This document shows, in pieces, positions 1 through 64,000 of a DNA stretch of 64,000 bases. Below the pieces are notes generated by a model. It saw only the letters and a list, made by a program, of their open reading frames with translations. It was not told the origin of the DNA and did not search any database. Every line of letters starts with the position of its first letter. The first letter of the stretch is position 1. The translations under genes were made by a program, and so were the position numbers. Origin of the DNA: Thermincola ferriacetica (GTDB taxonomy: Bacteria > Bacillota > Thermincolia > Thermincolales > Thermincolaceae); contig NZ_LGTE01000002.1 of the NCBI RefSeq assembly GCF_001263415.1, positions 62,001 through 126,000 on the forward strand, given 5' to 3'.

Positions 1-761
1 CTTATATGCCCGTATTTACTGTGGCGGAAAGTTACGGCCGGACTATAGCCGGGTTGCTGGGCGTGCCTTTTATCCCTACCAGCCACCAGGAAGGGCATAT
101 TATGGCGGGGTTGTGGTCGATAGGCATATTTCCGGCCAGGGAATTTTTAGCGGTACATTTATCAGGAGGAACTACGGAAGTCCTGCGGGTCACCCAACAA
201 GGGGAATCAGCGGATATGATGTTTGACATCCGCCTGCTCGGGGGAACAAAAGATTTAAATGCCGGCCAGTTCATTGACCGGATAGGGGTGGCTTTGGGTT
301 TACCTTTCCCGGCGGGCCCAGAACTGGAAAAATTGGCCCGTAGGGCTGCCGGCGCCATACCTATTCCCTCATCGGTACACGGATTGGAAATAAGTTTCTC
401 CGGTCCGGAGACAATGGCGCAGCGCTTAATCAGCAGCGGGGCAGATGCAACTGAAGTTGCCCGCGGTGTAGAACAGTGTATAGCAAATTCCCTGGAAAAG
501 GTCCTGCGCAGGGCTATAGAACAGACAGGTGTGATAGACATTCTCCTGGTAGGCGGAGTGACCGCCAATTACTATATCAGATCCCGGTTGCGGGAGCGCT
601 TGGAGCACCGGGCAGTAGGAGCCAGGCTTTTCTTTGCCGAACCGTCCATGAGTTCCGATAATGCCGTTGGCGTGGCGGCAATTGGGTTGCGTAAGCTAAA
701 AGCAAGCCCCGGTGGGGAAAATGGGTCCTACCCGACCCGGATTAAAGATAAAATTACATAA
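1..761 (+). CDS. TsaD/Kae1-like protein (5' truncated by window edge)
   Basis: The frame is open from the left edge, so the gene starts outside the window; the first in-window ATG is at 6, but the family normally has an N-terminal ASKHA segment before it. The metal-binding HxxxH motif of TsaD/Kae1 proteins is visible (SHQEGH, about residues 26-31 from that ATG), as are the GGVTAN segment and the SDNAVG segment near the C-terminus. True TsaD makes the threonylcarbamoyl-adenosine modification of tRNA. This copy, annotated in relatives as an O-sialoglycoprotein endopeptidase-like protein, diverges enough (for example GGVTANYYI) that I take it as a paralogue rather than the essential TsaD. A hairpin terminator follows at 831. 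Confidence 0.75.
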   Translation, partial: YMPVFTVAESYGRTIAGLLGVPFIPTSHQEGHIMAGLWSIGIFPAREFLAVHLSGGTTEVLRVTQQGESADMMFDIRLLGGTKDLNAGQFIDRIGVALGLPFPAGPELEKLARRAAGAIPIPSSVHGLEISFSGPETMAQRLISSGADATEVARGVEQCIANSLEKVLRRAIEQTGVIDILLVGGVTANYYIRSRLRERLEHRAVGARLFFAEPSMSSDNAVGVAAIGLRKLKASPGGENGSYPTRIKDKIT

Positions 762-764
762 GGG

Positions 765-781
765 GATTTTAGCCCTGCTCC
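765..781 (+). repeat. 17-bp dispersed repeat, copy 1
   Basis: GATTTTAGCCCTGCTCC occurs here, four bases after the stop codon of the TsaD-like gene, and again exactly at 21651-21667, about 65 bp after recN. Both copies are followed by a few A-rich bases and CATTT. The function is unknown; it may be the edge of a small dispersed intergenic element. Confidence 0.5.
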
Positions 782-830
782 AAAAACCATTTACAACTAT
801 TCTGGGAGAATACATTTGTGTCATATACTG

Positions 831-868
831 GGTCGGGAAATAGGATGTTTCCCGACCGGTTTTGCTTT
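831..868 (+). terminator. Intrinsic terminator after TsaD-like gene
   Basis: A perfect 10-bp stem (GGTCGGGAAA / TTTCCCGACC, arms 831-840 and 848-857) with a 7-base loop is followed by GGTTTTGCTTT. It ends transcription from the TsaD-like gene, or forms part of the leader of the cytochrome gene. Confidence 0.7.
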
Positions 869-1060
869 CAGGCACTGGGTGAAGTTGTGGGTGCAAAGTC
901 GCACCATGCCAAAGTAATAATTTGGCATAAATTACCTCTGCTGTATTGGCAGGAATATTGAGGAAAATTGTCGAAATTGGTCAGTACATTTGGACATGAT
1001 AGAAAGGAGGGAAAAGGGAAAATCAACGACATATATGATATGTCAACAAGGGGAGGCAAT
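869..1060 (+). other. Structured leader of the cytochrome gene, class not identified
   Basis: Between the terminator at 831 and the cytochrome start lie a perfect 8-bp hairpin (ATGCCAAA/TTTGGCAT, about 907-929) and a small CTGC/GCAG hairpin near 940-955. A GGGTGCAAAG run precedes them. This superficially recalls c-di-GMP-I riboswitches, which control cytochromes in Geobacter, but the other conserved GEMM segments are missing. Two RBS-like purine runs occur, at 1001-1009 and at 1051-1056 (GGGAGG); the latter fits the start at 1061. Confidence 0.4.
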
Positions 1061-2845
1061 ATGATGAACCGCACTTCGCTACAGGACAAGCCGAGGTTTC
1101 CATTATTGCTGTTTCTAGTGGTTTTCAGTATCTTTATTCTAAGCGTTCCGGCCCTTGCCTTTGCCGATACTAACGGTCCCTCGTTTACTAACCTTTTTCC
1201 GCAGGGTGGAGCGGTAATAAAATCAAGCAGAGTAACTATTGCTTTAACGGCAGTTGACCCCGATTTTATCGATTACAACTCCGTTGTAATGCTGCTGGAC
1301 GGTAACCTGGTCAATCCGATCAAGCAGTATGGATGGATTGACGAGTATACCGATGACTATTCCACCTTGGAAATGTATTATTCTGCCAGCCTGGTGGAAG
1401 GCAGTCATTTTGTTTCAATCACGGTAAGAGACCGCGCGGGGAATTCTTCTACCAAACAATGGAACTTCACAATATCAGAACCACCGCAAATTTCCCCCAT
1501 ACAGCCCGAGGGCAATGCTACCGTAACGGAATTAAAACCTCTTATATCTGCCAAGGTTACCGATAATACAGCCGTTGACAGTGGCTCAGTGGAGATGTAT
1601 CTTGACGGCACTAGGGTAAACGCTGTATTTGATGCGGCATCTGGGGTCATAAACTTTACGCCGGAAAATGAACTGCCCAATGAAAGCTGGCACACGGTCT
1701 TGGTCAAGGCCCGTGATACTGCAGGCAATCAGGCGCAATTTTCCTGGAAGTTTTTTATCAACACTTATACTGAAATGACTTTTTCCATGAATGATGCAAC
1801 CTGCCAGCAGTGCCATGATCGAACCAGTCATCCCATGAATAATTGCGGTAAATGCCACGGTACAAATCTATCGCCATCCAATCCTACATATCCGTTGGAC
1901 GATTGTTATAAATGCCATTTTAACGCTACCACCTACCCAAGCGCTTACCATAACCAAGGGCTGCCGGTAGCAAATCCGCCTCTTCACGGGGCGCAGGATA
2001 CGGACAGTTGTATGGAGTGCCATGGCAAGACATGGACGACAGGTATTCCGCCTGTACACAGTATCAGTGATGTTTCACGAAGGCACACAACAACATCACA
2101 GGGATGTACCATGTGCCATGCCACCACGCTGACCAGGGAACATGCTCGCCGGTATGATGACAACGGCAATCAACTGACCTGTTTTACCTGTCATAATAAT
2201 CCTGATCCACAGGTGCAAAAGGCTATCGCCGAGAAGAATTCGGCCTGCAGCGCATGTCATCTGAACCTTGATGCCGGCGGCGGGCACCCGGCACACCAAA
2301 ACGGGCTGGATGCAGCCTGTCAGACCTGTCATTCCGACACTATCCTGGGCGAACAACAGTTTCACAAGGCTAAAGGATGTAATATCTGTCACCAAAAAGA
2401 CGCCGGCGAAACTGTTAAGTATGCAATTAATACAAAAAATACCAATTGTCTGGCCTGCCATGACCAGGGACATAATTTACACATGATTGCCAAAGAACCC
2501 GCCGATTTGCCTAAATATCCCGGGTTTACCTGGAGTGTTCCCCAAAAGGCCAGTATTATGGCTGGTGAAGCCTGGATGCCTGCGGAATACGCAGGGGTAG
2601 GCGGTAAGCTGCTGATTTCCTCACGGCGCAGTGATGTTAGCGCTGGAGAACTTTTCAACTGGTATGAGGAACAGATGGCCCAGGCCGGCTGGGAAAAAGT
2701 GTCCGGAAACATAGCACCCGGCAATTACATGGTTATGTCATATCAGAAAGGGAACCGGCATGCTACCGTTATTATATATAACGGGGAATACCATAGCGCT
2801 CAGGCCCCGGCAATAGGTTTCCGGATAGAAATACTTTATAAGTAA
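1061..2845 (+). CDS. Secreted decaheme c-type cytochrome with Ig-like N-terminal domains
   Basis: 594 aa from ATG 1061 (GGGAGG at 1051-1056); a longer frame opens at 968 but lacks this RBS. Order: signal peptide (hydrophobic core about residues 13-35, ending AFAD); two beta-rich Ig-like repeats (about 40-140 and 145-235, each with RDRAGN/RDTAGN-type motifs); then ten CXXCH heme motifs from about residue 245 to 470 (CQQCH, CGKCH, CYKCH, CMECH, CTMCH, CFTCH, CSACH, CQTCH, CNICH, CLACH); and a C-terminal heme-free domain of about 100 residues. The hemes would be attached outside the membrane. A role in extracellular or cell-surface electron transfer is inference from the heme count and secretion. 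No membrane anchor is obvious at the C-terminus. No cytochrome biogenesis genes lie in the window. Confidence 0.9.
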   Translation: MMNRTSLQDKPRFPLLLFLVVFSIFILSVPALAFADTNGPSFTNLFPQGGAVIKSSRVTIALTAVDPDFIDYNSVVMLLDGNLVNPIKQYGWIDEYTDDYSTLEMYYSASLVEGSHFVSITVRDRAGNSSTKQWNFTISEPPQISPIQPEGNATVTELKPLISAKVTDNTAVDSGSVEMYLDGTRVNAVFDAASGVINFTPENELPNESWHTVLVKARDTAGNQAQFSWKFFINTYTEMTFSMNDATCQQCHDRTSHPMNNCGKCHGTNLSPSNPTYPLDDCYKCHFNATTYPSAYHNQGLPVANPPLHGAQDTDSCMECHGKTWTTGIPPVHSISDVSRRHTTTSQGCTMCHATTLTREHARRYDDNGNQLTCFTCHNNPDPQVQKAIAEKNSACSACHLNLDAGGGHPAHQNGLDAACQTCHSDTILGEQQFHKAKGCNICHQKDAGETVKYAINTKNTNCLACHDQGHNLHMIAKEPADLPKYPGFTWSVPQKASIMAGEAWMPAEYAGVGGKLLISSRRSDVSAGELFNWYEEQMAQAGWEKVSGNIAPGNYMVMSYQKGNRHATVIIYNGEYHSAQAPAIGFRIEILYK

Positions 2846-2970
2846 AATATTTGAAAAATTATTTGCACAAAGGTTTGCTTTTAGCAATAAATTGTGTTAA
2901 AATAAAAAAGCATAATGGATCAGGTAGAACGGAAAAGTTTTACCGGGCTTTTATGAGCAGCAGGATTATA

Positions 2971-3004
2971 AACCTGTGGGACCGTGTGGTTCCACAGGTT
3001 TTTC
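2971..3004 (+). terminator. Intrinsic terminator between cytochrome and CDF gene
   Basis: AACCTGTGG / CCACAGGTT stem (2971-2979 and 2992-3000) with an extra inner ACC/GGT pairing, followed by TTTT. An AT-rich promoter-like segment with TTAAAAT lies upstream near 2895-2905, so this could also be an attenuator in the leader of the CDF gene. Confidence 0.65.
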
Positions 3005-3077
3005 GCTAAACGGGGAAATTTTTTGAACATACCAGCACACAGAATTCATATAATAAAGATGTTAGGGGGTATGGCCA

Positions 3078-4253
3078 TTGGCGCAGGCTGATTTTGCGGA
3101 TGCTCAAAAAGAAAAAAAGGCGGTAGCTTTAAGCTCGGTCCTGGCATCCCTGTTTCTGACGGGTGGAAAACTCATTATAGGTTTGCTGACGGGCAGTCTG
3201 GGTATTCTGTCTGAAGCTGCCCATTCAGCCCTGGATTTTGGCGCTGCAGCCATAACTTACTTTGCAGTCAGTATTTCCGATAAACCGGCGGATAAAGAAC
3301 ACCATTACGGTCACGGTAAGGTTGAAAATTTTTCTGCTCTTGTAGAAGCCCTATTACTAATGGTAACATGTCTGTGGATTGTTAAAGAAGCCATAAACAG
3401 GCTAATGATGCCGGAACTCCGGTTGGAGGTAACGGCATGGGGTTTTGGAGTTCTGGTTGTGTCAATTATTATAGATTTCTCCAGGTCCCGGGCGCTGAAA
3501 AAGGCAGCTAAAAAGCACAAAAGCCAGGCTCTGGAAGCCGATGCCCTGCATTTTTCCAGCGACATCCTGAGTTCTCTGGTAGTAATTGTGGGTTTGGTAT
3601 TTGCCAAGTTTGGCTATGAGAAGGCTGACCCCATTGCAGCATTGGTGGTTGCGGTTCTGGTTATTATTGCCAGTTTGCGTTTGGCCAAGGAAACCGTTGA
3701 TGGCCTGCTGGACCGGGCTCCGGAAGGGATAAGGCAGCGGATTGAATCGGATGTAACGGGTGTACCCGGAGTTTTGGGTTTACATAAGATACGGGTACGC
3801 CGGGTGGGCCCTAAAATATTCGGGGATTTGCACGTATTGGTTGACGGGAATAAGACTATCAAAGAAGGGCACCAGTTAGCCGACCGGGTTGAGGATGTAC
3901 TGGCCAAGTATGCTTCCGATGTGGTAATCCATATTGAACCTGTCGAAGAGGTGATGAAGGAAGATATCATCACAGAGGAAGATTTAAAAAAGATACTGGA
4001 GAAAGCGATGGAAAGGCTGGGCGGTAAGTTTGTCAATTACCATGAATTATCCCTCCGGTATGATTACATTGCAGGTCCCGTGGGCGGTGTACACCTGGTT
4101 CTACCCCAAGGTTTGCCTTTAAATGAGGCTCATCATATAGCCCACTCCATTGAAGAGGAAATAATGGCCAATTACCCGGGAACGAAATTTAACGTAAAAA
4201 TAGAGCCCTGCGCCGGGACCTGTACCGAATGCGCCCTGTTTTGCGATGATTAA
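3078..4253 (+). CDS. Cation diffusion facilitator (CDF) metal exporter with Cys-rich tail
   Basis: 391 aa; TTG start at 3078 with AGGGGG 9 bp upstream (the nearby ATG at 3071 runs into a stop). CDF exporters move divalent metals (Zn, Fe, Mn, Co, Cd) out of the cytoplasm by proton antiport. The membrane domain (about residues 12-205) shows paired HxxxD motifs of the metal site: SEAAHSALDFG in TM2 and EADALHFSSD in TM5, plus an HHYGHGK loop. The cytoplasmic domain is longer than in FieF and looks like two ferredoxin-like units. The protein ends in an unusual cluster of four cysteines (about residues 378-388: CAGTCTECALFC), which could bind metal. The specific metal cannot be told. Confidence 0.9.
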   Translation: MAQADFADAQKEKKAVALSSVLASLFLTGGKLIIGLLTGSLGILSEAAHSALDFGAAAITYFAVSISDKPADKEHHYGHGKVENFSALVEALLLMVTCLWIVKEAINRLMMPELRLEVTAWGFGVLVVSIIIDFSRSRALKKAAKKHKSQALEADALHFSSDILSSLVVIVGLVFAKFGYEKADPIAALVVAVLVIIASLRLAKETVDGLLDRAPEGIRQRIESDVTGVPGVLGLHKIRVRRVGPKIFGDLHVLVDGNKTIKEGHQLADRVEDVLAKYASDVVIHIEPVEEVMKEDIITEEDLKKILEKAMERLGGKFVNYHELSLRYDYIAGPVGGVHLVLPQGLPLNEAHHIAHSIEEEIMANYPGTKFNVKIEPCAGTCTECALFCDD

Positions 4254-4408
4254 TCGTCTTCCTGGTTAATAAAGTTTATTATTTGTTCCGCGGAGAACCC
4301 GAAAATTTCTATCAACTTATCTTCCGGCGGATTGTCCGGGTTTTTCCATATTTCGATTATTTTTTCCCGGATACTGTTTTTTAAATCCTGAATTGATTTG
4401 GACATCAT
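4250..4408 (-). CDS. Small 52-aa conserved-looking protein, function unknown
   Basis: Minus-strand reading frame from ATG 4408 to TAA 4252-4250, with a strong GGAGG in front (complement of 4414-4418) at proper distance. The translation begins MMSKSIQDLKNS and ends NFINQEDD; it is rich in Lys, Glu and Ile and predicted helical, with the segment IWKNPDNPPEDKL in the middle. It overlaps the last 4 bases of the CDF gene tail to tail. I do not recognise the family. The good RBS and protein-like composition argue for a real gene. Confidence 0.6.
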   Translation of the reverse strand: MMSKSIQDLKNSIREKIIEIWKNPDNPPEDKLIEIFGFSAEQIINFINQEDD

Positions 4409-4500
4409 ACATACCTCCGAATTTCACATTATTGTAATTCCCTTCATAAACTGTAATATGCTCAGAAGGCAAAAAAAATACAGTTTTGGAGGGATTTTTC

Positions 4501-5037
4501 GTGCGTTATGTTGTAAAGCCGGGCGATACGCTCTATATTATTGCCCAGCGTTTCGGGGTGACAGTAGCCGACATTCTGGCCGTTAATCCTCAAATTAGAG
4601 ACCCTAACTTGATTTTCCCCGGCCAGGTAATAATTATTCCTGGCAAAAGGCCCGAAATTCCGCCTTATTACCCTGGGTTTCCGCCAATGTTTCCCCCGGG
4701 ATATTGGGGGTGGCCGCCCTATATTCCCGGTGAATATCCTGTAGGTTGGTGGCCTAATGTACCTCCGGGATACTATCCATACATGCCTTCGGGTGGACAA
4801 TGGCCCCAATTACCTGCTGAACCGGGTCCAGGCTTTGGGGTGTTAAAGAGAGGGAGCAGAGGCCCGGAAGTAAAAATGCTGCAGGAACGCCTGGCAGAAC
4901 TTGGTTACTATACAGGACCTATAGACGGGGTATTCGGTAGGCGGACCGAAATGGCTGTAAGGGCTTTTCAGAGGGAAAAAGGGTTCCCGGAAACAGGCAT
5001 CGTTGAAGAAGTAACTTGGGCAGCGTTAGGCTTATAA
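4501..5037 (+). CDS. LysM and peptidoglycan-binding domain protein
   Basis: 178 aa from GTG 4501 (GGAGGG at 4488-4493, 7-bp spacing). Residues 1-48 form one LysM domain (YVVKPGDTLYIIAQRFG... VNPQI... PGQVIIIP). A linker of about 60 residues is extremely rich in Pro, Tyr, Trp and Gly. The last 65 residues form a PG_binding_1 domain (LKRGSRGPEVKMLQERL... DGVFGRRTEMAVRAFQ). No signal peptide is visible, which fits spore-cortex or coat-associated LysM proteins made in the mother cell. No catalytic domain is present, so a binding or scaffolding role is likely. Confidence 0.85.
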   Translation: MRYVVKPGDTLYIIAQRFGVTVADILAVNPQIRDPNLIFPGQVIIIPGKRPEIPPYYPGFPPMFPPGYWGWPPYIPGEYPVGWWPNVPPGYYPYMPSGGQWPQLPAEPGPGFGVLKRGSRGPEVKMLQERLAELGYYTGPIDGVFGRRTEMAVRAFQREKGFPETGIVEEVTWAALGL

Positions 5038-5073
5038 AATAATAAATCTTTTTGAGGGGTTGGACTATTTCGG

Positions 5074-5109
5074 GCACATAGTGAATATAATCACTATGTG
5101 CATTTATTT
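5074..5109 (+). terminator. Intrinsic terminator after LysM gene
   Basis: Perfect 11-bp stem GCACATAGTGA / TCACTATGTGC (5074-5084, 5091-5101) followed by ATTTATTTT. The remaining region to 5277 is AT-rich, with no further recognisable element apart from the AAAGGAGG ribosome binding site of folD1. Confidence 0.75.
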
Positions 5110-5277
5110 TGAGCATGGCAATATAAACGGGCTTATGTGCTACATTGCCAAAATTTAAAATATTACAACTTTTTTTAATTATTCAGGCAGGATTAAGGGC
5201 AAAGTTAGCGAATAATTTCACATTAGTGACATTTAATAACAAAAGATATTTAATTAACAAAAGGAGGTTTTTAAAAA

Positions 5278-6141
5278 ATGCCTGCACAAATTTTAAAAGG
5301 CAAACCATTAGCGGACAAAATTAAAGAGCAGACCAGGAAGGAAGTTGAGGAACTGAAACAGAAAGGTATTGAGCCTTTCCTTGTAGCGGTTCAGGTTGGT
5401 GAAAATGCTGCTTCCAAGTTTTACACCGATAACCAGCGAAAAAACGCAGAGCAGCTTGGTATCAAGTATGAATTAAGGGAACTGCCTGCCGAAACTACTC
5501 AGGAAGAACTTATCAAATACATAGAAGACCTGAACAACGATGACAAGGTTTCCGGCATAATTCTGCAAATGCCTCTGCCGCCGCACATTGAAGCCAGAGA
5601 GGTGCAGTGGAAAATAGCTTTTGAGAAAGATATCGAGGGTGTTACACCGCATAACATGGGACTTGTTTCTTTCGGTAAGCCCCGGCTTGCTCCGTGTACG
5701 GCCGTAGGTGCTTACGAGCTTGTCAAGTCAACGGGCATCGACCTAACCGGTAAAGAGGTAGTTGTTGTGGGACACAGTGATATTGTTGGTAAACCGGCAG
5801 CCCTGCTTCACCTGAATGACCTGGGGACAGTTACCGTATGCCATATCGGTACTGCTAAAGCCGGAAAAACCCCTGAACATGTGGCTAGGGCTGACGTACT
5901 TATAGTTGCCGTCGGCGTACCCGGATTAATTAAGGGCGAATGGATTAAACCCGGCGCCATTGTTATTGATATTGGAATTAACGAGGTAGACGGCAAGATA
6001 GTTGGAGACGTGGAATTTGACAAGGCTGTCGAAAGAGCAGGTATTATTACTCCTGTTCCCGGTGGCGCCGGTACAATGACTACTGCTATTCTGCTGAGAA
6101 ACGTGGTGGAAGCCGCCAAGTGGCAGGCTGAAAAAAGATAG
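5278..6141 (+). CDS. folD: FolD paralogue 1 lacking the cyclohydrolase lysine
   Basis: 287 aa, the usual FolD length, with strong AAAGGAGG upstream. FolD normally interconverts 5,10-methylene-, methenyl- and 10-formyl-tetrahydrofolate as a dehydrogenase and cyclohydrolase. Family motifs are present: LQMPLP (residues 96-101), the dinucleotide motif VVVVGHSDIVGKP, and PVPGGAGTMT near the end. Two active-site residues are changed. In the YxxxK motif the lysine (E. coli K54, human K56) is Gln53 (YTDNQ), and the KDVDG motif reads KDIEG, with Glu120 for the second Asp. In human MTHFD1 the lysine is required for cyclohydrolase activity, so I infer a dehydrogenase-only or altered enzyme. It has its own terminator and precedes nfnAB-folD2. 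Confidence 0.88.
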   Translation: MPAQILKGKPLADKIKEQTRKEVEELKQKGIEPFLVAVQVGENAASKFYTDNQRKNAEQLGIKYELRELPAETTQEELIKYIEDLNNDDKVSGIILQMPLPPHIEAREVQWKIAFEKDIEGVTPHNMGLVSFGKPRLAPCTAVGAYELVKSTGIDLTGKEVVVVGHSDIVGKPAALLHLNDLGTVTVCHIGTAKAGKTPEHVARADVLIVAVGVPGLIKGEWIKPGAIVIDIGINEVDGKIVGDVEFDKAVERAGIITPVPGGAGTMTTAILLRNVVEAAKWQAEKR

Positions 6142-6178
6142 TGTTTAGCGGAAGCCGGTTTATGAATATTTAGATTTG

Positions 6179-6216
6179 ACCGCGATCCCTTAAAATTGAG
6201 GGTTCTGCGGTTTTTT
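6179..6216 (+). terminator. Intrinsic terminator after folD1
   Basis: Interrupted stem ACCGCGATCCCT / AGGGTTCTGCGGT around TAAAATTG, followed by TTTTTTC. It separates folD1 transcription from the nfnAB-folD2 unit. Confidence 0.7.
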
Positions 6217-6237
6217 CTTCTGAATTTTACCCGGTAG

Positions 6238-6246
6238 TGGTATAAT
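6238..6246 (+). promoter_or_regulatory. Extended -10 promoter for nfnAB-folD2
   Basis: TGGTATAAT at 6238-6246 is a consensus TATAAT with an upstream TG (TGn) element; no good -35 is seen (best TTCTGA at 6218). It lies between the folD1 terminator and the start at 6283. Confidence 0.5.
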
Positions 6247-6282
6247 AGGATTATATGCTGTAGGACAAGAGGAGGTTAATCT

Positions 6283-7128
6283 ATGTATAGGATTCTACAG
6301 AAACGCTCCCTGGCTACCGGTATCCACATGTATGAAATATCGGCGCCGGAAATTGCAGCCAAAGCGCTACCGGGACAGTTTATCATTCTGAGAGTGGACG
6401 AATGGGGAGAACGTATTCCCCTGACTATATTTGATTTTGACCGCAAATCGGGCAGTATTAAAATTATTTTTCAGGAAGTGGGTTTCACTACAAAAAGACT
6501 GGCCTGCCTGAAACAGGGTGATTTTATCACTGATATAGCCGGCCCCCTGGGCATGCCCAGCCATATCAAAAAGTACGGACGGGTAATTGCTATAGGCGGT
6601 GGTGTGGGTGCAGCGCCCATTTTCCCTATTGTTCGTGCTCTGAAGGAGGCGGGGAACGAAGTTATTTCAATTATCGGTGCGAAATCAGCCGAGACTTTGA
6701 TTTTGCAGGACGTTATGAATAATGTCAGTGACCGGCTGATTATTTGTACTGATGACGGTTCCGTCGGCGAAAAGGGGTTTGTTACAGAGGTACTGCAGAA
6801 ACAATTGACAGGTGAAAAACCGGACCTGGTGATGGCCATAGGACCCCTGCCGATGATGCAGGCGGTCAGTGAGTTAACGGCTTCTTATGCTGTAAAAACG
6901 CTGGTTAGCCTAAACCCGATTATGGTGGATGGAACAGGAATGTGTGGAGCCTGCCGGGTAAAAATAGGAGAGGAGACCAAGTTTGCTTGTGTTGAGGGAC
7001 CGGAGTTTGACGGACACCTGGTTGATTGGGAAACCCTGATCAGGCGGTCCACAATGTATGCCAAAGAACAAGAGCTAATTCTCGGTGAGAAGGTCCGTTC
7101 AGGAGGTGGCTGCGGATGTCATTCATAA
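6283..7128 (+). CDS. NfnA/SudB-type FAD, NAD and 2Fe-2S subunit
   Basis: 281 aa. It belongs to the ferredoxin-NADP reductase-like family that includes NfnA, SudB and the dihydroorotate dehydrogenase electron-transfer subunit. The N-terminal half is the FAD domain (RIPLTIFDFD, about residues 45-54). The NAD(H) domain has AIGGGVGAAPIFPI (about 103-116). Cysteines for a [2Fe-2S] cluster lie in GTGMCGACRV and FACVEGPEFDGH. In the known complex this subunit takes NADH electrons and, with NfnB, couples NADH and reduced ferredoxin oxidation to NADP+ reduction by flavin-based bifurcation; sulfide dehydrogenase activity is the alternative. The C-terminus GGGCGCHS adds two cysteines. It overlaps the next gene by 13 bases, implying coupled translation. 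Confidence 0.85.
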   Translation: MYRILQKRSLATGIHMYEISAPEIAAKALPGQFIILRVDEWGERIPLTIFDFDRKSGSIKIIFQEVGFTTKRLACLKQGDFITDIAGPLGMPSHIKKYGRVIAIGGGVGAAPIFPIVRALKEAGNEVISIIGAKSAETLILQDVMNNVSDRLIICTDDGSVGEKGFVTEVLQKQLTGEKPDLVMAIGPLPMMQAVSELTASYAVKTLVSLNPIMVDGTGMCGACRVKIGEETKFACVEGPEFDGHLVDWETLIRRSTMYAKEQELILGEKVRSGGGCGCHS

Positions 7129-8504
7129 CTGCTAAACACCCCATGCCTGAACAGGATCCACGGGAAAGGATTAAGAATTTCAAAGAAGTTGCTCTTGGTT
7201 ACGATCAGGAAACGGCTGTTGCCGAAGCCAACCGGTGCCTACAGTGCAAAGGTGCTCCCTGCCAAAAAGGGTGTCCTGTCGGAGTGGAGATCCCTGCCTT
7301 TATTAAGTTGATTAAAGAAGGAGATTTTATCGCTGCCGGTAATAAAATTAAAGAACGTAATAACCTGCCGGCTGTTTGCGGTCGGGTATGTCCACAAGAA
7401 AACCAGTGTGAAAAGCAGTGTGTGCTGGGTAAAAGAGGAGAGCCTGTCGGCATAGGCAGGTTAGAAAGGTTTGCCGCCGATTTTGGTGCAGCTTTTGACA
7501 GGACAGCGCAGCACTTAAGCCGGCAATTAACCGGTAAGAAAGTAGCTGTAATCGGTTCGGGACCTGCGGGATTGACAGCGGCCGGGGATTTGGCCAAACT
7601 TGGCTATCGGGTTACCGTTTTTGAAGCCCTGCATGTTCCCGGCGGCGTTCTTGCCTACGGCATTCCGGAGTTTCGCCTGCCGAAAGACATTGTCAAAAGA
7701 GAAGTGGACTACCTGAAAAGTCTAGGTGTGGAAATAAAAACAAATATGATTATAGGGAAGACTTTTACCATAGACGAATTATTTACAGACGGTTTCCAAG
7801 CAATATTTGTCGCAACTGGGGCAGGGCTGCCTTACTTCATGAACATCCCGGGTGAAAACCTGAATGGGGTCTTTTCGGCCAACGAGTTTTTAACGCGGAC
7901 CAATCTCATGAAGGCATACATGTTTCCGGAATACCATACGCCGGTCCATATCGGTGCAAAAGTAGCAGTCATCGGAGCAGGAAACGTAGCTATGGATTCG
8001 GCCCGGACAGCCCTTCGGCTGGGAGCGCAAAAAGTAACTGTTGTTTACCGCCGTTCGGAGAAGGAAATGCCTGCCCGGCTGGAAGAAATAAAGCATGCCC
8101 AGGAAGAAGGCGTGGAGTTTCTTTTCCTGACCAGCCCCGTCAAACTTATTGGGGATAAAGAAGGTTGGGTGAAGAATATGCAATGTATCAGGTATGAACT
8201 TGGTGAACCCGATGCCTCGGGTCGGAGAAAACCGGTGGCGGTCCCCGGATCGGAATTTAATGTTGAGGTGGATACGGTTATCATGGCTATCGGCCAGGGG
8301 CCCAACCCATTAATAACACAAACGACTGATGGGCTTATGTCGAATGCCCGGGGAAACATTATCGTGGACGAGCGGGGCCAAACTACTCGTTTGGGTGTTT
8401 TTGCCGGCGGCGACATCGTTACAGGGGCGGCCACAGTTATTCTTGCTATGGGGGCAGGCAAACAGGCGGCCATATCTATTGACCAGTATTTAAGGGACAA
8501 ATAA
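7116..8504 (+). CDS. gltA: NfnB/GltA-type glutamate synthase-like flavoprotein subunit
   Basis: 462 aa, with AGGAGG at 7101-7106. It is the partner of the preceding gene and resembles the small (beta) subunit of glutamate synthase, NfnB and SudA. The N-terminal 120 residues carry two cysteine clusters for [4Fe-4S] centres (CLQCKGAPCQKGCP and CGRVCPQENQCEKQC). Then come an FAD-binding GSGPAGLTAAGDLA motif (about residues 147-160) and a second Rossmann motif, GAGNVAMDSARTALRLGA (about 289-306), for NADPH, followed by a final FAD segment GGDIVTGAATVILAMGAGK. No large glutamate synthase subunit is present nearby, so an Nfn or Sud role is more likely than GOGAT. It is followed after 27 bp by folD2, so the three genes look like one operon. 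Confidence 0.85.
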   Translation: MSFITAKHPMPEQDPRERIKNFKEVALGYDQETAVAEANRCLQCKGAPCQKGCPVGVEIPAFIKLIKEGDFIAAGNKIKERNNLPAVCGRVCPQENQCEKQCVLGKRGEPVGIGRLERFAADFGAAFDRTAQHLSRQLTGKKVAVIGSGPAGLTAAGDLAKLGYRVTVFEALHVPGGVLAYGIPEFRLPKDIVKREVDYLKSLGVEIKTNMIIGKTFTIDELFTDGFQAIFVATGAGLPYFMNIPGENLNGVFSANEFLTRTNLMKAYMFPEYHTPVHIGAKVAVIGAGNVAMDSARTALRLGAQKVTVVYRRSEKEMPARLEEIKHAQEEGVEFLFLTSPVKLIGDKEGWVKNMQCIRYELGEPDASGRRKPVAVPGSEFNVEVDTVIMAIGQGPNPLITQTTDGLMSNARGNIIVDERGQTTRLGVFAGGDIVTGAATVILAMGAGKQAAISIDQYLRDK

Positions 8505-8531
8505 ATATAAAATTTTCAGGGGAGGGGTATT

Positions 8532-9386
8532 ATGCCAGCTCAAATTCTTGATGGGAAAAAGCTGTCCAACGAGATTAAAGAAGGCTTGAAAGCAGAGGTA
8601 GAGGCTTTAAAAGCCAAAGGCGTTGTACCGACCATTGGTATGTTGTTGGTTGGAGATGATGAAGCATCCGCCCTATACGTGGGGTTAAAGGCTAAAGCTG
8701 CCACGGCTATCGGCGGAGAGGGAAAAACATTCAAATTACCTGAAGATGTGACTTTTGAAGAGATTATGGAATTAATTGATAAGTTGAACAATGACCCGTC
8801 AATTCACGGCATCCTGGTGCAACTGCCTTTGCCCAAGCACTTGCATGACAAAGAAAAAGCAATACTTGACGCTATTAATCCCGAAAAAGACGTAGACGGT
8901 TTCCATCCTACCAGTATTGGTAACCTGGTTATTGGAGACGACGGTTTTGTAGGTTGTACGGCCTTTGCTTGTATGAAACTGCTTGAGCTTACCGGTCAGG
9001 ATTTAAAAGGCAAACATGCCGTTGTGGTAGGTCACAGTATTGAAGTGGGTAAACCGGTAAGTATGCTCTTGTTTGCCAAGGGATGCGTAGTAACCATTGT
9101 CCATCCAGATGATCCGAAGCTTACGGAATATACCAAGCAGGGCGATGTCTTGATTCTTGAGATGGCGAAACCTAAATTCGTTACCGGCGATATGGTAAAA
9201 CCGGGCGCTATTGTAATTGATACCGGATCTAACTGGGTTGACGGTAAACAGGTCGGCGATGCGGACAAAGAGAGCGTGGAGCAGGTAGCAGGTTGGTTGA
9301 GCCCGTCTCCCGGCGGCGTAGGGCCTATGATCATCGCTATGCTCATGTATAACCTGGTCAAAGCCGCTCAACAACAAAGTGCATAA
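8532..9386 (+). CDS. folD: FolD paralogue 2 with intact folate catalytic residues
   Basis: 284 aa; GGGGAGGGG upstream. It shares the N-terminus MPAQIL.GK and overall layout with the copy at 5278, but keeps the canonical catalytic set: YVGLK with Lys53, LVQLPLP with Gln97, and EKDVDG with Asp122. The dinucleotide site differs from the usual pattern (VVVGHSIEVGKP, His where many FolD proteins have Arg, and VTIVHPDD in place of the CHSxT segment), as does GCTAFA for PCTPxG. I infer it keeps the cyclohydrolase chemistry and that its cofactor binding is modified. Being cotranscribed with nfnAB, it may exchange electrons through the same NAD(P)H pool. Confidence 0.88.
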   Translation: MPAQILDGKKLSNEIKEGLKAEVEALKAKGVVPTIGMLLVGDDEASALYVGLKAKAATAIGGEGKTFKLPEDVTFEEIMELIDKLNNDPSIHGILVQLPLPKHLHDKEKAILDAINPEKDVDGFHPTSIGNLVIGDDGFVGCTAFACMKLLELTGQDLKGKHAVVVGHSIEVGKPVSMLLFAKGCVVTIVHPDDPKLTEYTKQGDVLILEMAKPKFVTGDMVKPGAIVIDTGSNWVDGKQVGDADKESVEQVAGWLSPSPGGVGPMIIAMLMYNLVKAAQQQSA

Positions 9387-9391
9387 ATATT

Positions 9392-9420
9392 GAATGGGAA
9401 GGTACGAAGCCTTCCCATTC
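9392..9420. terminator. Bidirectional terminator between folD2 and cotF-like gene
   Basis: Perfect 11-bp stem GAATGGGAAGG / CCTTCCCATTC (9392-9402, 9410-9420) placed between two convergent genes. Confidence 0.7.
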
Positions 9421-9426
9421 CACTTT

Positions 9427-10077
9427 CTACTGCATTTGATAGCTATTAACCATGGTATTGGTTGTATTTTGTTGCATGGTGGGTACCTGGTACATGCCTC
9501 TTTGATTCATATAGGTGAAGCATTCCCAGGCTTGATTCATACAGGAAACGGAACAATTTTGCATTAATTGCCTTAGGTTATAATCGGCACATTCAAGAGC
9601 AGCCATAGTACATTTCAAGGCACTGGACTTATGGTATGCCAGCATACCTAAAGCCACATCGCGATCATCAATTTCGTTTACGCTGCTGCTGGGCTGCATT
9701 GGGGACGGATTCCTGAGCCCGTACTGGACAGGGGTTTTCTTCACGCCATGATAAGGCATAAAACTTATTACCCCCTTGCTGTGCAGATACGAAGCAATTT
9801 GATCGTAAGTCCTGTTCATATGGCTTAAATGACTGTCCATCATGGAGTTTAATTGCTGGTCTTTGATATATGGTTTATAAAGTTGAAACCTGTTTATGCC
9901 CTCAATCAGTGAGGACAAAACCTCATGGACTTCCATGATTTCGTGAGCTCCGAATTGGGCAGCCTGACCTTGCTGAGGAGTTTGCCAGCCGGGTTGGCCT
10001 ATACCCATCTGCTGAGTTCCGTATGCTTGGGCTCCGGGTTGTTGAGCGCCGAATTGTGGAGAACCAAATTGTTGCAC
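9427..10077 (-). CDS. CotF-family spore coat protein
   Basis: 216 aa from GTG 10077, with GGGAGG upstream on the minus strand. The first 45 residues are Gln/Gly/Pro-rich (QQFGSPQFGAQQ...). Residues about 45-110 form the helical Coat_F-like domain (HEIMEVHEVLSSLIEGINRF... MDSHLSHMNRTYDQI). A second helical part (DVALGMLAYHKSSALK ... CADYNLRQLMQNC) carries four scattered cysteines, possibly for coat cross-linking. The product would sit in the spore coat. It stands alone and converges on folD2. Confidence 0.8.
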   Translation of the reverse strand: MQQFGSPQFGAQQPGAQAYGTQQMGIGQPGWQTPQQGQAAQFGAHEIMEVHEVLSSLIEGINRFQLYKPYIKDQQLNSMMDSHLSHMNRTYDQIASYLHSKGVISFMPYHGVKKTPVQYGLRNPSPMQPSSSVNEIDDRDVALGMLAYHKSSALKCTMAALECADYNLRQLMQNCSVSCMNQAWECFTYMNQRGMYQVPTMQQNTTNTMVNSYQMQ

Positions 10078-10156
10078 AAAGAATACCTCCCTAAAGATTA
10101 GTATTGACCTTACAAGTTATGTTTTCCCCAAAAAGCGGCGCTTTATCCATATTATT

Positions 10157-10357
10157 TTATTTCTTTTCCGGGCCGTAAATGCAGTTGGGGCTTTTATTAA
10201 TATTATGGCAAGGTTTGCAGCAAAATAAATCGGTGGACATAAGACCCTGGGTTTTATGGTTTAAGGTAGGTTCCACTCCGATTATTTGAATATCGGGGTT
10301 AAGTTCTTTTTTGTCCTTAGTGTTTTCAGTGGTTCCAATAAAAAAAAGAATATCATC
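10157..10357 (-). pseudogene. Possible remnant resembling a PLP-dependent cysteine synthase fragment
   Basis: An open minus-strand frame of 66 codons without a normal start ends at 10157. It reads DDILFFIGTTENTKDK, then NPDIQIIGVEP and LNHKTQGL, which recalls the C-terminal third of cysteine synthase (NPDIKIxGVEP... IQGL). It ends in a Cys-rich stretch, CCKPCHN...C. Only a 27-residue ORF from ATG 10240 could be translated conventionally. I take it as a gene fragment or a very small protein; the similarity is judged by eye. Confidence 0.3.
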
Positions 10358-10448
10358 TGTGATAATAAAGAGGAAAAACCGGATTAACCGTGAATTGTAA
10401 AAGTATAAATGAGCTTTTGCCTAAATCATTAAGGGAGAGTTGTTCCAA

Positions 10449-11657
10449 TTGCGGTTAATGACTGTGGCGGAATTAAACAATTACATAAAGGAAAAATTGG
10501 AAGGCGACCTTTTTTTGAATAACATCTGGCTGAAAGGAGAAATCTCAAATTTCAAATTCCATTATTCAGGGCATATGTACTTTACGCTTAAGGATGCCCA
10601 AGCTACAATCAAGTGCGTCATGTTTAGAAGCCGCTGCAGTAATTTAAAGTTCTTGCCGGAAAACGGCATGGGAGTTGTTGCCCGTGGTCGGGTAGGAGTT
10701 TACGAGAGAGATGGCCAGTACCAGTTGTATATTGAAGAAATGCAGCCCGACGGAATTGGAACCTTGTACATCGCCTTTCAGCAGTTAAAAGAAAAACTTG
10801 AAAAAGAAGGGCTTTTTAACCAGGAGCTGAAAAAAAAGATACCCAGGCTGCCAAAACGCGTGGCCGTGGTCACTTCTCCCACGGGCGCCGCGGTGCGTGA
10901 TATAATTACAGTGTTACACAGGCGTTGCCCCCATATTGAAATACTCCTTATACCTGTGGCAGTACAGGGGGAAAACGCGCCGCCCGAAATAGCCCGGGCT
11001 ATTGAAATGGTCAATGCTTATGGGCAAGCCGATGTCATTATCGTAGGGCGCGGCGGGGGTTCTTTGGAAGAACTATGGGCTTTTAATACAGAGATTGTAG
11101 CCCGGAGCATTTTTGCGTCCTCTATTCCTGTTGTTTCGGCGGTGGGCCATGAAACCGATTTTACCATTGCCGATTTCGTTGCTGACTTGAGGGCCCCGAC
11201 ACCATCGGCTGCAGCCGAACTTGTAGCTCCAAATTACCTGGAATTGGTTCAGAGGTTCGCTGAACTGCAGGAAAGGCTTGTACTCGGGATAAATTTTTAT
11301 CTACAGAAAAACAGGAATAGGCTGGAGGTCTGCATGAAAAGCAGGGCTATGAGCAGACCTATGGATTTGATACAAAGTCTTGTCCAGAAACTGGACTATA
11401 CTGTGGTCAGATTGGAGCAGGCTATGCGTGGGTTCCATAGAGAAAAGGGAAACCGGTTTCGGGTTGCCTGTGCCGGCTTAAACAACCTGAATCCTTTGGC
11501 TACATTGGAAAGAGGTTATGCCGTATGCCGGGATAAAGTTACCGGCAGTCCAAAAACTACAATCAGCCAGTTTCGGGTAGGAGAAACAGTAGAAATAATT
11601 CTCCGGGACGGTTTGGTGGATTGTACCGTTGAAAGAACAGAGGAGGGAAATTCATGA
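10449..11657 (+). CDS. xseA: Exodeoxyribonuclease VII large subunit
   Basis: About 402 aa. XseA with XseB forms ExoVII, which degrades single-stranded DNA from both ends. The N-terminal OB-fold is clear (WLKGEISNFKFHYSGHMYFTLKD), followed by the nuclease domain with VAVVTSPTGAAVRDI, GRGGGSLEELWAFN and VSAVGHETDFTIADFVADLRAPTPSAAAE, and the coiled-coil C-terminal part ending LERGYAV. The exact start is uncertain: TTG 10440 is too close to GGGAG (10433-10437), so TTG 10449 fits better, with ATG 10458 possible. The gene overlaps xseB by ATGA. Confidence 0.95.
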   Translation: MRLMTVAELNNYIKEKLEGDLFLNNIWLKGEISNFKFHYSGHMYFTLKDAQATIKCVMFRSRCSNLKFLPENGMGVVARGRVGVYERDGQYQLYIEEMQPDGIGTLYIAFQQLKEKLEKEGLFNQELKKKIPRLPKRVAVVTSPTGAAVRDIITVLHRRCPHIEILLIPVAVQGENAPPEIARAIEMVNAYGQADVIIVGRGGGSLEELWAFNTEIVARSIFASSIPVVSAVGHETDFTIADFVADLRAPTPSAAAELVAPNYLELVQRFAELQERLVLGINFYLQKNRNRLEVCMKSRAMSRPMDLIQSLVQKLDYTVVRLEQAMRGFHREKGNRFRVACAGLNNLNPLATLERGYAVCRDKVTGSPKTTISQFRVGETVEIILRDGLVDCTVERTEEGNS

Positions 11658-11917
11658 GCGGGGAGCAGGAGTTTAACCTGGATATAGAAAACTTTGAGGA
11701 AGCCATAAACCGTTTGGAGGAAATAGTCAAAACACTGGAAGAAGGCAATATTGGTCTGGATGAAGCTTTGCAGAAGTTTGAAACGGGGGTTCGTTTATCC
11801 AGGTACTGCAATAATAAATTGACAGAAGCTGAAAGAAAAATCAATATGCTGATCAGGGAAAATGATGGGACATTTTCCGTTAAACCTGTAAACCCTACGG
11901 AGGATTTCAATGAATAA
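11654..11917 (+). CDS. xseB: Exodeoxyribonuclease VII small subunit
   Basis: 87 aa helical protein of typical XseB form (FEEAINRLEEIVKTLEEGNIGLDEALQKFETGV). It overlaps xseA by 4 bases and ispA by 8 bases, so the three genes are translationally coupled. The xseA-xseB-ispA order is standard in Firmicutes. Confidence 0.95.
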   Translation: MSGEQEFNLDIENFEEAINRLEEIVKTLEEGNIGLDEALQKFETGVRLSRYCNNKLTEAERKINMLIRENDGTFSVKPVNPTEDFNE

Positions 11918-12809
11918 AAAAGCTTTTTTAAAGGAACTGAAAAGAAAAGTAAATATAATAGAAGATGCATTAAGCCAGTATTTACCTGGTGAAGACGAGT
12001 ACCCGGAAACCATTCACCAATCAATGCGGTATAGTATGCTTGCCGGCGGGAAAAGGCTCCGCCCCGTTTTGGTTTTGGCTGCTGCCGAAGCAGTGGGCGG
12101 AGATGTTAAAAAAGTTATTCCGGCGGCTTGTGCCATTGAAATGATTCATACCTATTCCCTTATTCACGATGACCTTCCGGCTATGGATGATGATAACTAC
12201 CGAAGGGGAAAACCAACTAATCATGTTGTTTATGGGGAGGCTATTGCCATTTTAGCGGGCGATGCTCTCCTTACTTTAGCCTTTGAAGTTTTAAGTTCTT
12301 TGGTGGAGGAGCCCGGTATAGCCCCGCAAAAAGTACTGCGCGTAATCAAAGAAATAAGTTTAGCCGCTGGGTCTAGGGGGTTAATAGGTGGTCAGGTTGT
12401 GGACATCGGGTCCGAAAATCTCGACATTTCAGCAGAGACACTGAAATATATTCATATTAATAAGACCGGCGCCTTATTTAAGGCTGCTCTGAAAACAGGC
12501 GCTATTTTAAGCTCAGCCAGTGAAGAACAAATTACTGCTCTATCCCGGTATGCTCATTTCCTGGGACTGGGTTTCCAGATAACCGATGATATTCTGGACA
12601 TTGAGGGCGATACAGAGAAACTTGGCAAACCGGTAGGCAGTGATATCAAGAAAAAGAAAGCCACTTATCCATCTATTTTCGGTCTACAGGAAGCCAAGCA
12701 AATGGCTCGGGAGGCAGTGGCAGAGAGCCTTATGTCGTTGGAAGGTTTTGATGAAAGGGCAGATTTTCTCAGGGAAATGGCCAGGTATTTGCTGGAGCGG
12801 GATAATTAG
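11910..12809 (+). CDS. ispA: Polyprenyl (farnesyl/geranylgeranyl) diphosphate synthase
   Basis: 299 aa. It condenses isopentenyl diphosphate with allylic diphosphates to give farnesyl or geranylgeranyl diphosphate in the MEP-derived isoprenoid pathway. The first aspartate-rich motif (LIHDDLPAMDDD, about residues 85-96) and the second (QITDDILDIEGD, about 222-233) bind the Mg-diphosphate. GGKRLRPVLVL near residue 45 is also typical. The pathway context is supported by dxs at 14295. The OLE RNA gene lies between the two. Confidence 0.93.
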   Translation: MNKKAFLKELKRKVNIIEDALSQYLPGEDEYPETIHQSMRYSMLAGGKRLRPVLVLAAAEAVGGDVKKVIPAACAIEMIHTYSLIHDDLPAMDDDNYRRGKPTNHVVYGEAIAILAGDALLTLAFEVLSSLVEEPGIAPQKVLRVIKEISLAAGSRGLIGGQVVDIGSENLDISAETLKYIHINKTGALFKAALKTGAILSSASEEQITALSRYAHFLGLGFQITDDILDIEGDTEKLGKPVGSDIKKKKATYPSIFGLQEAKQMAREAVAESLMSLEGFDERADFLREMARYLLERDN

Positions 12810-12972
12810 TGGGAATAAAGATACGGCTCAAAGAGATTTTGGGATATACACGGTGGAAGTCATTTTTGGAACAGTGTAGGGCATTACCATAGCTTTATTA
12901 ATATAAGCAACTAAAACGGTCAAATTAAGTCGAAATCGGTTAAAATAAAAGAAGCAGGGGAATTGACCTGAA

Positions 12973-13001
12973 TTGAAGAATAATTTAATATGTGTTATAA
13001 T
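12973..13001 (+). promoter_or_regulatory. Sigma-A promoter of OLE RNA
   Basis: TTGAAG (12973-12978), a 17-bp spacer, then an extended -10, TGTTATAAT (TG at 12993-12994, TATAAT 12996-13001). Expected transcription start is near 13008, about 30 bp before the first conserved OLE bases. Confidence 0.65.
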
Positions 13002-13040
13002 TAGTTCGCTTTTTCAGCAGAGTATTATTAAAAAATTCAA

Positions 13041-13683
13041 TAGGTGGCGCAGTATCCTAGTCAGAATCCCTACTTCGAAGGCGGGGCTAAAAATCCGCTA
13101 AAGGGCACATCGATGAAGTTCCTGGTTTCGGCTGCCGACGCCCAGTCGGGGGTCGGGGCTGGGAGTAAGGAGGAAGGGCGATCTACAATGGCATGTAGGC
13201 GTTGACCCAGCCTCCGTGGAGGCCTGTAATCCGGACGATAAGAGATTCGGGTTACAGGATAAACCTACAAAAGATTCTGTTTTTGAAACAGAGTCGAGTG
13301 TAGCGTAGCCTGCCTTGAGTGGTGTTGGTGGATTACGGGTTATCAGGCGCTTTGGATTCGGGCCCGATTCCAAAGGGCTTGCTGTTTGAAACCTCCACTG
13401 CAAAAGAGGCTAGAAGTAGTTCGTTTCTGTCGAGGAAAACTCCTAGGCTGTTCAACCGGACGGTTGAGGTGCGCTGGGGATTAAAGTATGGACTCAGTGG
13501 TAATCCAGTCCTGTACAGGGCGACCGTACAGATTCGTCATAAAGGGAAACCGCCGACATGGCAACGTGTCGGAGACGGATGGGAAAACCTACTGGACCTA
13601 AGCCATAACATTTACTCAGCGTATTGCCACCTGACCTTACATATCTGGCGCCGGAACATGGACCGCCAGCTTGCTGTATGAGG
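13041..13683 (+). ncRNA. ole: OLE RNA (ornate, large, extremophilic)
   Basis: An approximately 640-nt GC-richer stretch with no credible protein-coding frame lies between ispA and oapA, followed by dxs; this is the characteristic place of OLE RNA. The start (GGTGGCGCAGTATCCTAG), the many perfect short stems (for example GACGCCCAGTCGGGGGTCG, CCTCCGTGGAGG and CCGACATGGCAACGTGTCGG) and the total length fit the family. OLE RNA forms a membrane-associated ribonucleoprotein with OapA and is linked to energy, Mg and cold/ethanol stress responses in Halalkalibacterium. Ends are approximate; the 3' end abuts the oapA ribosome binding site. Identification is by recall of sequence, synteny and size, not by a covariance search. 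Confidence 0.92.
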
Positions 13684-13692
13684 TGAAAATGG

Positions 13693-14289
13693 TTGGGTGA
13701 TAACAGGGCAACCTCTTTGAAATCAGCCTTAATTATTGGGATAGGAACCTTTTTTCTTGCATCTTTTTTCAGCTTGTTTTCCGAATTAGTACTGCCAAAA
13801 ATTCAAATACTTTTACTGTCTTTTCTTTTTTTATTTTTAATTATCTTTCTGGGGATAATCTTTGACATTATTGGGATAGCAGCGGCCGCAGCCAATGAAC
13901 GTCCCTTTCATGCCAAAGCAGCCAAAAAGGTAAAGGGTTCGGTACAGGCTATTAAAATAGTGCGGAATGCTGACAGAGTGGCCAGTTTTTGCAATGACGT
14001 GGTGGGAGATATATGTGGCACGGTAAGCGGGGCTTTGGGCGCAGCCATTGTTTTTCAGGTTGTACTAAACCATCCGGGCTTCAACGAGTCAATTTTATCA
14101 ATAATAATGACGGGGTTGGTTGCTGCTCTGACGGTTAGCGGTAAGGCTCTTGGCAAGAAGAAAGCCATAGCAGAGGCCGACCATATTGTTTTCCGCGTTG
14201 GACAGGCCCTGGCCTGGATGGAAAACGTAATGGGCGTGGATCTGTTTTCCAGGAAAAGTAGCAGGAAGCATAAAGACAGGAGAAGGTGA
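13693..14289 (+). CDS. oapA: OLE-associated protein A
   Basis: 198 aa from TTG 13693 with GAGGTG upstream. It is a membrane protein with about four hydrophobic segments (residues about 10-30, 35-63, 112-132, 137-156), a conserved [30 protein letters not shown] loop (split between helices 2 and 3) and a basic C-terminal tail ([12 protein letters not shown]). OapA binds OLE RNA and brings it to the membrane. The gene follows the RNA by about 10 bp and its stop overlaps the GTG at 14286 ahead of dxs, so RNA, oapA and dxs are probably cotranscribed. OapB and OapC are not seen in the window. Confidence 0.9.
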
Positions 14290-14294
14290 AAACT

Positions 14295-16211
14295 ATGGAA
14301 ACCCCCCTGTTGAATCAAATTAAAACACCAGAGGATTTAAAACGTCTTTCATTGGATGACTTGAATATCCTGGCCAGGGAATTAAGGCAAAAATTGATTC
14401 ATGTGGTATCCAGGACAGGCGGTCATTTGGCGCCCAACCTGGGAGTAGTTGAACTGACCCTGGCCCTGCACTATGTCTTCGATGCGCCGAGAGATAAAAT
14501 TGTATGGGACGTAGGCCACCAGTCTTACGTACATAAGTTACTTTCAGGCCGGCAACAGGAATTTGACACTCTCCGGCAATACGGGGGGTTAAGCGGATTT
14601 CCAAAGAGAAGCGAAAGTGAATATGATTCCTTTAATACCGGCCACAGCAGTACTTCTATTTCAGCCGTATTGGGTATGGCGTTGGCTCGCGACCTGAAAA
14701 AAGAAAATTTTCATGTAATTGCTGTGATAGGCGATGGAGCCTTAACGGGCGGTATGGCTTTTGAGGCCCTGAATCATGCCGGACACCTAGGGACGAACAT
14801 TATTGTAGTCCTGAATGATAATGAGATGTCCATCTCGGAGAACGTAGGAGCTTTATCCGGCTACCTGAGCAGGATGAGAACGGATCCCATGTATAACCGG
14901 CACAAGGAAGAGATGGAAAATTTATTAAAGAAAATACCGTCTATCGGCCCGACGGTTTTTAAGGCCATCGAAAGGATTAAGGACAGCTTTAAATATCTGG
15001 TGGTTCCCGGTATGATTTTTGAAGAACTGGGCTTCACTTATTTAGGTCCCATTGATGGGCATAATATTATGGAAGTGAAAACAGTGCTGGAAAGGGCCAA
15101 AAGAACTAAAGGGCCTATTATGGTACATGTGGTGACCTGTAAAGGGAAGGGATATGAACCGGCGGAAAAAAACCCCGACCGTTTTCATGGGATCGGTCCT
15201 TTTAACATAAATACCGGGGAGCCTGTTTCCGCCTCCAGTGTTGTTTCTTATACGGAGATATTTGGGAAGACTCTTTGTCAACTGGCGGCCGACGATGAGC
15301 GTTTATTGGCTATTACTGCGGCTATGCCTACGGGGACGGGCCTAACCAGGTTTGCGGAATTATTTCCTGATCGTTTCTTTGACGTTGGTATTGCCGAACA
15401 GCATGCGGTAACCCTGGCTGCCGGTTTGGCCACAGAAGGATTCAGGCCGGTGGTGGCAATTTACTCCACATTCCTGCAGAGGGCCTATGATCAGATTCTT
15501 CATGATGTAGCCATGCAGGATTTACCGGTGATTTTTGCCGTTGACCGGGCCGGATTGGTTGGCGAGGACGGTGAAACCCACCAGGGGATTTATGATTTTG
15601 CATATTTACGCCATATACCCAATATGGTGATTATGGCGCCTAAGGATGAAAATGAACTGCGGTTCATGTTAAAAACAGCTCAGTTGCTGGATAAACCAGT
15701 TGCAATCAGGTATCCGAGGGGAAGCGGCATCGGCGTGCAGATAAGCGAAGAGATCAAGGACATTCCGGTTGGAAAAGCTGAAGTTTTGCGGGATGGAAAG
15801 GATATTGCCCTATTTGCTGTCGGTCCCTTAGTATACGAGGCTTTGGCAGCTGCGGAAAGTCTCCATGAGCACGGTATAGAGGTAGCGGTGGTGAACTGCC
15901 GGTTTATAAAACCGCTGGATGTGGAAACAATAACGGAATACACCCGGAAAACCGGTAGGGTAATTACATTGGAAGAGCATGCCCTGGAGGGGGGCTTTGG
16001 CAGCGCTGTTTTAGAGCTGTTACAGGAACAGGGGCTACGGGCTCATGTGGAAAGGATAGGACTACCCGACCGGTTTATAGAACAGGGCGCTCTCCGGGTT
16101 CTCAGGGAGAAATTTGGTTTGTGCCGGGATAATATTGTTAAAGTAGGGCTTAAAATGGCAGCCACGAAAAAACTTGTTCCGGCAAAAATGAAACTGCTCT
16201 CCAAGTTGTAG
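14295..16211 (+). CDS. dxs: 1-deoxy-D-xylulose-5-phosphate synthase
   Basis: About 638 aa. DXS condenses pyruvate and glyceraldehyde 3-phosphate with thiamine diphosphate, the first step of the MEP isoprenoid pathway. Visible motifs: the N-terminal [17 protein letters not shown] and VGHQSY segments, the ThDP-binding [15 protein letters not shown] (about residues 150-164) with NDNEMSIS, and the transketolase pyrimidine domain with [17 protein letters not shown] and [17 protein letters not shown] 14295 follows AAGGTGA; GTG 14286, overlapping oapA, is the alternative start. The C-terminus is about 15 residues longer than usual. Confidence 0.96.
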
Positions 16212-16222
16212 GTGATAAACAC

Positions 16223-17038
16223 ATGGAAAAAATGAGACTGGATATGCTGCTTGTTGAAAAGGGCCTTTTCCCGTCGCGGGAAAAGGCCAAATCTGCCATT
16301 ATGGCCGGTTTGGTTTTTGTTGACGGCCAAAGGGTGGATAAAGCCGGGACCACTGTCTCTGTGTCTGCTGATATTGAGGTGCAGGGTAACCCCATTCCCT
16401 ATGTCAGCAGGGGAGGGCTTAAATTGGAAAAAGCTATTAAAGAATTTTCTGTCCGGCTGGAAGGGAAAATAGTTATGGACATTGGGGCCAGTACAGGCGG
16501 CTTCACTGATTGCGCTCTCCAAAACGGGGCGGCCAAGGTTTATTCTGTGGACGTGGGATATGGACAACTGGCCTGGTCGTTGCGCCGGGATCCCCGCGTT
16601 GTTAACCTGGAACGGACCAATATCCGGTACCTGGAGAAAGAAAAAGTTCCCGATAATATAGAAGTAATTACAATAGATGTTTCCTTCATATCTTTGAACA
16701 AGGTGCTGCCCAAGGCTTATGAATTATTGCAACCTGAAGGTCAGGTTATAGCCCTGATTAAGCCCCAGTTTGAAGCGGGCCGGGAAAAGGTTGGGAAAAA
16801 AGGGGTCGTAAAAGACCCAGCGGTTCATGTAGAAGTAATTGAAAAGGTTATCACCGGCGCCCAGGATTTGGGTTTTGTTCCTGTTGGTCTGACCTTTTCA
16901 CCGGTCAAGGGACCGGAAGGAAATATTGAATACCTTTTGTTACTTGAAAAGCCGGCAAACCCCCGGGAATCAACTGTAGATATCGATGCCTGGAACATTG
17001 TTCTGCAGGCTCAGCATGACTTTGACAAAAACAATTGA
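16223..17038 (+). CDS. tlyA: TlyA-family rRNA 2'-O-methyltransferase (S4 + FtsJ domains)
   Basis: 271 aa. An N-terminal S4 RNA-binding domain (RLDMLLVEKGLFPSREKAKS, about residues 4-65) is followed by an FtsJ-like SAM methyltransferase domain (VMDIGASTGGFTDCALQNGA, about 85-104). The catalytic-type Lys is visible in LIKPQFEAGREKVGKKG. TlyA homologues methylate ribosomal RNA riboses or act as hemolysin-like proteins. It is commonly found between dxs and nadK in Firmicutes, as here. Confidence 0.9.
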   Translation: MEKMRLDMLLVEKGLFPSREKAKSAIMAGLVFVDGQRVDKAGTTVSVSADIEVQGNPIPYVSRGGLKLEKAIKEFSVRLEGKIVMDIGASTGGFTDCALQNGAAKVYSVDVGYGQLAWSLRRDPRVVNLERTNIRYLEKEKVPDNIEVITIDVSFISLNKVLPKAYELLQPEGQVIALIKPQFEAGREKVGKKGVVKDPAVHVEVIEKVITGAQDLGFVPVGLTFSPVKGPEGNIEYLLLLEKPANPRESTVDIDAWNIVLQAQHDFDKNN

Positions 17039-17110
17039 ATTCAGATAAATATTTTTTTATTATGTACATATAATATTGTATACAATATATTTTATTTGGG
17101 GGTATTTTTT

Positions 17111-17281
17111 ATGGATTATCTTCTAACTTGGAGTGAAGGTGAAGAGGTTGGATACAAATTGCTTTCGCGCCATCAGTTGAAAGGGCTTAAGATAGAATCC
17201 GATAAAAGATATTCCCTTACAGAGTTGAAAACAGGTAGAGAAATTAGCGATATTAAAGGGTTCATTGAGGAAAACAAATAA
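17111..17281 (+). CDS. Small 56-aa protein, function unknown
   Basis: ATG 17111 follows GGGGGT. The acidic product runs MDYLLTWSEGEEVGYKLL, then KRYSLTELKTGREISDIKGF. No cysteines, membrane segments or known motif are visible. It is flanked by an AT-rich promoter-like region (17040-17095) and a terminator at 17295, so it looks like a monocistronic gene. Confidence 0.6.
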   Translation: MDYLLTWSEGEEVGYKLLSRHQLKGLKIESDKRYSLTELKTGREISDIKGFIEENK

Positions 17282-17294
17282 AGAAGGGTAAAGT

Positions 17295-17320
17295 AAAAGC
17301 TAGCCTTTTGGCTAGCTTTT
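17295..17320. terminator. Bidirectional terminator
   Basis: Perfect 11-bp stem AAAAGCTAGCC / GGCTAGCTTTT with a TTTT loop between two convergent genes. A-tract and T-tract on either side let it work on both strands; the right arm overlaps the stop of the lipoprotein gene. Confidence 0.8.
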
Positions 17321-17816
17321 ATACACTGGAAGATTCGCCCGATTCGAAGTTAATATTAAATTCATGATTCATTTGATCTTTATATATAACTTTGTTGATT
17401 TTTATTCCCTTTTTGATCTCAAAAAGCAGGAGACCGCCTCCTCGGTAATCAGGCGGCAGCGTAACTTTGCGGAAAGCGCCTTTGCCCGTTACAGATTCAG
17501 TAATTTCGGAATACTTGTAAGTGGTATTATCTATGGCGACCAGGGTAACATAATCCGGTGAGATGGGGACGTTCTGCTGAGACTTATTTATAACAATAAC
17601 TGATAAACCGACAATATCATAACCCTCTTTGGTGGCAAGCATATTCTTGGGAAATGTTTTCAACTCCCTGCTCACTTCCAGGGTTATGCCGTCTTTTTGG
17701 GCAGTTAGGTGGTTAGTATTGGGAGTTGTGTCAGGTTTTGGCGCCGGAACTTTGCTGCCGGTGCATCCTGCCAGCAGGAAGGCCACACATAAAATTATGA
17801 TAATGTATTTTTTCAT
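17319..17816 (-). CDS. DUF4352-like lipoprotein
   Basis: 165 aa. The N-terminal signal peptide has a lipobox (LLAGC, Cys18), so the protein is lipid-anchored outside the membrane. After a short Pro/Thr linker comes a beta-rich domain with the pattern of DUF4352 (IVGLSVIVINKSQQNVPISPDYVTL... PPDYRGGGLLLFEI), an immunoglobulin-like fold common in Firmicute lipoproteins. It is a single gene, divergent from nadK. Its substrate or partner is unknown. Confidence 0.75.
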   Translation of the reverse strand: MKKYIIIILCVAFLLAGCTGSKVPAPKPDTTPNTNHLTAQKDGITLEVSRELKTFPKNMLATKEGYDIVGLSVIVINKSQQNVPISPDYVTLVAIDNTTYKYSEITESVTGKGAFRKVTLPPDYRGGGLLLFEIKKGIKINKVIYKDQMNHEFNINFESGESSSV

Positions 17817-17975
17817 ACGTTAAACACTCCTTATCAGAATATAAGTGTTTTACCAAATGAGCTGTTTTTATTATATTCGACGTTATCTCACAATATCCTT
17901 GGTAAACAAACAAAAAATTTATCACAAGGACTTCTGTTATTTCTGTAGAATATTACCTGTTGGAGGGAATCCAGG

Positions 17976-18833
17976 TTGCAAAAAATAGGCTTGATTGTAA
18001 ATCCAGGAAAACCAAAGGTTTCCGTTCTGGCGGAAGAAATTGCTGACTGGCTGCAGGCTAAAGGAAAGCGGGTTATTTTGGGGACTATCGGGCAAGGGCC
18101 CCAGCCCGAAAGCATCAGTAACGAAATGACTATTCGCGAATGTGATTGCGCCATTGTTCTTGGAGGAGACGGGACCCTTTTGCATACTGCCCGTAATAAA
18201 ACCCTGGTGGGAATACCACTTTTTGGTATCAACCTGGGACATTTAGGCTTTCTGACGGAAGTGGAAGTTAACGATGTTATACCTTCCCTGGAGAAACTCG
18301 TCGCCGGGGACTTCCAGGTGGAAGAGAGAATGATGCTGAAGGCGACGGTTGTCAGGGATGGTCGGCCTTTGGAACAGTTTTTTGCTTTAAATGATGCTGT
18401 CGTTACCAAGGGCGCTTTTGCCCGGCTGATTAGGCTGGAAACATACATTAATGACAAATTTTTCGATGTATTTCCCGCTGACGGCTTAATTATTTCCACG
18501 CCTACGGGTTCCACAGCCTATTCCCTTTCTGCCGGAGGCCCTTTGGTTATGCCACACTTGGACCTGATGATTGTCACACCCATCTGTCCACATACTCTTT
18601 ATTCCAGGCCTTTGGTAATCCACGGGGACAGTCAGGTACGGACTGTTATTTGTTCGAAACAGGGGGAAATCATGCTGACCCTGGATGGCCAGGACGGGTA
18701 CCCGGTAAAACACCTGGATGAAATCATCATTGAAAAGGCCGAATGTACGACAAAGCTGCTAAAATTAAACAACCGTACATTTTTTGAGATACTTCGTGCG
18801 AAAATGAAGGAAGGCGGCAGCACCGATGTTTGA
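17976..18833 (+). CDS. nadK: NAD kinase
   Basis: 285 aa from TTG 17976 with TGGAGGG upstream. It phosphorylates NAD to NADP. The GGDGTLLHTAR motif (about residues 67-77) contains the catalytic Asp; NDAVV and the TPTGSTAYSLSAGGPLV segment complete the family signature. The first gene of nadK-ytqB-argR-recN, a classical Firmicute order. Confidence 0.95.
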   Translation: MQKIGLIVNPGKPKVSVLAEEIADWLQAKGKRVILGTIGQGPQPESISNEMTIRECDCAIVLGGDGTLLHTARNKTLVGIPLFGINLGHLGFLTEVEVNDVIPSLEKLVAGDFQVEERMMLKATVVRDGRPLEQFFALNDAVVTKGAFARLIRLETYINDKFFDVFPADGLIISTPTGSTAYSLSAGGPLVMPHLDLMIVTPICPHTLYSRPLVIHGDSQVRTVICSKQGEIMLTLDGQDGYPVKHLDEIIIEKAECTTKLLKLNNRTFFEILRAKMKEGGSTDV

Positions 18834-19395
18834 AATGATAGCGAGTCCGGTAAAAGTTGCACATTTACTGATGGGCAACAAAATTGGTCCGGGCGCGACA
18901 GTAATCGATGCCACTGTGGGAAACGGGTATGATACATTGTTTTTAGCTGAAGCCGTTGGCGTTGTAGGAAGGGTTTACGGTTTCGACATTCAGGCTGAGG
19001 CTATCGAAAACACAAAGCTTCGCCTGCTAAAAGAAGGGTTACTTGAACGGGTCCTGTTATTTCACGAAGGCCATGAGAATCTCGCCCATAGAGTAACAGA
19101 GAACATCGACGGGATAATGTTTAACCTAGGTTACCTGCCTGGCGGTGACCACCGGGTTATCACGAAACCCAGCACCACCATTATGGCCCTGGAAGGTGCT
19201 TTAAAGCTACTGAAACCGGGGGGGCTAGCTACAGTTGTTGTGTATCCAGGGCATGAAGGCGGCGCCGATGAGGCTCAGGCTTTGGACGAATATGTTGCGC
19301 ACTTGCCGAAAAATACATACAGTTGTGTAAAAATTACTTTTGTAAATCGTTCCCGCAGGAGTCCTTACGTTCTGGCCATAGAAAAAGCTCAATAG
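18826..19395 (+). CDS. YtqB-like SAM-dependent methyltransferase
   Basis: 189 aa; overlaps nadK by 8 bases. A Rossmann methyltransferase with the SAM motif VIDATVGNGYDTLFLAEAVG (about residues 24-43) and an NLGYLPGGD catalytic-type segment (NxGYLPGG). It matches the YtqB/rRNA methylase family in length and order. Recent work links related proteins to tRNA wobble-uridine modification (MnmM); that role would be inference here. Confidence 0.85.
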   Translation: MFEMIASPVKVAHLLMGNKIGPGATVIDATVGNGYDTLFLAEAVGVVGRVYGFDIQAEAIENTKLRLLKEGLLERVLLFHEGHENLAHRVTENIDGIMFNLGYLPGGDHRVITKPSTTIMALEGALKLLKPGGLATVVVYPGHEGGADEAQALDEYVAHLPKNTYSCVKITFVNRSRRSPYVLAIEKAQ

Positions 19396-19409
19396 AGGTT
19401 CAGGGTGAT

Positions 19410-19874
19410 ATGATGAAATCAAAAAGACACCTTAAAATACTGGAAATTGTCAATAGCAAAATAATTGAAACCCAGGAAGAACTGGCAGAGCAGTTGAAAT
19501 GGGCAGGATTTGATGTCACGCAGGCTACTGTTTCCCGTGATATAAAGGAACTCAGGCTGGTTAAAATCCCGATTGGGGACAACCATTACCGTTACGGGGT
19601 TCCCACGGCAACAATCAACTTACATAATCAGGAACGTATGAAGACCATGTTCCGGGATTCTGTGGTCAAATTGGACTATTCGGAAAACATCATCGTAGTT
19701 AAAACCTTGCCGGGAACTGCCCAGGCAGTAGCCTCCACCATTGACGGCGCCAACGATCCGCATATAATCGGCACGGTGGCCGGTGATGATACAATACTGG
19801 TGGTAGTCAAGCCCATACAGGCCTTGCTTTCGGTCTTTAATAAATTTACCGCTCTCACACAACGGAGGGGTTAA
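19410..19874 (+). CDS. argR: Arginine repressor ArgR/AhrC
   Basis: About 154 aa from ATG 19410 (ATG 19413 also possible). The N-terminal winged helix (KSKRHLKILEIVNSK... TQATVSRDIKELRLVKIP) binds ARG boxes, and the C-terminal domain (PGTAQAVASTIDGANDPHIIGTVAGDDTILVV) binds arginine and forms hexamers. It precedes recN as in Bacillus. No arginine genes are in the window. Confidence 0.94.
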   Translation: MMKSKRHLKILEIVNSKIIETQEELAEQLKWAGFDVTQATVSRDIKELRLVKIPIGDNHYRYGVPTATINLHNQERMKTMFRDSVVKLDYSENIIVVKTLPGTAQAVASTIDGANDPHIIGTVAGDDTILVVVKPIQALLSVFNKFTALTQRRG

Positions 19875-19876
19875 AT

Positions 19877-21586
19877 TTGATTATCAGGTTAATTATAAAA
19901 AACTTTGCTTTAATCGATAATATTGAATTGGAGATATCACCCGGATTTAATGTCCTGTCGGGGGAAACAGGGGCCGGAAAATCCATAATAATTGACGCTA
20001 TGGGAGTTATTATCGGTTCTGCCGGTTTGCATGAGTACATAAGAACCGGGGCCGACAAAGCTTTGATAGAAGCTCTCTTTGACATTTCCGGTTACCGGGC
20101 TGTAGCAGCTAAACTGGAAGATATGGGTTTTGCATCGGAGGACGGTACTTTGCTTCTAACCCGGGAATTGCAGCGCAATGGTAAAAACATCTGCCGTATA
20201 AACGGGCGCACTGTTACTTTGTCCATGTATAAGGAAATCGGTGAATTACTTGTAGATATATACGGTCAAAATTACCAGCAGTCGCTGCTTCGCCGTGAAA
20301 AACACCTGCTGCTGCTTGATTCCTTCGGCGGGGAGGCTATAAAACAAAAGCTGGAGGAAATTTCAGCGGTGGTTGAGGAGTACAGGCGTGTTAGAGTAGC
20401 CCTGGAAGGACTGCAAACGGATGAGGCTGATAAGGCCCGGCGGTTGGATATGTATAACTACCAAATGCGGGAAATTGATGAAGCTCAACTGGACCCCAAC
20501 GAAGAAGAGCGACTACTGGAAGAAAGAAAAGTAATGGCCAATGCTGAAAAACTTGCCGAACTTGCTGTCAATGCCTATAATCTATTGTATCTTGGTGATG
20601 CGCCTCAGCTCTCGGCTTTGGATTTACTGCACAAAGCCCTGATGTCATTGCGGGAGCTTGTCGGGATTGATTCTTCCATGGCTCATGTTGCAAAACAGTT
20701 GGAAGAAGCCTTGTACCAGATTGAAGATTGTGCTTCCGAAATCGGTGATTATAAAAATAATCTTAATTTTGATCCAGTACTGTTGAATGAGATCGAAGAC
20801 AGGCTGGAAAAGATTAATAAGATTAAGCGCAAGTATGGCAGTACAGTTGCGGATGTTTTAAGGTACAGGGAGGAAATAGCGGCTGCCATTGAACAGATTA
20901 CTTATGCCGATGATGAAATACAACGCCTGACGGAAAAGCTGCGGGAATTAAAAGTTAAATACGATACGGCAGCAGAAAAATTATCAGCTTTAAGAAAGGC
21001 AGCGGCCCAAAAGATAGAAGAAGAAATTTGCCTGGAGTTGGCTGACCTGAATATGCCGTATGTAAAGTTTAAAGTACAGTTTTGTGAGCGCGAGGAAATA
21101 TCGGCCAAAGGAAAAGATGATGTTGAATTCCTGCTGTCACCCAACCCCGGCGAGCCTTTAAAGCCTTTAGCAAAAATTGCCTCCGGAGGAGAAACTTCCC
21201 GCATTATGCTGGCTATGAAAACCATTTTGGCAAAGGTCGATGAAGTGCCGACCCTAATTTTTGATGAAATTGATGCTGGGCTTGGAGGAAGCGCCGTACA
21301 GGCCGTGGCCCGAAAACTGGCTTTTATTGGCGGCAACTGCCAGGTTATTTGTGTCACCCATTCACCAGTTACAGCAAGCTTTGCCGATACCCATTTTCAT
21401 ATATTGAAAGAAGCAGGAGAGAATAAAACTGTTACCAAAGTCTTTGCATTGAACGGAGAAGCCAGAATTAATGAAATTGCCCGCATGCTCGGCGGAGCCA
21501 ATATTACGCCCACTACTTTAAAAAATGCCGAAGAAATGCTGCAACATGCGCAGCGAATAAAGGGGAGTACCAACAGGGGCAAATGA
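19877..21586 (+). CDS. recN: DNA repair ATPase RecN
   Basis: 569 aa from TTG 19877 (GGAGGGG upstream). An SMC-like protein acting early in double-strand break repair. Walker A is GETGAGKSIIIDA (about residues 30-42). Long coiled coils (about 155-200 and 300-390) flank the middle, and the C-terminal ABC signature and Walker B are in LAKIASGGETSRIMLAMK and PTLIFDEIDAGLGG. Confidence 0.96.
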   Translation: MIIRLIIKNFALIDNIELEISPGFNVLSGETGAGKSIIIDAMGVIIGSAGLHEYIRTGADKALIEALFDISGYRAVAAKLEDMGFASEDGTLLLTRELQRNGKNICRINGRTVTLSMYKEIGELLVDIYGQNYQQSLLRREKHLLLLDSFGGEAIKQKLEEISAVVEEYRRVRVALEGLQTDEADKARRLDMYNYQMREIDEAQLDPNEEERLLEERKVMANAEKLAELAVNAYNLLYLGDAPQLSALDLLHKALMSLRELVGIDSSMAHVAKQLEEALYQIEDCASEIGDYKNNLNFDPVLLNEIEDRLEKINKIKRKYGSTVADVLRYREEIAAAIEQITYADDEIQRLTEKLRELKVKYDTAAEKLSALRKAAAQKIEEEICLELADLNMPYVKFKVQFCEREEISAKGKDDVEFLLSPNPGEPLKPLAKIASGGETSRIMLAMKTILAKVDEVPTLIFDEIDAGLGGSAVQAVARKLAFIGGNCQVICVTHSPVTASFADTHFHILKEAGENKTVTKVFALNGEARINEIARMLGGANITPTTLKNAEEMLQHAQRIKGSTNRGK

Positions 21587-21650
21587 TTCCTCCGCTCTGG
21601 GCAAAATCTCCATCGGATAGCCATTCCCGCTTACTCGGATTGCCGTGGAT

Positions 21651-21667
21651 GATTTTAGCCCTGCTCC
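21651..21667 (+). repeat. 17-bp dispersed repeat, copy 2
   Basis: Exact second copy of the GATTTTAGCCCTGCTCC found at 765-781, again in a 3' flank of a gene. Confidence 0.5.
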
Positions 21668-21716
21668 GGAAAACATTTGTTCCTGTTCTAGGTAAAACTT
21701 AGTCCGTCATCAATCT

Positions 21717-21748
21717 AAGTTCGTCAACATATTTGACGAACTTTTTTT
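21717..21748 (+). terminator. Intrinsic terminator after recN
   Basis: Perfect 11-bp stem AAGTTCGTCAA / TTGACGAACTT with a CATAT loop followed by a T run. From here to 22046 the sequence is very AT-rich, with no gene seen; a CATAATT near 21980 could be a forespore (sigma-G) -10 for spoIVB, but no convincing -35 pairs with it. Confidence 0.85.
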
Positions 21749-22046
21749 GTATCCAGGGTGCTTTTTTAATTTTTCCGAAATTAATAAAAAAATAGCTGTT
21801 AAATTTAAGAATAATTTTTTTCACTGAATAATACGGAATTTTTCAAATAATTGCCCAAAACCCGTAAATAATTCTGTTTAAATTTAATTTTGCCAAGAAA
21901 ACTCATTATTTCTTGTTATAAAACCAAAATGAATCGGATAATTTAAGTTTAGAACTTGCAACAAAACGTTTCCAAGCGCATAATTCAATAGTTTTTCAGG
22001 AAAAATATGGAGGTGGTTCAGACCTGGACAGCGGGAGCGTGATGAT

Positions 22047-23402
22047 GTGGATGTTAAAGGTTATCGCAAATTAACCGGCATAGTTTTAGCATGTTTGATT
22101 GTTATTTTCAGTTGCACACCGCAAATGCGATATTTTTATAGCTTGCCGACTTACCAAAAAATAACCGTAGGCGACTATCTTGATTTAAGTTTTGAAAAAG
22201 CTCAAATTTCAAAAACCATCCAAAATACCTTGAAACTAAATATTGATGGAGAAAAACAAAATATATTGCGCGTTGATAAAAGCAAAATAAATGCATTAGT
22301 TGCCGCTAAACCGGGTGTCGCCAACCTGCAGTTAAAGTTATTTGGCCTCATACCGTTAAAAACCATGCAAGTGGAAGTTGTTCCTTCCGTGAAGCTAGTA
22401 CCGGGAGGACATTCTGTAGGGGTGATGCTACATTCCGAAGGCGTATTGGTAGTTGGACAATCGATAGTTGAGGACGCAGAGGGAAATAAATCGAATCCGG
22501 CTAAGGAAGCCGGTATTGAAGTAGGAGATATTATTTTAAAAATAAACGACGAAACAGTGGTAAATGACGAGCAGGTGGCAAGGCTTGTAAACGATTACGG
22601 TAAAACCAAAAAGCCGCTAAAAGTATTGATTAAGCATAATAAGAGGATAGAAGTAAAATATGTAAAACCAGTGTTATGCAAAGAAACCTCTAGGTATAGA
22701 ATTGGCCTCTACATTCGTGATACGGCGGCAGGTGTGGGGACAATAACTTTTTATGACCCCAAAACAGGCAGATATGGTGCTTTGGGTCATATTATAACCG
22801 ATGTCGATACCAAGAAACCTATTGACATTGCCAACGGCAAGGTAGTCAGGGCTGGGATTCAGGGTATCCAACCGGGCAGATGCGGACAACCAGGCGAAAA
22901 AATTGGCATGTTTATTGAAGACAAAGATTTTGAGGGTAATATTAAAAAGAATTGCCGTTTTGGTATATTCGGCACATTAAAAAAACCTCTGCAAAATCCA
23001 ATTTATCCGGAATTGCCTGTAGCTTACTCAGACCAGATAAACACAGGTCCCGCTGAAATATTAACTGTTCTCGACGGCGAAAAGATAAACAAGTATAAAA
23101 TAGAAATAGAAAAAATATTGCCCGAACAACGAAGTTCCGGGAAGGGAATGGTTATCCATATAACCGACCCTAGGCTGCTCCGGAGAACCGGCGGTATAAT
23201 TCAGGGTATGAGCGGTAGCCCGATTATCCAGAACGGCCGGCTAATAGGCGCCGTGACCCACGTTTTTATAAATGACCCAGCTAAAGGTTATGGATGCTTA
23301 ATCGAATGGATGCTTGATGAATGTAATTCATTCAACCCCAAGATAGGATGGAGGGCTAAAAGCTCTCCATCTCTATGTTTTTTTAGTACCTGTTTGTTAT
23401 AA
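22047..23402 (+). CDS. spoIVB: SpoIVB serine peptidase (S55), C-terminus possibly frameshifted
   Basis: 451 aa from GTG 22047. SpoIVB is secreted from the forespore and cleaves SpoIVFA to activate pro-sigma-K processing. An N-terminal membrane anchor (about residues 9-25) is followed by a PDZ domain (about 130-205, AGIEVGDIILKINDETV) and the S55 peptidase domain with GALGHIITDVDT (catalytic His) and IIQGMSGSPII (catalytic Ser). The family usually ends shortly after an IEWML segment. Here about 20 extra residues read through the gene's own terminator hairpin (23347-23384), suggesting a late shift out of the native stop. Confidence 0.9.
   Translation: MDVKGYRKLTGIVLACLIVIFSCTPQMRYFYSLPTYQKITVGDYLDLSFEKAQISKTIQNTLKLNIDGEKQNILRVDKSKINALVAAKPGVANLQLKLFGLIPLKTMQVEVVPSVKLVPGGHSVGVMLHSEGVLVVGQSIVEDAEGNKSNPAKEAGIEVGDIILKINDETVVNDEQVARLVNDYGKTKKPLKVLIKHNKRIEVKYVKPVLCKETSRYRIGLYIRDTAAGVGTITFYDPKTGRYGALGHIITDVDTKKPIDIANGKVVRAGIQGIQPGRCGQPGEKIGMFIEDKDFEGNIKKNCRFGIFGTLKKPLQNPIYPELPVAYSDQINTGPAEILTVLDGEKINKYKIEIEKILPEQRSSGKGMVIHITDPRLLRRTGGIIQGMSGSPIIQNGRLIGAVTHVFINDPAKGYGCLIEWMLDECNSFNPKIGWRAKSSPSLCFFSTCLL
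23347..23384 (+). terminator. Terminator hairpin inside the 3' end of the spoIVB frame
   Basis: Stem GATGGAG-G-GCT / AGC-T-CTCCATC followed after CTATG by seven Ts. It lies within the annotated reading frame rather than after it. The region 23403-23599 before spo0A contains weak partial Spo0A-box and sigma-H-like matches, none convincing. Confidence 0.65.
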
Positions 23403-23599
23403 AAAAATTAAAATATGAGGCGATTATTAGGTATCATTCCTAAAAAAAGGATATGAGAATCGACGGAAAGAGGACTATTTTGTCTATATTTGTTTTAAAA
23501 ATATTGCCAATTTTTTTGTTATTTATGAAGGACTTCCAAAGTTTGGCGTCGAAGTGAATATAGCGAATTGAAAAAAGTACCAGGAGGGCGGGTAGTGAA

Positions 23600-24370
23600 A
23601 TGGTTTTATTCAAAACGATTAACATCGTAATTGCAGATGATAACAGAGAGTTTTGTGAACTGCTGAAGGAGTTCATCTCTCAGGAAGAAGATTTTAACCT
23701 GGTAGGGGTAGCCAATAATGGCGTTGAAGCTGTGGAAATCATAACCCGGGAAAAACCTGATGTTGTTGTGCTGGATATTATCATGCCGCATTTGGACGGA
23801 ATAGGAGTTTTGGAAAAGCTGGCCAGCTCCGGTATGTCGCCGAAACCCAAAGTTATTATGCTTACTGCTTTTGGCCAGGAAACAGTAACCCAAAGGGCTA
23901 TAGAACTGGGAGCCGATTATTACATATTGAAACCCTTTGATTTCTCTGTTTTGGCTACCAGGATTCGTCAGTTGGCAGAAGGCGAAACGGTTCCTACATA
24001 TACACCACCTGTTAAAACGAAAAACCTTGATGTGGCAGTGACAAACATCATTCATGAAATGGGTGTACCGGCCCATATTAAAGGCTACCAGTACCTGAGA
24101 GATGCAATATTGATGGTAGTTGAAGAGGTTAACTTGTTGGGAGCGGTAACTAAAGAGCTGTATCCGATGATAGCGCAGAAATACTCTACTACACCCAGCA
24201 GGGTGGAAAGGGCGATCCGCCACGCTATAGAATTGGCTTGGGACCGGGGGAACGTGGAAATGATGAATAGGTTCTTCGGGTACACAATCAACCTTGAACG
24301 CGGAAAACCCACAAATTCTGAATTTATAGCCATGGTAGCAGACAAGCTGCGTATTAGCAAAGTGAGTTAA
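23600..24370 (+). CDS. spo0A: Sporulation master regulator Spo0A
   Basis: 256 aa, ATG 23600 with GGAGGG at 23582-23587. Response-regulator receiver domain: acidic pocket Asp13/Asp14, phosphoacceptor Asp59 ([13 protein letters not shown]), Thr and Lys in [10 protein letters not shown] and ILKPFD. The C-terminal Spo0A DNA-binding domain (about residues 145-256) has the recognition-helix region [23 protein letters not shown]. Phosphorylated Spo0A starts sporulation. A probable target is the spoIIA promoter at 58623-58688 in this window. The spoIVB-spo0A order is that of Bacillus and Clostridia. Confidence 0.97.
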
Positions 24371-24379
24371 TGACTCGGG

Positions 24380-24406
24380 AACCTGACCGTAAAGGTCAGG
24401 TTTTTC
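24380..24406 (+). terminator. Intrinsic terminator after spo0A
   Basis: Stem AACCTGACC / GGTCAGGTT with a 5-base loop, followed by TTTCC. The following 250 bp to steA are AT-rich and show nothing else I can name. Confidence 0.8.
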
Positions 24407-24656
24407 CTTGATTACAATTAATTATCTCCGAAAATCTTGTTAAATCCGGTTATTTCTTTTTAAATTATGGCAAAACTAATTATAAATGTATAACTACATA
24501 ATCATATTTAATAAGCGCTAAGACTTGCAGCCTATTGCTGACTTGCTAGCCGTCAATAAATGGTGTAAAATTAAACATTAGGAATTTAAAAGATGGAAAT
24601 TTGCACGCAAAATTATAAACATCAGTTACCATATTAATTTGCGGGAGCTGAATATT

Positions 24657-25781
24657 ATGTTGTCTGTCAAGGGCATAGCCCGTGTTGATAAAAAGACCAA
24701 GCATCTCGTGCAGAGACTTGAACCTGGCAACATTGCGATAATAAATCACCAGGACCTGGACGAAGTTTGTGCGGAAGCTTTGGCAAAAGCAAAAGTTAAA
24801 ATGGTGGTTAATGCCGCCCAGTCAATCAGCGGCAAATACCCTAACCAAGGGCCGATGGTACTGGCGGAAGCAGGTATTTTAATTCTTGATAATGTCGGAG
24901 AAGAAGTGATGGCCCAGGTAGAAGAGGGAGCGGAGGTGGAAATTTCCGGCAACAGGATTAGGGCTGCCAACGGTTGGGTAGGCAGCGGGACCTTGCTGAC
25001 TAAAGATGAAATTGCCCGGAAGATGGAAGAAACCAAAAAGAATTTAGGTTCTGTTTTAAGCGATTTTGTGCAAAATACTTTAGAATGGGCACAGCAGGAG
25101 CAGCAACTGGTCCTTGGTAAATTACCCATACCTGAGACAACAGTGGATTTTACCGGGCGTCATACTTTAATAGTGGTTAGAGGACAAAATTATAAGGAAG
25201 ATCTTCTGGCGATAAAATCTTATATAGAAGAAGTCAGACCCGTTTTAATCGGGGTAGACGGCGGCGCTGACGCTCTACGTGAGTTTGGCTATTGTCCGGA
25301 TATCATAATAGGTGATATGGACAGCATTAGCGACGATACATTACGATGCGGTGCCGAAATAATTGTCCATGCTTACCCTGATGGTAGAGCGCCTGGATTG
25401 GCCCGTGTACAGAAACTGGGGTTGGATGCGAAAACATTTCCGGCGCCCGGGACCAGCGAAGATATTGCTATGTTGCTGGCTTACGAGAAAGGAACGGAAC
25501 TTATCGTTGCCGTGGGCACCCATTCTAACATGATTGATTTTTTGGAAAAAGGAAGAAAAGGGATGGCCAGTACCTTTTTGGTAAGATTAAAAGTAGGGTC
25601 TATTCTTGTTGATGCCCGCGGTGTAAACAAGCTTTACCGGCGCAGCATCAAGTTTAAGCATTTGGCTTTTATAGTGCTGGCGGCGCTGATTCCCTTTGCT
25701 GTTGTGGCTGTTATTTCGCCTACGACCAGCCAGTTTATTAGACTGGTATGGATTAAAATGAGATTGGTATTTGGGCTTTAG
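24657..25781 (+). CDS. steA: SteA-like cytokinetic-ring protein (thiamine pyrophosphokinase-like fold)
   Basis: 374 aa from ATG 24657 (GGGAG upstream). It resembles the putative cytokinetic ring protein SteA, known from Corynebacterium, where SteA and SteB act together at the septum. Residues about 170-300 form a thiamine pyrophosphokinase-like domain (VDGGADALREFGYCPDIIIGDMDSISDD), though catalysis is doubtful. A C-terminal transmembrane helix (LAFIVLAALIPFAVVAVIS, about 333-352) anchors it. It heads a tight operon: steB follows after 11 bp. Confidence 0.82.
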   Translation: MLSVKGIARVDKKTKHLVQRLEPGNIAIINHQDLDEVCAEALAKAKVKMVVNAAQSISGKYPNQGPMVLAEAGILILDNVGEEVMAQVEEGAEVEISGNRIRAANGWVGSGTLLTKDEIARKMEETKKNLGSVLSDFVQNTLEWAQQEQQLVLGKLPIPETTVDFTGRHTLIVVRGQNYKEDLLAIKSYIEEVRPVLIGVDGGADALREFGYCPDIIIGDMDSISDDTLRCGAEIIVHAYPDGRAPGLARVQKLGLDAKTFPAPGTSEDIAMLLAYEKGTELIVAVGTHSNMIDFLEKGRKGMASTFLVRLKVGSILVDARGVNKLYRRSIKFKHLAFIVLAALIPFAVVAVISPTTSQFIRLVWIKMRLVFGL

Positions 25782-25792
25782 GAGGATTCCCG

Positions 25793-26674
25793 ATGATTAT
25801 AGATTTAAAGTATCATATAGCTTCGCTGGTAGCAGTATTTTTAGCCTTAGGCATAGGGATTTTGATAGGGAACAACTTTTCCGCTGTGGGTAACGAAATT
25901 ATGGTACAGCAGCAGAAACAGATGATTGATAAATTGGAAAGGGATTTTGACCAGATTCGTGACGAGAATAAAAAAGTGCAACATCAGATTTCGGAATTTA
26001 AGAATGCCATCAACGTACATAAACAGTTTGAAAAGCAAATTGTGCCCCAGTTAGTTTATGGTAAACTGCAGGGATATAACATTGCCATCATTGAGACCAA
26101 TAACTACGGTTTTCATGAAGACTGGATGAATACTTTAAAAGCGGCCGGCGCAAATATTACTTCAATCACCACGGTTCTTGGCGGTTTTGACCTTAGTGAT
26201 TCTAAAATAAGGGAAAAGATTGCCACCAAGTTACTGCTTACTTCCAAGGAGGAGGATGACCTGACGAGGGCTATAGCTCAGGAAATCAACGTAGCTGTCA
26301 TGACCGGCCAGAACCTGGAAAACCTGCAGTTTTTAGAGGGGCTTGGTTTTCTGAAGAAAGTCGGTAATTATGGCACTCCTGTTAACGCTGTCATAGTAGT
26401 TGGTGGCAGCCAGGACGAAAAAACCGTGAAGGTAAAAAACCTGGATATTCCCATAATGAAATATTTCTTGGACCACAATATTCCCGTATATGGAGTGGAA
26501 CATACAGATGTGGAAATTTCATATATGAAGGAATACCAAAAGCTTAAAGTTGCCACTATTGACAATGTGGATATGGTTCCCGGGCAGGTAGCTCTAATCA
26601 GGGCTATATCAGGGTATCCCGGGGACTACGGGGTGAAGACAACAGCCAAGGAGTTATTACCGGCTTTACATTAG
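25793..26674 (+). CDS. steB: SteB / MctB-type membrane protein
   Basis: 293 aa with AGGAGG-type RBS. It has one N-terminal membrane helix (about residues 8-27, IASLVAVFLALGIGILIG), then a coiled coil (about 40-90) and an alpha/beta extracytoplasmic domain. This is the DUF3186 family, annotated as copper transporter MctB in Mycobacterium and SteB in Corynebacterium. Pairing with steA points to the SteB-like role; no copper-binding motif is seen. SteA and SteB are expected to interact at the membrane. Confidence 0.8.
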   Translation: MIIDLKYHIASLVAVFLALGIGILIGNNFSAVGNEIMVQQQKQMIDKLERDFDQIRDENKKVQHQISEFKNAINVHKQFEKQIVPQLVYGKLQGYNIAIIETNNYGFHEDWMNTLKAAGANITSITTVLGGFDLSDSKIREKIATKLLLTSKEEDDLTRAIAQEINVAVMTGQNLENLQFLEGLGFLKKVGNYGTPVNAVIVVGGSQDEKTVKVKNLDIPIMKYFLDHNIPVYGVEHTDVEISYMKEYQKLKVATIDNVDMVPGQVALIRAISGYPGDYGVKTTAKELLPALH

Positions 26675-26685
26675 GAGTGATTTGA

Positions 26686-27360
26686 TTGAGGAAAAAAGTT
26701 AGCGTATTAATTCCGGCTTATAATGAAGCAAAATACATCTTTCAAACAGTAGCGGCAGTTAAGAAAATACCGGAAGTGGACGAGGTTTTTGTTATTGATG
26801 ATGCTTCGACTGATAATACCTCGGAGCTGGCCAAAAAAGCCGGCGCCGAGGTTTTGACCCTTCGAGAGAATCACGGTAAAGGGGGCGCCCTCAACAAAGG
26901 GATAGCTTTGGCCACAGGAGATGTAATTGCCCTAATTGACGGGGACGTTGGGGAAACAGCATCGGAAGTGCGCAAGCTCATCATGCCCGTAATTGAAGGA
27001 AAGGCCGATATGACTATTGCCAGGTTTCCCAAGGCCAAGAAAAAGGGCGGTTTTGGCCTGGTTAAAGGTTTGGCCCGAAATGGCATAAAATTATTGACGG
27101 GTTTGGAAATGGCAGCGCCTTTATCAGGACAACGGGCTATGACCCGTGAGGTTATCAGGGCAATTGGCCGCTTTTCTTCCGGATACGGGGTAGAAGTTGG
27201 TCTAACTATCGATATAGCCAGAAAGGGCTATAAAATTTTGGAAGTAGATGTAAATATGACTCATGCCGAAACAGGGCGAGATCTGCGCGGTTTTATGCAC
27301 CGGGGGAAACAGTTTATGCATGTATCGAAAGTACTGGCCCGCCGGTTGATAATGAGGTGA
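26686..27360 (+). CDS. Family 2 glycosyltransferase
   Basis: 224 aa from TTG 26686 (TAGGAGTG upstream). GT-A fold glycosyltransferase like dolichyl-phosphate sugar synthases: VSVLIPAYNEA at the N-terminus, VIDDASTDNT, ENHGKGGALNKG, and IDGDVG in the DxD position. A C-terminal HRGKQFMHVSK segment follows. No transmembrane helix. It probably transfers a nucleotide-activated sugar to a polyprenyl-phosphate or cell-surface acceptor made by the next gene. Donor and product are unknown. Confidence 0.85.
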   Translation: MRKKVSVLIPAYNEAKYIFQTVAAVKKIPEVDEVFVIDDASTDNTSELAKKAGAEVLTLRENHGKGGALNKGIALATGDVIALIDGDVGETASEVRKLIMPVIEGKADMTIARFPKAKKKGGFGLVKGLARNGIKLLTGLEMAAPLSGQRAMTREVIRAIGRFSSGYGVEVGLTIDIARKGYKILEVDVNMTHAETGRDLRGFMHRGKQFMHVSKVLARRLIMR

Positions 27361-27363
27361 AAA

Positions 27364-28203
27364 ATGGTTATCTATGGCATAATTGTAATTAGTCTGGCTT
27401 ATATGGTTACATATTCCACAGTTCCCGTAATCGGAAAAATGCTGGCCAAGGCCGATTTCGTCCGGCCCAATTTCCGGGGAGATATGATTCCGCTTGGAGT
27501 TGGTATCGTTTTTGCGCTGGCTCTATTAGTCACCGGTTCAGTCTGGATTTTATTGCAGCCGGACCAGGCCAGGAATACTCTACTTTTCTTATTCGCCGCT
27601 TTTAGTATGGCTTTGCTGGGATTGGTAGATGATGTTTTCGGATCACGGGAAGCTTCAGGGCTAAAAGGTCATTTGAAAAAACTGCTGGTCGAAGGGGAAT
27701 TGACAACAGGGGCTCTTAAAGCTCTGGCCGGCGGCATGGTTTCTCTTTTGATCAGCCTAGCACTGATAAAAATTGAAAAGATACAGGACATCCTGCTGGT
27801 GCTGCTTAACACTTTCATAATTGCCCTTTCTGCCAATGCTATAAACCTGCTCGATTTGCGACCGGGCCGGGCTATTAAAGGGTACTTGCTATTGGCTGCC
27901 TTTTTGGTGGCTTTTGGCTATAACCAAGAGGAAGTTTGGTTGCTGGGCATTCTCACAGGTTCTGTTTTGGCTTACCTGCCCTTTGACCTGAAAGCACAAA
28001 CCATGATGGGCGATACTGGTTCCAATGTATTGGGGATATCTGTGGGTCTCCTGGCGGTACTTGTTTTACCCCTTATTTCAAAGTTGGTATACTTTGGTTT
28101 GCTTGTATTGTTTCATTTATACACTGAGAAGTTTTCTCTCACCAGGACTATTGAAAACAACCGGGTTTTAAAGTTTATTGACATGATCGGCAGGGAAAAG
28201 TAG
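27364..28203 (+). CDS. MraY/WecA-like polyprenyl-phosphate phosphotransferase homologue
   Basis: 279 aa, 8-9 hydrophobic segments. It belongs to glycosyltransferase family 4 (MraY/WecA/TagO), which attaches phospho-sugars to undecaprenyl phosphate. The aspartate motif LLGLVDDVFGSRE (about residues 80-92), NAINLLDLRPGRAIKG (about 158-173) and MMGDTGSNVLG (about 216-226) are recognisable. It is shorter than MraY, so a dedicated role outside main peptidoglycan synthesis is likely. Only 3 bp separate it from the GT2 gene. Confidence 0.82.
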   Translation: MVIYGIIVISLAYMVTYSTVPVIGKMLAKADFVRPNFRGDMIPLGVGIVFALALLVTGSVWILLQPDQARNTLLFLFAAFSMALLGLVDDVFGSREASGLKGHLKKLLVEGELTTGALKALAGGMVSLLISLALIKIEKIQDILLVLLNTFIIALSANAINLLDLRPGRAIKGYLLLAAFLVAFGYNQEEVWLLGILTGSVLAYLPFDLKAQTMMGDTGSNVLGISVGLLAVLVLPLISKLVYFGLLVLFHLYTEKFSLTRTIENNRVLKFIDMIGREK

Positions 28204-28292
28204 AGAATTTAGCAAGCTGAGAAAAACTTTCTCCGGCTGCGTTGTGCGTTTGCCGCAATCCTCAACGTACCTATGAGAACACCCTTTTTCAG

Positions 28293-28370
28293 GAGAGGTG
28301 TTTAACGGTCTAAAACTAATTGCCACTTAGTTTTGTTGGCAGTTTTGGCCTTGTTAAACACCTCTCTTAT
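28293..28370 (+). terminator. Long structured terminator-like element
   Basis: Perfect 14-bp outer stem GAGAGGTGTTTAAC / GTTAAACACCTCTC (28293-28306, 28353-28366) encloses an inner 8-bp hairpin (AAAACTAA/TTAGTTTT). It is followed by TTATTT. It ends the steAB cluster; its size is unusual for a simple terminator. Confidence 0.6.
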
Positions 28371-28449
28371 TTCTGCAAAAAATTGCAGGAGTAATTCCTG
28401 TTGACAGTGAATATGTATGCATAAGATTTCATAGTTTAAGGAGGTAGTT

Positions 28450-30192
28450 ATGGGTCAAGACATTAGCAGGGCAGAGATGGAAGTCATTATGAATGTTACC
28501 CATGATGCCATGATTGGTATCGGGCTTGACGGCAAAATAAATATCTTTAACCGGGCTGCTGAAAAAATAACCGGTTTTAAGGCAGAGGAAGTTATCGGAA
28601 AAAATATCAAGGAGGTTATTCCCACAACGAAGTTATTTGAAGTAATGAGAACGGGTTGCGCGGAATTAAATCAAAGCCAGTTGCTGGGAAACACCAAAAT
28701 AATCACCAACCGGGTACCGGTACGGGATGAGAATGGAATAATCATTGGTGCCGTGGCTGTATTTCGCGATGTTACCGAGATTACAGCTTTGTCGGAGCAG
28801 ATTACCGATGTGATGGAAATGCGCAGTCTGCTGGAGGCTATCATAAATTCTACTCAGGATGCTATTTCAGTTTGTGATGAAAATGGCCTGAACATATTGG
28901 TGAACCCTGCTTATACCAGGATTACGGGGCTTAAACCGGAAGAGGTTTTGCATAAGCCTGCTACCATTGATATTGCGGAAGGAGAAAGTGTGCACATGCA
29001 GGTACTGAAGACCCGGAAGGCAGTAAGAGGAGTTCCGATGAAGGTAGGACGGTTCCGTCGTGAAGTGGTGGTAAATGTGGCCCCAATCCTGATCGGTGAC
29101 AAATTGAAGGGCAGTGTGGGGATCATCCATGATATTTCCGAAATTAAGCGGTTATCCGATGAATTGGATAAAGTAAAAAGCCTGATCAGGCGCATGACTG
29201 CTAAATATACTTTTGACGATATCATTGGTTCCTGTGAGCTCATGGCTTCTGCCATTGACCAGGCCAAGCGGGCGGCAGAGACACCGGCAACAGTTCTGCT
29301 TCGGGGAGAAAGTGGCACGGGCAAGGAATTATTTGCCCATGCTATTCACAATGCCAGTGTACGGCGCCGCGGACCTTTTGTACGGGTTAACTGCGCAGCT
29401 ATTGCTGAGCCAATACTGGAAAGTGAGCTGTTTGGGTATGTGGAAGGGGCATTTACAGGAGCCGTAAAAAGCGGTAAAAAAGGCTACTTTGAGGAAGCCG
29501 ACGGGGGAACCATTTTCCTGGACGAAATAGGAGAAGTAAACCCCAGCGTTCAGGCAAAACTTTTACGGGTGCTGCAGGAGAAAGAGATTGTGCGGGTGGG
29601 CGGAACCAAACCTGTGCCTGTCGACGTGCGGGTAATTGCGGCGACGAATGCCAACCTTGAACAGCGGGTGAGTGAAGGGACTTTTAGGGAAGACTTGTAC
29701 TACAGGCTGAATGTGGTGCCAATTTTTGTACCTCCCCTGCGGGCCAGGAAAGAGGATATTCCTTTGCTGATCGATCACTTATGCAGAAAATACAGTCTGG
29801 AATATGGACGGAAGGTTGCTGAGATAACGCCGGAAGCCCTTGATGTACTGATGCATTATGACTGGCCGGGAAACGTGCGGGAACTGGAAAATATCATCAG
29901 CCGGACCATCATAAATATGAAGTATAACGAGACAACAATTCTGCCGCACCATGTTCCGGCCCTGGGCAGGGCAGCAGGCCCCCAGTGGCAGGCGCAAAAA
30001 GCGGAACAAAGTATTCCGGTACCTGCCTTGGATGGGTCTCTTGAAGAGGTATTGGCTGCCGTCGAAAAAAAGGTTCTTCAGCAGGCGCTGGCAACAGCGG
30101 GTGGCAATAAAACGAAAGCCGCCAGAATGTTAGGTATTTCCAACAGGAGTTTGTATTACAAGCTGGAACGGCATGGTATATCTATGAAATAG
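28450..30192 (+). CDS. Sigma-54-dependent activator with PAS domains (BkdR-like)
   Basis: 580 aa, AAGGAGG upstream. Two PAS sensor domains (about residues 8-115 and 125-240: ITGFKAEEVIGKNIKEV and ITGLKPEEVLHKPA). AAA+ activator domain with Walker A GESGTGKELFAHAIHNAS, the sigma-54-contacting GAFTGA loop (EGAFTGAVKSGKKG) and Walker B GGTIFLDEIGE. C-terminal Fis-type helix-turn-helix (ALATAGGNKTKAARMLGISNRSLYYKL). There is no receiver domain, so the PAS domains probably bind the signal. A sigma-54 promoter 110 bp downstream, in front of ptb, is its likely target. Bacillus BkdR controls a ptb-containing operon in the same way. Confidence 0.92.
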   Translation: MGQDISRAEMEVIMNVTHDAMIGIGLDGKINIFNRAAEKITGFKAEEVIGKNIKEVIPTTKLFEVMRTGCAELNQSQLLGNTKIITNRVPVRDENGIIIGAVAVFRDVTEITALSEQITDVMEMRSLLEAIINSTQDAISVCDENGLNILVNPAYTRITGLKPEEVLHKPATIDIAEGESVHMQVLKTRKAVRGVPMKVGRFRREVVVNVAPILIGDKLKGSVGIIHDISEIKRLSDELDKVKSLIRRMTAKYTFDDIIGSCELMASAIDQAKRAAETPATVLLRGESGTGKELFAHAIHNASVRRRGPFVRVNCAAIAEPILESELFGYVEGAFTGAVKSGKKGYFEEADGGTIFLDEIGEVNPSVQAKLLRVLQEKEIVRVGGTKPVPVDVRVIAATNANLEQRVSEGTFREDLYYRLNVVPIFVPPLRARKEDIPLLIDHLCRKYSLEYGRKVAEITPEALDVLMHYDWPGNVRELENIISRTIINMKYNETTILPHHVPALGRAAGPQWQAQKAEQSIPVPALDGSLEEVLAAVEKKVLQQALATAGGNKTKAARMLGISNRSLYYKLERHGISMK

Positions 30193-30212
30193 AGTTCATA
30201 CCACGAAAATTG

Positions 30213-30222
30213 TTGCGTGCAA
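30213..30222. promoter_or_regulatory. Candidate activator binding site (palindrome)
   Basis: TTGCGTGCAA is an inverted repeat about 80 bp upstream of the -24/-12 promoter, the usual distance for an enhancer-binding protein site. It is short, so it could be chance. Confidence 0.3.
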
Positions 30223-30302
30223 ATAATTTCGCATTCAATAAAAAAATTAGTCAGAAAACGTAAATAGACTGAAAATACGACAATTTTATAAAAATTTAAA
30301 GT

Positions 30303-30318
30303 TGGCATGGGAATTGCA
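30303..30318 (+). promoter_or_regulatory. Sigma-54 (-24/-12) promoter of ptb
   Basis: TGGCATGGGAATTGCA matches TGGCACnnnnnTTGCW closely, with GG (30304-30305) and GC (30316-30317) separated by exactly 10 bases. The expected transcription start is near 30329. It also rules out the ATG at 30307 as translation start of the next gene. Confidence 0.85.
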
Positions 30319-30372
30319 ATAAGAAATCTTCAAATAAACAAAATCGGGTTGAATAACAGGATGGTGAAGGAT

Positions 30373-31341
30373 ATGAAAGACTTTCAGGAATTGCTTGCTG
30401 AGGCCAGAAAATGCAGGCCTAAAAGGGCCGCCATAGCAGTGGCTCAGGATGGCGGGGTACTGGCGGCTGCCCGGGAATGTTACGAGATGGGCATTGCCGA
30501 ATCGGTATTGGTGGGCGATGCGGCCGAAATATCAAGGATTGCCCGCGAAAGAAAAATCGATATAAGTAATTTTGAAGTTATTAATGAAGTCGAACCGGAA
30601 GATGCTGTGCGCAGGGCCGTTCAGTTGGTACGTGAAGATAAGGCTGATATTTTGGTAAAAGGTGCAATAAAGTCACCTGTGTATTTAAAAGGGATCCTGG
30701 ATAAAGATACCGGCCTCAGGGTTGGCCGGGGACTAAGCCATGTGACGGTTTTTGAAGCAAAGGCATACAACCGCCTGATGTTGATGACGGATGCCGGCCT
30801 GAACATCATGCCCACCCTGGAGCAAAAAATTGTCATGGTGAAAAACGCCGTTTGCGTGGCTCGGTCTTTGAAAATTCCCCAGCCCAAAGTAGCCGTTATC
30901 TCGGGCCAAGAATTAGTTAATCCCGATATGCCCAGCACCATCGATGCGGCTATCCTTTCCAAAATGGCGGAAAGGGGTCAGATAAAAGATTGTATTATTG
31001 ACGGACCTCTTTCTCTGGATTTGGCTTTATCAAAGGAAGCGGCGCTGGCTAAAGGCGTCGTCAGCCCAGTGGCCGGCCAGGCCGATATTCTGGTGCTGCC
31101 CAATATAGATGCCGCCAACGTATTATACAAATCCATCGGTTTCTTGGCGGGGGCCAATATCATAGGCCTTATAGTAGGGGCCAGAGTTCCTGCCACTTTA
31201 CCTTCCCGCGCCGACTCGCATGAAACAAAAATGGCTTCCATAGCCATGGCTGTATTGTTTGCCAGCAAAGAGGAAGAAAAGTTACAACTGAGCCCGTCTG
31301 CGGCCCATGGGGAGACTATGAAAATAGCTGCCCGTTCTTAA
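30373..31341 (+). CDS. ptb: Phosphate butyryltransferase / branched-chain acyl phosphotransacylase
   Basis: 322 aa from ATG 30373 (GGTGAAGG in front; ATG 30361 is an alternative). It converts butyryl- or branched-chain acyl-CoA and phosphate to acyl-phosphate, from which a kinase can make ATP. Family features include KGAIKSPVYLKGILDKDTGLR, LMLMTDAGLNIMPTLEQK, IDGPLSLDLALSKEAA and the NIDAANVLYKS segment. It is under the sigma-54 promoter at 30303. No butyrate kinase gene follows; the next metabolic gene is an acyl-CoA ligase. Confidence 0.9.
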   Translation: MKDFQELLAEARKCRPKRAAIAVAQDGGVLAAARECYEMGIAESVLVGDAAEISRIARERKIDISNFEVINEVEPEDAVRRAVQLVREDKADILVKGAIKSPVYLKGILDKDTGLRVGRGLSHVTVFEAKAYNRLMLMTDAGLNIMPTLEQKIVMVKNAVCVARSLKIPQPKVAVISGQELVNPDMPSTIDAAILSKMAERGQIKDCIIDGPLSLDLALSKEAALAKGVVSPVAGQADILVLPNIDAANVLYKSIGFLAGANIIGLIVGARVPATLPSRADSHETKMASIAMAVLFASKEEEKLQLSPSAAHGETMKIAARS

Positions 31342-31397
31342 TGAAAAACAGACTAAAGTCCAATTTCAAATGATTTACGTACTTTGATTTCCCCCGA

Positions 31398-31472
31398 GTC
31401 CAAGTTACCTATAAAATTAACGGCTGTGAGTCGTTAAACAACTGCCCGAACAGGTGACTTGGACCTTTTAAT
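31398..31472 (+). terminator. Multi-stem structured element / terminator after ptb
   Basis: Outer 13-bp stem GTCCAAGTTACCT / AGGTGACTTGGAC (31398-31410, 31452-31464, one T-G pair) encloses a 9-bp hairpin (TTAACGGCT/AGTCGTTAA, 31417-31437) and is followed by CTTTTAATTT. The rest of the gap to 31672 is AT-rich; TTGACA at 31494 has no clear -10. A similarly built element lies at 58535-58616. Confidence 0.6.
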
Positions 31473-31672
31473 TTCAAGCATGGAGATTCTCCCTTGACAA
31501 AATGTTTTTTTCCGAACGGACTTGCCTTTAACAAAGACAATTTTTTAAAAATTCACAAGTTTAAAAGGAAAATTGAGATATCTGTCGAATAAACATACCA
31601 ATTTTTAATGTATAGCACTTTCCCAAATGTAGTCAAGATATATTTTTCCAAAGTATAGAAAGGATGGTTTCA

Positions 31673-32227
31673 ATGTCAGAGCAATTAAAGCAAATTGCTG
31701 CACGCATAAGAGAGCTCAGGGAAATTTCCGGCATTTCTTTGGAAACCCTGGCTCAGGAATTCGGCGTTTCAAAAGAAACTTACCAGGAATACGAAAGCGG
31801 CGAGGTTGACATTCCCGTGAGTTTCCTTTATGAAGTTGCCAACAAATTCAATGTGGAGCTAACGGAGATCCTGACGGGTGAAAGCCCCAGGCTGCATATC
31901 TATTCAGTGGTAAGAAAAGGCAAAGGCGTAAGCGTTGACAGGAGGAAAGAGTATAAGTACCAAAACCTGGCTTTTAATTTTGTGCACAAAAAGGCCGAGC
32001 CTTTCCTGGTTACTGTTGAACCAGACCTCGTTGACGGGCCTGTCAGCTATAATTTCCATCCCGGTCAGGAATTCAACTATGTGCTTGAGGGCACCCTCAA
32101 AGTAATTATTGACGGGCATGAGGTCATACTCAATGAAGGAGATTCATTATTTTTTGATTCGGGCTATAAACATGGCATGAAGGCAATGAACAACAAGCCG
32201 GCTAAGTTCTTGGCCATTATTTTATAA
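31673..32227 (+). CDS. XRE-family regulator with cupin sensor domain
   Basis: 184 aa from ATG 31673 (GAAAGGA at proper spacing; ATG 31664 is too close). The N-terminal helix-turn-helix (RIRELREISGISLETLAQEFGVSKETYQEYESG) binds DNA. The C-terminal cupin (YNFHPGQEFNYVLEGTLKVIIDGHEVILNEGDSLFFDSGYKHGMKA, split over two strands) probably binds a small molecule. Such regulators often accompany acyl-CoA ligase genes; here the ligase starts 35 bp downstream. Confidence 0.88.
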   Translation: MSEQLKQIAARIRELREISGISLETLAQEFGVSKETYQEYESGEVDIPVSFLYEVANKFNVELTEILTGESPRLHIYSVVRKGKGVSVDRRKEYKYQNLAFNFVHKKAEPFLVTVEPDLVDGPVSYNFHPGQEFNYVLEGTLKVIIDGHEVILNEGDSLFFDSGYKHGMKAMNNKPAKFLAIIL

Positions 32228-32262
32228 AAATTTGAACTGAACAAGTGACGGAGGTAGGACGG

Positions 32263-33924
32263 ATGCTGGAAAAATTCATTTCAAGGGAGAATTTTGATTC
32301 GTACGAGGATTTTGTTGAAAATTTCAAGATTAATATACCCGGTAATTTTAACTTTGCTTATGACGTGGTAGACTTTATGGCTCAAGAAAACCCAGACAGG
32401 GTGGCTATGGTCTGGTGCGATGATAAGGGCGAAGAAGCCGTTTTTACTTTTGCCCAGATGAAGCGTTATAGCAATAAAGCGGCCAACTTTTTTAAATCGC
32501 TGGGCATTAAAAAAGGGGACCCGGTAATGCTTATTTTAAAAAGGCGTTACGAATTCTGGTTCTGCTTGCTGGCGTTGCATAAAATCGGGGCAATATGTAT
32601 CCCCGCAACTAACTTGCTGACCACAAAAGATTTAGTTTACAGAAACAATGCTGCCGACATAAAAATGGTAGTAGCCGTAGCCGATGAAGAAGTTTTAACA
32701 CATGTGGATGAAGCGGAGAAAAAATCCCCAACGCTTGTACTCAAAGCTGCCGTAGGCGGTCAGCGTGACGGCTGGATCGACTTTAACAGTGAACTGGAAA
32801 AGGCCTCGGAAATTTTTGAAAGGCCTGTTGGAGCAGAAGCTCCTCAAAATGAGGATATTATGCTCTTATACTTTACTTCCGGCACTACGGGAATGCCGAA
32901 GATGGTGCAGCATAATTTTACATACCCCCTGGGCCATATCCTGACAGCCAAGTACTGGCAACAGGTTAAGGAGGGCGGGCTACACCTGACTGTCGCGGAA
33001 ACGGGGTGGGCCAAAGCTGTATGGGGTAAAATATATGGCCAGTGGATTTGTGGCAGTGCAGTGTTTGTTTATGACTTTGACAAATTTATTCCGAAAAATC
33101 TTCTAAAGGCAATAGAAAAATACGGCGTTACCACATTTTGCGCTCCCCCGACAATCTACCGGTTCTTTATCAAAGAAGACTTAAGCCAGTTTGACCTTAG
33201 CAAGCTGGAACATTGTTCTATCGCCGGTGAACCTTTAAATCCCGAAGTATACGAGCAATGGCTAAAAGCAACAGGTATTAAACTTATGGAGGGTTATGGT
33301 CAGACCGAATTAACGGTAACAATTGCCACTTTTCCCTGGTTAAAACCGAAGCCGGGTTCCATGGGTAAACCGGCCCCGGGTTATGATGTGGATTTAATTG
33401 ATGAGAACGGAAATTCTTGCGATGTGGGGGAAGAAGGTCAGATTGTTATCCGCACCAAAGGAGGAAAACCCTTTGGTATGTTCGACGGCTATTACCGGGA
33501 TGCGGAATTAACCAAAAAGGTGTGGCACGATGATATCTATTATACCGGGGATATGGCATGGCGCGATGAGGACGGTTACTACTGGTTTGTGGGTAGGGCC
33601 GATGATGTGATTAAGAGTTCAGGGTACCGGATCGGGCCCTTTGAAGTTGAAAGTGCGCTTCTGGAGCACCCGGCTGTTCTTGAATGTGCGATAACGGGTG
33701 TCCCTGACCCTGTCAGAGGTCAAGTAGTTAAGGCTACTGTGGTTTTGACCCCAAATTACACCCCCAGCGATGACCTGGTCAAGGAACTGCAGGAACATGT
33801 GAAAAAAGTGACTGCGCCATATAAGTATCCACGGATTATAGAATTTGTGGATGAACTGCCCAAAACCATCAGCGGCAAAATACGTAGGGTAGAAATAAGG
33901 GAGCAAGATAAGAACAAGCAGTAG
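32263..33924 (+). CDS. AMP-forming acyl-CoA synthetase (medium/branched-chain type)
   Basis: 553 aa from ATG 32263, preceded by GGAGGT at 32250-32255; the upstream GTG at 32245 overlaps that RBS region and is unlikely. It activates carboxylic acids to acyl-CoA via an acyl-AMP. The P-loop-like [16 protein letters not shown] motif (about residues 204-219), [40 protein letters not shown] and the C-terminal catalytic lysine in [11 protein letters not shown] are present. The N-terminal region resembles the ACSM/benzoate-type ligases. Substrate unknown; context suggests branched-chain or aryl acids. Confidence 0.9.
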
Positions 33925-34011
33925 TATGAAAGGCGGCATTAGTGTGGGCGCCCATTATAAAGGCAAAATCACACGACAATAAAAATTTTCGCCAAAATAT
34001 GAGGTACAGAG

Positions 34012-34695
34012 ATGGCAATTGATTACGCACAGAAAAGAATTACCATATTCACCGGCCATTATGGCAGCGGAAAAACAGAAATATCGATTAACTATGCTTT
34101 GCGGGCCAAAGATATATGCGCGGAAACGACTTTAGTTGACCTGGATTTTGTGAATCCATACTTCCGGTCCAGGGAAGCGAAAAATTTCCTGGACAAGGCA
34201 GGCATCACAGTCCTTGCTTCTGTTGAAGACTGTTTTGATACTGATTTGCCTGCTTTTTCACCACGTATTAACGGTGTGCTAAAGAATCATGCCGCCAGGG
34301 TCATCATTGACCTTGGTGGCGATGAAATCGGGGCCAGGGCTGCCGGAAGGTTCCGCAATCATATTTCTGACGACGCATACGAAATGTTTTTTGTTATCAA
34401 TCCCTTCCGGCCTTTTACCACCGGAGTAACGGAAGTCCGGCCGATTCTGGAAAGGATAGAAGCAGCCAGCCGGTTAAAAGTTACGGCCCTGGTAAGCAAC
34501 CCTAATTTGCTGAGTGAAACTACGCTTGCTGATATTATCGCCGGACACAACAAAGTGCTGGAAATGGCCCGGTCTTTGGAACTGCCTGTGAAATTCCTTG
34601 CTGTCGAAAAGAAATTTACTTACTGCTCCGCATTAAAAGCCATATCGCAGCCTGTTTTAGAGATTGACAGGTCGATGTTAGCCCCCTGGGAGTAA
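34012..34695 (+). CDS. P-loop NTPase of the CobQ/ParA-like type, function unknown
   Basis: 227 aa. Walker A GHYGSGKTEISINYA (about residues 15-29), LVDLDFVNPYF (about 41-51, deviant Walker A'/switch) and VIIDLGGDEIGARAAG (about 97-112) indicate a SIMIBI-class nucleotide-binding protein. Relatives commonly lie beside 2-oxoacid:ferredoxin oxidoreductase genes in Clostridia. Function is not known; cofactor loading or complex assembly is a guess from context. Confidence 0.7.
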   Translation: MAIDYAQKRITIFTGHYGSGKTEISINYALRAKDICAETTLVDLDFVNPYFRSREAKNFLDKAGITVLASVEDCFDTDLPAFSPRINGVLKNHAARVIIDLGGDEIGARAAGRFRNHISDDAYEMFFVINPFRPFTTGVTEVRPILERIEAASRLKVTALVSNPNLLSETTLADIIAGHNKVLEMARSLELPVKFLAVEKKFTYCSALKAISQPVLEIDRSMLAPWE

Positions 34696-34742
34696 CTTGT
34701 TAATTTCAGGGGATGATTTTTCAGTATTATGGTAGTATAATT

Positions 34743-34774
34743 AAAAGAAACCCATGGGGCTTTCTTTTTTTACG
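34743..34774 (+). terminator. Terminator between P-loop gene and vor operon
   Basis: Stem AAAAGAAACCC / GGGGCTTTCTTTT with a tiny loop, then a T run. A TATAAT at 34735-34740 just before it could start the vor transcript, making this an attenuator instead. Confidence 0.6.
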
Positions 34775-34825
34775 TTAAAAAAATATAATTTTCGCTATAG
34801 AATTTGGCACAAAGGAGGAGTAGAG

Positions 34826-35044
34826 ATGGCAAAAGGACGAGCTATTATTCACGAGGAACGCTGCAAGGGCTGCGAACTTTGTACCACCGCGTGTCCACAG
34901 GGCTTGATAGAAATGGCCAAACATTTAAACGCCGCCGGCTATCACCCGGCAGTAGTTACTGACCAGTCCAAGTGCAAGGGCTGCGCCCTGTGTGCAGTGA
35001 TGTGTCCCGATGTGGCAATTGAAGTGGAGAAGGAGGAGAATTAA
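34826..35044 (+). CDS. 2-oxoacid:ferredoxin oxidoreductase delta subunit (2[4Fe-4S] ferredoxin)
   Basis: 72 aa from ATG 34826, with AAAGGAGGAG upstream. Two clusters, CKGCELCTTACPQG and CKGCALCAVMCPD, bind two [4Fe-4S] centres that pass electrons from the TPP subunit to free ferredoxin. First of four subunit genes of a VOR/KOR-type enzyme. VorC/VorD lettering differs between annotations. Confidence 0.9.
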   Translation: MAKGRAIIHEERCKGCELCTTACPQGLIEMAKHLNAAGYHPAVVTDQSKCKGCALCAVMCPDVAIEVEKEEN

Positions 35045-35045
35045 G

Positions 35046-36107
35046 TTGGGCAAGGTATTGATGAAAGGCAATGAGGCTGTAGCAGAAGCAGCCATATTAG
35101 GTGGCTGTAAATTCTTTTTCGGTTACCCCATTACACCGCAGAATGAAATCCCTGAATACATGGCCAAGAGATTACCTCAAGTCGGGGGTACATTTATACA
35201 GGCCGAAAGCGAAACGTCAGCAATTAATATGGTTTATGGAGCAGCCGGTGCCGGAGCAAGGGTGATGACATCGTCATCCAGCCCGGGCATAAGCCTGAAA
35301 CAGGAAGGTATTTCTTATATTGCCGGGGCTGAACTGCCCTGTGTTATCGTGAACATGGTCAGGGGCGGCCCGGGTTTAGGGAATATTGCCCCCGCTCAAT
35401 CGGATTATTTCCAGGCCACCAAGGGCGGCGGTCATGGCGATTACCGGCTGGTTGTCTACGGACCGGCTTCTGTCCAGGAATTAGTGGACCTGACTATTGA
35501 AGCCTTTGACGTGGCAGACCGGTACAGGAATCCGGTGATGATACTGGGTGATGGTATTTTAGGCCAGATGATGGAACCTGTCGAGTTCAAAGTGCAGGAA
35601 GCTAAGCAGGGTCCGGACAAACCCTGGGCCACTACGGGAGCGAAAGGCAGAGAAAGAAACATTATCAATTCTCTGTACATTGTTCCCGAAGACCTGGCCA
35701 GGCATTGCGCAAAGCTGCAGGCCAAGTATGATGAAATTGCCGCCAAGGAAAAGCGCTGTGAAGAATATTTCACCGCCGATGCGGAAATAGTCCTGGCAGC
35801 TTATGGGACGACGGCCCGAATTTGCAAAGCCGTTGTTGACCAGGCCCGGCAGGAGGGTATTAAAGCCGGCTTAATCAGGCCGATAACCTTATGGCCTTTC
35901 CCCGATGAACCGTTCAGCAGGGTGGCTGAACATGCCGATGCTTTTATGGCGGTAGAAATGAGCACCGGGCAGATGGTCGAAGACGTCCGCCTGGCCGTTA
36001 ACGGTAAAAAACCTGTATATTTCTTTGGCCGGACCGGTGGGATAGTACCGACTAAAGCGGAGATTTTTGCGGAAATGAAAAAGATACTGGAAGGGGGTAA
36101 CCGGTAA
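35046..36107 (+). CDS. vorB: 2-oxoacid:ferredoxin oxidoreductase alpha subunit (VorB-type)
   Basis: 353 aa from TTG 35046 (AGGAGGAG at 35031-35038). This is the pyrimidine-binding/transketolase-like subunit: [69 protein letters not shown] and [12 protein letters not shown] (two of these separated by short links). The closest match by recall is 3-methyl-2-oxobutanoate dehydrogenase VorB, which oxidatively decarboxylates branched-chain 2-oxoacids to acyl-CoA, CO2 and reduced ferredoxin. It shares one base (36107) with the beta-subunit gene. Confidence 0.88.
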
Positions 36108-36856
36108 TGAAGAAGGTTTTCACCAGGCCTAAAGCCCTGACAGATAAACAAATGCATTATTGCCCCGGGTGTACCCATGGTGTGGTTCACAGGCTGGCGG
36201 CAGAAGTGATTGATGAACTTGGCATCCAAGAGAAAACCATAGGTATTGCTCCTGTCGGATGTGCTGTTTTTGCTTACGAATACTGGGATATTGATTGCCA
36301 ACAGGCTTCCCACGGGAGGGCTCCTGCCGTAGCCACCGGTATTAAGCGTGTTCATCCCGACAGTGTAGTTTTCACCTACCAGGGGGACGGCGACCTGGCA
36401 GCGATAGGAACGGCAGAGATCGTACATGCCGCTGCCAGGGGAGAAAAAATTACGGTTCTGTTTATCAACAATACTATTTACGGCATGACGGGCGGTCAAT
36501 TGGCGCCTACGACCCTGATCGGACAGAAATCCACCACCACTCCTTACGGCCGGGACAAGGATGTGAACGGCTATCCCGTGCGGATGACAGAAATGCTGTC
36601 CGTGTTGGACGGAGTTGCTTATGCTGTCAGGGTTTCCGTGCATAACCCGGCCAATATTCTCAAAGCAAAAAAGGCTATTAAAAAGGCCTTTGAAGTACAG
36701 ATGAACAATGAGGGTTTTGCGATTGTGGAAATTTTGTCAACCTGCCCGACCAACTGGGGTTTGCCGCCTGTAGAAGCGGTGAAATGGCTGGAAGAAAACA
36801 TGCTGCCTTACTACCCCTTAGGTGAATATAAGGTTTCCGGGGAGGTGGCCAAGTAA
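36107..36856 (+). CDS. vorA: 2-oxoacid:ferredoxin oxidoreductase beta subunit (TPP-binding)
   Basis: 249 aa. It binds thiamine diphosphate: [20 protein letters not shown] followed by [11 protein letters not shown] (about residues 90-130). The N-terminal [14 protein letters not shown] has the two cysteines typical of KOR/VOR beta subunits. Genes abut on both sides (end overlaps the gamma start by one base), so subunit synthesis is coupled. Confidence 0.9.
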
Positions 36857-37404
36857 TGCTGGAGGAATTGATAATTGCCGGATTTGGCGGCCAGGGTGTT
36901 ATGTCCATGGGGCAGTTGCTGACCTATGCCGGAATGATCGAGGACAAGCATGTGGCTTATATTCCCTCCTATGGGCCGGAAATGCGCGGTGGTACCGCCA
37001 ACTGCTCTGTGACTATTTCTGACAGAGAAATCAGTTCACCTGTTTTCACCGAGCCTTCATCGGTCATTATTATGAACCAGCCGTCATTGGCTAAGTTTGA
37101 ACCGATGCTGAAACCGGGCGGCTTGATGCTTATAAACAGTTCTCTGGTTTCCCAAAAAGCAATCCGCCAGGACATCAGGGTTCTCGAGATCCCCGGCAAC
37201 GAAATGGCCGAAAAACTGGGTAACGGCAAGGTGGCCAATATAGTGCTGCTGGGAGCATATATAGAAATGACCAAAGTGGTGACCATTGATTCGATCATAG
37301 AATCTCTGAAAAAAGTTCTTCCTGAGCGCAGGCATAACTTGATTCCTCTGAACAGGCAGGCTCTGGAGCTTGGGGCGGAGATAGTTCGGAAAACAACAGA
37401 ATAG
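36856..37404 (+). CDS. vorC: 2-oxoacid:ferredoxin oxidoreductase gamma subunit
   Basis: 182 aa. The gamma/POR_C domain is recognised by IAGFGGQGVMSMGQLL at the start and YIPSYGPEMRGGTANCSV (about residues 35-52), the CoA-contacting region in this family. Last gene of the four-gene operon; the chromosome then enters an accessory region. Confidence 0.9.
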   Translation: MLEELIIAGFGGQGVMSMGQLLTYAGMIEDKHVAYIPSYGPEMRGGTANCSVTISDREISSPVFTEPSSVIIMNQPSLAKFEPMLKPGGLMLINSSLVSQKAIRQDIRVLEIPGNEMAEKLGNGKVANIVLLGAYIEMTKVVTIDSIIESLKKVLPERRHNLIPLNRQALELGAEIVRKTTE

Positions 37405-37892
37405 GGGATAAGTTGCTTAGCCAGGAGGTAAGTTCATCAAATGTGTTGGGGAAACACATCTGATGGCGAGGAGATGGTCATCGCCCAAAAGCGTCAACCG
37501 CTACAATCACTTGCCGCGCTTACGTTTGACTAATATCCGCCTAGTAACTGTATCAATATAAATGCTAACATAAAATTTAACATTTTTACTAAGGTTCACA
37601 TTAAGATAACTCATATTTCTTAAAAATATTAGGCGGAAAAAACTTTATAATTGTATTTCTTAATCAAACCCCAGCCGTTCGGCTGCCATAGGCTCAAAAA
37701 AATTCCTACCAGGTTGTATTTCAAACCGGGTGGGAATTTTTTTGCTCCGGGGGTTGACCTGGCCAGAGATGCGTAGCCTATGTTCGTTTGCATATTACTA
37801 GGGGTAATACAAGCGAAGCTGTCATGGCCCGCAAACATTTTTATTGATATGTAGGAACCTAAATCAATATAATAAAAGGGAGGTAGGAAAAA
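37405..37892 (+). other. Intergenic region with strong hairpins, class unknown
   Basis: A 12-bp imperfect hairpin (CATCAAATGTGTT / AACACATCTGATG, 37435-37465) is immediately followed by GGCGA/TCGCC (37465-37485). Further on, 37745-37845 contains a hairpin (ATTAC/GTAAT near 37794-37810) and complementary GGCC segments before the broken amidase gene. No convincing protein frame. I could not match either part to a riboswitch class. Confidence 0.4.
37696..37743 (+). terminator. Intrinsic terminator in the island's left flank
   Basis: Stem of an A7 tract plus TTCCTACC with GGTGGGAA plus a T7 tract (696-710 / 729-743 of 37 kb), loop of 18 bases. It works on both strands. Confidence 0.7.
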
Positions 37893-38415
37893 GTGAAAGT
37901 AACAAGCAAAAAGGTCTGTTCTTTGTTTCTCGTGGTCAGCCTGTTAACTCTCGTTTTTGGCGTTAATGCTTATGCTTACAATGGATTTGCAGCAAAGACA
38001 TACGCAGATAAGTATTGGAAAAACTATAATACTGCAGGGTATACTTTGGGATTCCTGGTCTTATAGTTGGGTAAATGCCAGTATTTTTGCGAACTACTTA
38101 AAAGAAAATCCTGCTGCAACTTTAATCGCAAGATATAGTGCTAGAACTGATGATAGTTATCCAACTCCGCCAAATAACGTATCAACCACTGCTGTAGGTG
38201 ATGTTCTGATGTATGATTTGGATAGCAACGGTAAAAGTGACCATGCTGCTATTTTGGTAAGTACATATGGAAAAGATGAGAGCACTGCCCCCAGCAATGG
38301 ACAGTATGGAGACTTACAGGATCAACATACTAAAGATTATTATCATGTAATATGGAATCTTAATTATTATAGCGATTACAAGACTATGACGATTACGGTT
38401 CTGAGGCCTAATTAG
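37893..38415 (+). pseudogene. Amidase_6-like secreted protein, frameshifted and internally deleted
   Basis: GTG 37893 (GGGAGG upstream) opens a frame with a signal peptide (core about residues 8-27, ending NAYA), then YNGFAAKTYADKYWKNYN, typical for the start of Amidase_6 domains. It stops at 38066. A different frame, entered near 38045, continues with WDSWSYSWVNASIFANYL, GDVLMYDLDSNGKSDHAAILV and YYHVIWNLNYYSDYKT, the C-terminal half of the domain. The segment expected between them, with the DCTNFVSQ catalytic cysteine, is missing. So a deletion with frameshift has inactivated it, unless the second half is translated alone. Confidence 0.7.
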
Positions 38416-38435
38416 ATTAGAAAGGAGGAGATTAA

Positions 38436-39014
38436 ATGAATTCAAACACTTTCAATAAAAAAGGTTTGCTAATAAGCATTGCAATTGTCACCATTGCAGG
38501 ATTAATGATTTGGGCCAGTCTTGGTTTTGTTGATAAAGATGAAGCAAAGGATATTGCTGAGATTGAAAAGGTAATAACCAAAGGTGTGCATACATTTAAT
38601 AGTCTAGATATTGCTCCTGCCCCTTACAACTCAGTCTTCGACAAAGTACCCGATGATGTGAAGAATAAGATGAACGATAAGTTTGTTGCCGAATTGTCAA
38701 AATATTATAGCGGCCCTCTTTTAAATGACCGTATTGCTCAACTGAAAGGAGCAATTCCGTATCAAGAGTTAAATGAATTTCGGGTCAAAGATGGCGGAGT
38801 AAGGAAGATTGAAAATTTTACAGCGAATATAAACGGAGACAAAGCAACTGCAGAAGCTGATATAAGAAAATTTATGAAAAGTGTCAGAAAAAATGGTGAC
38901 GGTGACAAAACCTGGGAAGGCGTTGCACATTATAAATTTACTCTTGATAAAATTGACGGCAAATGGAAAATTACTGGTGAAGAGTGGAATTACTTGCCTG
39001 GCCAGGGTCCCTAA
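38436..39014 (+). CDS. Membrane-anchored protein of unknown function, paralogue A
   Basis: 192 aa; AAAGGAGGAG before ATG 38436. One N-terminal transmembrane helix (about residues 10-30) and an extracytoplasmic domain ending in INGDKATAEADIRKFM and HYKFTLDKIDGKWKITGEEW, a pattern like NTF2-like/SnoaL-type domains. It is clearly paralogous to the next gene. AT-rich compared with neighbours. No specific function can be stated. Confidence 0.7.
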   Translation: MNSNTFNKKGLLISIAIVTIAGLMIWASLGFVDKDEAKDIAEIEKVITKGVHTFNSLDIAPAPYNSVFDKVPDDVKNKMNDKFVAELSKYYSGPLLNDRIAQLKGAIPYQELNEFRVKDGGVRKIENFTANINGDKATAEADIRKFMKSVRKNGDGDKTWEGVAHYKFTLDKIDGKWKITGEEWNYLPGQGP

Positions 39015-39106
39015 TATTGAACAATAAGTCCTCTACAAAAAGTAGAGGGCTTATTTAATATAAAAATTGTATTTTTAAAAATAGTTGCAATAAAAGGGTG
39101 AACAAA

Positions 39107-39547
39107 ATGGTAACACGAAAAAGTCTTTTACAAAGTATCGTAATTGTAACAGTTTCTAGCTTGATGCTTTGGGGTATTGTTGGTTTTATATACAAACCAA
39201 ACGCTAAAGAAATAGCTGCGATTCAAGGTGTAATAAATAAGGCTATTTACCTTCAGCTAGATAACCAGGCTACGACTAAGGATTTATCCGAAATTTATAT
39301 TGATCCCTTAGTAGAACAAGGAATTAATCAGGTAAAAGAACTTAATGAGATTAGAAGCATTTCAAAAATAGAAAATGTTGTAATTAATATTAACGGGGAG
39401 TTGGCCACTGCGGAAGCAGACATAATTTGGACAAAAACAAGTGACTTAAATTCAACTGGCAGCAACCATGTGAAGTTTACCTTATCTAAGATTATCGATA
39501 AATGGAAAATAACAGGTGAAGAAATTTCTCCTATTACCTGGAAGTAA
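39107..39547 (+). CDS. Membrane-anchored protein of unknown function, paralogue B
   Basis: 146 aa from ATG 39107 (AAGGGTG in front). It shares with the preceding gene the N-terminal helix, the ELNEIR...KIENVV.NINGELATAEADI segment and the FTLSKI.DKWKITGEE end, but lacks about 40 middle residues. The pair is a tandem duplication. A further RBS-like AAAAGGAG at 39610 faces the transposon and has lost its gene. Confidence 0.65.
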   Translation: MVTRKSLLQSIVIVTVSSLMLWGIVGFIYKPNAKEIAAIQGVINKAIYLQLDNQATTKDLSEIYIDPLVEQGINQVKELNEIRSISKIENVVININGELATAEADIIWTKTSDLNSTGSNHVKFTLSKIIDKWKITGEEISPITWK

Positions 39548-39668
39548 ATTTTAGAATGATGATGAAAAGTGATTTAGAAATAAAAAAATAAAATATTAGT
39601 ATAACAACACAAAAGGAGTTCATTTAAAATTGTCGCTTCCTGAGCTATTTGTCAGTGGCATTCCAGCC

Positions 39669-39744
39669 GTCAATGGCAGTTAGAAGTGGGCATTTCCCGA
39701 AATGCATGACATTTTAGAAATGTTTAGTTTCAACTGCCATTGAC
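39669..39744. repeat. 13-bp inverted repeat at transposon left end
   Basis: GTCAATGGCAGTT (39669-39681) and AACTGCCATTGAC (39732-39744) are perfect inverted copies. Together with TGTCAGTGGCATT at 39650 they look like transposase-binding sites. Confidence 0.65.
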
Positions 39745-39756
39745 AGTAGAAATGGT

Positions 39757-39784
39757 GAAAAACAGCCCTCTTTGTCAGAGGGCT
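39757..39784 (-). terminator. Terminator of the transposon operon
   Basis: On the minus strand AGCCCTCT / AGAGGGCT (39784-39777 and 39771-39764) is followed by GTTTTT. It sits just past the end of the ATPase remnant. Confidence 0.7.
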
Positions 39785-39792
39785 GAGACAAG

Positions 39793-40546
39793 TCACTGGC
39801 GTTCGGCAATAACCCGGGCAACAGTAGTGGCGTCAATAGTGTGCTGCTGGCGGGTGACGGCGTCCACCAGGCAGTCGGTACATATAGTGTGATTTTGCAA
39901 ATTAATTTAGCGCCGCTTTTGCATGCCTGGCGCCGGCATATGGTGCCGGATGTAACCCGCCACCTCTTCCCTGCTCAACGGTTCTATCTTGTAACGCATC
40001 ATAATCCTGTGAAACAATGGCCGGTTTTGATTCAGCGTCAACCGTTCGAGCAGATTAGGGAGACCTGACAGAACAAGGATAAAGGGGTTTTCCGAGTCCA
40101 TGCCAAAGTTAAAGAGGATGCTCAGGTCACAAAAGAACAGGTCTTTGGCCATCTGCATTTCATCTAAGATAAACACCGGTGTGACCTTCCGTTCCCGGAA
40201 GAACACCTGGACAGCATGCTGAATCTGGTGAAATAGGTCAACCTTGCAGAACTTCAGTTTCTCGCCAAGACCTGCCTCCAGGCCCCGGTAAAAATCCATT
40301 ACCGTACCGGTGGACAAGGGAAAATATATCACCTTGTAAAGTGAAGGATTCAGACTCTCAGCAAAAGCCCGCAGAGCAAAGGTCTTGCCTGCTCCCGGCT
40401 CGCCAACGATCAATCCCATCCCGCGGGTCTTTTTCAGAACTCCAGCCGGGCAGTAGTCTCGGCAAAAGCGGCAGAAGGAAAGGAATCAGATGTTTTAATT
40501 TCCTTGGCAAAGGGTATTTGGCCAGTGAATAAAAAGAACGGTACAT
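39793..40546 (-). pseudogene. ExeA/TniB-like transposition ATPase, disrupted
   Basis: Minus-strand ATG 40546 begins MYRSFYSLAKYP. One base is missing near 40515, where the frame continues FAKEIKTSDSFPSAAFAETTAR, and another near 40442. The main frame then holds Walker A (GLIVGEPGAGKTFALRA) and Walker B (VFILDEMQMAKD). It ends at a stop near 39911, but the same frame goes on after this stop as CTDCLVDAVTRQQHTIDATT...AERQ to 39793, the normal C-terminus. Two frameshifts and one nonsense change make it non-functional. Confidence 0.75.
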
Positions 40547-40549
40547 GGG

Positions 40550-41796
40550 TTACCCCTCCTTTCCTGAGAGCATCTCCTGGAAGGAGAGGGCACGCTCCCG
40601 TTTCACCCTGGCATTGTCAGCGAAATTAACCGGCACGGCCTTTGCGACAGCCTGGCTGTCCTCATAGACATAGACCTCGTCATCGTCAAAGCGGACCTCA
40701 ATCCTCTGGCCGATAAAACGTGGGGGCACCTCATAAAGTTTGTTATTGACGGAAATAGTCCCATCATGCTTCACCTTGCGTTTTTCGCGTTTTAAGAACA
40801 GCGGGTCTAAGGAAGCCGAATCTTCCACCATCTGCACCCGGCTGGCCTGGGACAAATACATATCCAGCGGACTCATCCCCAGTGAAGCATGAATCTTCCG
40901 GTGATAATCCTCCTCCAGCCACTGCCAGAACCGGCAGTTTAACTCATCAAGGGAATTAGCCGGCCGGGATTTCAGAAGCGGCATAAACCGCGTCTTGACA
41001 GTGCCGAAGAACCGCTCAATCTTGCCTTTGCTGGCCGCGTCATAAGGCTGGGTATGGGTAAGGGCGATACCCAGGCTGGCACAGGCGATCTGGAAGGTAT
41101 CGGAACGGTAGATTTTACCGTTATCAACATACACAATCCTTGGTACCCCCCGGCGGATCAATGCCTCTTTAAACACTGTCCGCAGGGAATCAAACTTCTC
41201 TGAAAAAAAGAACTGGGCAAAAGGCACCAACCTCGAACAGTCATCGATAAAAGCGAAAAGAAAAGTCTTAGTCTTCCGCCCGTTCAGCACCAGATACGGC
41301 CCAACCGGCATATCCCCCTGCCAGAGAGTGTTGACTGTATCATAAGCAAACGCTTCCGTTCAGGGGACCTGACTGATTCTTTGCCAATCATCCCATGTTT
41401 TCTAAGGATACGGTAGACTGTGGCATAGGAAACATCCCTGGGCAGTATTTCACCCTTGTCCACCAGCCGGTCATAAAAGACAGACACTGGCATATCCCGC
41501 AGTTCCTGGCGCAAAGCCAGCAGATGTTCTTCCTGCTCCCGGGTGAGTTTCCCGGACTGACCCTGGTCGGAGCGTTGCTTGGGCTTAAGCCCATCAAACC
41601 CGGCCCGGCGGTAGGCCAGAAGCCAGCCCGCCAGCGTTTTGGGCGTAAACTCCTTAGGCCCGTAGTGGGGCACCTGATGAACTTTACCCGCTACTTCTGC
41701 CAGGTACTCCTTCTGGTTGGCAACCTGGCCGTTTAAAATGGGCGCAATGAGACCGTAACGGAATAACGCTACCTTTTCCTGATCTATTTCCTGCAT
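40550..41796 (-). pseudogene. DDE (rve) transposase with one frameshift
   Basis: ATG 41796 follows AAAGGAGGG on the minus strand. The N-terminal half has helix-turn-helix DNA-binding domains (TPKTLAGWLLAYRRAGFDGLKPK; VSYATVYRILRKHGM). Near 41352 one base is lost: the frame should run RKRFAYDTVNTLWQGDMPVGPYLV. The rest, in the shifted frame, contains the integrase core with FAFIDDCSRL, VDNGKIY and the GKIERFFGTVK Glu-containing segment, so the DDE residues remain. The sequence has no obvious slippery heptamer, so programmed frameshifting is unlikely. Confidence 0.8.
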
Positions 41797-41811
41797 AAAA
41801 TCCCTCCTTTT

Positions 41812-42231
41812 TCAGGAGGTTAACCGGTTAACCATCCATGGTTCCATCCGGTTTAGGTTCTGGAGAAACCGGTTCCGGTAGAATAGCACAAGTTAATGAT
41901 AGCCGGTGATTTTCCTGTATATCAGGCTGTTGTGCAACTTCTCCAGGATAACATCAACGGCATGCTGGAAATATGGGAGCAAAAACGATGGCAGTAGTGA
42001 GACCGTTTTTTTGCAGGAAGGGCATATCAGCCGGCAAATCGGCAACCGGTATTGTTTCGCGGCGGTGATGGCATTCCGCCAGTAGAAACCATGCCGGGCC
42101 AGACGCGTCCGCCCTTTACAACAAGGGCACTGATCAATCTCCGGGAAATCGTTCTTTTTCCCGCGCTCCGCGTACTCATCAATTGAAATGCTAAAATCAT
42201 ACGGTAGTATCAAGTAAATCACCCCAAACAT
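41812..42231 (-). pseudogene. DUF6431-like zinc-ribbon protein with premature stop
   Basis: From ATG 42231 the frame encodes two CxxC pairs (CPCCKG and CPSCKK, a zinc ribbon), HGFYWRNAI and LLPSFLLPYFQHA, as in DUF6431 proteins found with this transposase type. It hits TAA at 41895-41893. The same frame resumes as LVLFYRNRFLQNLNRMEPWMVNRLTS to a TGA at 41812, which looks like the normal end, so the TAA is probably a CAA-to-TAA change. Confidence 0.6.
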
Positions 42232-42338
42232 TTTGCCAAAATTATATCAAAATGCCAGGGTGTCGAAAAATTGTTCAGGTTGTTTGATTTTGAAAAAATC
42301 TCACTGGTTCGGGAGAGGTTATTTTGCTAATCGACAGC

Positions 42339-42457
42339 AGATGGCGGGTACTGGTGTTTACCTGTTGACATTTATAATAGCAACAATGTTATTTCCTGGT
42401 TGTACTTTTCATAAAAATTTAAAACATGAGAGGTATGGGATTCCATACCTCTCATAA
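42339..42457 (+). pseudogene. Truncated lipoprotein signal peptide fragment
   Basis: ATG 42339 opens 39 codons reading MAGTGVYLLTFIIATMLFPGCTFHKN and stopping within a hairpin. LFPGC is a good lipobox, but there is no RBS and no mature domain. It abuts the transposon right end, so it may be the remnant of a gene disrupted by insertion. Confidence 0.35.
42426..42455. terminator. Perfect 13-bp hairpin before lipoprotein gene
   Basis: ATGAGAGGTATGG / CCATACCTCTCAT with a GATT loop. On the minus strand it is followed by a T-rich stretch, so it could terminate leftward transcription; on the plus strand it lies 8 bp before the lipoprotein RBS. Confidence 0.5.
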
Positions 42458-42477
42458 CAATATAAGGGGAGTATCGA

Positions 42478-43580
42478 ATGTTGAAAAAAACAACATATCT
42501 GATTCTTGTAATGTTAATACTTCTTTTTTAAGTAGTGGATGTGGCCATAGTGAAACGAATACAAAACTGATCAGCAATCTGAAATATAGTTTGTATGCTG
42601 ATAATTTGGGAGATGTGAGTTATATTGAAATATTTAGTCTTGATAAAGGTAATTTTAAGTACAATGTTAAACAGATTCAGCTTAGAAAAAAAGGTTTGAA
42701 CGCCAACCATATATATAAAGTAAGTGAAAATAAAATTTATTGTTCGAATTACGGTAGTAATGGCGAAATTCAGAAGGGTAGGATTGTTGTACTGAAAAAT
42801 GGCGATATTATCAATACTATTAAAATTAAAGATAAATATGGTGCGCAGGATATTATATTCGACCCTGGTAAAAAGAAGGCTTATGTAATGTTCATTTTGC
42901 AACCTGCACCATACAATCCTTCAGGAACGCCGTTTAAAATAATTGATACTGAAAAAGATGAAGTAATTAAACCCTTTAGTCTCAAGGGATCGTTTTATGG
43001 ATATGACATTAAAGGTAATTATATTTACGTTTGTGTAGACGCAATAGACTTAGGTTATAAAGATGTGCCAAATAATTATATTGCATCTATCAAAAGAAAT
43101 ACACAAGAAATCAAAGTTTTAACACCAAAAGGTCTAAATTTTTGCCCCACAGATCTTAAGATAGCCCCTAACGGGAAAATTTATATGGTTAGTAGCTTTA
43201 ATAACCTCAAATACGAAGGCTGCAAAGAACCCAAAGTAAGTATTTATAATACTGATGGAACATTTTTGAAGGAAATAAAACTAGATTTGCCTGACTGTAA
43301 TAAAATTGTCATAAACAAAGATGGGATGGCATATATAACTCACAATAATGGAGGTGATTCCGGCGATACAATAACTGTTTTTAACACAAATACAGATAAA
43401 GTAGTTGGTAAAATCAAAGGATTTAGTGGACCAGCAGGAATGGCCATTAAAGATAATTATTTGTTTGTTAGCAATTATAATACTGGTAAGATTTCGGTAG
43501 TAGATTTAAAATTAAGTAAAATCATTGGCAACATTAAACTGGGTGAAGGTGTTAATCCTTCAACGTTAGTAGTCTTTTGA
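42478..43580 (+). pseudogene. Beta-propeller lipoprotein with frameshift in a poly-T tract at the lipobox
   Basis: ATG 42478 (AAGGGGAG upstream) encodes a signal peptide, MLKKTTYLILVMLILLF, then stops at once. In the next frame the sequence continues LSSGCGHSETNTK, i.e. a lipobox with Cys, and runs without a stop for about 345 residues. The shift falls in a T6 tract at 42534-42539; seven Ts would restore one reading frame. The body shows repeated beta-propeller blades (IIFDPGKKKAYVM, LKIAPNGKIYMVSS, MAIKDNYLFVSNYNTGKISVVDL), like YncE/NHL-type proteins. AT-rich. Either a phase-variable gene or a recent pseudogene. Confidence 0.65.
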
Positions 43581-43673
43581 AATTTAACTAGACTTCGCAA
43601 CCCAGAGATTGAACAAAACCGATTTTCCTTAAGATGTTTTTTGCAAAAGGAAATTCCTCAGTTGTAAAGATTT

Positions 43674-43701
43674 TTCCCCAGGTACCGGTGGGGAATTTTT
43701 T
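43674..43701 (+). terminator. Intrinsic terminator after the lipoprotein gene
   Basis: TTCCCC / GGGGAA stem around AGGTACCGGT, followed by TTTTTTA. From 43702 to 43974 I see no gene; the sequence returns to the composition of the core chromosome. Confidence 0.65.
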
Positions 43702-43974
43702 ATGTTAACCTAATTGCCGCATAAGAGATTGTTTCATCCGGTAGATTTCGGAATATTTAAGTACTGTAAATTCCTACTTCGGAGCAATGATTGTTTTATA
43801 ATTGTGGTACCAAATCTGGCGACCGGCGGACAAAGGGGATGGGTGAATTTCATATAAAATATGGAATATAGAAAAAAATTCAGGTAGAATATAATCAATG
43901 AGCCAATCTGTTTTCGGCTGCCGCCATATATCGGTAGACGGCAGGCAGCTAATAACATAATGGGAGGCATTCTG

Positions 43975-45108
43975 ATGGTTAACCAAATACGGATAACGGA
44001 CGAGTTTTGTGAAATGGTTAAGATTGACTCCGCCTCATACAATGAGCGGAACTTTGCCGACTGGTTGAAAAACCGCTTAACCGGCATGGGTTTAACTGTT
44101 TACGAAGACAAGGCCGGCGAAATGCTTAATTCCGGGTGCGGCAACCTTATTGCCAGGCTACCCGGCAATGCCGAAGGGATACCCGCCATCATGCTGTGCG
44201 CCCATATGGATACCGTGGAGCCGGGCCGGGGGATTGAGCCTGTTGTTAAAGACGGGGTGATAACTTCTGCCGGAGACACTGTTTTGGGTGCTGATGATAA
44301 AGCCGGTATTGCTGCTATACTGGAGTGCATCCGGGTACTTCAGGAAAAAAATATTCAACATGGTGACATAGAATTGGTGTTCACCGTGGCCGAAGAATGC
44401 GGCTTGCAGGGTGTGAAACGCCTGGATTTTGATAAACTAACCGCCCGGTTTGGCTATGTCCTTGATTGTGACGGTTCAGCCGGGACCATAATCACGAAAG
44501 CACCGGCCCAGTACAGAATTAAGGCCGTAATATATGGCAAGGCAGCCCATGCGGGTATCAGCCCCGAGGAGGGCGTAAATGCCATCGTGGTTGCTTCCAG
44601 GGCCATCAGCAAGATGAAACTGGGGCGGATTGACCACCAGACCACTGCCAATATTGGTATCATCAACGGTGGAAAAGCGACTAACATTATCCCTGACATG
44701 GTCAACATTGAAGGGGAAGCCCGGAGTATTGACCCGGACACCCTGGAAAAACAGGTAGCGCAAATGTGTGGCGTGCTTGAAGAAACTGCCCGGGAGGCCG
44801 GGGCCAGGGTAGAAATAGAAAAGGAGTTTCTCTATCCCCATCTAAACCTGGCAGAAACGGACCCGGCGGTGAAATTTGCAGTACAGGCGGCCAAAAAACT
44901 GGGCCGGGAGCCAAAGCTGATCAGCACCGGCGGGGGAAGCGATGCCAACATTTTTAACGGTAAAGGTATCCCGACGGCTAACCTGGGTATTGGCATGAAT
45001 AAAGTGCACTCCACGGAGGAATATATTACCATAGAGGACTTGGTATTAAATGCCAGATACCTGGTGGAAATTGTGCAAGTGATTTCAGCAAATGGTTCGG
45101 AGGTATAA
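43975..45108 (+). CDS. M20-family metallopeptidase (PepT-like)
   Basis: 377 aa from ATG 43975 (GGGAGG at 43961-43966; the ATG at 43960 overlaps that RBS). Zinc ligands and catalytic residues: CAHMDTVEPG, GADDKAGIAAIL and the catalytic Glu pair in FTVAEECGLQG. The C-terminal STGGGSDANIFNGKGIPTANLG and HSTEEY supply the last ligands, with the usual inserted dimerisation domain in between. It probably cleaves short peptides (tripeptidase T-like). Only 2 bp separate it from the next gene. Confidence 0.88.
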   Translation: MVNQIRITDEFCEMVKIDSASYNERNFADWLKNRLTGMGLTVYEDKAGEMLNSGCGNLIARLPGNAEGIPAIMLCAHMDTVEPGRGIEPVVKDGVITSAGDTVLGADDKAGIAAILECIRVLQEKNIQHGDIELVFTVAEECGLQGVKRLDFDKLTARFGYVLDCDGSAGTIITKAPAQYRIKAVIYGKAAHAGISPEEGVNAIVVASRAISKMKLGRIDHQTTANIGIINGGKATNIIPDMVNIEGEARSIDPDTLEKQVAQMCGVLEETAREAGARVEIEKEFLYPHLNLAETDPAVKFAVQAAKKLGREPKLISTGGGSDANIFNGKGIPTANLGIGMNKVHSTEEYITIEDLVLNARYLVEIVQVISANGSEV

Positions 45109-45110
45109 AA

Positions 45111-46181
45111 ATGATCAGAATCAGGCAGGGCAAGGTGGTCAAGGTGTTGACCGAAAACCCTGTGATGAAGGAAGTCCTGGTTGCTGTCGAAGGCGGCGAA
45201 GCCAGGGCGGTGAACTACAATTTATTAACCGGTCCCGTGGCAGAAGGTGATGTGGTAGTGCTGAACACTACGGCTGTACATAAATCGCTGGGTAGCGGCG
45301 GCTGGCATTTTGTGATGGCCAATTTATCTGTCCGGGAGACTGATACCGAAGAAGCCGGGCACATTATGAAGTTGCGGTATACGCCGGGGCAGGTAAAGTG
45401 CCTGGCCGTGGAAGAAGAGGAGAGTCCTTATCATGAGGCCATAAATGCCTGTGCATCTGTTGAGGGCTTGCCGGTCATCGTCAGTACTTTGCACAGCATG
45501 TTGCCCCTGATAGCAGCGGGGATCAGGGCTATCAGCCCGAAAATCAGAACGGCCTATATTATGACGGATGGTGCGGCCCTGCCTATCTGGTTCAGTAAAA
45601 TGGTCCGCAATTTGACAGGCAAAGGGTGGATTGCAAAAACCATAACCATTGGACACGCCTTCGGGGGCGACCTGGAAGCTGTCAATATTTACACGGGCTT
45701 GGCGGCAGCGAAGGTTGCGGCCAAGGCAGATCTGGTTATCATCGGGATGGGTCCCGGCATTGTCGGGACAGGAACCAGACTGGGCTTTACCGGGGTGGAA
45801 CAGGGTGAAATGATCAATGCCGTACATGTTATGGAAGGATTGTCTGTAGCTGTACCACGAATTAGCTTTGCCGATCCCCGGGCAAGGCACCGGGGCGTCA
45901 GCCATCATTCCTTAACTGCTCTGGGCAGGATAGCATTGGCCCGGGCCAAAGTGGTACTGCCTGAACTGGAGATAGGAAAAGCGGCATTAATTAATGAACA
46001 GCTCGCAGAAAGCGGTATTACTGAAAAACATGATATTGTAGTGGAGGATGGCAAGCCGGCCGTTGACCTTGTCAAAAGTGAAGGCATAAAAGTGACTACC
46101 ATGGGTCGTGATATTGACCAGGATTTGGAGTTTTTCCTGACCGCCGGCGCGGCAGGGATTGCCGGGGCGAAACTAATCTAG
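45111..46181 (+). CDS. DUF3866 family protein
   Basis: 356 aa, begins MIRIRQGKVVKVLTENPV. The sequence contains KSLGSGGWHFVMANL and a Gly-rich IIGMGPGIVGTGTRLGFTGVEQG segment (about residues 206-228) that could bind a nucleotide or phosphate, but no assigned activity exists. It is commonly found in Clostridia near EndoQ and peptidase genes, as here. Likely cotranscribed with the M20 peptidase. Confidence 0.8.
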   Translation: MIRIRQGKVVKVLTENPVMKEVLVAVEGGEARAVNYNLLTGPVAEGDVVVLNTTAVHKSLGSGGWHFVMANLSVRETDTEEAGHIMKLRYTPGQVKCLAVEEEESPYHEAINACASVEGLPVIVSTLHSMLPLIAAGIRAISPKIRTAYIMTDGAALPIWFSKMVRNLTGKGWIAKTITIGHAFGGDLEAVNIYTGLAAAKVAAKADLVIIGMGPGIVGTGTRLGFTGVEQGEMINAVHVMEGLSVAVPRISFADPRARHRGVSHHSLTALGRIALARAKVVLPELEIGKAALINEQLAESGITEKHDIVVEDGKPAVDLVKSEGIKVTTMGRDIDQDLEFFLTAGAAGIAGAKLI

Positions 46182-46304
46182 CTTTCGGTTGATAAATTCT
46201 TTTAAGGTAACACACTGCTTTTCATATTGTTTTAGTTGCGCCAGTACTTCTTGCATTTTACCAACCAGATAGATCCTGTTTTTTACGACAATTTCGTAGA
46301 GCAT
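46173..46304 (-). CDS. Small 43-aa protein, function unknown
   Basis: Minus-strand ATG 46304 with GGGGGG a few bases upstream. The product is MLYEIVVKNRIYLVGKM, a helical middle, and KEFINRKLD at the end. It overlaps the last 9 bases of the DUF3866 gene. The frame extends upstream to 46430, but that part overlaps the EndoQ start and has no RBS. Possibly a small conserved regulator; no family recognised. Confidence 0.5.
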   Translation of the reverse strand: MLYEIVVKNRIYLVGKMQEVLAQLKQYEKQCVTLKEFINRKLD

Positions 46305-46397
46305 GCCCGACCCCCCAAAAGTACTTCTGTTGTAGAATATGCCTGTCCACGGGAAATTATGCATGCTTACGCGATTATGAAAAAGATGGAGGCGGCC

Positions 46398-47588
46398 ATG
46401 AAACAGTACTTTGTTGACTTGCATATCCATATAGGACGGACTATGGACGGTTCGCCGGTAAAAATAACAGCGGCCAGGGATTTGACCCTGGCCAACATAT
46501 TAGATGAATGTCTGTACAGAAAAGGAATTAACGTTATTGGCGTAGTCGATGCCGGGTCGCCGAAAGTGCAAAGCGACCTGATAAGATTGGTTGAGGCGGG
46601 TAGTTTGGCTCCCTTGGACAAAGGGGGGTTAAGCTACCTGGGCAAGGCTGTGCTAATACTGGGAGCGGAAGTGGAAACGAGGGAGAAAAGCGGGGGCAAG
46701 GCGCATTTTGTCTGTTTTTTTCCTACCCTGGAAAAGATGAAAAATTTTACGTCTGTAATGGCCAAATACATTAAAAACATCAACCTGAGTTCCCAGAAAG
46801 CCGAAATCACGGCGGAAAAACTGTTTAATATTGTGGATGGTTTGGGTGGGATTTTTGTCCCGGCTCATGCCTTTACACCGCATAAAAGCCTGTTCGGGAA
46901 TTGTGCTGCCCGGTTAACAGAGGTTTTTAGTCAACGGGCCATAGCCAAAATTTACGCCATCGAACTGGGGTTAAGTTCCGATACATATCTTGCTGACCGG
47001 CTGGCCGACCTTGGTGGTATAACGTTTCTTAGCAACTCAGATGCCCATTCTCTGCCGAAAATTGGCCGGGAATACAATGTGATTGATATGCAACAGGCCA
47101 ATTACGAGGAGCTTTTAATGGCTTTGAAGCGGGAAAAGGGGCGGAAAGTGACGGCCAATTACGGTTTGGACCCACGCCTGGGCAAATATCACCGGACCCA
47201 CTGCCTGGTCTGTGAGAAAATTGCAGGGGGAGCCCCTCCGGTTCTCAGGTGTGAGTATTGTGGAAGTGATAAAATTGTAAAAGGGGTGCTGGACCGGCTT
47301 GAAGAAATAGCCACCTATCGTGAACCGGTAAGCCCGGACCACAGACCGCCATATCACTATCAGGTGCCCTTAAGTTTTGTGCCCGGGGTCGGTAGAAAAA
47401 CTGTAGACAAACTTTTGCAGTGCTTTGGAACGGAAATGGAGATACTGCATTCTGCTTCTGAGGAAGATCTGGAAAAAGTTGCAGGAAAGAAAATAGCATC
47501 TCTGCTCTGCCTGGCCCGTTCCGGTAAGGCGGAATTAACGGCAGGTGGCGGGGGCCGCTACGGCAAAATGTTAATCAGGGAGGAATAA
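46398..47588 (+). CDS. Endonuclease Q-family PHP-domain protein
   Basis: 396 aa from ATG 46398 (GGAGG at 46388-46392). The N-terminal PHP domain has VDLHIHIGR with metal-binding histidines, AEVETREK, FVPAHAFTPHKS and SNSDAHSL. A zinc finger follows (CLVCEK ... CEYCGS), and the C-terminus has a helix-hairpin-helix-like segment (FVPGVGRKTVDKLLQCFG). This is the EndoQ layout: a nuclease that cuts 5' of deaminated bases (uracil, hypoxanthine) in DNA. Older annotations call it TIGR00375 or a UvrD-like protein. Confidence 0.85.
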   Translation: MKQYFVDLHIHIGRTMDGSPVKITAARDLTLANILDECLYRKGINVIGVVDAGSPKVQSDLIRLVEAGSLAPLDKGGLSYLGKAVLILGAEVETREKSGGKAHFVCFFPTLEKMKNFTSVMAKYIKNINLSSQKAEITAEKLFNIVDGLGGIFVPAHAFTPHKSLFGNCAARLTEVFSQRAIAKIYAIELGLSSDTYLADRLADLGGITFLSNSDAHSLPKIGREYNVIDMQQANYEELLMALKREKGRKVTANYGLDPRLGKYHRTHCLVCEKIAGGAPPVLRCEYCGSDKIVKGVLDRLEEIATYREPVSPDHRPPYHYQVPLSFVPGVGRKTVDKLLQCFGTEMEILHSASEEDLEKVAGKKIASLLCLARSGKAELTAGGGGRYGKMLIREE

Positions 47589-47591
47589 GGT

Positions 47592-48275
47592 TTGCAAACA
47601 AATTTTATCGGTGTTAATGTAACGGCGAATGCCACGGGAGCAGTAGCCGCAGCCATGATGGGGCACCTGGTTATGGTAGTGGACGTGATTGATATGTCGA
47701 CTACCCTGGAAGCTGCTCTGGATGCGGGGGCGGTTGCTGTATTTGGGGCCAGTCCCGACAGCTCCCGGGCGCCGGTGGACTTAAATCCGGAAAAAATAGG
47801 CATGGAAGCCGGCAGTATTGCTTTACGGAATGGTACAGAGGTAGTATTGATATCCGAACCCAGGGTCGGTACAGATGAAGAACGGCTGCAGCGGGCAAGC
47901 AAGGCGGTAGCGGGGATAAAAAAATCAGGTGCCCGGATTGCGGCGGTGGTTCCCAACAATGGGGCGGAAACGGCCAAACTGGTGGATTTTAAAAATAAGG
48001 TGGTACTGGCTGTAACCGACACGGGTGGTGTTGCCTATGATGCCGCATTTAACGCGGGAGCGCCGGCAGTAGTTACGGGGACTATTGCCAGGACCATGCA
48101 GAAAAGAGGAATAAAACCTGCCCATGACGCCGCTGCCCGGGCAGTGGAACAGGCTTCCCGGCTGGGTGTGGGTATTACGGTGGTAGCAGCCACGGCGAAT
48201 TCGCTGGAAGATATCCTGGCCGCCGAATATATTGCCCGGCTCATTCTGGAGAAGGGCTTTACCCAACTTAAATAG
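47592..48275 (+). CDS. Conserved protein resembling 2-phosphosulfolactate phosphatase (ComB)
   Basis: 227 aa from TTG 47592 with GGGAGG near 47578. The N-terminal MVVDVIDMSTTLEAALDAGA recalls the ComB motif VVIDVLRATTT...ALANGA, and the Ala/Gly-rich alpha/beta pattern continues to the end (GIKPAHDAAARAVEQASRLG). ComB hydrolyses phosphosulfolactate in coenzyme M synthesis; that pathway is not expected here and the key residues differ, so the activity is unknown. Follows the EndoQ gene by 3 bp. Confidence 0.55.
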   Translation: MQTNFIGVNVTANATGAVAAAMMGHLVMVVDVIDMSTTLEAALDAGAVAVFGASPDSSRAPVDLNPEKIGMEAGSIALRNGTEVVLISEPRVGTDEERLQRASKAVAGIKKSGARIAAVVPNNGAETAKLVDFKNKVVLAVTDTGGVAYDAAFNAGAPAVVTGTIARTMQKRGIKPAHDAAARAVEQASRLGVGITVVAATANSLEDILAAEYIARLILEKGFTQLK

Positions 48276-48359
48276 TGGTGGCCACATTTTTGGTATAATT
48301 ATCAACCAACCCCCATACTTATTTCACAGGACAAGGTTATTTTGGTGAAGGGGGTGCCG

Positions 48360-48995
48360 GTTGTGCTACTACGTTTAAAACGTGCATGTAGGCAATATTT
48401 TAGAAACAATTGGCTGTTGGGTTTAATATTGGTCATATTTTTCATGGCCGGTCTTATTTTTGGAGCAATAGGAGCAAAAAGTCTGGACCAGGGCATGAAG
48501 AACGAACTGTCAAAGACAATGCAAAACTTTATTACCAAGGTGCCGGGACTGTCGCTCGATAAAAAAGCAGCTATAAAGGGATCTTTAGTGCAAAATATGT
48601 ATGTCATTCTGACCATGTACATTTTGGGGCTCAGTGTGGTTGGTGGCATACTGGTTCCCGTATTGGTATTCACCCGGGGGTTTACCCTGGGCTTTACCGT
48701 GGGTTTTTTGGCCTATGACCAGGCCTGGAAAGGGGTGCTGTTATCGATAGTATTGGTAATCCCCCAAAATCTGATCTTTATTCCCGTTTTATTGATTAGC
48801 GGTATGTTTACCCTGACTTTTTCGGTTTTTTTTGCTAAAAACAGGTTTATGTTCAGGGAATTTGAAGTAGGCCGGCCGGCGCTCTTTTATACCGTTGGTA
48901 TGGGGTGTGCGGCAGTGATGACTGGTGCGGGATGCCTGATGGAAGCCTATATTACCCCGTCCCTCATCAAATATTCCATAGCTTTGCTGTTTTGA
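48360..48995 (+). CDS. spoIIM: Stage II sporulation protein M
   Basis: About 211 aa; GTG 48360 is placed 8 bp after GGGGG, the upstream GTG 48342 being an alternative. Integral membrane protein with five or six helices (cores about residues 20-40, 85-105, 108-125, 130-155, 180-205). SpoIIM forms the DMP complex with SpoIID and SpoIIP that remodels septal peptidoglycan for engulfment. It starts the Bacillus-like order spoIIM - yqzK-like - xerD - deoB - punA; the fur gene usual in Bacillus is absent. Confidence 0.9.
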   Translation, partial: VVLLRLKRACRQYFRNNWLLGLILVIFFMAGLIFGAIGAKSLDQGMKNELSKTMQNFITKVPGLSLDKKAAIKGSLVQNMYVILTMYILGLSVVGGILVPVLVFTRGFTLGFTVGFLAYDQAWKGVLLSIVLVIPQNLIFIPVLLISGMFTLTFSVFFAKNRFMFREFEVGRPALFYTVGMGCAAVMTGAGCLMEAYITPSLIKYSIALLF

Positions 48996-49064
48996 CATAT
49001 TACCCGGATAAGTTCTAAATTGCCCCTGACCACATATAAATTAATTAGAAAAGATACTTGATAT

Positions 49065-49364
49065 ATGTCAGGGAAGCGGGGGATAAGGGTGTTTTTCATA
49101 TTGAGAAACAAAACCAAAGAAAAAATTACTTTTGGGATTAGAATATTAATTACGATTGTTATTCTTGGTATGGTCATCACTCATCTTTACGGGATTTATA
49201 ACGGATATGTTTTTACCAGCCAGCGATTATTAAGAGAGGATAAACCAAGTGGCAACCCCATGCGGGTAGAACAAACGCAAACTGCCGGTGACAAGGAGAT
49301 GAAGACCGACAACCTGCTGGATGAATTTGTGGTCAAATTAAAGGATTTCTATAAGAAGGATTAG
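49065..49364 (+). CDS. Small membrane protein, YqzK/DUF4227-like position
   Basis: Up to 99 aa from ATG 49065; a TTG at 49101 is an alternative. One transmembrane helix (IRILITIVILGMVITHLYGIYNGY, residues about 25-45 for the core) and a charged C-terminal tail ending KLKDFYKKD. In Bacillus the small protein YqzK lies between spoIIM/fur and xerD; the location and architecture match, but sequence identity could not be tested. Confidence 0.6.
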   Translation: MSGKRGIRVFFILRNKTKEKITFGIRILITIVILGMVITHLYGIYNGYVFTSQRLLREDKPSGNPMRVEQTQTAGDKEMKTDNLLDEFVVKLKDFYKKD

Positions 49365-49400
49365 AAAAAAAGGAATTCAATGGTGCATTGTGGAAAAAAA

Positions 49401-49433
49401 TAGAGTAGCACTGGCTACTCTATTCTAGTTTTA
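49401..49433 (+). terminator. Intrinsic terminator before xerD
   Basis: Perfect 9-bp stem TAGAGTAGC / GCTACTCTA with an ACTG loop, followed by TTCTAGTTTT. Confidence 0.75.
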
Positions 49434-49483
49434 CCCTGCAATTGACGAAGCCACTGAAAAATTGGTGGAAAAGGGGTATTTTT

Positions 49484-50371
49484 ATGAAAGCCTTAATAGA
49501 AGAATTTATTTATTACCTGACTGTTGAACGGGGATTGGCGGAAAATACTTTGGAATCCTATGCCCGCGATTTGGAGCGGTACAGCGCCTTTCTGTCCAAG
49601 CACGGGATAACTAAATTTGCAGCAACAAACAAGACAAATGTTATGGCCTACCTGTTGCATCTGCAAAAACAGGGCAAAGCCACATCCACGATTTCGAGGC
49701 ATCTGGCTTCCCTGAAATCTTTTTATCAGTACCTGCTGCGGGAGAAACATATCGAACAGGATCCTACCGTAAACCTGGAGTCGCCAAAGCTGCAAAAGAA
49801 ACTGCCCAGGGTTCTTTCCGTAGAAGAAGTTGAAATACTGTTGAATCAACCAAGGTTAAATGAACCTGCCGGGTCCCGTGATAAAGCCATGCTGGAATTG
49901 TTGTACGCTACGGGCATTAGGGTAAGTGAATTGATATCCCTGGATCTGGACCATGTCAACCTGGAAATGGGTTATGTCCGGTGTTTCGGCAAGGGTTCAA
50001 AGGAAAGGATCATTCCCATCGGGTCTCTGGCGAAGAAATATGTGGAAGAATATTTGCACCGGGGCAGAGTTAGACTAATTAAGTCCAAAGGAGAAACGGC
50101 CCTTTTTGTTAACCACCATGGCCGGCGCATGACCAGGCAGGGTTTTTGGAAAATAATTAAAAAATATGCCAGGGAAGCGGGTATTAAGAAAGATATTACC
50201 CCGCATACCCTGCGGCATTCTTTTGCGACCCACCTGTTGGAAAACGGCGCCGACCTGAGATCTGTTCAGGAAATGCTGGGCCATGCAGATATAACTACCA
50301 CCCAAATATATACACACCTGACCAGAGGGCGGTTAAGAGAAGTTTATTCCAAGACACATCCAAGAGCTTAG
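49484..50371 (+). CDS. xerD: Tyrosine recombinase XerD
   Basis: 295 aa from ATG 49484. It resolves chromosome dimers at dif with its partner XerC (not in the window). The N-terminal SAM-like core-binding domain (about residues 1-90) precedes the catalytic domain with [11 protein letters not shown] (Arg), [15 protein letters not shown] (His, Arg), [13 protein letters not shown] (His and nucleophilic Tyr). Followed after 16 bp by deoB, as in Bacillus ripX-drm. Confidence 0.93.
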
Positions 50372-50387
50372 ACAGGAGGGCGATTGA

Positions 50388-51578
50388 ATGGACATAGGCA
50401 AAATAACTCTAATAGTGTTGGACAGTGTTGGGGCAGGAGAACTGCCGGATGCCGATAAATATGGCGACCGGGGAAGTAATACCCTCGGAAATACAGCCAG
50501 GGCTGTAGGTGGTTTAAAACTTCCCAACTTACAGCAGTTAGGGCTGGGTAATATTATAGACATTGAAGGAGTTAGTCCCGATGAAGCCCCTGCGGGGGCG
50601 TTCGGCAAAATGGCTGAAGTTTCCGCCGGAAAAGATACAACTACCGGACACTGGGAAATAACCGGTATTATTCTGGACAGGCCTTTTCCGGTGTATCCCC
50701 ACGGTTTTCCGCAGGACCTGATCAAAGAATTTGAACGCCGGATAAATCGGAAGACCCTGGGCAATGAAGTTGCCTCGGGAACGGAAATTATTGCCCGCCT
50801 GGGCAAAGAACATATGGAAACGGGCTATCCGATAGTCTATACTTCCGCTGATAGCGTTTTTCAGATAGCGGCCCACGAAGCGATAATCCCCGTGGACGAG
50901 CTGTATAAAATGTGCCGTATTGCCCGAGAAATGCTCGCCGGTCCTCATGCCGTAGGTCGGGTCATTGCCCGGCCTTTTATTGGGCAGCCCGGCAATTTTC
51001 AAAGGACAGCCAACAGGCACGATTTTTCCCTTTCCCCACCGGGGAAAACGGTTCTGGATTTGTTGAAAGACAATGGCCTAAATGTAACAGCCATAGGCAA
51101 GATACAGGATATTTTCAATAACCAGGGCATTACTGAAGCTATACATACGAAAAGCAATATGGAGGGCGTTGACAAAACCATTGCAGCGATGCAAAAGAAG
51201 GCAACAGGACTTATCTTTACCAATCTGGTAGAATTTGATTCTTCCTTTGGCCATCGCAACGACCCTGCCGGTTATGCTAGGGCCCTGGAGGAGTTTGACA
51301 GTCGACTGCCGGAAATTCTTGAACAAGTCGGGGAAAAGGATATTCTGATTATTACCGCTGACCACGGATGCGACCCGACCACAGAAAGTACGGACCATTC
51401 CAGGGAGTATGTTCCCCTGTTGGTCTACGGTCCCATGATAGCAGAAGGCACAAATCTGGGTACCAGAGCAACTTTTGCCGATGTGGGGGCAACTATTGCT
51501 GATTTTTTCGGTTTTAAACTGGAGCACGGGACAAGCTTTAAAAACCAGGCGCTGAAAGCAGGCGTTATCCAACCATGA
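50388..51578 (+). CDS. deoB: Phosphopentomutase
   Basis: 396 aa, standard length. It interconverts (deoxy)ribose 1-phosphate and 5-phosphate. Alkaline-phosphatase fold with metal sites in [25 protein letters not shown] (start, split over two loops), the phosphothreonine region [10 protein letters not shown] (about residues 80-90), and the C-terminal [24 protein letters not shown] ligands. With punA and pdp it forms a nucleoside salvage operon. Confidence 0.95.
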
Positions 51579-51738
51579 GTTATCCGAACCAGTAGAAATT
51601 TATTAGAACCACGGAGTACACGGAGGACACGGAGAATTATTTAATAGAATCTGTGGTGATTTTTTTGGAGCAACGGTTCTTTCACCGCTACAGTTAGCGG
51701 CACAGACTTTATAAACATATATAGGGGGACTGGTACAT
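51579..51738 (+). other. Short intergenic region with ACGGAG repeats and terminator-like hairpin
   Basis: ACCACGGAG, ACACGGAGG and ACACGGAG follow each other near 51604-51633. ACCAC (51605) can pair with GTGGT (51654) ahead of a run of seven Ts near 51660. Similar ACGGAG arrays are frequent intergenic repeats in bacteria. The strong GGGGGA RBS of punA lies near 51724. Confidence 0.45.
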
Positions 51739-52563
51739 ATGTCGGAAAAAGCAAAATTTCAGGAGACAGTAAATTTTATCAGGGATAAGTTTACCGAGAA
51801 GGCAGATTTGGCCATGATTTTAGGCAGCGGTTTAGGTATTCTTGCCGATGCCGTGGAAGATAAAAAAGTTATAGATTATAAGGATATCCCTAATTTTCCC
51901 GTTTCAACAGTGGAAGGCCACGCCGGCCAGTTGGTTTTCGGGCGGCTGGAAGGGAAAAAGGTTTTGCTTATGAACGGGCGGTTCCATTATTATGAGGGAT
52001 ATCACATTAAAGAAGTGGTGTATCCGGTACGGGTGATGCAGTTATTGGGGATAAAAATCCTGCTTGTTACCAACGCCGCAGGTGGTATCAACCATGCCTT
52101 TGCGCCGGGAGACCTAATGATTATTGAAGACCATATCAATTTAATGGGTACCAACCCGTTGCTGGGGCCCAATGAAGAGGAGTTCGGCCCCAGGTTTCCT
52201 GATATGTCTGAGGCTTATAACAAGGGTTTGCGGAAACTGGCCGAAAGAGTGGCCAGGGAAGAAAAGATTGAATACAGGAAAGGCGTATATGCCGGGTTGG
52301 CGGGTCCTTCTTACGAAACTCCGGCGGAAATAAAGTACCTCCGGTATATCGGCGCTGATGCCGTGGGAATGTCCACGGTGCCCGAAGTAATAGTGGCTAA
52401 TCATGGAGGTATGCGGGTGCTGGGCATTTCCTGCATAACCAACATGGCAGCCGGAGTACTGCCGCAGAAACTTAGTCATGAGGAAGTAATGGAAACAGCT
52501 AACCGGGTAAGGGATAAGTTTATCAAGCTGGTTAGGGGCATTGTCCGAGAGGTGAAAATTTAG
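51739..52563 (+). CDS. punA: Purine nucleoside phosphorylase
   Basis: 274 aa. It phosphorolyses purine (deoxy)nucleosides to base and pentose 1-phosphate. PNP type I motifs: [13 protein letters not shown] (phosphate loop), [39 protein letters not shown] and [12 protein letters not shown]. Its stop codon shares one base with the GTG of the next gene. Confidence 0.94.
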
Positions 52564-53888
52564 TGCGGGCTTACGATATTATTTTAAAAAAGAGAAACGG
52601 ACAGGAACTGTCCACTGAAGAAATCAACTTCCTCATTGAGGGATATATGTCCGGTAAGGTAGCTGATTACCAGATGTCCGCCTGGGCCATGACTGTGTTT
52701 TTCCGGGGAATGACCGAGCGGGAGACGGCCGACCTGACTATGGCCATGGTTAGGTCAGGGGAACAGGTGAACCTCTCACCTATCGAGGGGATAAAAGTAG
52801 ACAAGCATTCTACTGGGGGCGTGGGAGACAAAACTACCCTTGTACTTGGCCCACTGGTAGCGGCAGCTGGGGTGCCGGTGGCCAAAATGTCGGGCCGGGG
52901 TCTGGGGCATACCGGCGGAACCATTGACAAGCTGGAATCAATTCCCGGTTTTCAAACGGGAATTAAGAAGGAACAGTTTTTCAACAATGTAAACCAAATA
53001 AAAATTGCCGTGGCCGGGCAGACGGGCAACCTCACGCCTGCTGATAAAAAATTGTATGCTTTACGCGATGTTACGGCCACGGTAGATTCAATTCCCCTTA
53101 TTGCCAGCAGTATCATGAGCAAAAAAATAGCTGCCGGAGCTGACGCCATAGTGCTGGATGTAAAAACAGGCTGTGGTGCTTTTATGAAAACAGAAGAAGA
53201 TGCTTTTAAGCTTGCCGCCACCATGGTTGGCATCGGCGCCAAGGTAGGCCGGAAAACAACAGCGGTAGTAACCGATATGGACCAGCCTTTGGGCAACACT
53301 GTAGGCAATGCTCTGGAAGTAAAAGAAGCTATTTTGACTCTTAAAGATAAAGGTCCGGCCGACCTGACGGAATTGTGTTATACGTTAGGCAGTAGAATGC
53401 TTGTACTTGGAGGCAGGGCGAATACTTACGACGAAGGCCGGAAAATTTTGGAGGAGTTGTTGAAATCCGGGGCGGCCCTGTCGAAATTGAAAGAACTGGT
53501 GGAAGCCCAGGGCGGCGATGGTACTGTTATCGAAAACGAAGAACTATTGCCGGAAGCGAAGTATTCCTTGCCGCTTAAAGCAGCGGCAGACGGTTATGTC
53601 TATGCCATTAATGCAGAACAGGTGGGTATAGCTGCCATGGTACTGGGAGCAGGCCGCGAAACAAAAGAAGACGTTATCGACCCGGCTGTGGGCATTATAA
53701 TTAACAAAAAACGGGGCGAGGAAGTCAAGTCAGGAGAAATATTGGCTACCATTTACTATAACGATGAACATAGAGCGAGGGATGCAGAGCGTATACTACT
53801 GGCAGCTTATACAATAAAAAATGAAAAACCCCTTGACCGCCCGTTAATTTTTGGGTATGTCGATGAGACGGGAAGTTATAGGATATAA
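52563..53888 (+). CDS. pdp: Pyrimidine-nucleoside phosphorylase
   Basis: 441 aa from GTG 52563. Phosphorolysis of uridine, deoxyuridine and thymidine. Family motifs: [21 protein letters not shown] (phosphate site, split over a loop), [44 protein letters not shown] and the C-terminal PYNP domain. Together with deoB and punA it completes a nucleoside degradation unit. Confidence 0.93.
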
Positions 53889-53926
53889 CCTGAAGCCCCC
53901 TTATACGGAAGGGGGCTTCAGGTTAT
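53885..53926. terminator. 18-bp perfect palindromic terminator
   Basis: ATAACCTGAAGCCCCCTT / AAGGGGGCTTCAGGTTAT, arms 53885-53902 and 53909-53926. There is no T run, but the stem is very stable; it separates convergent units. Confidence 0.7.
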
Positions 53927-53957
53927 CCGAAAAAAATTTAATGGAAGAGGGCTAAAA

Positions 53958-54254
53958 TCAGGGTCCGAATTTTTGGCCAGAACCAGGTCCGAAGCCGGGG
54001 AAACCGGGCCTGAAGCCAGGGAAGCCAGGTCCAAAGCCAGGTCCAAAGCCAGGTCCGAAGCCGGGGAAACCGGGCCTGAAGCCAGGGAAGCCAGGTCCGA
54101 AGCCAGGGAAACCGGGCCTGAAGCCAGGGAAACCGGGTCCGAAGCCAGGGAAACCGGGTCCGAAGCCAGGGAAACCGGGTCCGAAGCCAGGGAAACCGGG
54201 TCCGAAGCCGGGAAAGCCGGGTGTGAAACCGCCATCAACTTCAAATTTATTCAT
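53958..54254 (-). CDS. PGFPGFG-repeat protein, possibly spore-surface
   Basis: 98 aa from ATG 54254 (GGGAG upstream; GTG 54266 also possible). After MNKFEVDGGFT the protein consists almost wholly of heptapeptide copies of PGFPGFG, with some Gly-to-Arg changes (PGFPGFR) and shortened PGFG units, then ends GPGSGQKFGP. The DNA is a 21-bp tandem repeat. Such Gly/Pro/Phe repeats occur in Clostridial coat or exosporium-type proteins, but no family is certain. Copy number is probably variable. Confidence 0.6.
   Translation of the reverse strand: MNKFEVDGGFTPGFPGFGPGFPGFGPGFPGFGPGFPGFGPGFPGFRPGFPGFGPGFPGFRPGFPGFGPGFGPGFGPGFPGFRPGFPGFGPGSGQKFGP
53985..54215. repeat. 21-bp tandem repeat array encoding heptapeptides
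   Basis: About ten tandem units of the type AAGCCAGGGAAACCGGGTCCG, with point variants and a few shortened units, inside the PGFPGFG gene. The plus strand of the array also stays open, giving a spurious Glu/Ala/Arg-rich frame. Confidence 0.85.
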
Positions 54255-54345
54255 AGAATAGGTCACTCCCTTTTAGGTTAGTTCATTTTATATTATTTAA
54301 ACTTATGTTTAATTGCCACCCCTGTTTTGAGGAAAGTTAACATAA

Positions 54346-54371
54346 AAAAGTACAGTTCTTACTGTACTTTT
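54346..54371. terminator. Bidirectional terminator
   Basis: AAAAGTACAGT / ACTGTACTTTT with a TCTT loop, A and T tracts on both sides; ends the amidohydrolase gene on the minus strand. Confidence 0.75.
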
Positions 54372-54414
54372 ATGCTGCTGCGATGCGGGTTTTAATAAAA
54401 AACTCGTGTAATTT

Positions 54415-55200
54415 TTACTGCTGTCTGCCAGCCAAAAGATCGGCTCCGTTTTTCCAGAGAATCTTTTCCCTTTCTGCGGAGGTCAACGGTATCCGGTGAA
54501 AGGCTTCCAGTTCCTGCTTATGTTTGGCGACGGGGTAATCGGTACCGAACAGGACTTTATTTATATCGTGAGATCTGATTAAACGGGCTATTTCTACCGG
54601 GGGAAGAATCCAGGTGGTGCTTGAGGTATCTATGTAAATATCCTTTCCCAGCAGGTAATCTTTTGCTTCCTGCCATTTAGACCACCCACCCAGGTGGGCG
54701 GCAATGATTTTCATTTTGGGGAAGGATTCTATAACCCGTTTGAGGCGGGCAGGATGAGAAAGGTCTGACTTGCGGTCACCAACATGAAACATCACCAGGA
54801 AGCGGTCTTCTATTGCTTCGTAGACAGGCCACATGCGGGGATCGTCTATGGCAAACTGCTGAAACTCGGCATGAAATTTGATACCCGTTAAGCCCAGCGT
54901 TTCCATGCGGTCAAGTTCAGAAAAGGGATCGGGGTAATCAACGTGAATGCTGCCGAAACCGATAATGTGATCTGAACACTGTTTGGCTATCCAATTATTG
55001 TTTATCTGTACCTGGTCCGGATTAGTGGCAGCAGCGTGGAGGCATAACTTGGTAATGCCTGCTTCCTGAGCCGACTGCAGCAGGTCTGACAAGGTTCCCA
55101 TACCGGCAATGCTGATTTTATAATGATTAGCCAGTTGATTGACGGCTAAATGGGCAATTTTTTCTGGAAATGCGTGAGTATGGAAATCAATAATCGCCAT
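54415..55200 (-). CDS. Amidohydrolase-2 family metal-dependent hydrolase
   Basis: 261 aa, GGAGGTAAACC in front of ATG 55200. TIM-barrel hydrolase/decarboxylase of the ACMSD-like family: N-terminal IDFHTHAFPE metal motif, TGIKFHAEFQQF, MIFHVGD-type segment (VMFHVGDRKSD), IIAAHLGGW and the C-terminal VLFGTDYPV with the catalytic Asp. Substrate is unknown. Single gene between the repeat protein and the permease. Confidence 0.82.
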   Translation of the reverse strand: MAIIDFHTHAFPEKIAHLAVNQLANHYKISIAGMGTLSDLLQSAQEAGITKLCLHAAATNPDQVQINNNWIAKQCSDHIIGFGSIHVDYPDPFSELDRMETLGLTGIKFHAEFQQFAIDDPRMWPVYEAIEDRFLVMFHVGDRKSDLSHPARLKRVIESFPKMKIIAAHLGGWSKWQEAKDYLLGKDIYIDTSSTTWILPPVEIARLIRSHDINKVLFGTDYPVAKHKQELEAFHRIPLTSAEREKILWKNGADLLAGRQQ

Positions 55201-55288
55201 GGTTTACCTCCCCAGAATAAACACCATAGGTAAAAAACAATAACTAATCATGTTCGATAAAATCGAACAAAATCCTTCTTAAAAAAGA

Positions 55289-57133
55289 TCAAAATTCACA
55301 TTCTTTTAAATGGAAGGGCACCGTTGTCACCACAACATCCGTCTGGAATACAAGCAGGTTTTGCAGCATCAAACCTGTCTGGTTATGCAGGAACCGGTGC
55401 CACCACCGGCAGGTAACAAATTCAGGGATCAAAACTGTTACCACTTCACCTGGCTTCTTATTTCTGTCTGCTTCCCGGATGTAATTCATCAGCGGTTCTA
55501 AAACAGATCTATATGGAGAATCGATAATTACCAGTTCAATACCGGGATTCCAGGCTTCCCATTTTTTACGGAATTTATCGGTAAATTCCTTATCAATGGA
55601 TATGTGTACTACTTTGATGTCATCACTTAGCTTTCGGGCATAATCTATGGTATTGGCGACCACATTGGTCAAACTTGCGGCCGGGATTATAATTTTATGC
55701 TTTAAGCCGGTCGGAACTCTATAATTGTCAAAATCTAGCTGCTTCTTAACATCGGCGTAATGTTTGTTTGTTTTACTGAAAAGGTAGACCATTGCGACTA
55801 TAATGATAAAAACTACCCAGGCTCCATGGGTGAACTTGGTAGTGGCAATTACCAGGGTAACCATGCCTGTAACAATGGCCCCTATCCCGTTAACTGCAAG
55901 TTTGGTGCGCCATTTTCCTGTTTGATGGGCCAGCCATCTTTTTACCATCGCTGTTTGGGCTAAAGTAAAAGAAGTAAAAACGCCGACCGCATAAAGGGGA
56001 ATCAAACGAGTCGTAATTCCGTCAAAAATGATGAGCAAAAGAGCTGCCAAAAATCCCAATAAGACAATACCGTTGCTGAAGACTAAGCGATCTCCGCGCA
56101 AAGCAAGATAACGTGGCAAAAAGCCATCACGGGCCATCAATGAAGCAAGCATGGGAAAACCGGCAAAGGCAGTGTTCGCGGCCAGGGCCAGGATTAAAAA
56201 AGTGGCGGCCTGGAACAGGTAAAACAGGATCCCTTTACCAAAAATAATTTTGGCTACCTGAGAAATAACAGTCATGTTTTCTGTTGGTGTAACTCCCAAC
56301 TGCTGGGTAAGGATGGTTAAACCGCTGAACATGAAAAACAGCAAAAAGGCTAACAAAGTTAAAACTATTTTGGCATTTCTGTTTTCCGGTACCTTGAAAT
56401 TAGGTACAGCGTTGCTTACGGCTTCCACACCGGTTAAAGCTGCACAGCCGGAAGAAAAGGCTCTTAAAACTAGCCAGACTAGAGCTAGGGAACTCAGGTT
56501 AACCTGGGCTGTGGCAGCCGCCAGGTGTGAGGCCGGTAGGTGGCCCGCAAACAGTTTGTATAATCCGTAAACTATCAACACAAACATACCGAAGATAAAT
56601 GAATAAGTAGGATAGCTGAAAATGGTTGCTGATTCCGTTATACCTCTCAGGTTAAGAAGAACCAAAGTGAGTACCACCAGCAGGCACAGTAACACCCTAT
56701 ACTTGTCCAGCGGGGTATAAGCGGAAATAAAAGCGGCAACACCGGCGGAAACAGAGACTGCAACAGTTAAAATATAATCAAAGAGAAGAGCTGCTCCCGC
56801 TACAAGGCCCGGGTAAATACCTAGGTGCTCCTTGGAAACGATGTAAGCGCCACCGCTGCTTTTGGGAAAGGCGTCAATAATCTGCATATAGCTGAAAGCC
56901 ACAATAAAAAGCAATATAACTATTGCTGCCGAAATAGGAGCAATAAAATGAAAAGAGGCCAAACCTATAACAGGAACCAGGACGTGCAGGATTTCTTCAC
57001 CGGCATAGGCTACCGACGATAAAGCATCCGATGACAGGATGGCCAGCCCTTTTAGAACTGAGAAGCGTTCGTGCGTTATCCTGGCTGATTCTAACGGTTT
57101 ACCTATGACAATTTGCCGCAGCAGTTTTAACAT
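55289..57133 (-). CDS. APC-superfamily permease, KimA-like potassium or amino-acid transporter
   Basis: 614 aa. Twelve hydrophobic segments (about residues 25-460), with the APC-type SSVAYAGEEIL and FPKSSGGAYIV helices and GCAALTGVEAVSNAVP, followed by a cytoplasmic domain of about 150 residues (HKIIIPAASLTNVVANTIDYA). Length and layout match Bacillus KimA (YdaO), a high-affinity K+ importer regulated by c-di-AMP. Amino-acid permeases of the same family are the alternative. No c-di-AMP riboswitch was seen in the 200 bp upstream, which is shared with divergent dacF and shows nothing else clear. Confidence 0.8.
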   Translation of the reverse strand: MLKLLRQIVIGKPLESARITHERFSVLKGLAILSSDALSSVAYAGEEILHVLVPVIGLASFHFIAPISAAIVILLFIVAFSYMQIIDAFPKSSGGAYIVSKEHLGIYPGLVAGAALLFDYILTVAVSVSAGVAAFISAYTPLDKYRVLLCLLVVLTLVLLNLRGITESATIFSYPTYSFIFGMFVLIVYGLYKLFAGHLPASHLAAATAQVNLSSLALVWLVLRAFSSGCAALTGVEAVSNAVPNFKVPENRNAKIVLTLLAFLLFFMFSGLTILTQQLGVTPTENMTVISQVAKIIFGKGILFYLFQAATFLILALAANTAFAGFPMLASLMARDGFLPRYLALRGDRLVFSNGIVLLGFLAALLLIIFDGITTRLIPLYAVGVFTSFTLAQTAMVKRWLAHQTGKWRTKLAVNGIGAIVTGMVTLVIATTKFTHGAWVVFIIIVAMVYLFSKTNKHYADVKKQLDFDNYRVPTGLKHKIIIPAASLTNVVANTIDYARKLSDDIKVVHISIDKEFTDKFRKKWEAWNPGIELVIIDSPYRSVLEPLMNYIREADRNKKPGEVVTVLIPEFVTCRWWHRFLHNQTGLMLQNLLVFQTDVVVTTVPFHLKECEF

Positions 57134-57337
57134 AAATTGATGCTACCTCCATGGATTGATCTTCTCTTCCGAAACAGGTTTGAAAAATTTATACTAACAA
57201 AGTAATGTTGCCAAATTCTCCGCAATTATACAGGTGGCTGTTAAATCGAGCGGGGAATACTACTACATGGCGCACATAATTTTAGCCATATCAAGAAATA
57301 CTGTTAATACGAAAAAGCATTTAAGGGGGAAATTATT

Positions 57338-58507
57338 TTGGACTACAAATTGAAGAAACTAATTGGTCTTTTCTTGTTAACAACCATGATAACCATACTG
57401 TTTCCCACGCAGGGTTTTGCTGCTCCTGAACAGCAGCCTTTGCTGGAAACTACGGCAGAATCTGCTATACTTATCGATGCAGTGACGGGTAAAGTACTGT
57501 TTGAAAAAGCGGCTGATGTGGAAAGGCCGCCGGCCAGTGTAACCAAGGTTATGACCTTGCTGGTTGCCCTGGAACAACTGGCCAAAGGGAAAATTTCTCT
57601 GTCTGACAAAGTAGTTACCAGCGAAAATGCTTCCGGGATGGGAGGTTCCCAGGTTTATCTGGAGCCAAACGAAGAACTGTCCATGCGGGAAATGCTGATT
57701 TCCATAGCTGTGGGGTCGGCAAACGATGCCTGTGTTGCTGTGGCTGAACACATAGCCGGCTCTCATGAAGCATATGTTAAGATGATGAACGAAAAGGCCA
57801 AAGAACTAGGCCTTAAACATACTCATTTTGCCAATGCCTATGGGCTTCCGGCAGAAGGACATTATACCTCTGCCCGGGACTTGGCTGTTATGATGAGGGA
57901 AGCTTTAAAATATCCCCTTTTCAGTAAGCTTACTTCCATAAAACGTTATGACTTGCGCGGTGGGGAGTTTGTCCTCTGGAATACCAACAAACTGCTGTGG
58001 TGGTATGATGGATGTGACGGCGGCAAGACGGGGTGGACGTCGGAAGCAAAATACTGTCTTGCGTCCACCTGCAAGCGCAACGGTCTGCGGTTAATCGCCG
58101 TTGTTATGGCTACGCCGGAACCCCGCAGCCATTTCCGGGAATCCATGAGATTATACAATTACGGATTTGCCCGCTATGAAGCTGCCAACATCGCCGAACA
58201 AGGAAAAAAACTTGGTAAGATCCGGGTGAGTAAAGGACAATGGGACTGGGTGGATGCGGTAACGGCCTCCGATGTGGCTATAGTCGTTCCCAAGGGCGAG
58301 AAAAAGTCAGTTACCTATAAGCTTGACCTGGTACCTTATGTTAAGGCTCCCGTCAAAAAGGGGCAAAAGGTAGGCCAAGTCACTGTAATGAAAGATAAAG
58401 AACAGGTTTTAAAGGTTAATTTAGTGGCAGCCCGTGATGTGGAAAAAGGCGGCGTCTTTAAACACATCGTTAAGCTTGTCCGTTCTACCATCACCCCGGC
58501 AGAATAG
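57338..58507 (+). CDS. dacF: D-alanyl-D-alanine carboxypeptidase DacF
   Basis: 389 aa from TTG 57338 (AAGGGGGA upstream). Signal peptide (about residues 1-28, ending GFAAP). Penicillin-binding motifs: SVTK (serine nucleophile, in PPASVTKVMTL), SAN (VGSANDACVAV) and KTG (DGGKTGWTSEA). A C-terminal PBP5-type domain follows. In Bacillus dacF precedes spoIIA and trims the cortex from the forespore side; the same order is seen here. Confidence 0.92.
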   Translation: MDYKLKKLIGLFLLTTMITILFPTQGFAAPEQQPLLETTAESAILIDAVTGKVLFEKAADVERPPASVTKVMTLLVALEQLAKGKISLSDKVVTSENASGMGGSQVYLEPNEELSMREMLISIAVGSANDACVAVAEHIAGSHEAYVKMMNEKAKELGLKHTHFANAYGLPAEGHYTSARDLAVMMREALKYPLFSKLTSIKRYDLRGGEFVLWNTNKLLWWYDGCDGGKTGWTSEAKYCLASTCKRNGLRLIAVVMATPEPRSHFRESMRLYNYGFARYEAANIAEQGKKLGKIRVSKGQWDWVDAVTASDVAIVVPKGEKKSVTYKLDLVPYVKAPVKKGQKVGQVTVMKDKEQVLKVNLVAARDVEKGGVFKHIVKLVRSTITPAE

Positions 58508-58534
58508 ATTAAACCAGATATCTGAATTTACTCC

Positions 58535-58616
58535 AAGTCCAAATCACCGCACCGACTGATACGAGCTATTCCAGTCGTTCCGGGCATCAATGTCCCGCCA
58601 GTGGTAATTTGGACTT
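58535..58616 (+). terminator. Multi-stem structured element between dacF and spoIIAA
   Basis: Outer 14-bp stem AAGTCCAAATCACC / GGTAATTTGGACTT (one mismatch) encloses two hairpins: CGACTG/CAGTCG (58553-58577) and CGGG/CCCG (58581-58597). Built like the element at 31398, with a shared GTCCAA outer stem. It may end dacF transcription partly, allowing read-through into spoIIA. Confidence 0.5.
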
Positions 58617-58622
58617 TCTACT

Positions 58623-58631
58623 TTCGACAAA
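58623..58631 (-). promoter_or_regulatory. Spo0A box
   Basis: TTTGTCGAA on the minus strand, a 9/9 match to TTTGTCRAA, located about 28 bp upstream of the sigma-H -35 element, as in the Bacillus spoIIA promoter. Confidence 0.75.
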
Positions 58632-58658
58632 ACCTTACAATTGTTTTGCCATTAATTA

Positions 58659-58688
58659 GCAGGAAAAAAATTGCGCCTTGTAGAATAC
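58659..58688 (+). promoter_or_regulatory. Sigma-H promoter of the spoIIA operon
   Basis: GCAGGAAAA (58659-58667) fits RnAGGAwWW fully; after 12 bp, GTAGAATAC (58680-58688) fits RnnGAATww except the last base. The spacing is correct for sigma-H, and the promoter sits 33 bp before the spoIIAA start codon. Confidence 0.8.
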
Positions 58689-58720
58689 CGACAAAGCATT
58701 TATTTTGGGAGGGGTTTACC

Positions 58721-59056
58721 ATGTGCATTTCGTCTGAATATAAAGAAAGTGTTTTGCTGGTAAAACTAACCGGTGATTTTGACATGGCTGTTGCCGATAA
58801 CATCAGGTGCCATATAGATAAGCAGTTGGATGAAGGGTTGGTTAAAAATGTTGTTTTGGATCTATCAGACGTTGGGTTTATTGACAGTTCCGGTTTAGGC
58901 GTAATTTTGGGCCGATACAAGCGCATCAGCCAATTGGGAGGAAAAATGGCTATTATTGGGGCGCAGCCACAGGTTAACAGAATACTGGAGTTATCCGGTA
59001 TCCAAAAAATAATTGACTGTTACAGTGCAGAAGAAGAGGCGCTGCAGGCGATGTAA
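58721..59056 (+). CDS. spoIIAA: Anti-sigma-F factor antagonist SpoIIAA
   Basis: 111 aa from ATG 58721 with GGGAGGGG. STAS domain; the phosphorylatable serine is in FIDSSGLGVILGRYK (about residue 57). Dephosphorylated SpoIIAA binds SpoIIAB and frees sigma-F in the forespore. First gene of the operon driven by the promoter at 58659. SpoIIE is not in this window. Confidence 0.95.
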   Translation: MCISSEYKESVLLVKLTGDFDMAVADNIRCHIDKQLDEGLVKNVVLDLSDVGFIDSSGLGVILGRYKRISQLGGKMAIIGAQPQVNRILELSGIQKIIDCYSAEEEALQAM

Positions 59057-59068
59057 GGAGGAGCGACC

Positions 59069-59515
59069 ATGAAACTTAAAAACAAAATGAGCATAGAGAT
59101 ATTAAGTTTACCGGAAAACGTGGCTTTGGCCAGGGTAACTGTGGCAGCTTTTGCGGCTCAACTGGATTTTACGCTGGAAGACCTGGAAGAAATTAAAGTC
59201 GCTGTCTCGGAAGCCGTTTCCAACAGTCTAATTCACGGTTATGCTAGTAAAACCGATTGCATGGTTGGAATAAATGCCGTCATTTACGATAATGATGTTT
59301 TAGAAGTAGAGATTAAAGACAATGGCGTGGGAATTGCCGACATCCAACAGGCCATGCAGCCTGCATATAGCACCACGCCGGAGAGAATGGGACTGGGCTT
59401 TTCTTTTATGCAGTCTTTTATGGATTCCGTACAGGTAGATTCTGCACCGGGTCAGGGCACTACTGTTAAACTCACAAAAAAGCCAAGCAAAACTGTTGAC
59501 AAACAGGATAATTAG
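59069..59515 (+). CDS. spoIIAB: Anti-sigma-F factor / kinase SpoIIAB
   Basis: 148 aa, AGGAGG upstream. GHKL-type ATPase: N-box VSEAVSNSLIHGY, KDNGVGIAD, and the G-box MGLGFSFMQSF. It binds sigma-F and phosphorylates SpoIIAA. Confidence 0.95.
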   Translation: MKLKNKMSIEILSLPENVALARVTVAAFAAQLDFTLEDLEEIKVAVSEAVSNSLIHGYASKTDCMVGINAVIYDNDVLEVEIKDNGVGIADIQQAMQPAYSTTPERMGLGFSFMQSFMDSVQVDSAPGQGTTVKLTKKPSKTVDKQDN

Positions 59516-59527
59516 GGGTGTGAAGCA

Positions 59528-60310
59528 ATGAGTACCCGGTTATCAGAAATGAATCTGCCGCGGTTCCCTCTGTTATCCGACAAAGAAATGAAAGAACTTC
59601 TTATAAAAGCAAAAAACGGCGACCAGGCGGCACGTGAAAAATTAGTTAACTGTAACTTAAAGCTGGTATTTAATCTGGTACAGCGATTTTGCAACAGGGG
59701 CTACGAACCTGAAGACCTTTTCCAGATAGGCACTATTGGGCTGATCAAAGCGATAGATAAATTTGACTTAAGCTATGATGTGAAATTTTCTACATACGCT
59801 GTTCCTCTGATTATCGGTGAAATAAGAAGATTTTTACGTGATGACAATCCAGTGAAAGTGAGCCGCTCCGTTAAGGAAACAGCCAATAAAATTAACCGGG
59901 CGCGGGAAAAATTGTCAGCTTCACTGGGTAGGGACCCGACCATAAGTGAGATTGCCAAAGAGGTGGGCATGGAGAGGGAGGAAATTGTTAACGCTATGGA
60001 AGCTTCGCAATTGCCCACTTCAATATATGAAACTCTTTACCAGGATGACGGAGACCCCATCTACGTTATGGATGCGATAACCGGATCATCCGGCGATGAA
60101 GGCCAATGGTTTGAGCATATGGCCCTGAAAGATGTTTTGCAAAAACTGCCCGAAAGAGAAAAAAAAGTTCTCTTGCTAAGATTTTTTGAAGATAAAACCC
60201 AAACCCAGGTAGCAGAGATTCTGGGGATTTCTCAGGTTCAGGTGTCACGCATAGAAAGACAGGCTTTGAAAACAATCCGATCGATGATTGGTTTAAATGA
60301 TAGAAACTGA
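59528..60310 (+). CDS. sigF: Forespore sigma factor SigF
   Basis: 260 aa, GGGGTGTG upstream. Region 2 is seen as LVFNLVQRFCNRGYEPEDLFQIGTIGLIKAIDKFD (two parts of a longer motif) and FSTYAVPLIIGEIRRFLRDD; region 4 as LPEREKKVLLLRFFEDKTQTQVAEILGISQVQVSRIERQALK (again in parts). The first forespore sigma factor. The family start at SEMNLPRFPLLSD fits. Confidence 0.96.
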   Translation: MSTRLSEMNLPRFPLLSDKEMKELLIKAKNGDQAAREKLVNCNLKLVFNLVQRFCNRGYEPEDLFQIGTIGLIKAIDKFDLSYDVKFSTYAVPLIIGEIRRFLRDDNPVKVSRSVKETANKINRAREKLSASLGRDPTISEIAKEVGMEREEIVNAMEASQLPTSIYETLYQDDGDPIYVMDAITGSSGDEGQWFEHMALKDVLQKLPEREKKVLLLRFFEDKTQTQVAEILGISQVQVSRIERQALKTIRSMIGLNDRN

Positions 60311-60327
60311 AATTACGCGGGTAAAAG

Positions 60328-60381
60328 CCGTAGATTTTCCCAAAGGTATAATGCCGGAGGAATCTACGGTCATTATTTTTT
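60328..60381 (+). terminator. Intrinsic terminator after sigF
   Basis: CCGTAGATT / AATCTACGG outer stem (60328-60336, 60361-60369) with an inner TTCC/GGAG pairing, then a T-rich run to 60381. Separates spoIIA-sigF from the dodecin gene. Confidence 0.75.
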
Positions 60382-60525
60382 ACAGCTTCAAACAGAAGTT
60401 TTAATATCCACATTAATTACTTTGTTTGCATGAAATAACCTCTTTTAACGCATAATACATTTAGAACCGTCAGGAGATAAAAATGCCCTGACAGGGCAAA
60501 AAATATTGTAAGGAGGAGCTTTAAG

Positions 60526-60720
60526 ATGTACGTCAAAGTGGCAGAAGTTATTGGAGAATCTAAGGACAACTGGAAAGACGCGGTACAAAATGCAGTGAAC
60601 GAGGCTATGAAATACCATGACAACATTACCGGGGTTGAGATTTACAACCTTACTGCAGACGTTCATAACGGGAAACTTGTTGATTTTAAAGCAAATGTAA
60701 AAATTGCTTACACTGATTAG
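60526..60720 (+). CDS. Dodecin-family flavin/CoA-binding protein
   Basis: 64 aa, strong AAGGAGGAG before ATG 60526. The sequence matches dodecins: KVAEVIGESKDNWKDAVQNAV, then VEIYNLTADVHNGKLVDFKANVKIAY (in two parts). Dodecins form hollow dodecamers that store flavins or CoA. The tryptophan of the flavin-binding site in bacterial dodecins is not at the usual place (no W in the second strand), so the ligand is uncertain. Its position between sigF and spoVAC is unusual. Confidence 0.82.
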   Translation: MYVKVAEVIGESKDNWKDAVQNAVNEAMKYHDNITGVEIYNLTADVHNGKLVDFKANVKIAYTD

Positions 60721-60726
60721 GTTTTG

Positions 60727-60749
60727 GAAGGACACCCAGGGTGTCCTTC
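60727..60749 (+). terminator. Intrinsic terminator after dodecin gene
   Basis: Perfect 10-bp stem GAAGGACACC / GGTGTCCTTC with a CAG loop; only a weak T run (TCAGTTATTT) follows. Confidence 0.65.
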
Positions 60750-60796
60750 TCAGTTATTTATAAAGATTTATAAAAAATTAGAAAGGAAGATAGGAT

Positions 60797-61261
60797 TTGG
60801 CAGATCATATTGAGCCTTCGGACCAGCAACTGCAAAAAATTGTTTATCAACAAATGGTCCAGCAAACAAAACCCAAACCGCCTGTGCTAAGAAATGTTAT
60901 CGGCGCTTTCTTTTTCGGCGGTTTGATCTGCATTATAGGCCAGGCGCTTATTAACATATATATGCAGTTTGGACTGGATCAAAGGGCGGCCAGTACGGCT
61001 GCTTCAGCAACACTGGTATTTGTGGCGGCCCTGCTGACAGGGTTAGGCGTTTACGATTCTATTGCTAAGTATGCCGGCGCGGGGACCATAGTGCCAATTA
61101 CCGGGTTTGCCAATTCCATTGTTGCTCCGGCCTTGGAGTTTCGCAGGGAAGGCATGGTTCTGGGAACAGGGGCGAAAATTTTTACTTTGGCCGGTCCGGT
61201 ATTGGTTTGTGGATTTGTCACTTCGTGGCTCATTGGGCTGGTAGTTTATTTAACGAAGTAG
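60797..61261 (+). CDS. spoVAC: Stage V sporulation protein AC
   Basis: 154 aa from TTG 60797. Membrane protein with about four helices (AFFFGGLICIIGQALINIYM; ASATLVFVAALLTGLGVYD; the last LAGPVLVCGFVTSWLIGLVVY). SpoVAC behaves as a mechanosensitive channel and is needed for dipicolinic acid movement in forespore and germinating spore. First gene of a spoVAC-AD-AE-AEa-AF operon; spoVAA and spoVAB are absent as in many Clostridia. Confidence 0.94.
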   Translation: MADHIEPSDQQLQKIVYQQMVQQTKPKPPVLRNVIGAFFFGGLICIIGQALINIYMQFGLDQRAASTAASATLVFVAALLTGLGVYDSIAKYAGAGTIVPITGFANSIVAPALEFRREGMVLGTGAKIFTLAGPVLVCGFVTSWLIGLVVYLTK

Positions 61262-61275
61262 TGGGGGGTTAGTAA

Positions 61276-62325
61276 ATGGTTGAAACCACAGTAGTAAACA
61301 GAGCAGTAAAAAAGCTTGGTAAGCAAACCTTTCAGTTGGCTAACCCACCTGTTATCGTGGGGGCCGCTGCCATTGTGGGTCCCAAAGAAGGACAAGGCCC
61401 GCTGGGAAATATTTTTGACCTGGTACTGCCTGATACCCTGGCCGGTGAAAAAACCTGGGAAAAAGCTGAACGCAAAATGCTGAAGGATGCCGTAAATATG
61501 GCTTTACAAAAGGCTAACCTGACGACGAAAGATATTGATTTTTTTATGGCCGGAGACCTGCTCAACCAAATAATCTCCGCTAACTTTACCGCCCGTGACC
61601 TGGGAATACCTTTTATTGGTTTATATGGAGCATGTTCCACCATGGTGGAAAGTCTGTGTTTGGGCTCAATGCTGATAGATGGAGGATTTGCCAATAATGT
61701 TGCCGTCGCGGCTTCCAGCCATTATGATACGGCTGAACGACAGTATCGGTTTCCAACAGAACTGGGCGTCCAACGTCCTCCTTCGGCTCAGTGGACGGTC
61801 ACGGGAGCAGGTGCCATGGTAGTAAGCGGAACAGGGATCGGCCCTGCCGTAACCCATGTAACTATCGGCAAGGTTATCGACCTGGGGATCAAAGACGCCA
61901 ATGATATGGGTTCAGCTATGGCCCCGGCCGCTGCAGATACAATTGTCGCCCATTTTAAAGAAACGACCAGGCAGCCTTCTGATTATGACCTGATTATTTC
62001 CGGCGATTTAGCCAGTATAGGCCATTCTTTAACTATACAACTGGTAAAACAGGCCGGCTATGATATGTCGAAGAATTTTACCGATTGCGGTATATTGATT
62101 TTTGACCCATCCCAGGATACCCATGCCGGAGGCAGCGGTTGCGGTTGTTCGGCGGTAGTTCTTAGTTCCTATATACTGGGGCAAATGAAGGCAGGGAAGT
62201 ATAAGAGAGTACTGGCAATTGGTACCGGCGCTTTATTAAGCCCTACTGCCACGCTACAGGGTGAATCGATTCCCGGAGTGGCCCATGCCGTGGTGATGGA
62301 TGCATATAGTTTGTCAGGAGGTTGA
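61276..62325 (+). CDS. spoVAD: Stage V sporulation protein AD
   Basis: 349 aa. Thiolase-like fold that binds dipicolinic acid on the inner spore membrane. YGACSTMVESLCLGSMLIDGG (about residues 117-137 in two parts) and SGDLASIGHSLTIQLVKQAGYD are typical. Cytoplasmic face, no membrane helix. The gene is 14 bp from spoVAC and 4 bp from spoVAE. Confidence 0.95.
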   Translation: MVETTVVNRAVKKLGKQTFQLANPPVIVGAAAIVGPKEGQGPLGNIFDLVLPDTLAGEKTWEKAERKMLKDAVNMALQKANLTTKDIDFFMAGDLLNQIISANFTARDLGIPFIGLYGACSTMVESLCLGSMLIDGGFANNVAVAASSHYDTAERQYRFPTELGVQRPPSAQWTVTGAGAMVVSGTGIGPAVTHVTIGKVIDLGIKDANDMGSAMAPAAADTIVAHFKETTRQPSDYDLIISGDLASIGHSLTIQLVKQAGYDMSKNFTDCGILIFDPSQDTHAGGSGCGCSAVVLSSYILGQMKAGKYKRVLAIGTGALLSPTATLQGESIPGVAHAVVMDAYSLSGG

Positions 62326-62329
62326 GCTT

Positions 62330-62689
62330 ATGGAGTATTTTAAAGCATTTATAATCGGGGGCGGAATTTGTGTTATCGGTCAATTACTCATCGATTTGAC
62401 CAGTTACCGGATAACTCCCTCCCATATACTGGTTAGCTTTGTAACGGCCGGCGCCATACTAAGCGCCATGGGTTTATATCAGCCCTTGATTGATTTGGCC
62501 GGCGCAGGGGCAACGGTCCCGTTGCCGGGTTTTGGTCATATTTTGGCGCAGGGTGCCATTAAGGGAGTTACGGAGAAAGGACTGCTCGGAGCATTTGGCG
62601 GGGGTATCGAAGCAGCTTCTGTAGGAATTGGCGCCGCTGTAATATTTGGTTACTTGGTGGCGGTGGCATTCACTCCCAAAGGAGAATAA
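62330..62689 (+). CDS. spoVAE: Stage V sporulation protein AE (AEb)
   Basis: 119 aa from ATG 62330 (AGGAGG at 62318-62323). Membrane protein paralogous to SpoVAC, with helices around FIIGGGICVIGQLLIDL, ILVSFVTAGAILSAMGLYQ and VGIGAAVIFGYLVAVAF. Part of the DPA channel complex. Confidence 0.93.
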   Translation: MEYFKAFIIGGGICVIGQLLIDLTSYRITPSHILVSFVTAGAILSAMGLYQPLIDLAGAGATVPLPGFGHILAQGAIKGVTEKGLLGAFGGGIEAASVGIGAAVIFGYLVAVAFTPKGE

Positions 62690-62699
62690 GTGGAAATTT

Positions 62700-63308
62700 A
62701 TGAAAAAGCAAACCAGAAAAGTTATTATTGTTACCGATGGAGACATGGTGGCAAAAAGGACTGTGGAGATTGCTGCCAGGAATGTCGGCGCCCGGTGCAT
62801 TTCACTGTCTGCCGGAAACCCCACGCCAATATCGGGCCAGCAAGCTGTAGAACTGATTAAGCTGACGCCTCATGACCCGGTTGTCTTAATGGTTGACGAT
62901 CGCGGAAACACGGGGTTTGGTAAAGGAGAACAAGTCCTGGATTACGTGGTCCGGCACCCCGAGATAGATGTATTAGGGGTGGTGGCCGTGGCTTCCAATA
63001 CATCTGGTATTCAGGGAACCAGGGTAGATAAGTCAATTACCAGGGACGGCGTGATAGTCGACGGGCCCGTCGATAAATATGGACAGCCAGAACCGGCTAA
63101 TCATAAATATCTGGAAGGGGATACGGTCAGCGTCTTGAATTCTCTGGATGTGAAAGTCATTATCGGACTGGGTGACATTGGCAAAATGGACATGGCAGAC
63201 GATATCTCTAATGGAGCGCCGTTAACAACACTAGCGCTACAGGAAGTAATTAACAGGAGTGGATATAAAAATGGAAGAAACGATGGCTCCAAAGACCCGG
63301 GTAAGTAA
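62700..63308 (+). CDS. spoVAEa: Stage V sporulation protein AEa-like
   Basis: 202 aa from ATG 62700. Soluble protein with KVIIVTDGDMVAKRTVEIAA at the start and MVDDRGNTGFGKGEQ, matching the SpoVAEa family in length and position. Its role is dispensable in Bacillus and related to germination rate. It overlaps the next gene by 38 bases. Confidence 0.88.
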   Translation: MKKQTRKVIIVTDGDMVAKRTVEIAARNVGARCISLSAGNPTPISGQQAVELIKLTPHDPVVLMVDDRGNTGFGKGEQVLDYVVRHPEIDVLGVVAVASNTSGIQGTRVDKSITRDGVIVDGPVDKYGQPEPANHKYLEGDTVSVLNSLDVKVIIGLGDIGKMDMADDISNGAPLTTLALQEVINRSGYKNGRNDGSKDPGK

Positions 63309-64000
63309 AAAGTTTGATGAAAATGCGGAAATGTTGAAAAACGTGTTGGGAATTGGCGTAAGTTATGACGTGGCCTGGCGGGAGTTTGAGATAGCCGGTA
63401 AAAAGGCCGCCATCTTGTTCGTAGACGGGTTGATAAAGGATTTGCCCATTGTTGAAATAATGCAGAATTTTGCCTTCCTGGAACGCGAGAACCTAACGCC
63501 TAACACCTTGCACAAACTGTTAGCCAAATATGTCACTTACGTTAAGGCAGCTCCTACCGATAAGCTGGAGGATGTAGTCAACAAGGTGTTGGCCGGTTTC
63601 CTGGCGCTTATAGTCGATGGTATGGAGGAAGCCATTTTGATTGAGGCCCGCCAGTATCCGGGCCGAAATCCGGAAGAGCCTGATATCGAGCGGGTAGTCA
63701 GGGGTTCCAGAGATGGGTTTACAGAAACCATACTTTTTAATACCGCCTTAATCCGGCGGCGGCTCAGAGACCCGCGCCTGAGAACGGAAATTTTGCAGGC
63801 CGGGGTCAGGTCCAAAACTGATATTTGCGTGGCTTATCTGGAGGATGTGGCCAATCCTGACCTTGTGAAAACAATCAAGCAAAGAATTATGGACATCAAA
63901 ATTGACGGTCTGCCCATGGCGGAAAAATCTGTAGAAGAGTATATTACCACCGGCAACTGGAACCCTTTACCACAGGTGCGTTATACCGAGCGGCCCGACG
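63271..64000 (+). CDS. spoVAF: SpoVAF/GerA-family spore germination protein (truncated by window end)
   Basis: Starts at ATG 63271 inside the 3' end of spoVAEa and is open to the window end (243 codons). The sequence begins MEETMAPKTRVSKKFDENAE and contains FVDGLIKDLPIVEIMQNF, VRGSRDGFTETILFNTALIRRR and SVEEYITTGNW, which are hallmarks of the soluble N-terminal part of GerAA/SpoVAF proteins. The membrane domain lies beyond the window. In Bacillus SpoVAF with FigP amplifies germination signals. Confidence 0.92.
   Translation, partial: MEETMAPKTRVSKKFDENAEMLKNVLGIGVSYDVAWREFEIAGKKAAILFVDGLIKDLPIVEIMQNFAFLERENLTPNTLHKLLAKYVTYVKAAPTDKLEDVVNKVLAGFLALIVDGMEEAILIEARQYPGRNPEEPDIERVVRGSRDGFTETILFNTALIRRRLRDPRLRTEILQAGVRSKTDICVAYLEDVANPDLVKTIKQRIMDIKIDGLPMAEKSVEEYITTGNWNPLPQVRYTERPD

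Follow-up and report, generated by a model that had tools for sequence, protein, structure and literature searches.

Within the window (i.e., the whole 64,000-nucleotide stretch of Thermincola ferriacetica DNA analyzed here), four open reading frames occupy positions 24657-28203 of the + strand, separated by gaps of 11, 11 and 3 bp. These are steA (24657..25781), steB (25793..26674), a gene for a soluble glycosyltransferase with a GT-A fold (GT2; 26686..27360) and a gene for a short polytopic homologue of the PNPT superfamily (GT4; 27364..28203); an alternative TTG start for steA is possible at 24639. The four gene identities and their tight coupling, on which the original prediction was built, were both borne out, with each family assignment scoring above its cut-off. 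Upstream of steA, the gene order is dxs, tlyA, nadK, a methyltransferase gene, argR, recN, spoIVB and spo0A (23600-24370; TIGR02875, 420.6 bits), with the end of spo0A located 286 bp from the steA start. A terminator-like hairpin with a T-run was read from the sequence directly 3' of spo0A on the + strand (24381..24407; folding energy -17.9 kcal/mol, z = -4.0); the strict consensus terminator scan did not flag it. As this hairpin and T-run close spo0A and a similar hairpin lies immediately 3' of spo0A in a relative from the same taxonomic order (L038), steA is most likely transcribed separately from spo0A, as the first gene of its own unit, judging by the sequence. A strong hairpin 3' of the GT4 gene on the same strand (28291..28368; dG -37.9 kcal/mol, z = -8.2), which is present as a single copy within the window, probably marks the operon end.

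Profile searches placed SteA in its family with a score of 547.5 bits against NF040608 (curated cut-off 150; residues 4-371), and its C-terminal domain (SteA-like_C/SteA_C) matched PF12555 with 63.7 bits; matches to PF04263 and to MtSteA (9hmy; 1e-78) were also found. SteA is predicted to be a cytoplasmic protein with a nucleotide pocket resembling those of thiamine pyrophosphokinase (TPK) and archaeal MptE, followed by a C-terminal membrane anchor. A survey of the pocket motifs found all of them intact in the window, i.e., VDGGADA, GDMDS, HAYPDGRAPG and GTSED. The best matches to non-SteA profiles were MptE (dihydropterin pyrophosphokinase; 4e-7) and, weakly and through the GDMDS motif, TPK; the match of the C-terminal domain to the TPK catalytic profile spans VDGGADA and GDMDS. 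While the pocket thus aligns with both enzymes on DGGAD and GDMDS, the rest of the TPK profile is unmatched, and SteA differs from TPK and MptE by an additional N-terminal domain and the membrane anchor. SteB belongs to the SteB/MctB family (PF11382, 151.7 bits against a gathering cut-off of 25.6; residues 2-290), and the family profile matches the solved MctB/SteB chains 9m9z, 9hle and 8au6. Its predicted architecture comprises an N-terminal transmembrane helix (the hydrophobic N-terminus is conserved), a coiled coil and an extracytoplasmic globular domain.

GT2 was assigned to its family by PF00535 (101.7 bits; cut-off 23.3). Among the aligned relatives, D39 and the DxD motif at positions 85-87 (D85, D87) are invariant, the DxD motif being present in 156 of 157 relatives in the motif count, and the alignment also revealed LSGQR and HRG(K/R)Q motifs. 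The AF2 model (pLDDT 94.5) shows GpgS/MpgS as nearest solved folds, followed by ArnC and dolichol-phosphate mannose synthase (DPMS), all of which share the GT-A fold and DxD motif with GT2. GT2 is, however, shorter than GpgS, has no transmembrane domain and carries its own LSGQR and HRG(K/R)Q motifs; it scored 102 against the GpgS profile NF010496 (cut-off 262), i.e., outside that family, and fell below every NCBIfam equivalog cut-off shown. GT4 is a member of the PNPT superfamily (PF00953, 48.3 bits; cut-off 27) and scored well below the MraY equivalog TIGR00445 (28.3 bits; cut-off 192.05). Its motifs are DD, GLKGH, N..N..DLRPGR and GDTG, and D89, D90, N158, N161, D164, P167-G168-R169 and G216-D217 are invariant among aligned relatives. 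With a model of high confidence (AF2; pLDDT 93.4), GT4 shares the fold of MraY and DPAGT1 (Foldseek TM 0.58-0.70; MraY E-value 4e-7) as well as the DD and GDxG motifs of the MraY/WecA/TagO/DPAGT1 enzymes. Unlike these, GT4 has only 279 amino acids, lacks the HxH loop (found in 0 of 165 relatives in the motif count) and shows NxxN..D(L/V)RPGR where DGxDGL is usual; DxRPGR occurs in 151 of the 165 relatives. GT4 was also considered as an ordinary MraY or WecA, which we rejected as scores and motifs differ and the genome holds two further PF00953 genes. Given the catalytic residues kept in the aligned relatives, both GT4 and GT2 look active, and the proposed joining of a SteAB pair to a GT2 enzyme and a homologue of polyprenyl-phosphate sugar-phosphate transferases is supported by these residues and the profile matches. 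Our literature search found no characterized member of either the GT4 or the GT2 group.

We assessed the conservation of the cluster in 399 genomes of Bacillota, the phylum of the window. SteA scored over the cut-off in 241 of these and is therefore not rare in Bacillota. Six-frame profile searches were performed on 98 steA loci from 84 Bacillota families, of which 95 were assessable and 3 were cut by contig ends. All four genes were present at 80 of the 95 loci, 11 lacked steB (with steA leading straight into GT2) and 4 lacked GT2; such recurrence of the same order in 80 of 95 loci puts the grouping far above chance. Scattering of the four genes in relatives, which would have spoken against the original prediction, was thus looked for and not seen. 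GT4 was found behind or adjacent to steA at 95 of 95 loci, as compared to 91 for GT2 and 84 for SteB. On the steA tree, GT4 adjacency changed 0 times, GT2 presence once, steB presence twice and spo0A adjacency at least 15 times. Moreover, GT4 was missing from 79 of 80 SteA-negative Bacillota, the sole match (in genome G134) being located near a contig start. The cluster is a conserved unit, and SteA and GT4 are its most faithful pair. All four genes are also present in Tumebacillus and in an Armatimonadetes MAG (among 80 named loci).

The same unit extends to a second phylum. Among 150 Actinomycetota genomes, 64 carried both SteA and GT4, 6 SteA only, 2 GT4 only and 78 neither. In all 59 Actinomycetota pairs on the same contig, GT4 was located downstream of SteA on the same strand, and 58 of these pairs lay within 10 kb. 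The 6 genomes with SteA only comprised two in which steA is located at a contig end (L283 and L284) and four Mycobacteriales-like genomes with SteA proteins 59-91% identical to MtSteA. The four-gene order was also found in three Actinobacteria (L291, L296 and L297), and among the 80 named loci Geodermatophilus, Blastococcus and Actinomadura show the order tlyA-nadK-recN-steA-steB-GT4. The four-gene unit is ancient and common to two large phyla, Bacillota and Actinomycetota.

One possible explanation for this conservation is passive synteny, i.e., that SteA and the enzymes are functionally unrelated and are merely old neighbors in the tlyA-nadK-recN region. recN and nadK are indeed also kept near steA in both phyla, and the whole neighborhood is therefore old. 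The co-occurrence of SteA and GT4, however, holds genome-wide and thus beyond the locus, a result on which simple synteny was rejected. In addition, the four-gene module remains whole where spo0A or recN has moved off; in Peptostreptococcus, for example, recN lies 23-25 bp before steA, with no spoIVB-spo0A between them and the module intact. Divergence was correlated far more strongly within the module (pairwise distances, r = 0.61-0.70) than between the module and spo0A (0.27-0.30), spoIVB (0.39-0.46) or recN (0.35-0.42) for the 54 loci with all genes, values based on raw identities that still include shared phylogeny. The decay of the SteA motif together with the loss of GT4 (see below) also runs against passive synteny, which we consider very unlikely. 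A flippase, polymerase or ligase was not seen as a constant neighbor of the module.

The pocket motif of SteA follows the presence of GT4. GDMDS was found in SteA at 165 of 166 loci on the Bacillota side, with GDFDS at the remaining one, and GD(M/F)DS was present at 24 of 24 actinobacterial loci carrying GT4. Among 40 loci from one actinobacterial order, the motif was intact at 19 of 19 loci with GT4 and altered at 21 of 21 loci without GT4 (absence here meaning within 8 kb, while whole-genome absence was observed in four other genomes of the same type); the altered motifs of these loci include single changes, e.g., GDMDA. On a tree computed with the motif columns removed, the 80 scored rows contained 2 independent events in which GT4 and the SteA motif were lost together. 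The motif is thus kept where GT4 adjoins and altered without it, a perfect association that represents only two independent losses, a number of pairs with which a sign test cannot reach significance.

The SteA and SteB proteins studied so far come from a lineage without GT4 beside steA. In Corynebacterium glutamicum, the two proteins assemble into a complex at the septum (PMC6705760), and those of Mycobacterium tuberculosis bind RipA, a hydrolase, and position it (PMC12977500). These systems (C. glutamicum cgp_1603-1604; M. tuberculosis Rv1697-Rv1698) share with the window the same SteA (NF040608) and MctB/SteB families, the same gene order and, in Mycobacteriales, the same recN/nadK/tlyA neighborhood. 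They differ in that their pocket motif is altered (GDPDQ in MtSteA and GNPTG in CgSteA), whereas the SteA in the window has an intact motif and two enzymes attached. CgSteA was reported to be stabilized by GDP or UDP and not by ADP or triphosphates (PMC12977500); these data were obtained with a motif-altered SteA. As an alternative, a preprint links SteA (as TapA) to the MtrAB system (PMC12338722). The original prediction further stated that no described pathway was known to join the four functions. For the enzymes this stands, as we found no description in the literature of the GT2 and GT4 enzymes and their link to SteA, and the text of PMC12977500 does not mention a glycosyltransferase or MraY-like gene; the location of steAB behind spo0A, on the other hand, had already been published, as occurring in 'a restricted subset of Bacillota' and with a suggested role in sporulation (PMC12977500).

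We hence considered whether the product of the cluster is a glycan destined for the septum, at division or sporulation, as part of the spo0A programme, as the septal placement of SteAB in Corynebacterium (PMC6705760) would allow. Spo0A was present in 237 of 241 SteA-positive Bacillota as compared to 108 of 158 SteA-negative ones (odds ratio 27, an enrichment confounded by phylogeny), and SpoIVA in 75 of 80 SteA-positive Bacillota tested. The anticipated phyletic link with sporulation was therefore recovered in part; it is weakened by the 108 Spo0A-positive genomes without SteA and by exceptions in the other direction. The module is present without spo0A at the locus in Actinobacteria and Peptostreptococcus (in the latter, SpoIVA was not found in the genome either) and thus does not need spo0A; with these exceptions, the module does not behave as a Spo0A-dependent gene set confined to spore formers or to company with spo0A. 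A search for exact matches found no TGTCGAA box between spo0A and steA, the nearest being located at 18982 and 31583. Moreover, steA appears to be transcribed as its own unit behind the terminator-like hairpin, and the steA tree shows repeated changes in spo0A adjacency and none in that of GT4. The terminator, tree and phyletic results thus weaken the sporulation programme as an explanation for the locus; the idea that a position behind spo0A signals use in sporulation was not supported, and a role within the spo0A programme seems unlikely.

Instead, we propose that the four genes represent an ancestral, co-inherited membrane module in which GT4 and GT2 make a polyprenyl-linked sugar with SteA as nucleotide-handling partner, an explanation in which our confidence is evenly balanced. 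GT4 would use a nucleotide sugar as donor of a sugar-1-phosphate and polyprenyl phosphate as its acceptor, and GT2 would work at the cytoplasmic face to add or deliver a second sugar. The membrane-anchored SteA may sense or process a nucleotide (or nucleotide sugar) via its TPK-like pocket, and SteB, where present, could pass the state of SteA outward in Bacillota, in the way suggested for RipA in the Mycobacteriales. Genomes of the Mycobacteriaceae type would have lost GT4 and GT2, and the acidic motif of their SteA would have decayed, while SteAB was kept as a hydrolase regulator.

SteA could also be an enzyme rather than a sensor, i.e., a pyrophosphokinase or transferase with the TPK/MptE fold that supplies its product to GT4 or GT2. 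The acidic motif is intact in all sampled lineages bearing GT4, the profile matches to MptE and, weakly, TPK point in this direction, and published structural matches of SteA include TPK and the sialyltransferase CstII (PMC12977500). A tight sensor would be expected to be conserved as well, however, and no activity has been reported, the nucleotide data having come from a motif-altered protein; we regard this reading as possible but doubtful. With similarly tentative confidence, the intact SteA may be a catalytic protein with the TPK/MptE pyrophosphokinase fold, acting alongside GT4 and GT2 in an as yet undescribed pathway for a polyprenyl-linked sugar that predates the split between Bacillota and Actinomycetota, with the SteA of Mycobacterium and Corynebacterium a pseudo-enzyme that was repurposed as a regulator of cell-wall hydrolases after the pathway was lost.

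SteA and SteB have been put forward as targets for antibiotics in M. tuberculosis. If the ancestral partner of SteA was a polyprenyl-sugar enzyme, the shortlist of ligand classes would comprise nucleotide sugars, UMP/UDP and lipid phosphates. In that case, the motif-intact SteA proteins would also be the right ones for assays, and an envelope pathway that is widespread among Clostridia and Actinobacteria would come into view. As to the extent of the module in the latter, GT2 was missing near GT4 in many Actinobacteria; GT4 itself can persist alone, as two large actinobacterial genomes (L285 and L286) keep it behind recN without SteA.

Module composition varies among relatives. In several Bacillota lineages (loci L056, L080, L083 and L163), SteB is shortened to approx. 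200 aa, with the extracytoplasmic domain largely missing. Two actinobacterial genomes (L285 and L286; 8-10 Mb) have lost SteA and SteB; in these, GT4, the short MraY/WecA-like homologue, is located 104-125 bp 3' of recN. In Bacillota, the commonest gene shortly 3' of GT4 was of the DUF3866 type (PF12982), which was observed in locus L079 and in approx. 29 other loci; a gene of this type is a possible further partner of the module.

In the T. ferriacetica window, GT4 is separated from the gene for the sigma-54 regulator by an interval with an unusually strong hairpin (28291-28368; arms GAGAGGTGTTTAAC; -37.9 kcal/mol, z -8.2), which is present as one copy in the 64-kb window. We searched both strands of the window for exact matches to the Spo0A box TGTCGAA; the motif occurred 13 times in the window as compared to 4.7 expected from shuffles, with none of the 13 located in the spo0A-steA interval.

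Elsewhere in the window, an OLE RNA (RF01071, 520.5 bits; 13028-13646) is located between dxs and a polyprenyl synthetase gene (11910-12809). It is followed by a gene encoding 198 aa (13693-14289), which occupies the usual OapA position. A multihaem cytochrome with Ig-like domains (968-2845) showed partial similarity to outer-membrane cytochromes, and a NiCo riboswitch (RF02683; 2907-2986) is found shortly upstream of a cation-efflux-like gene at 3078.
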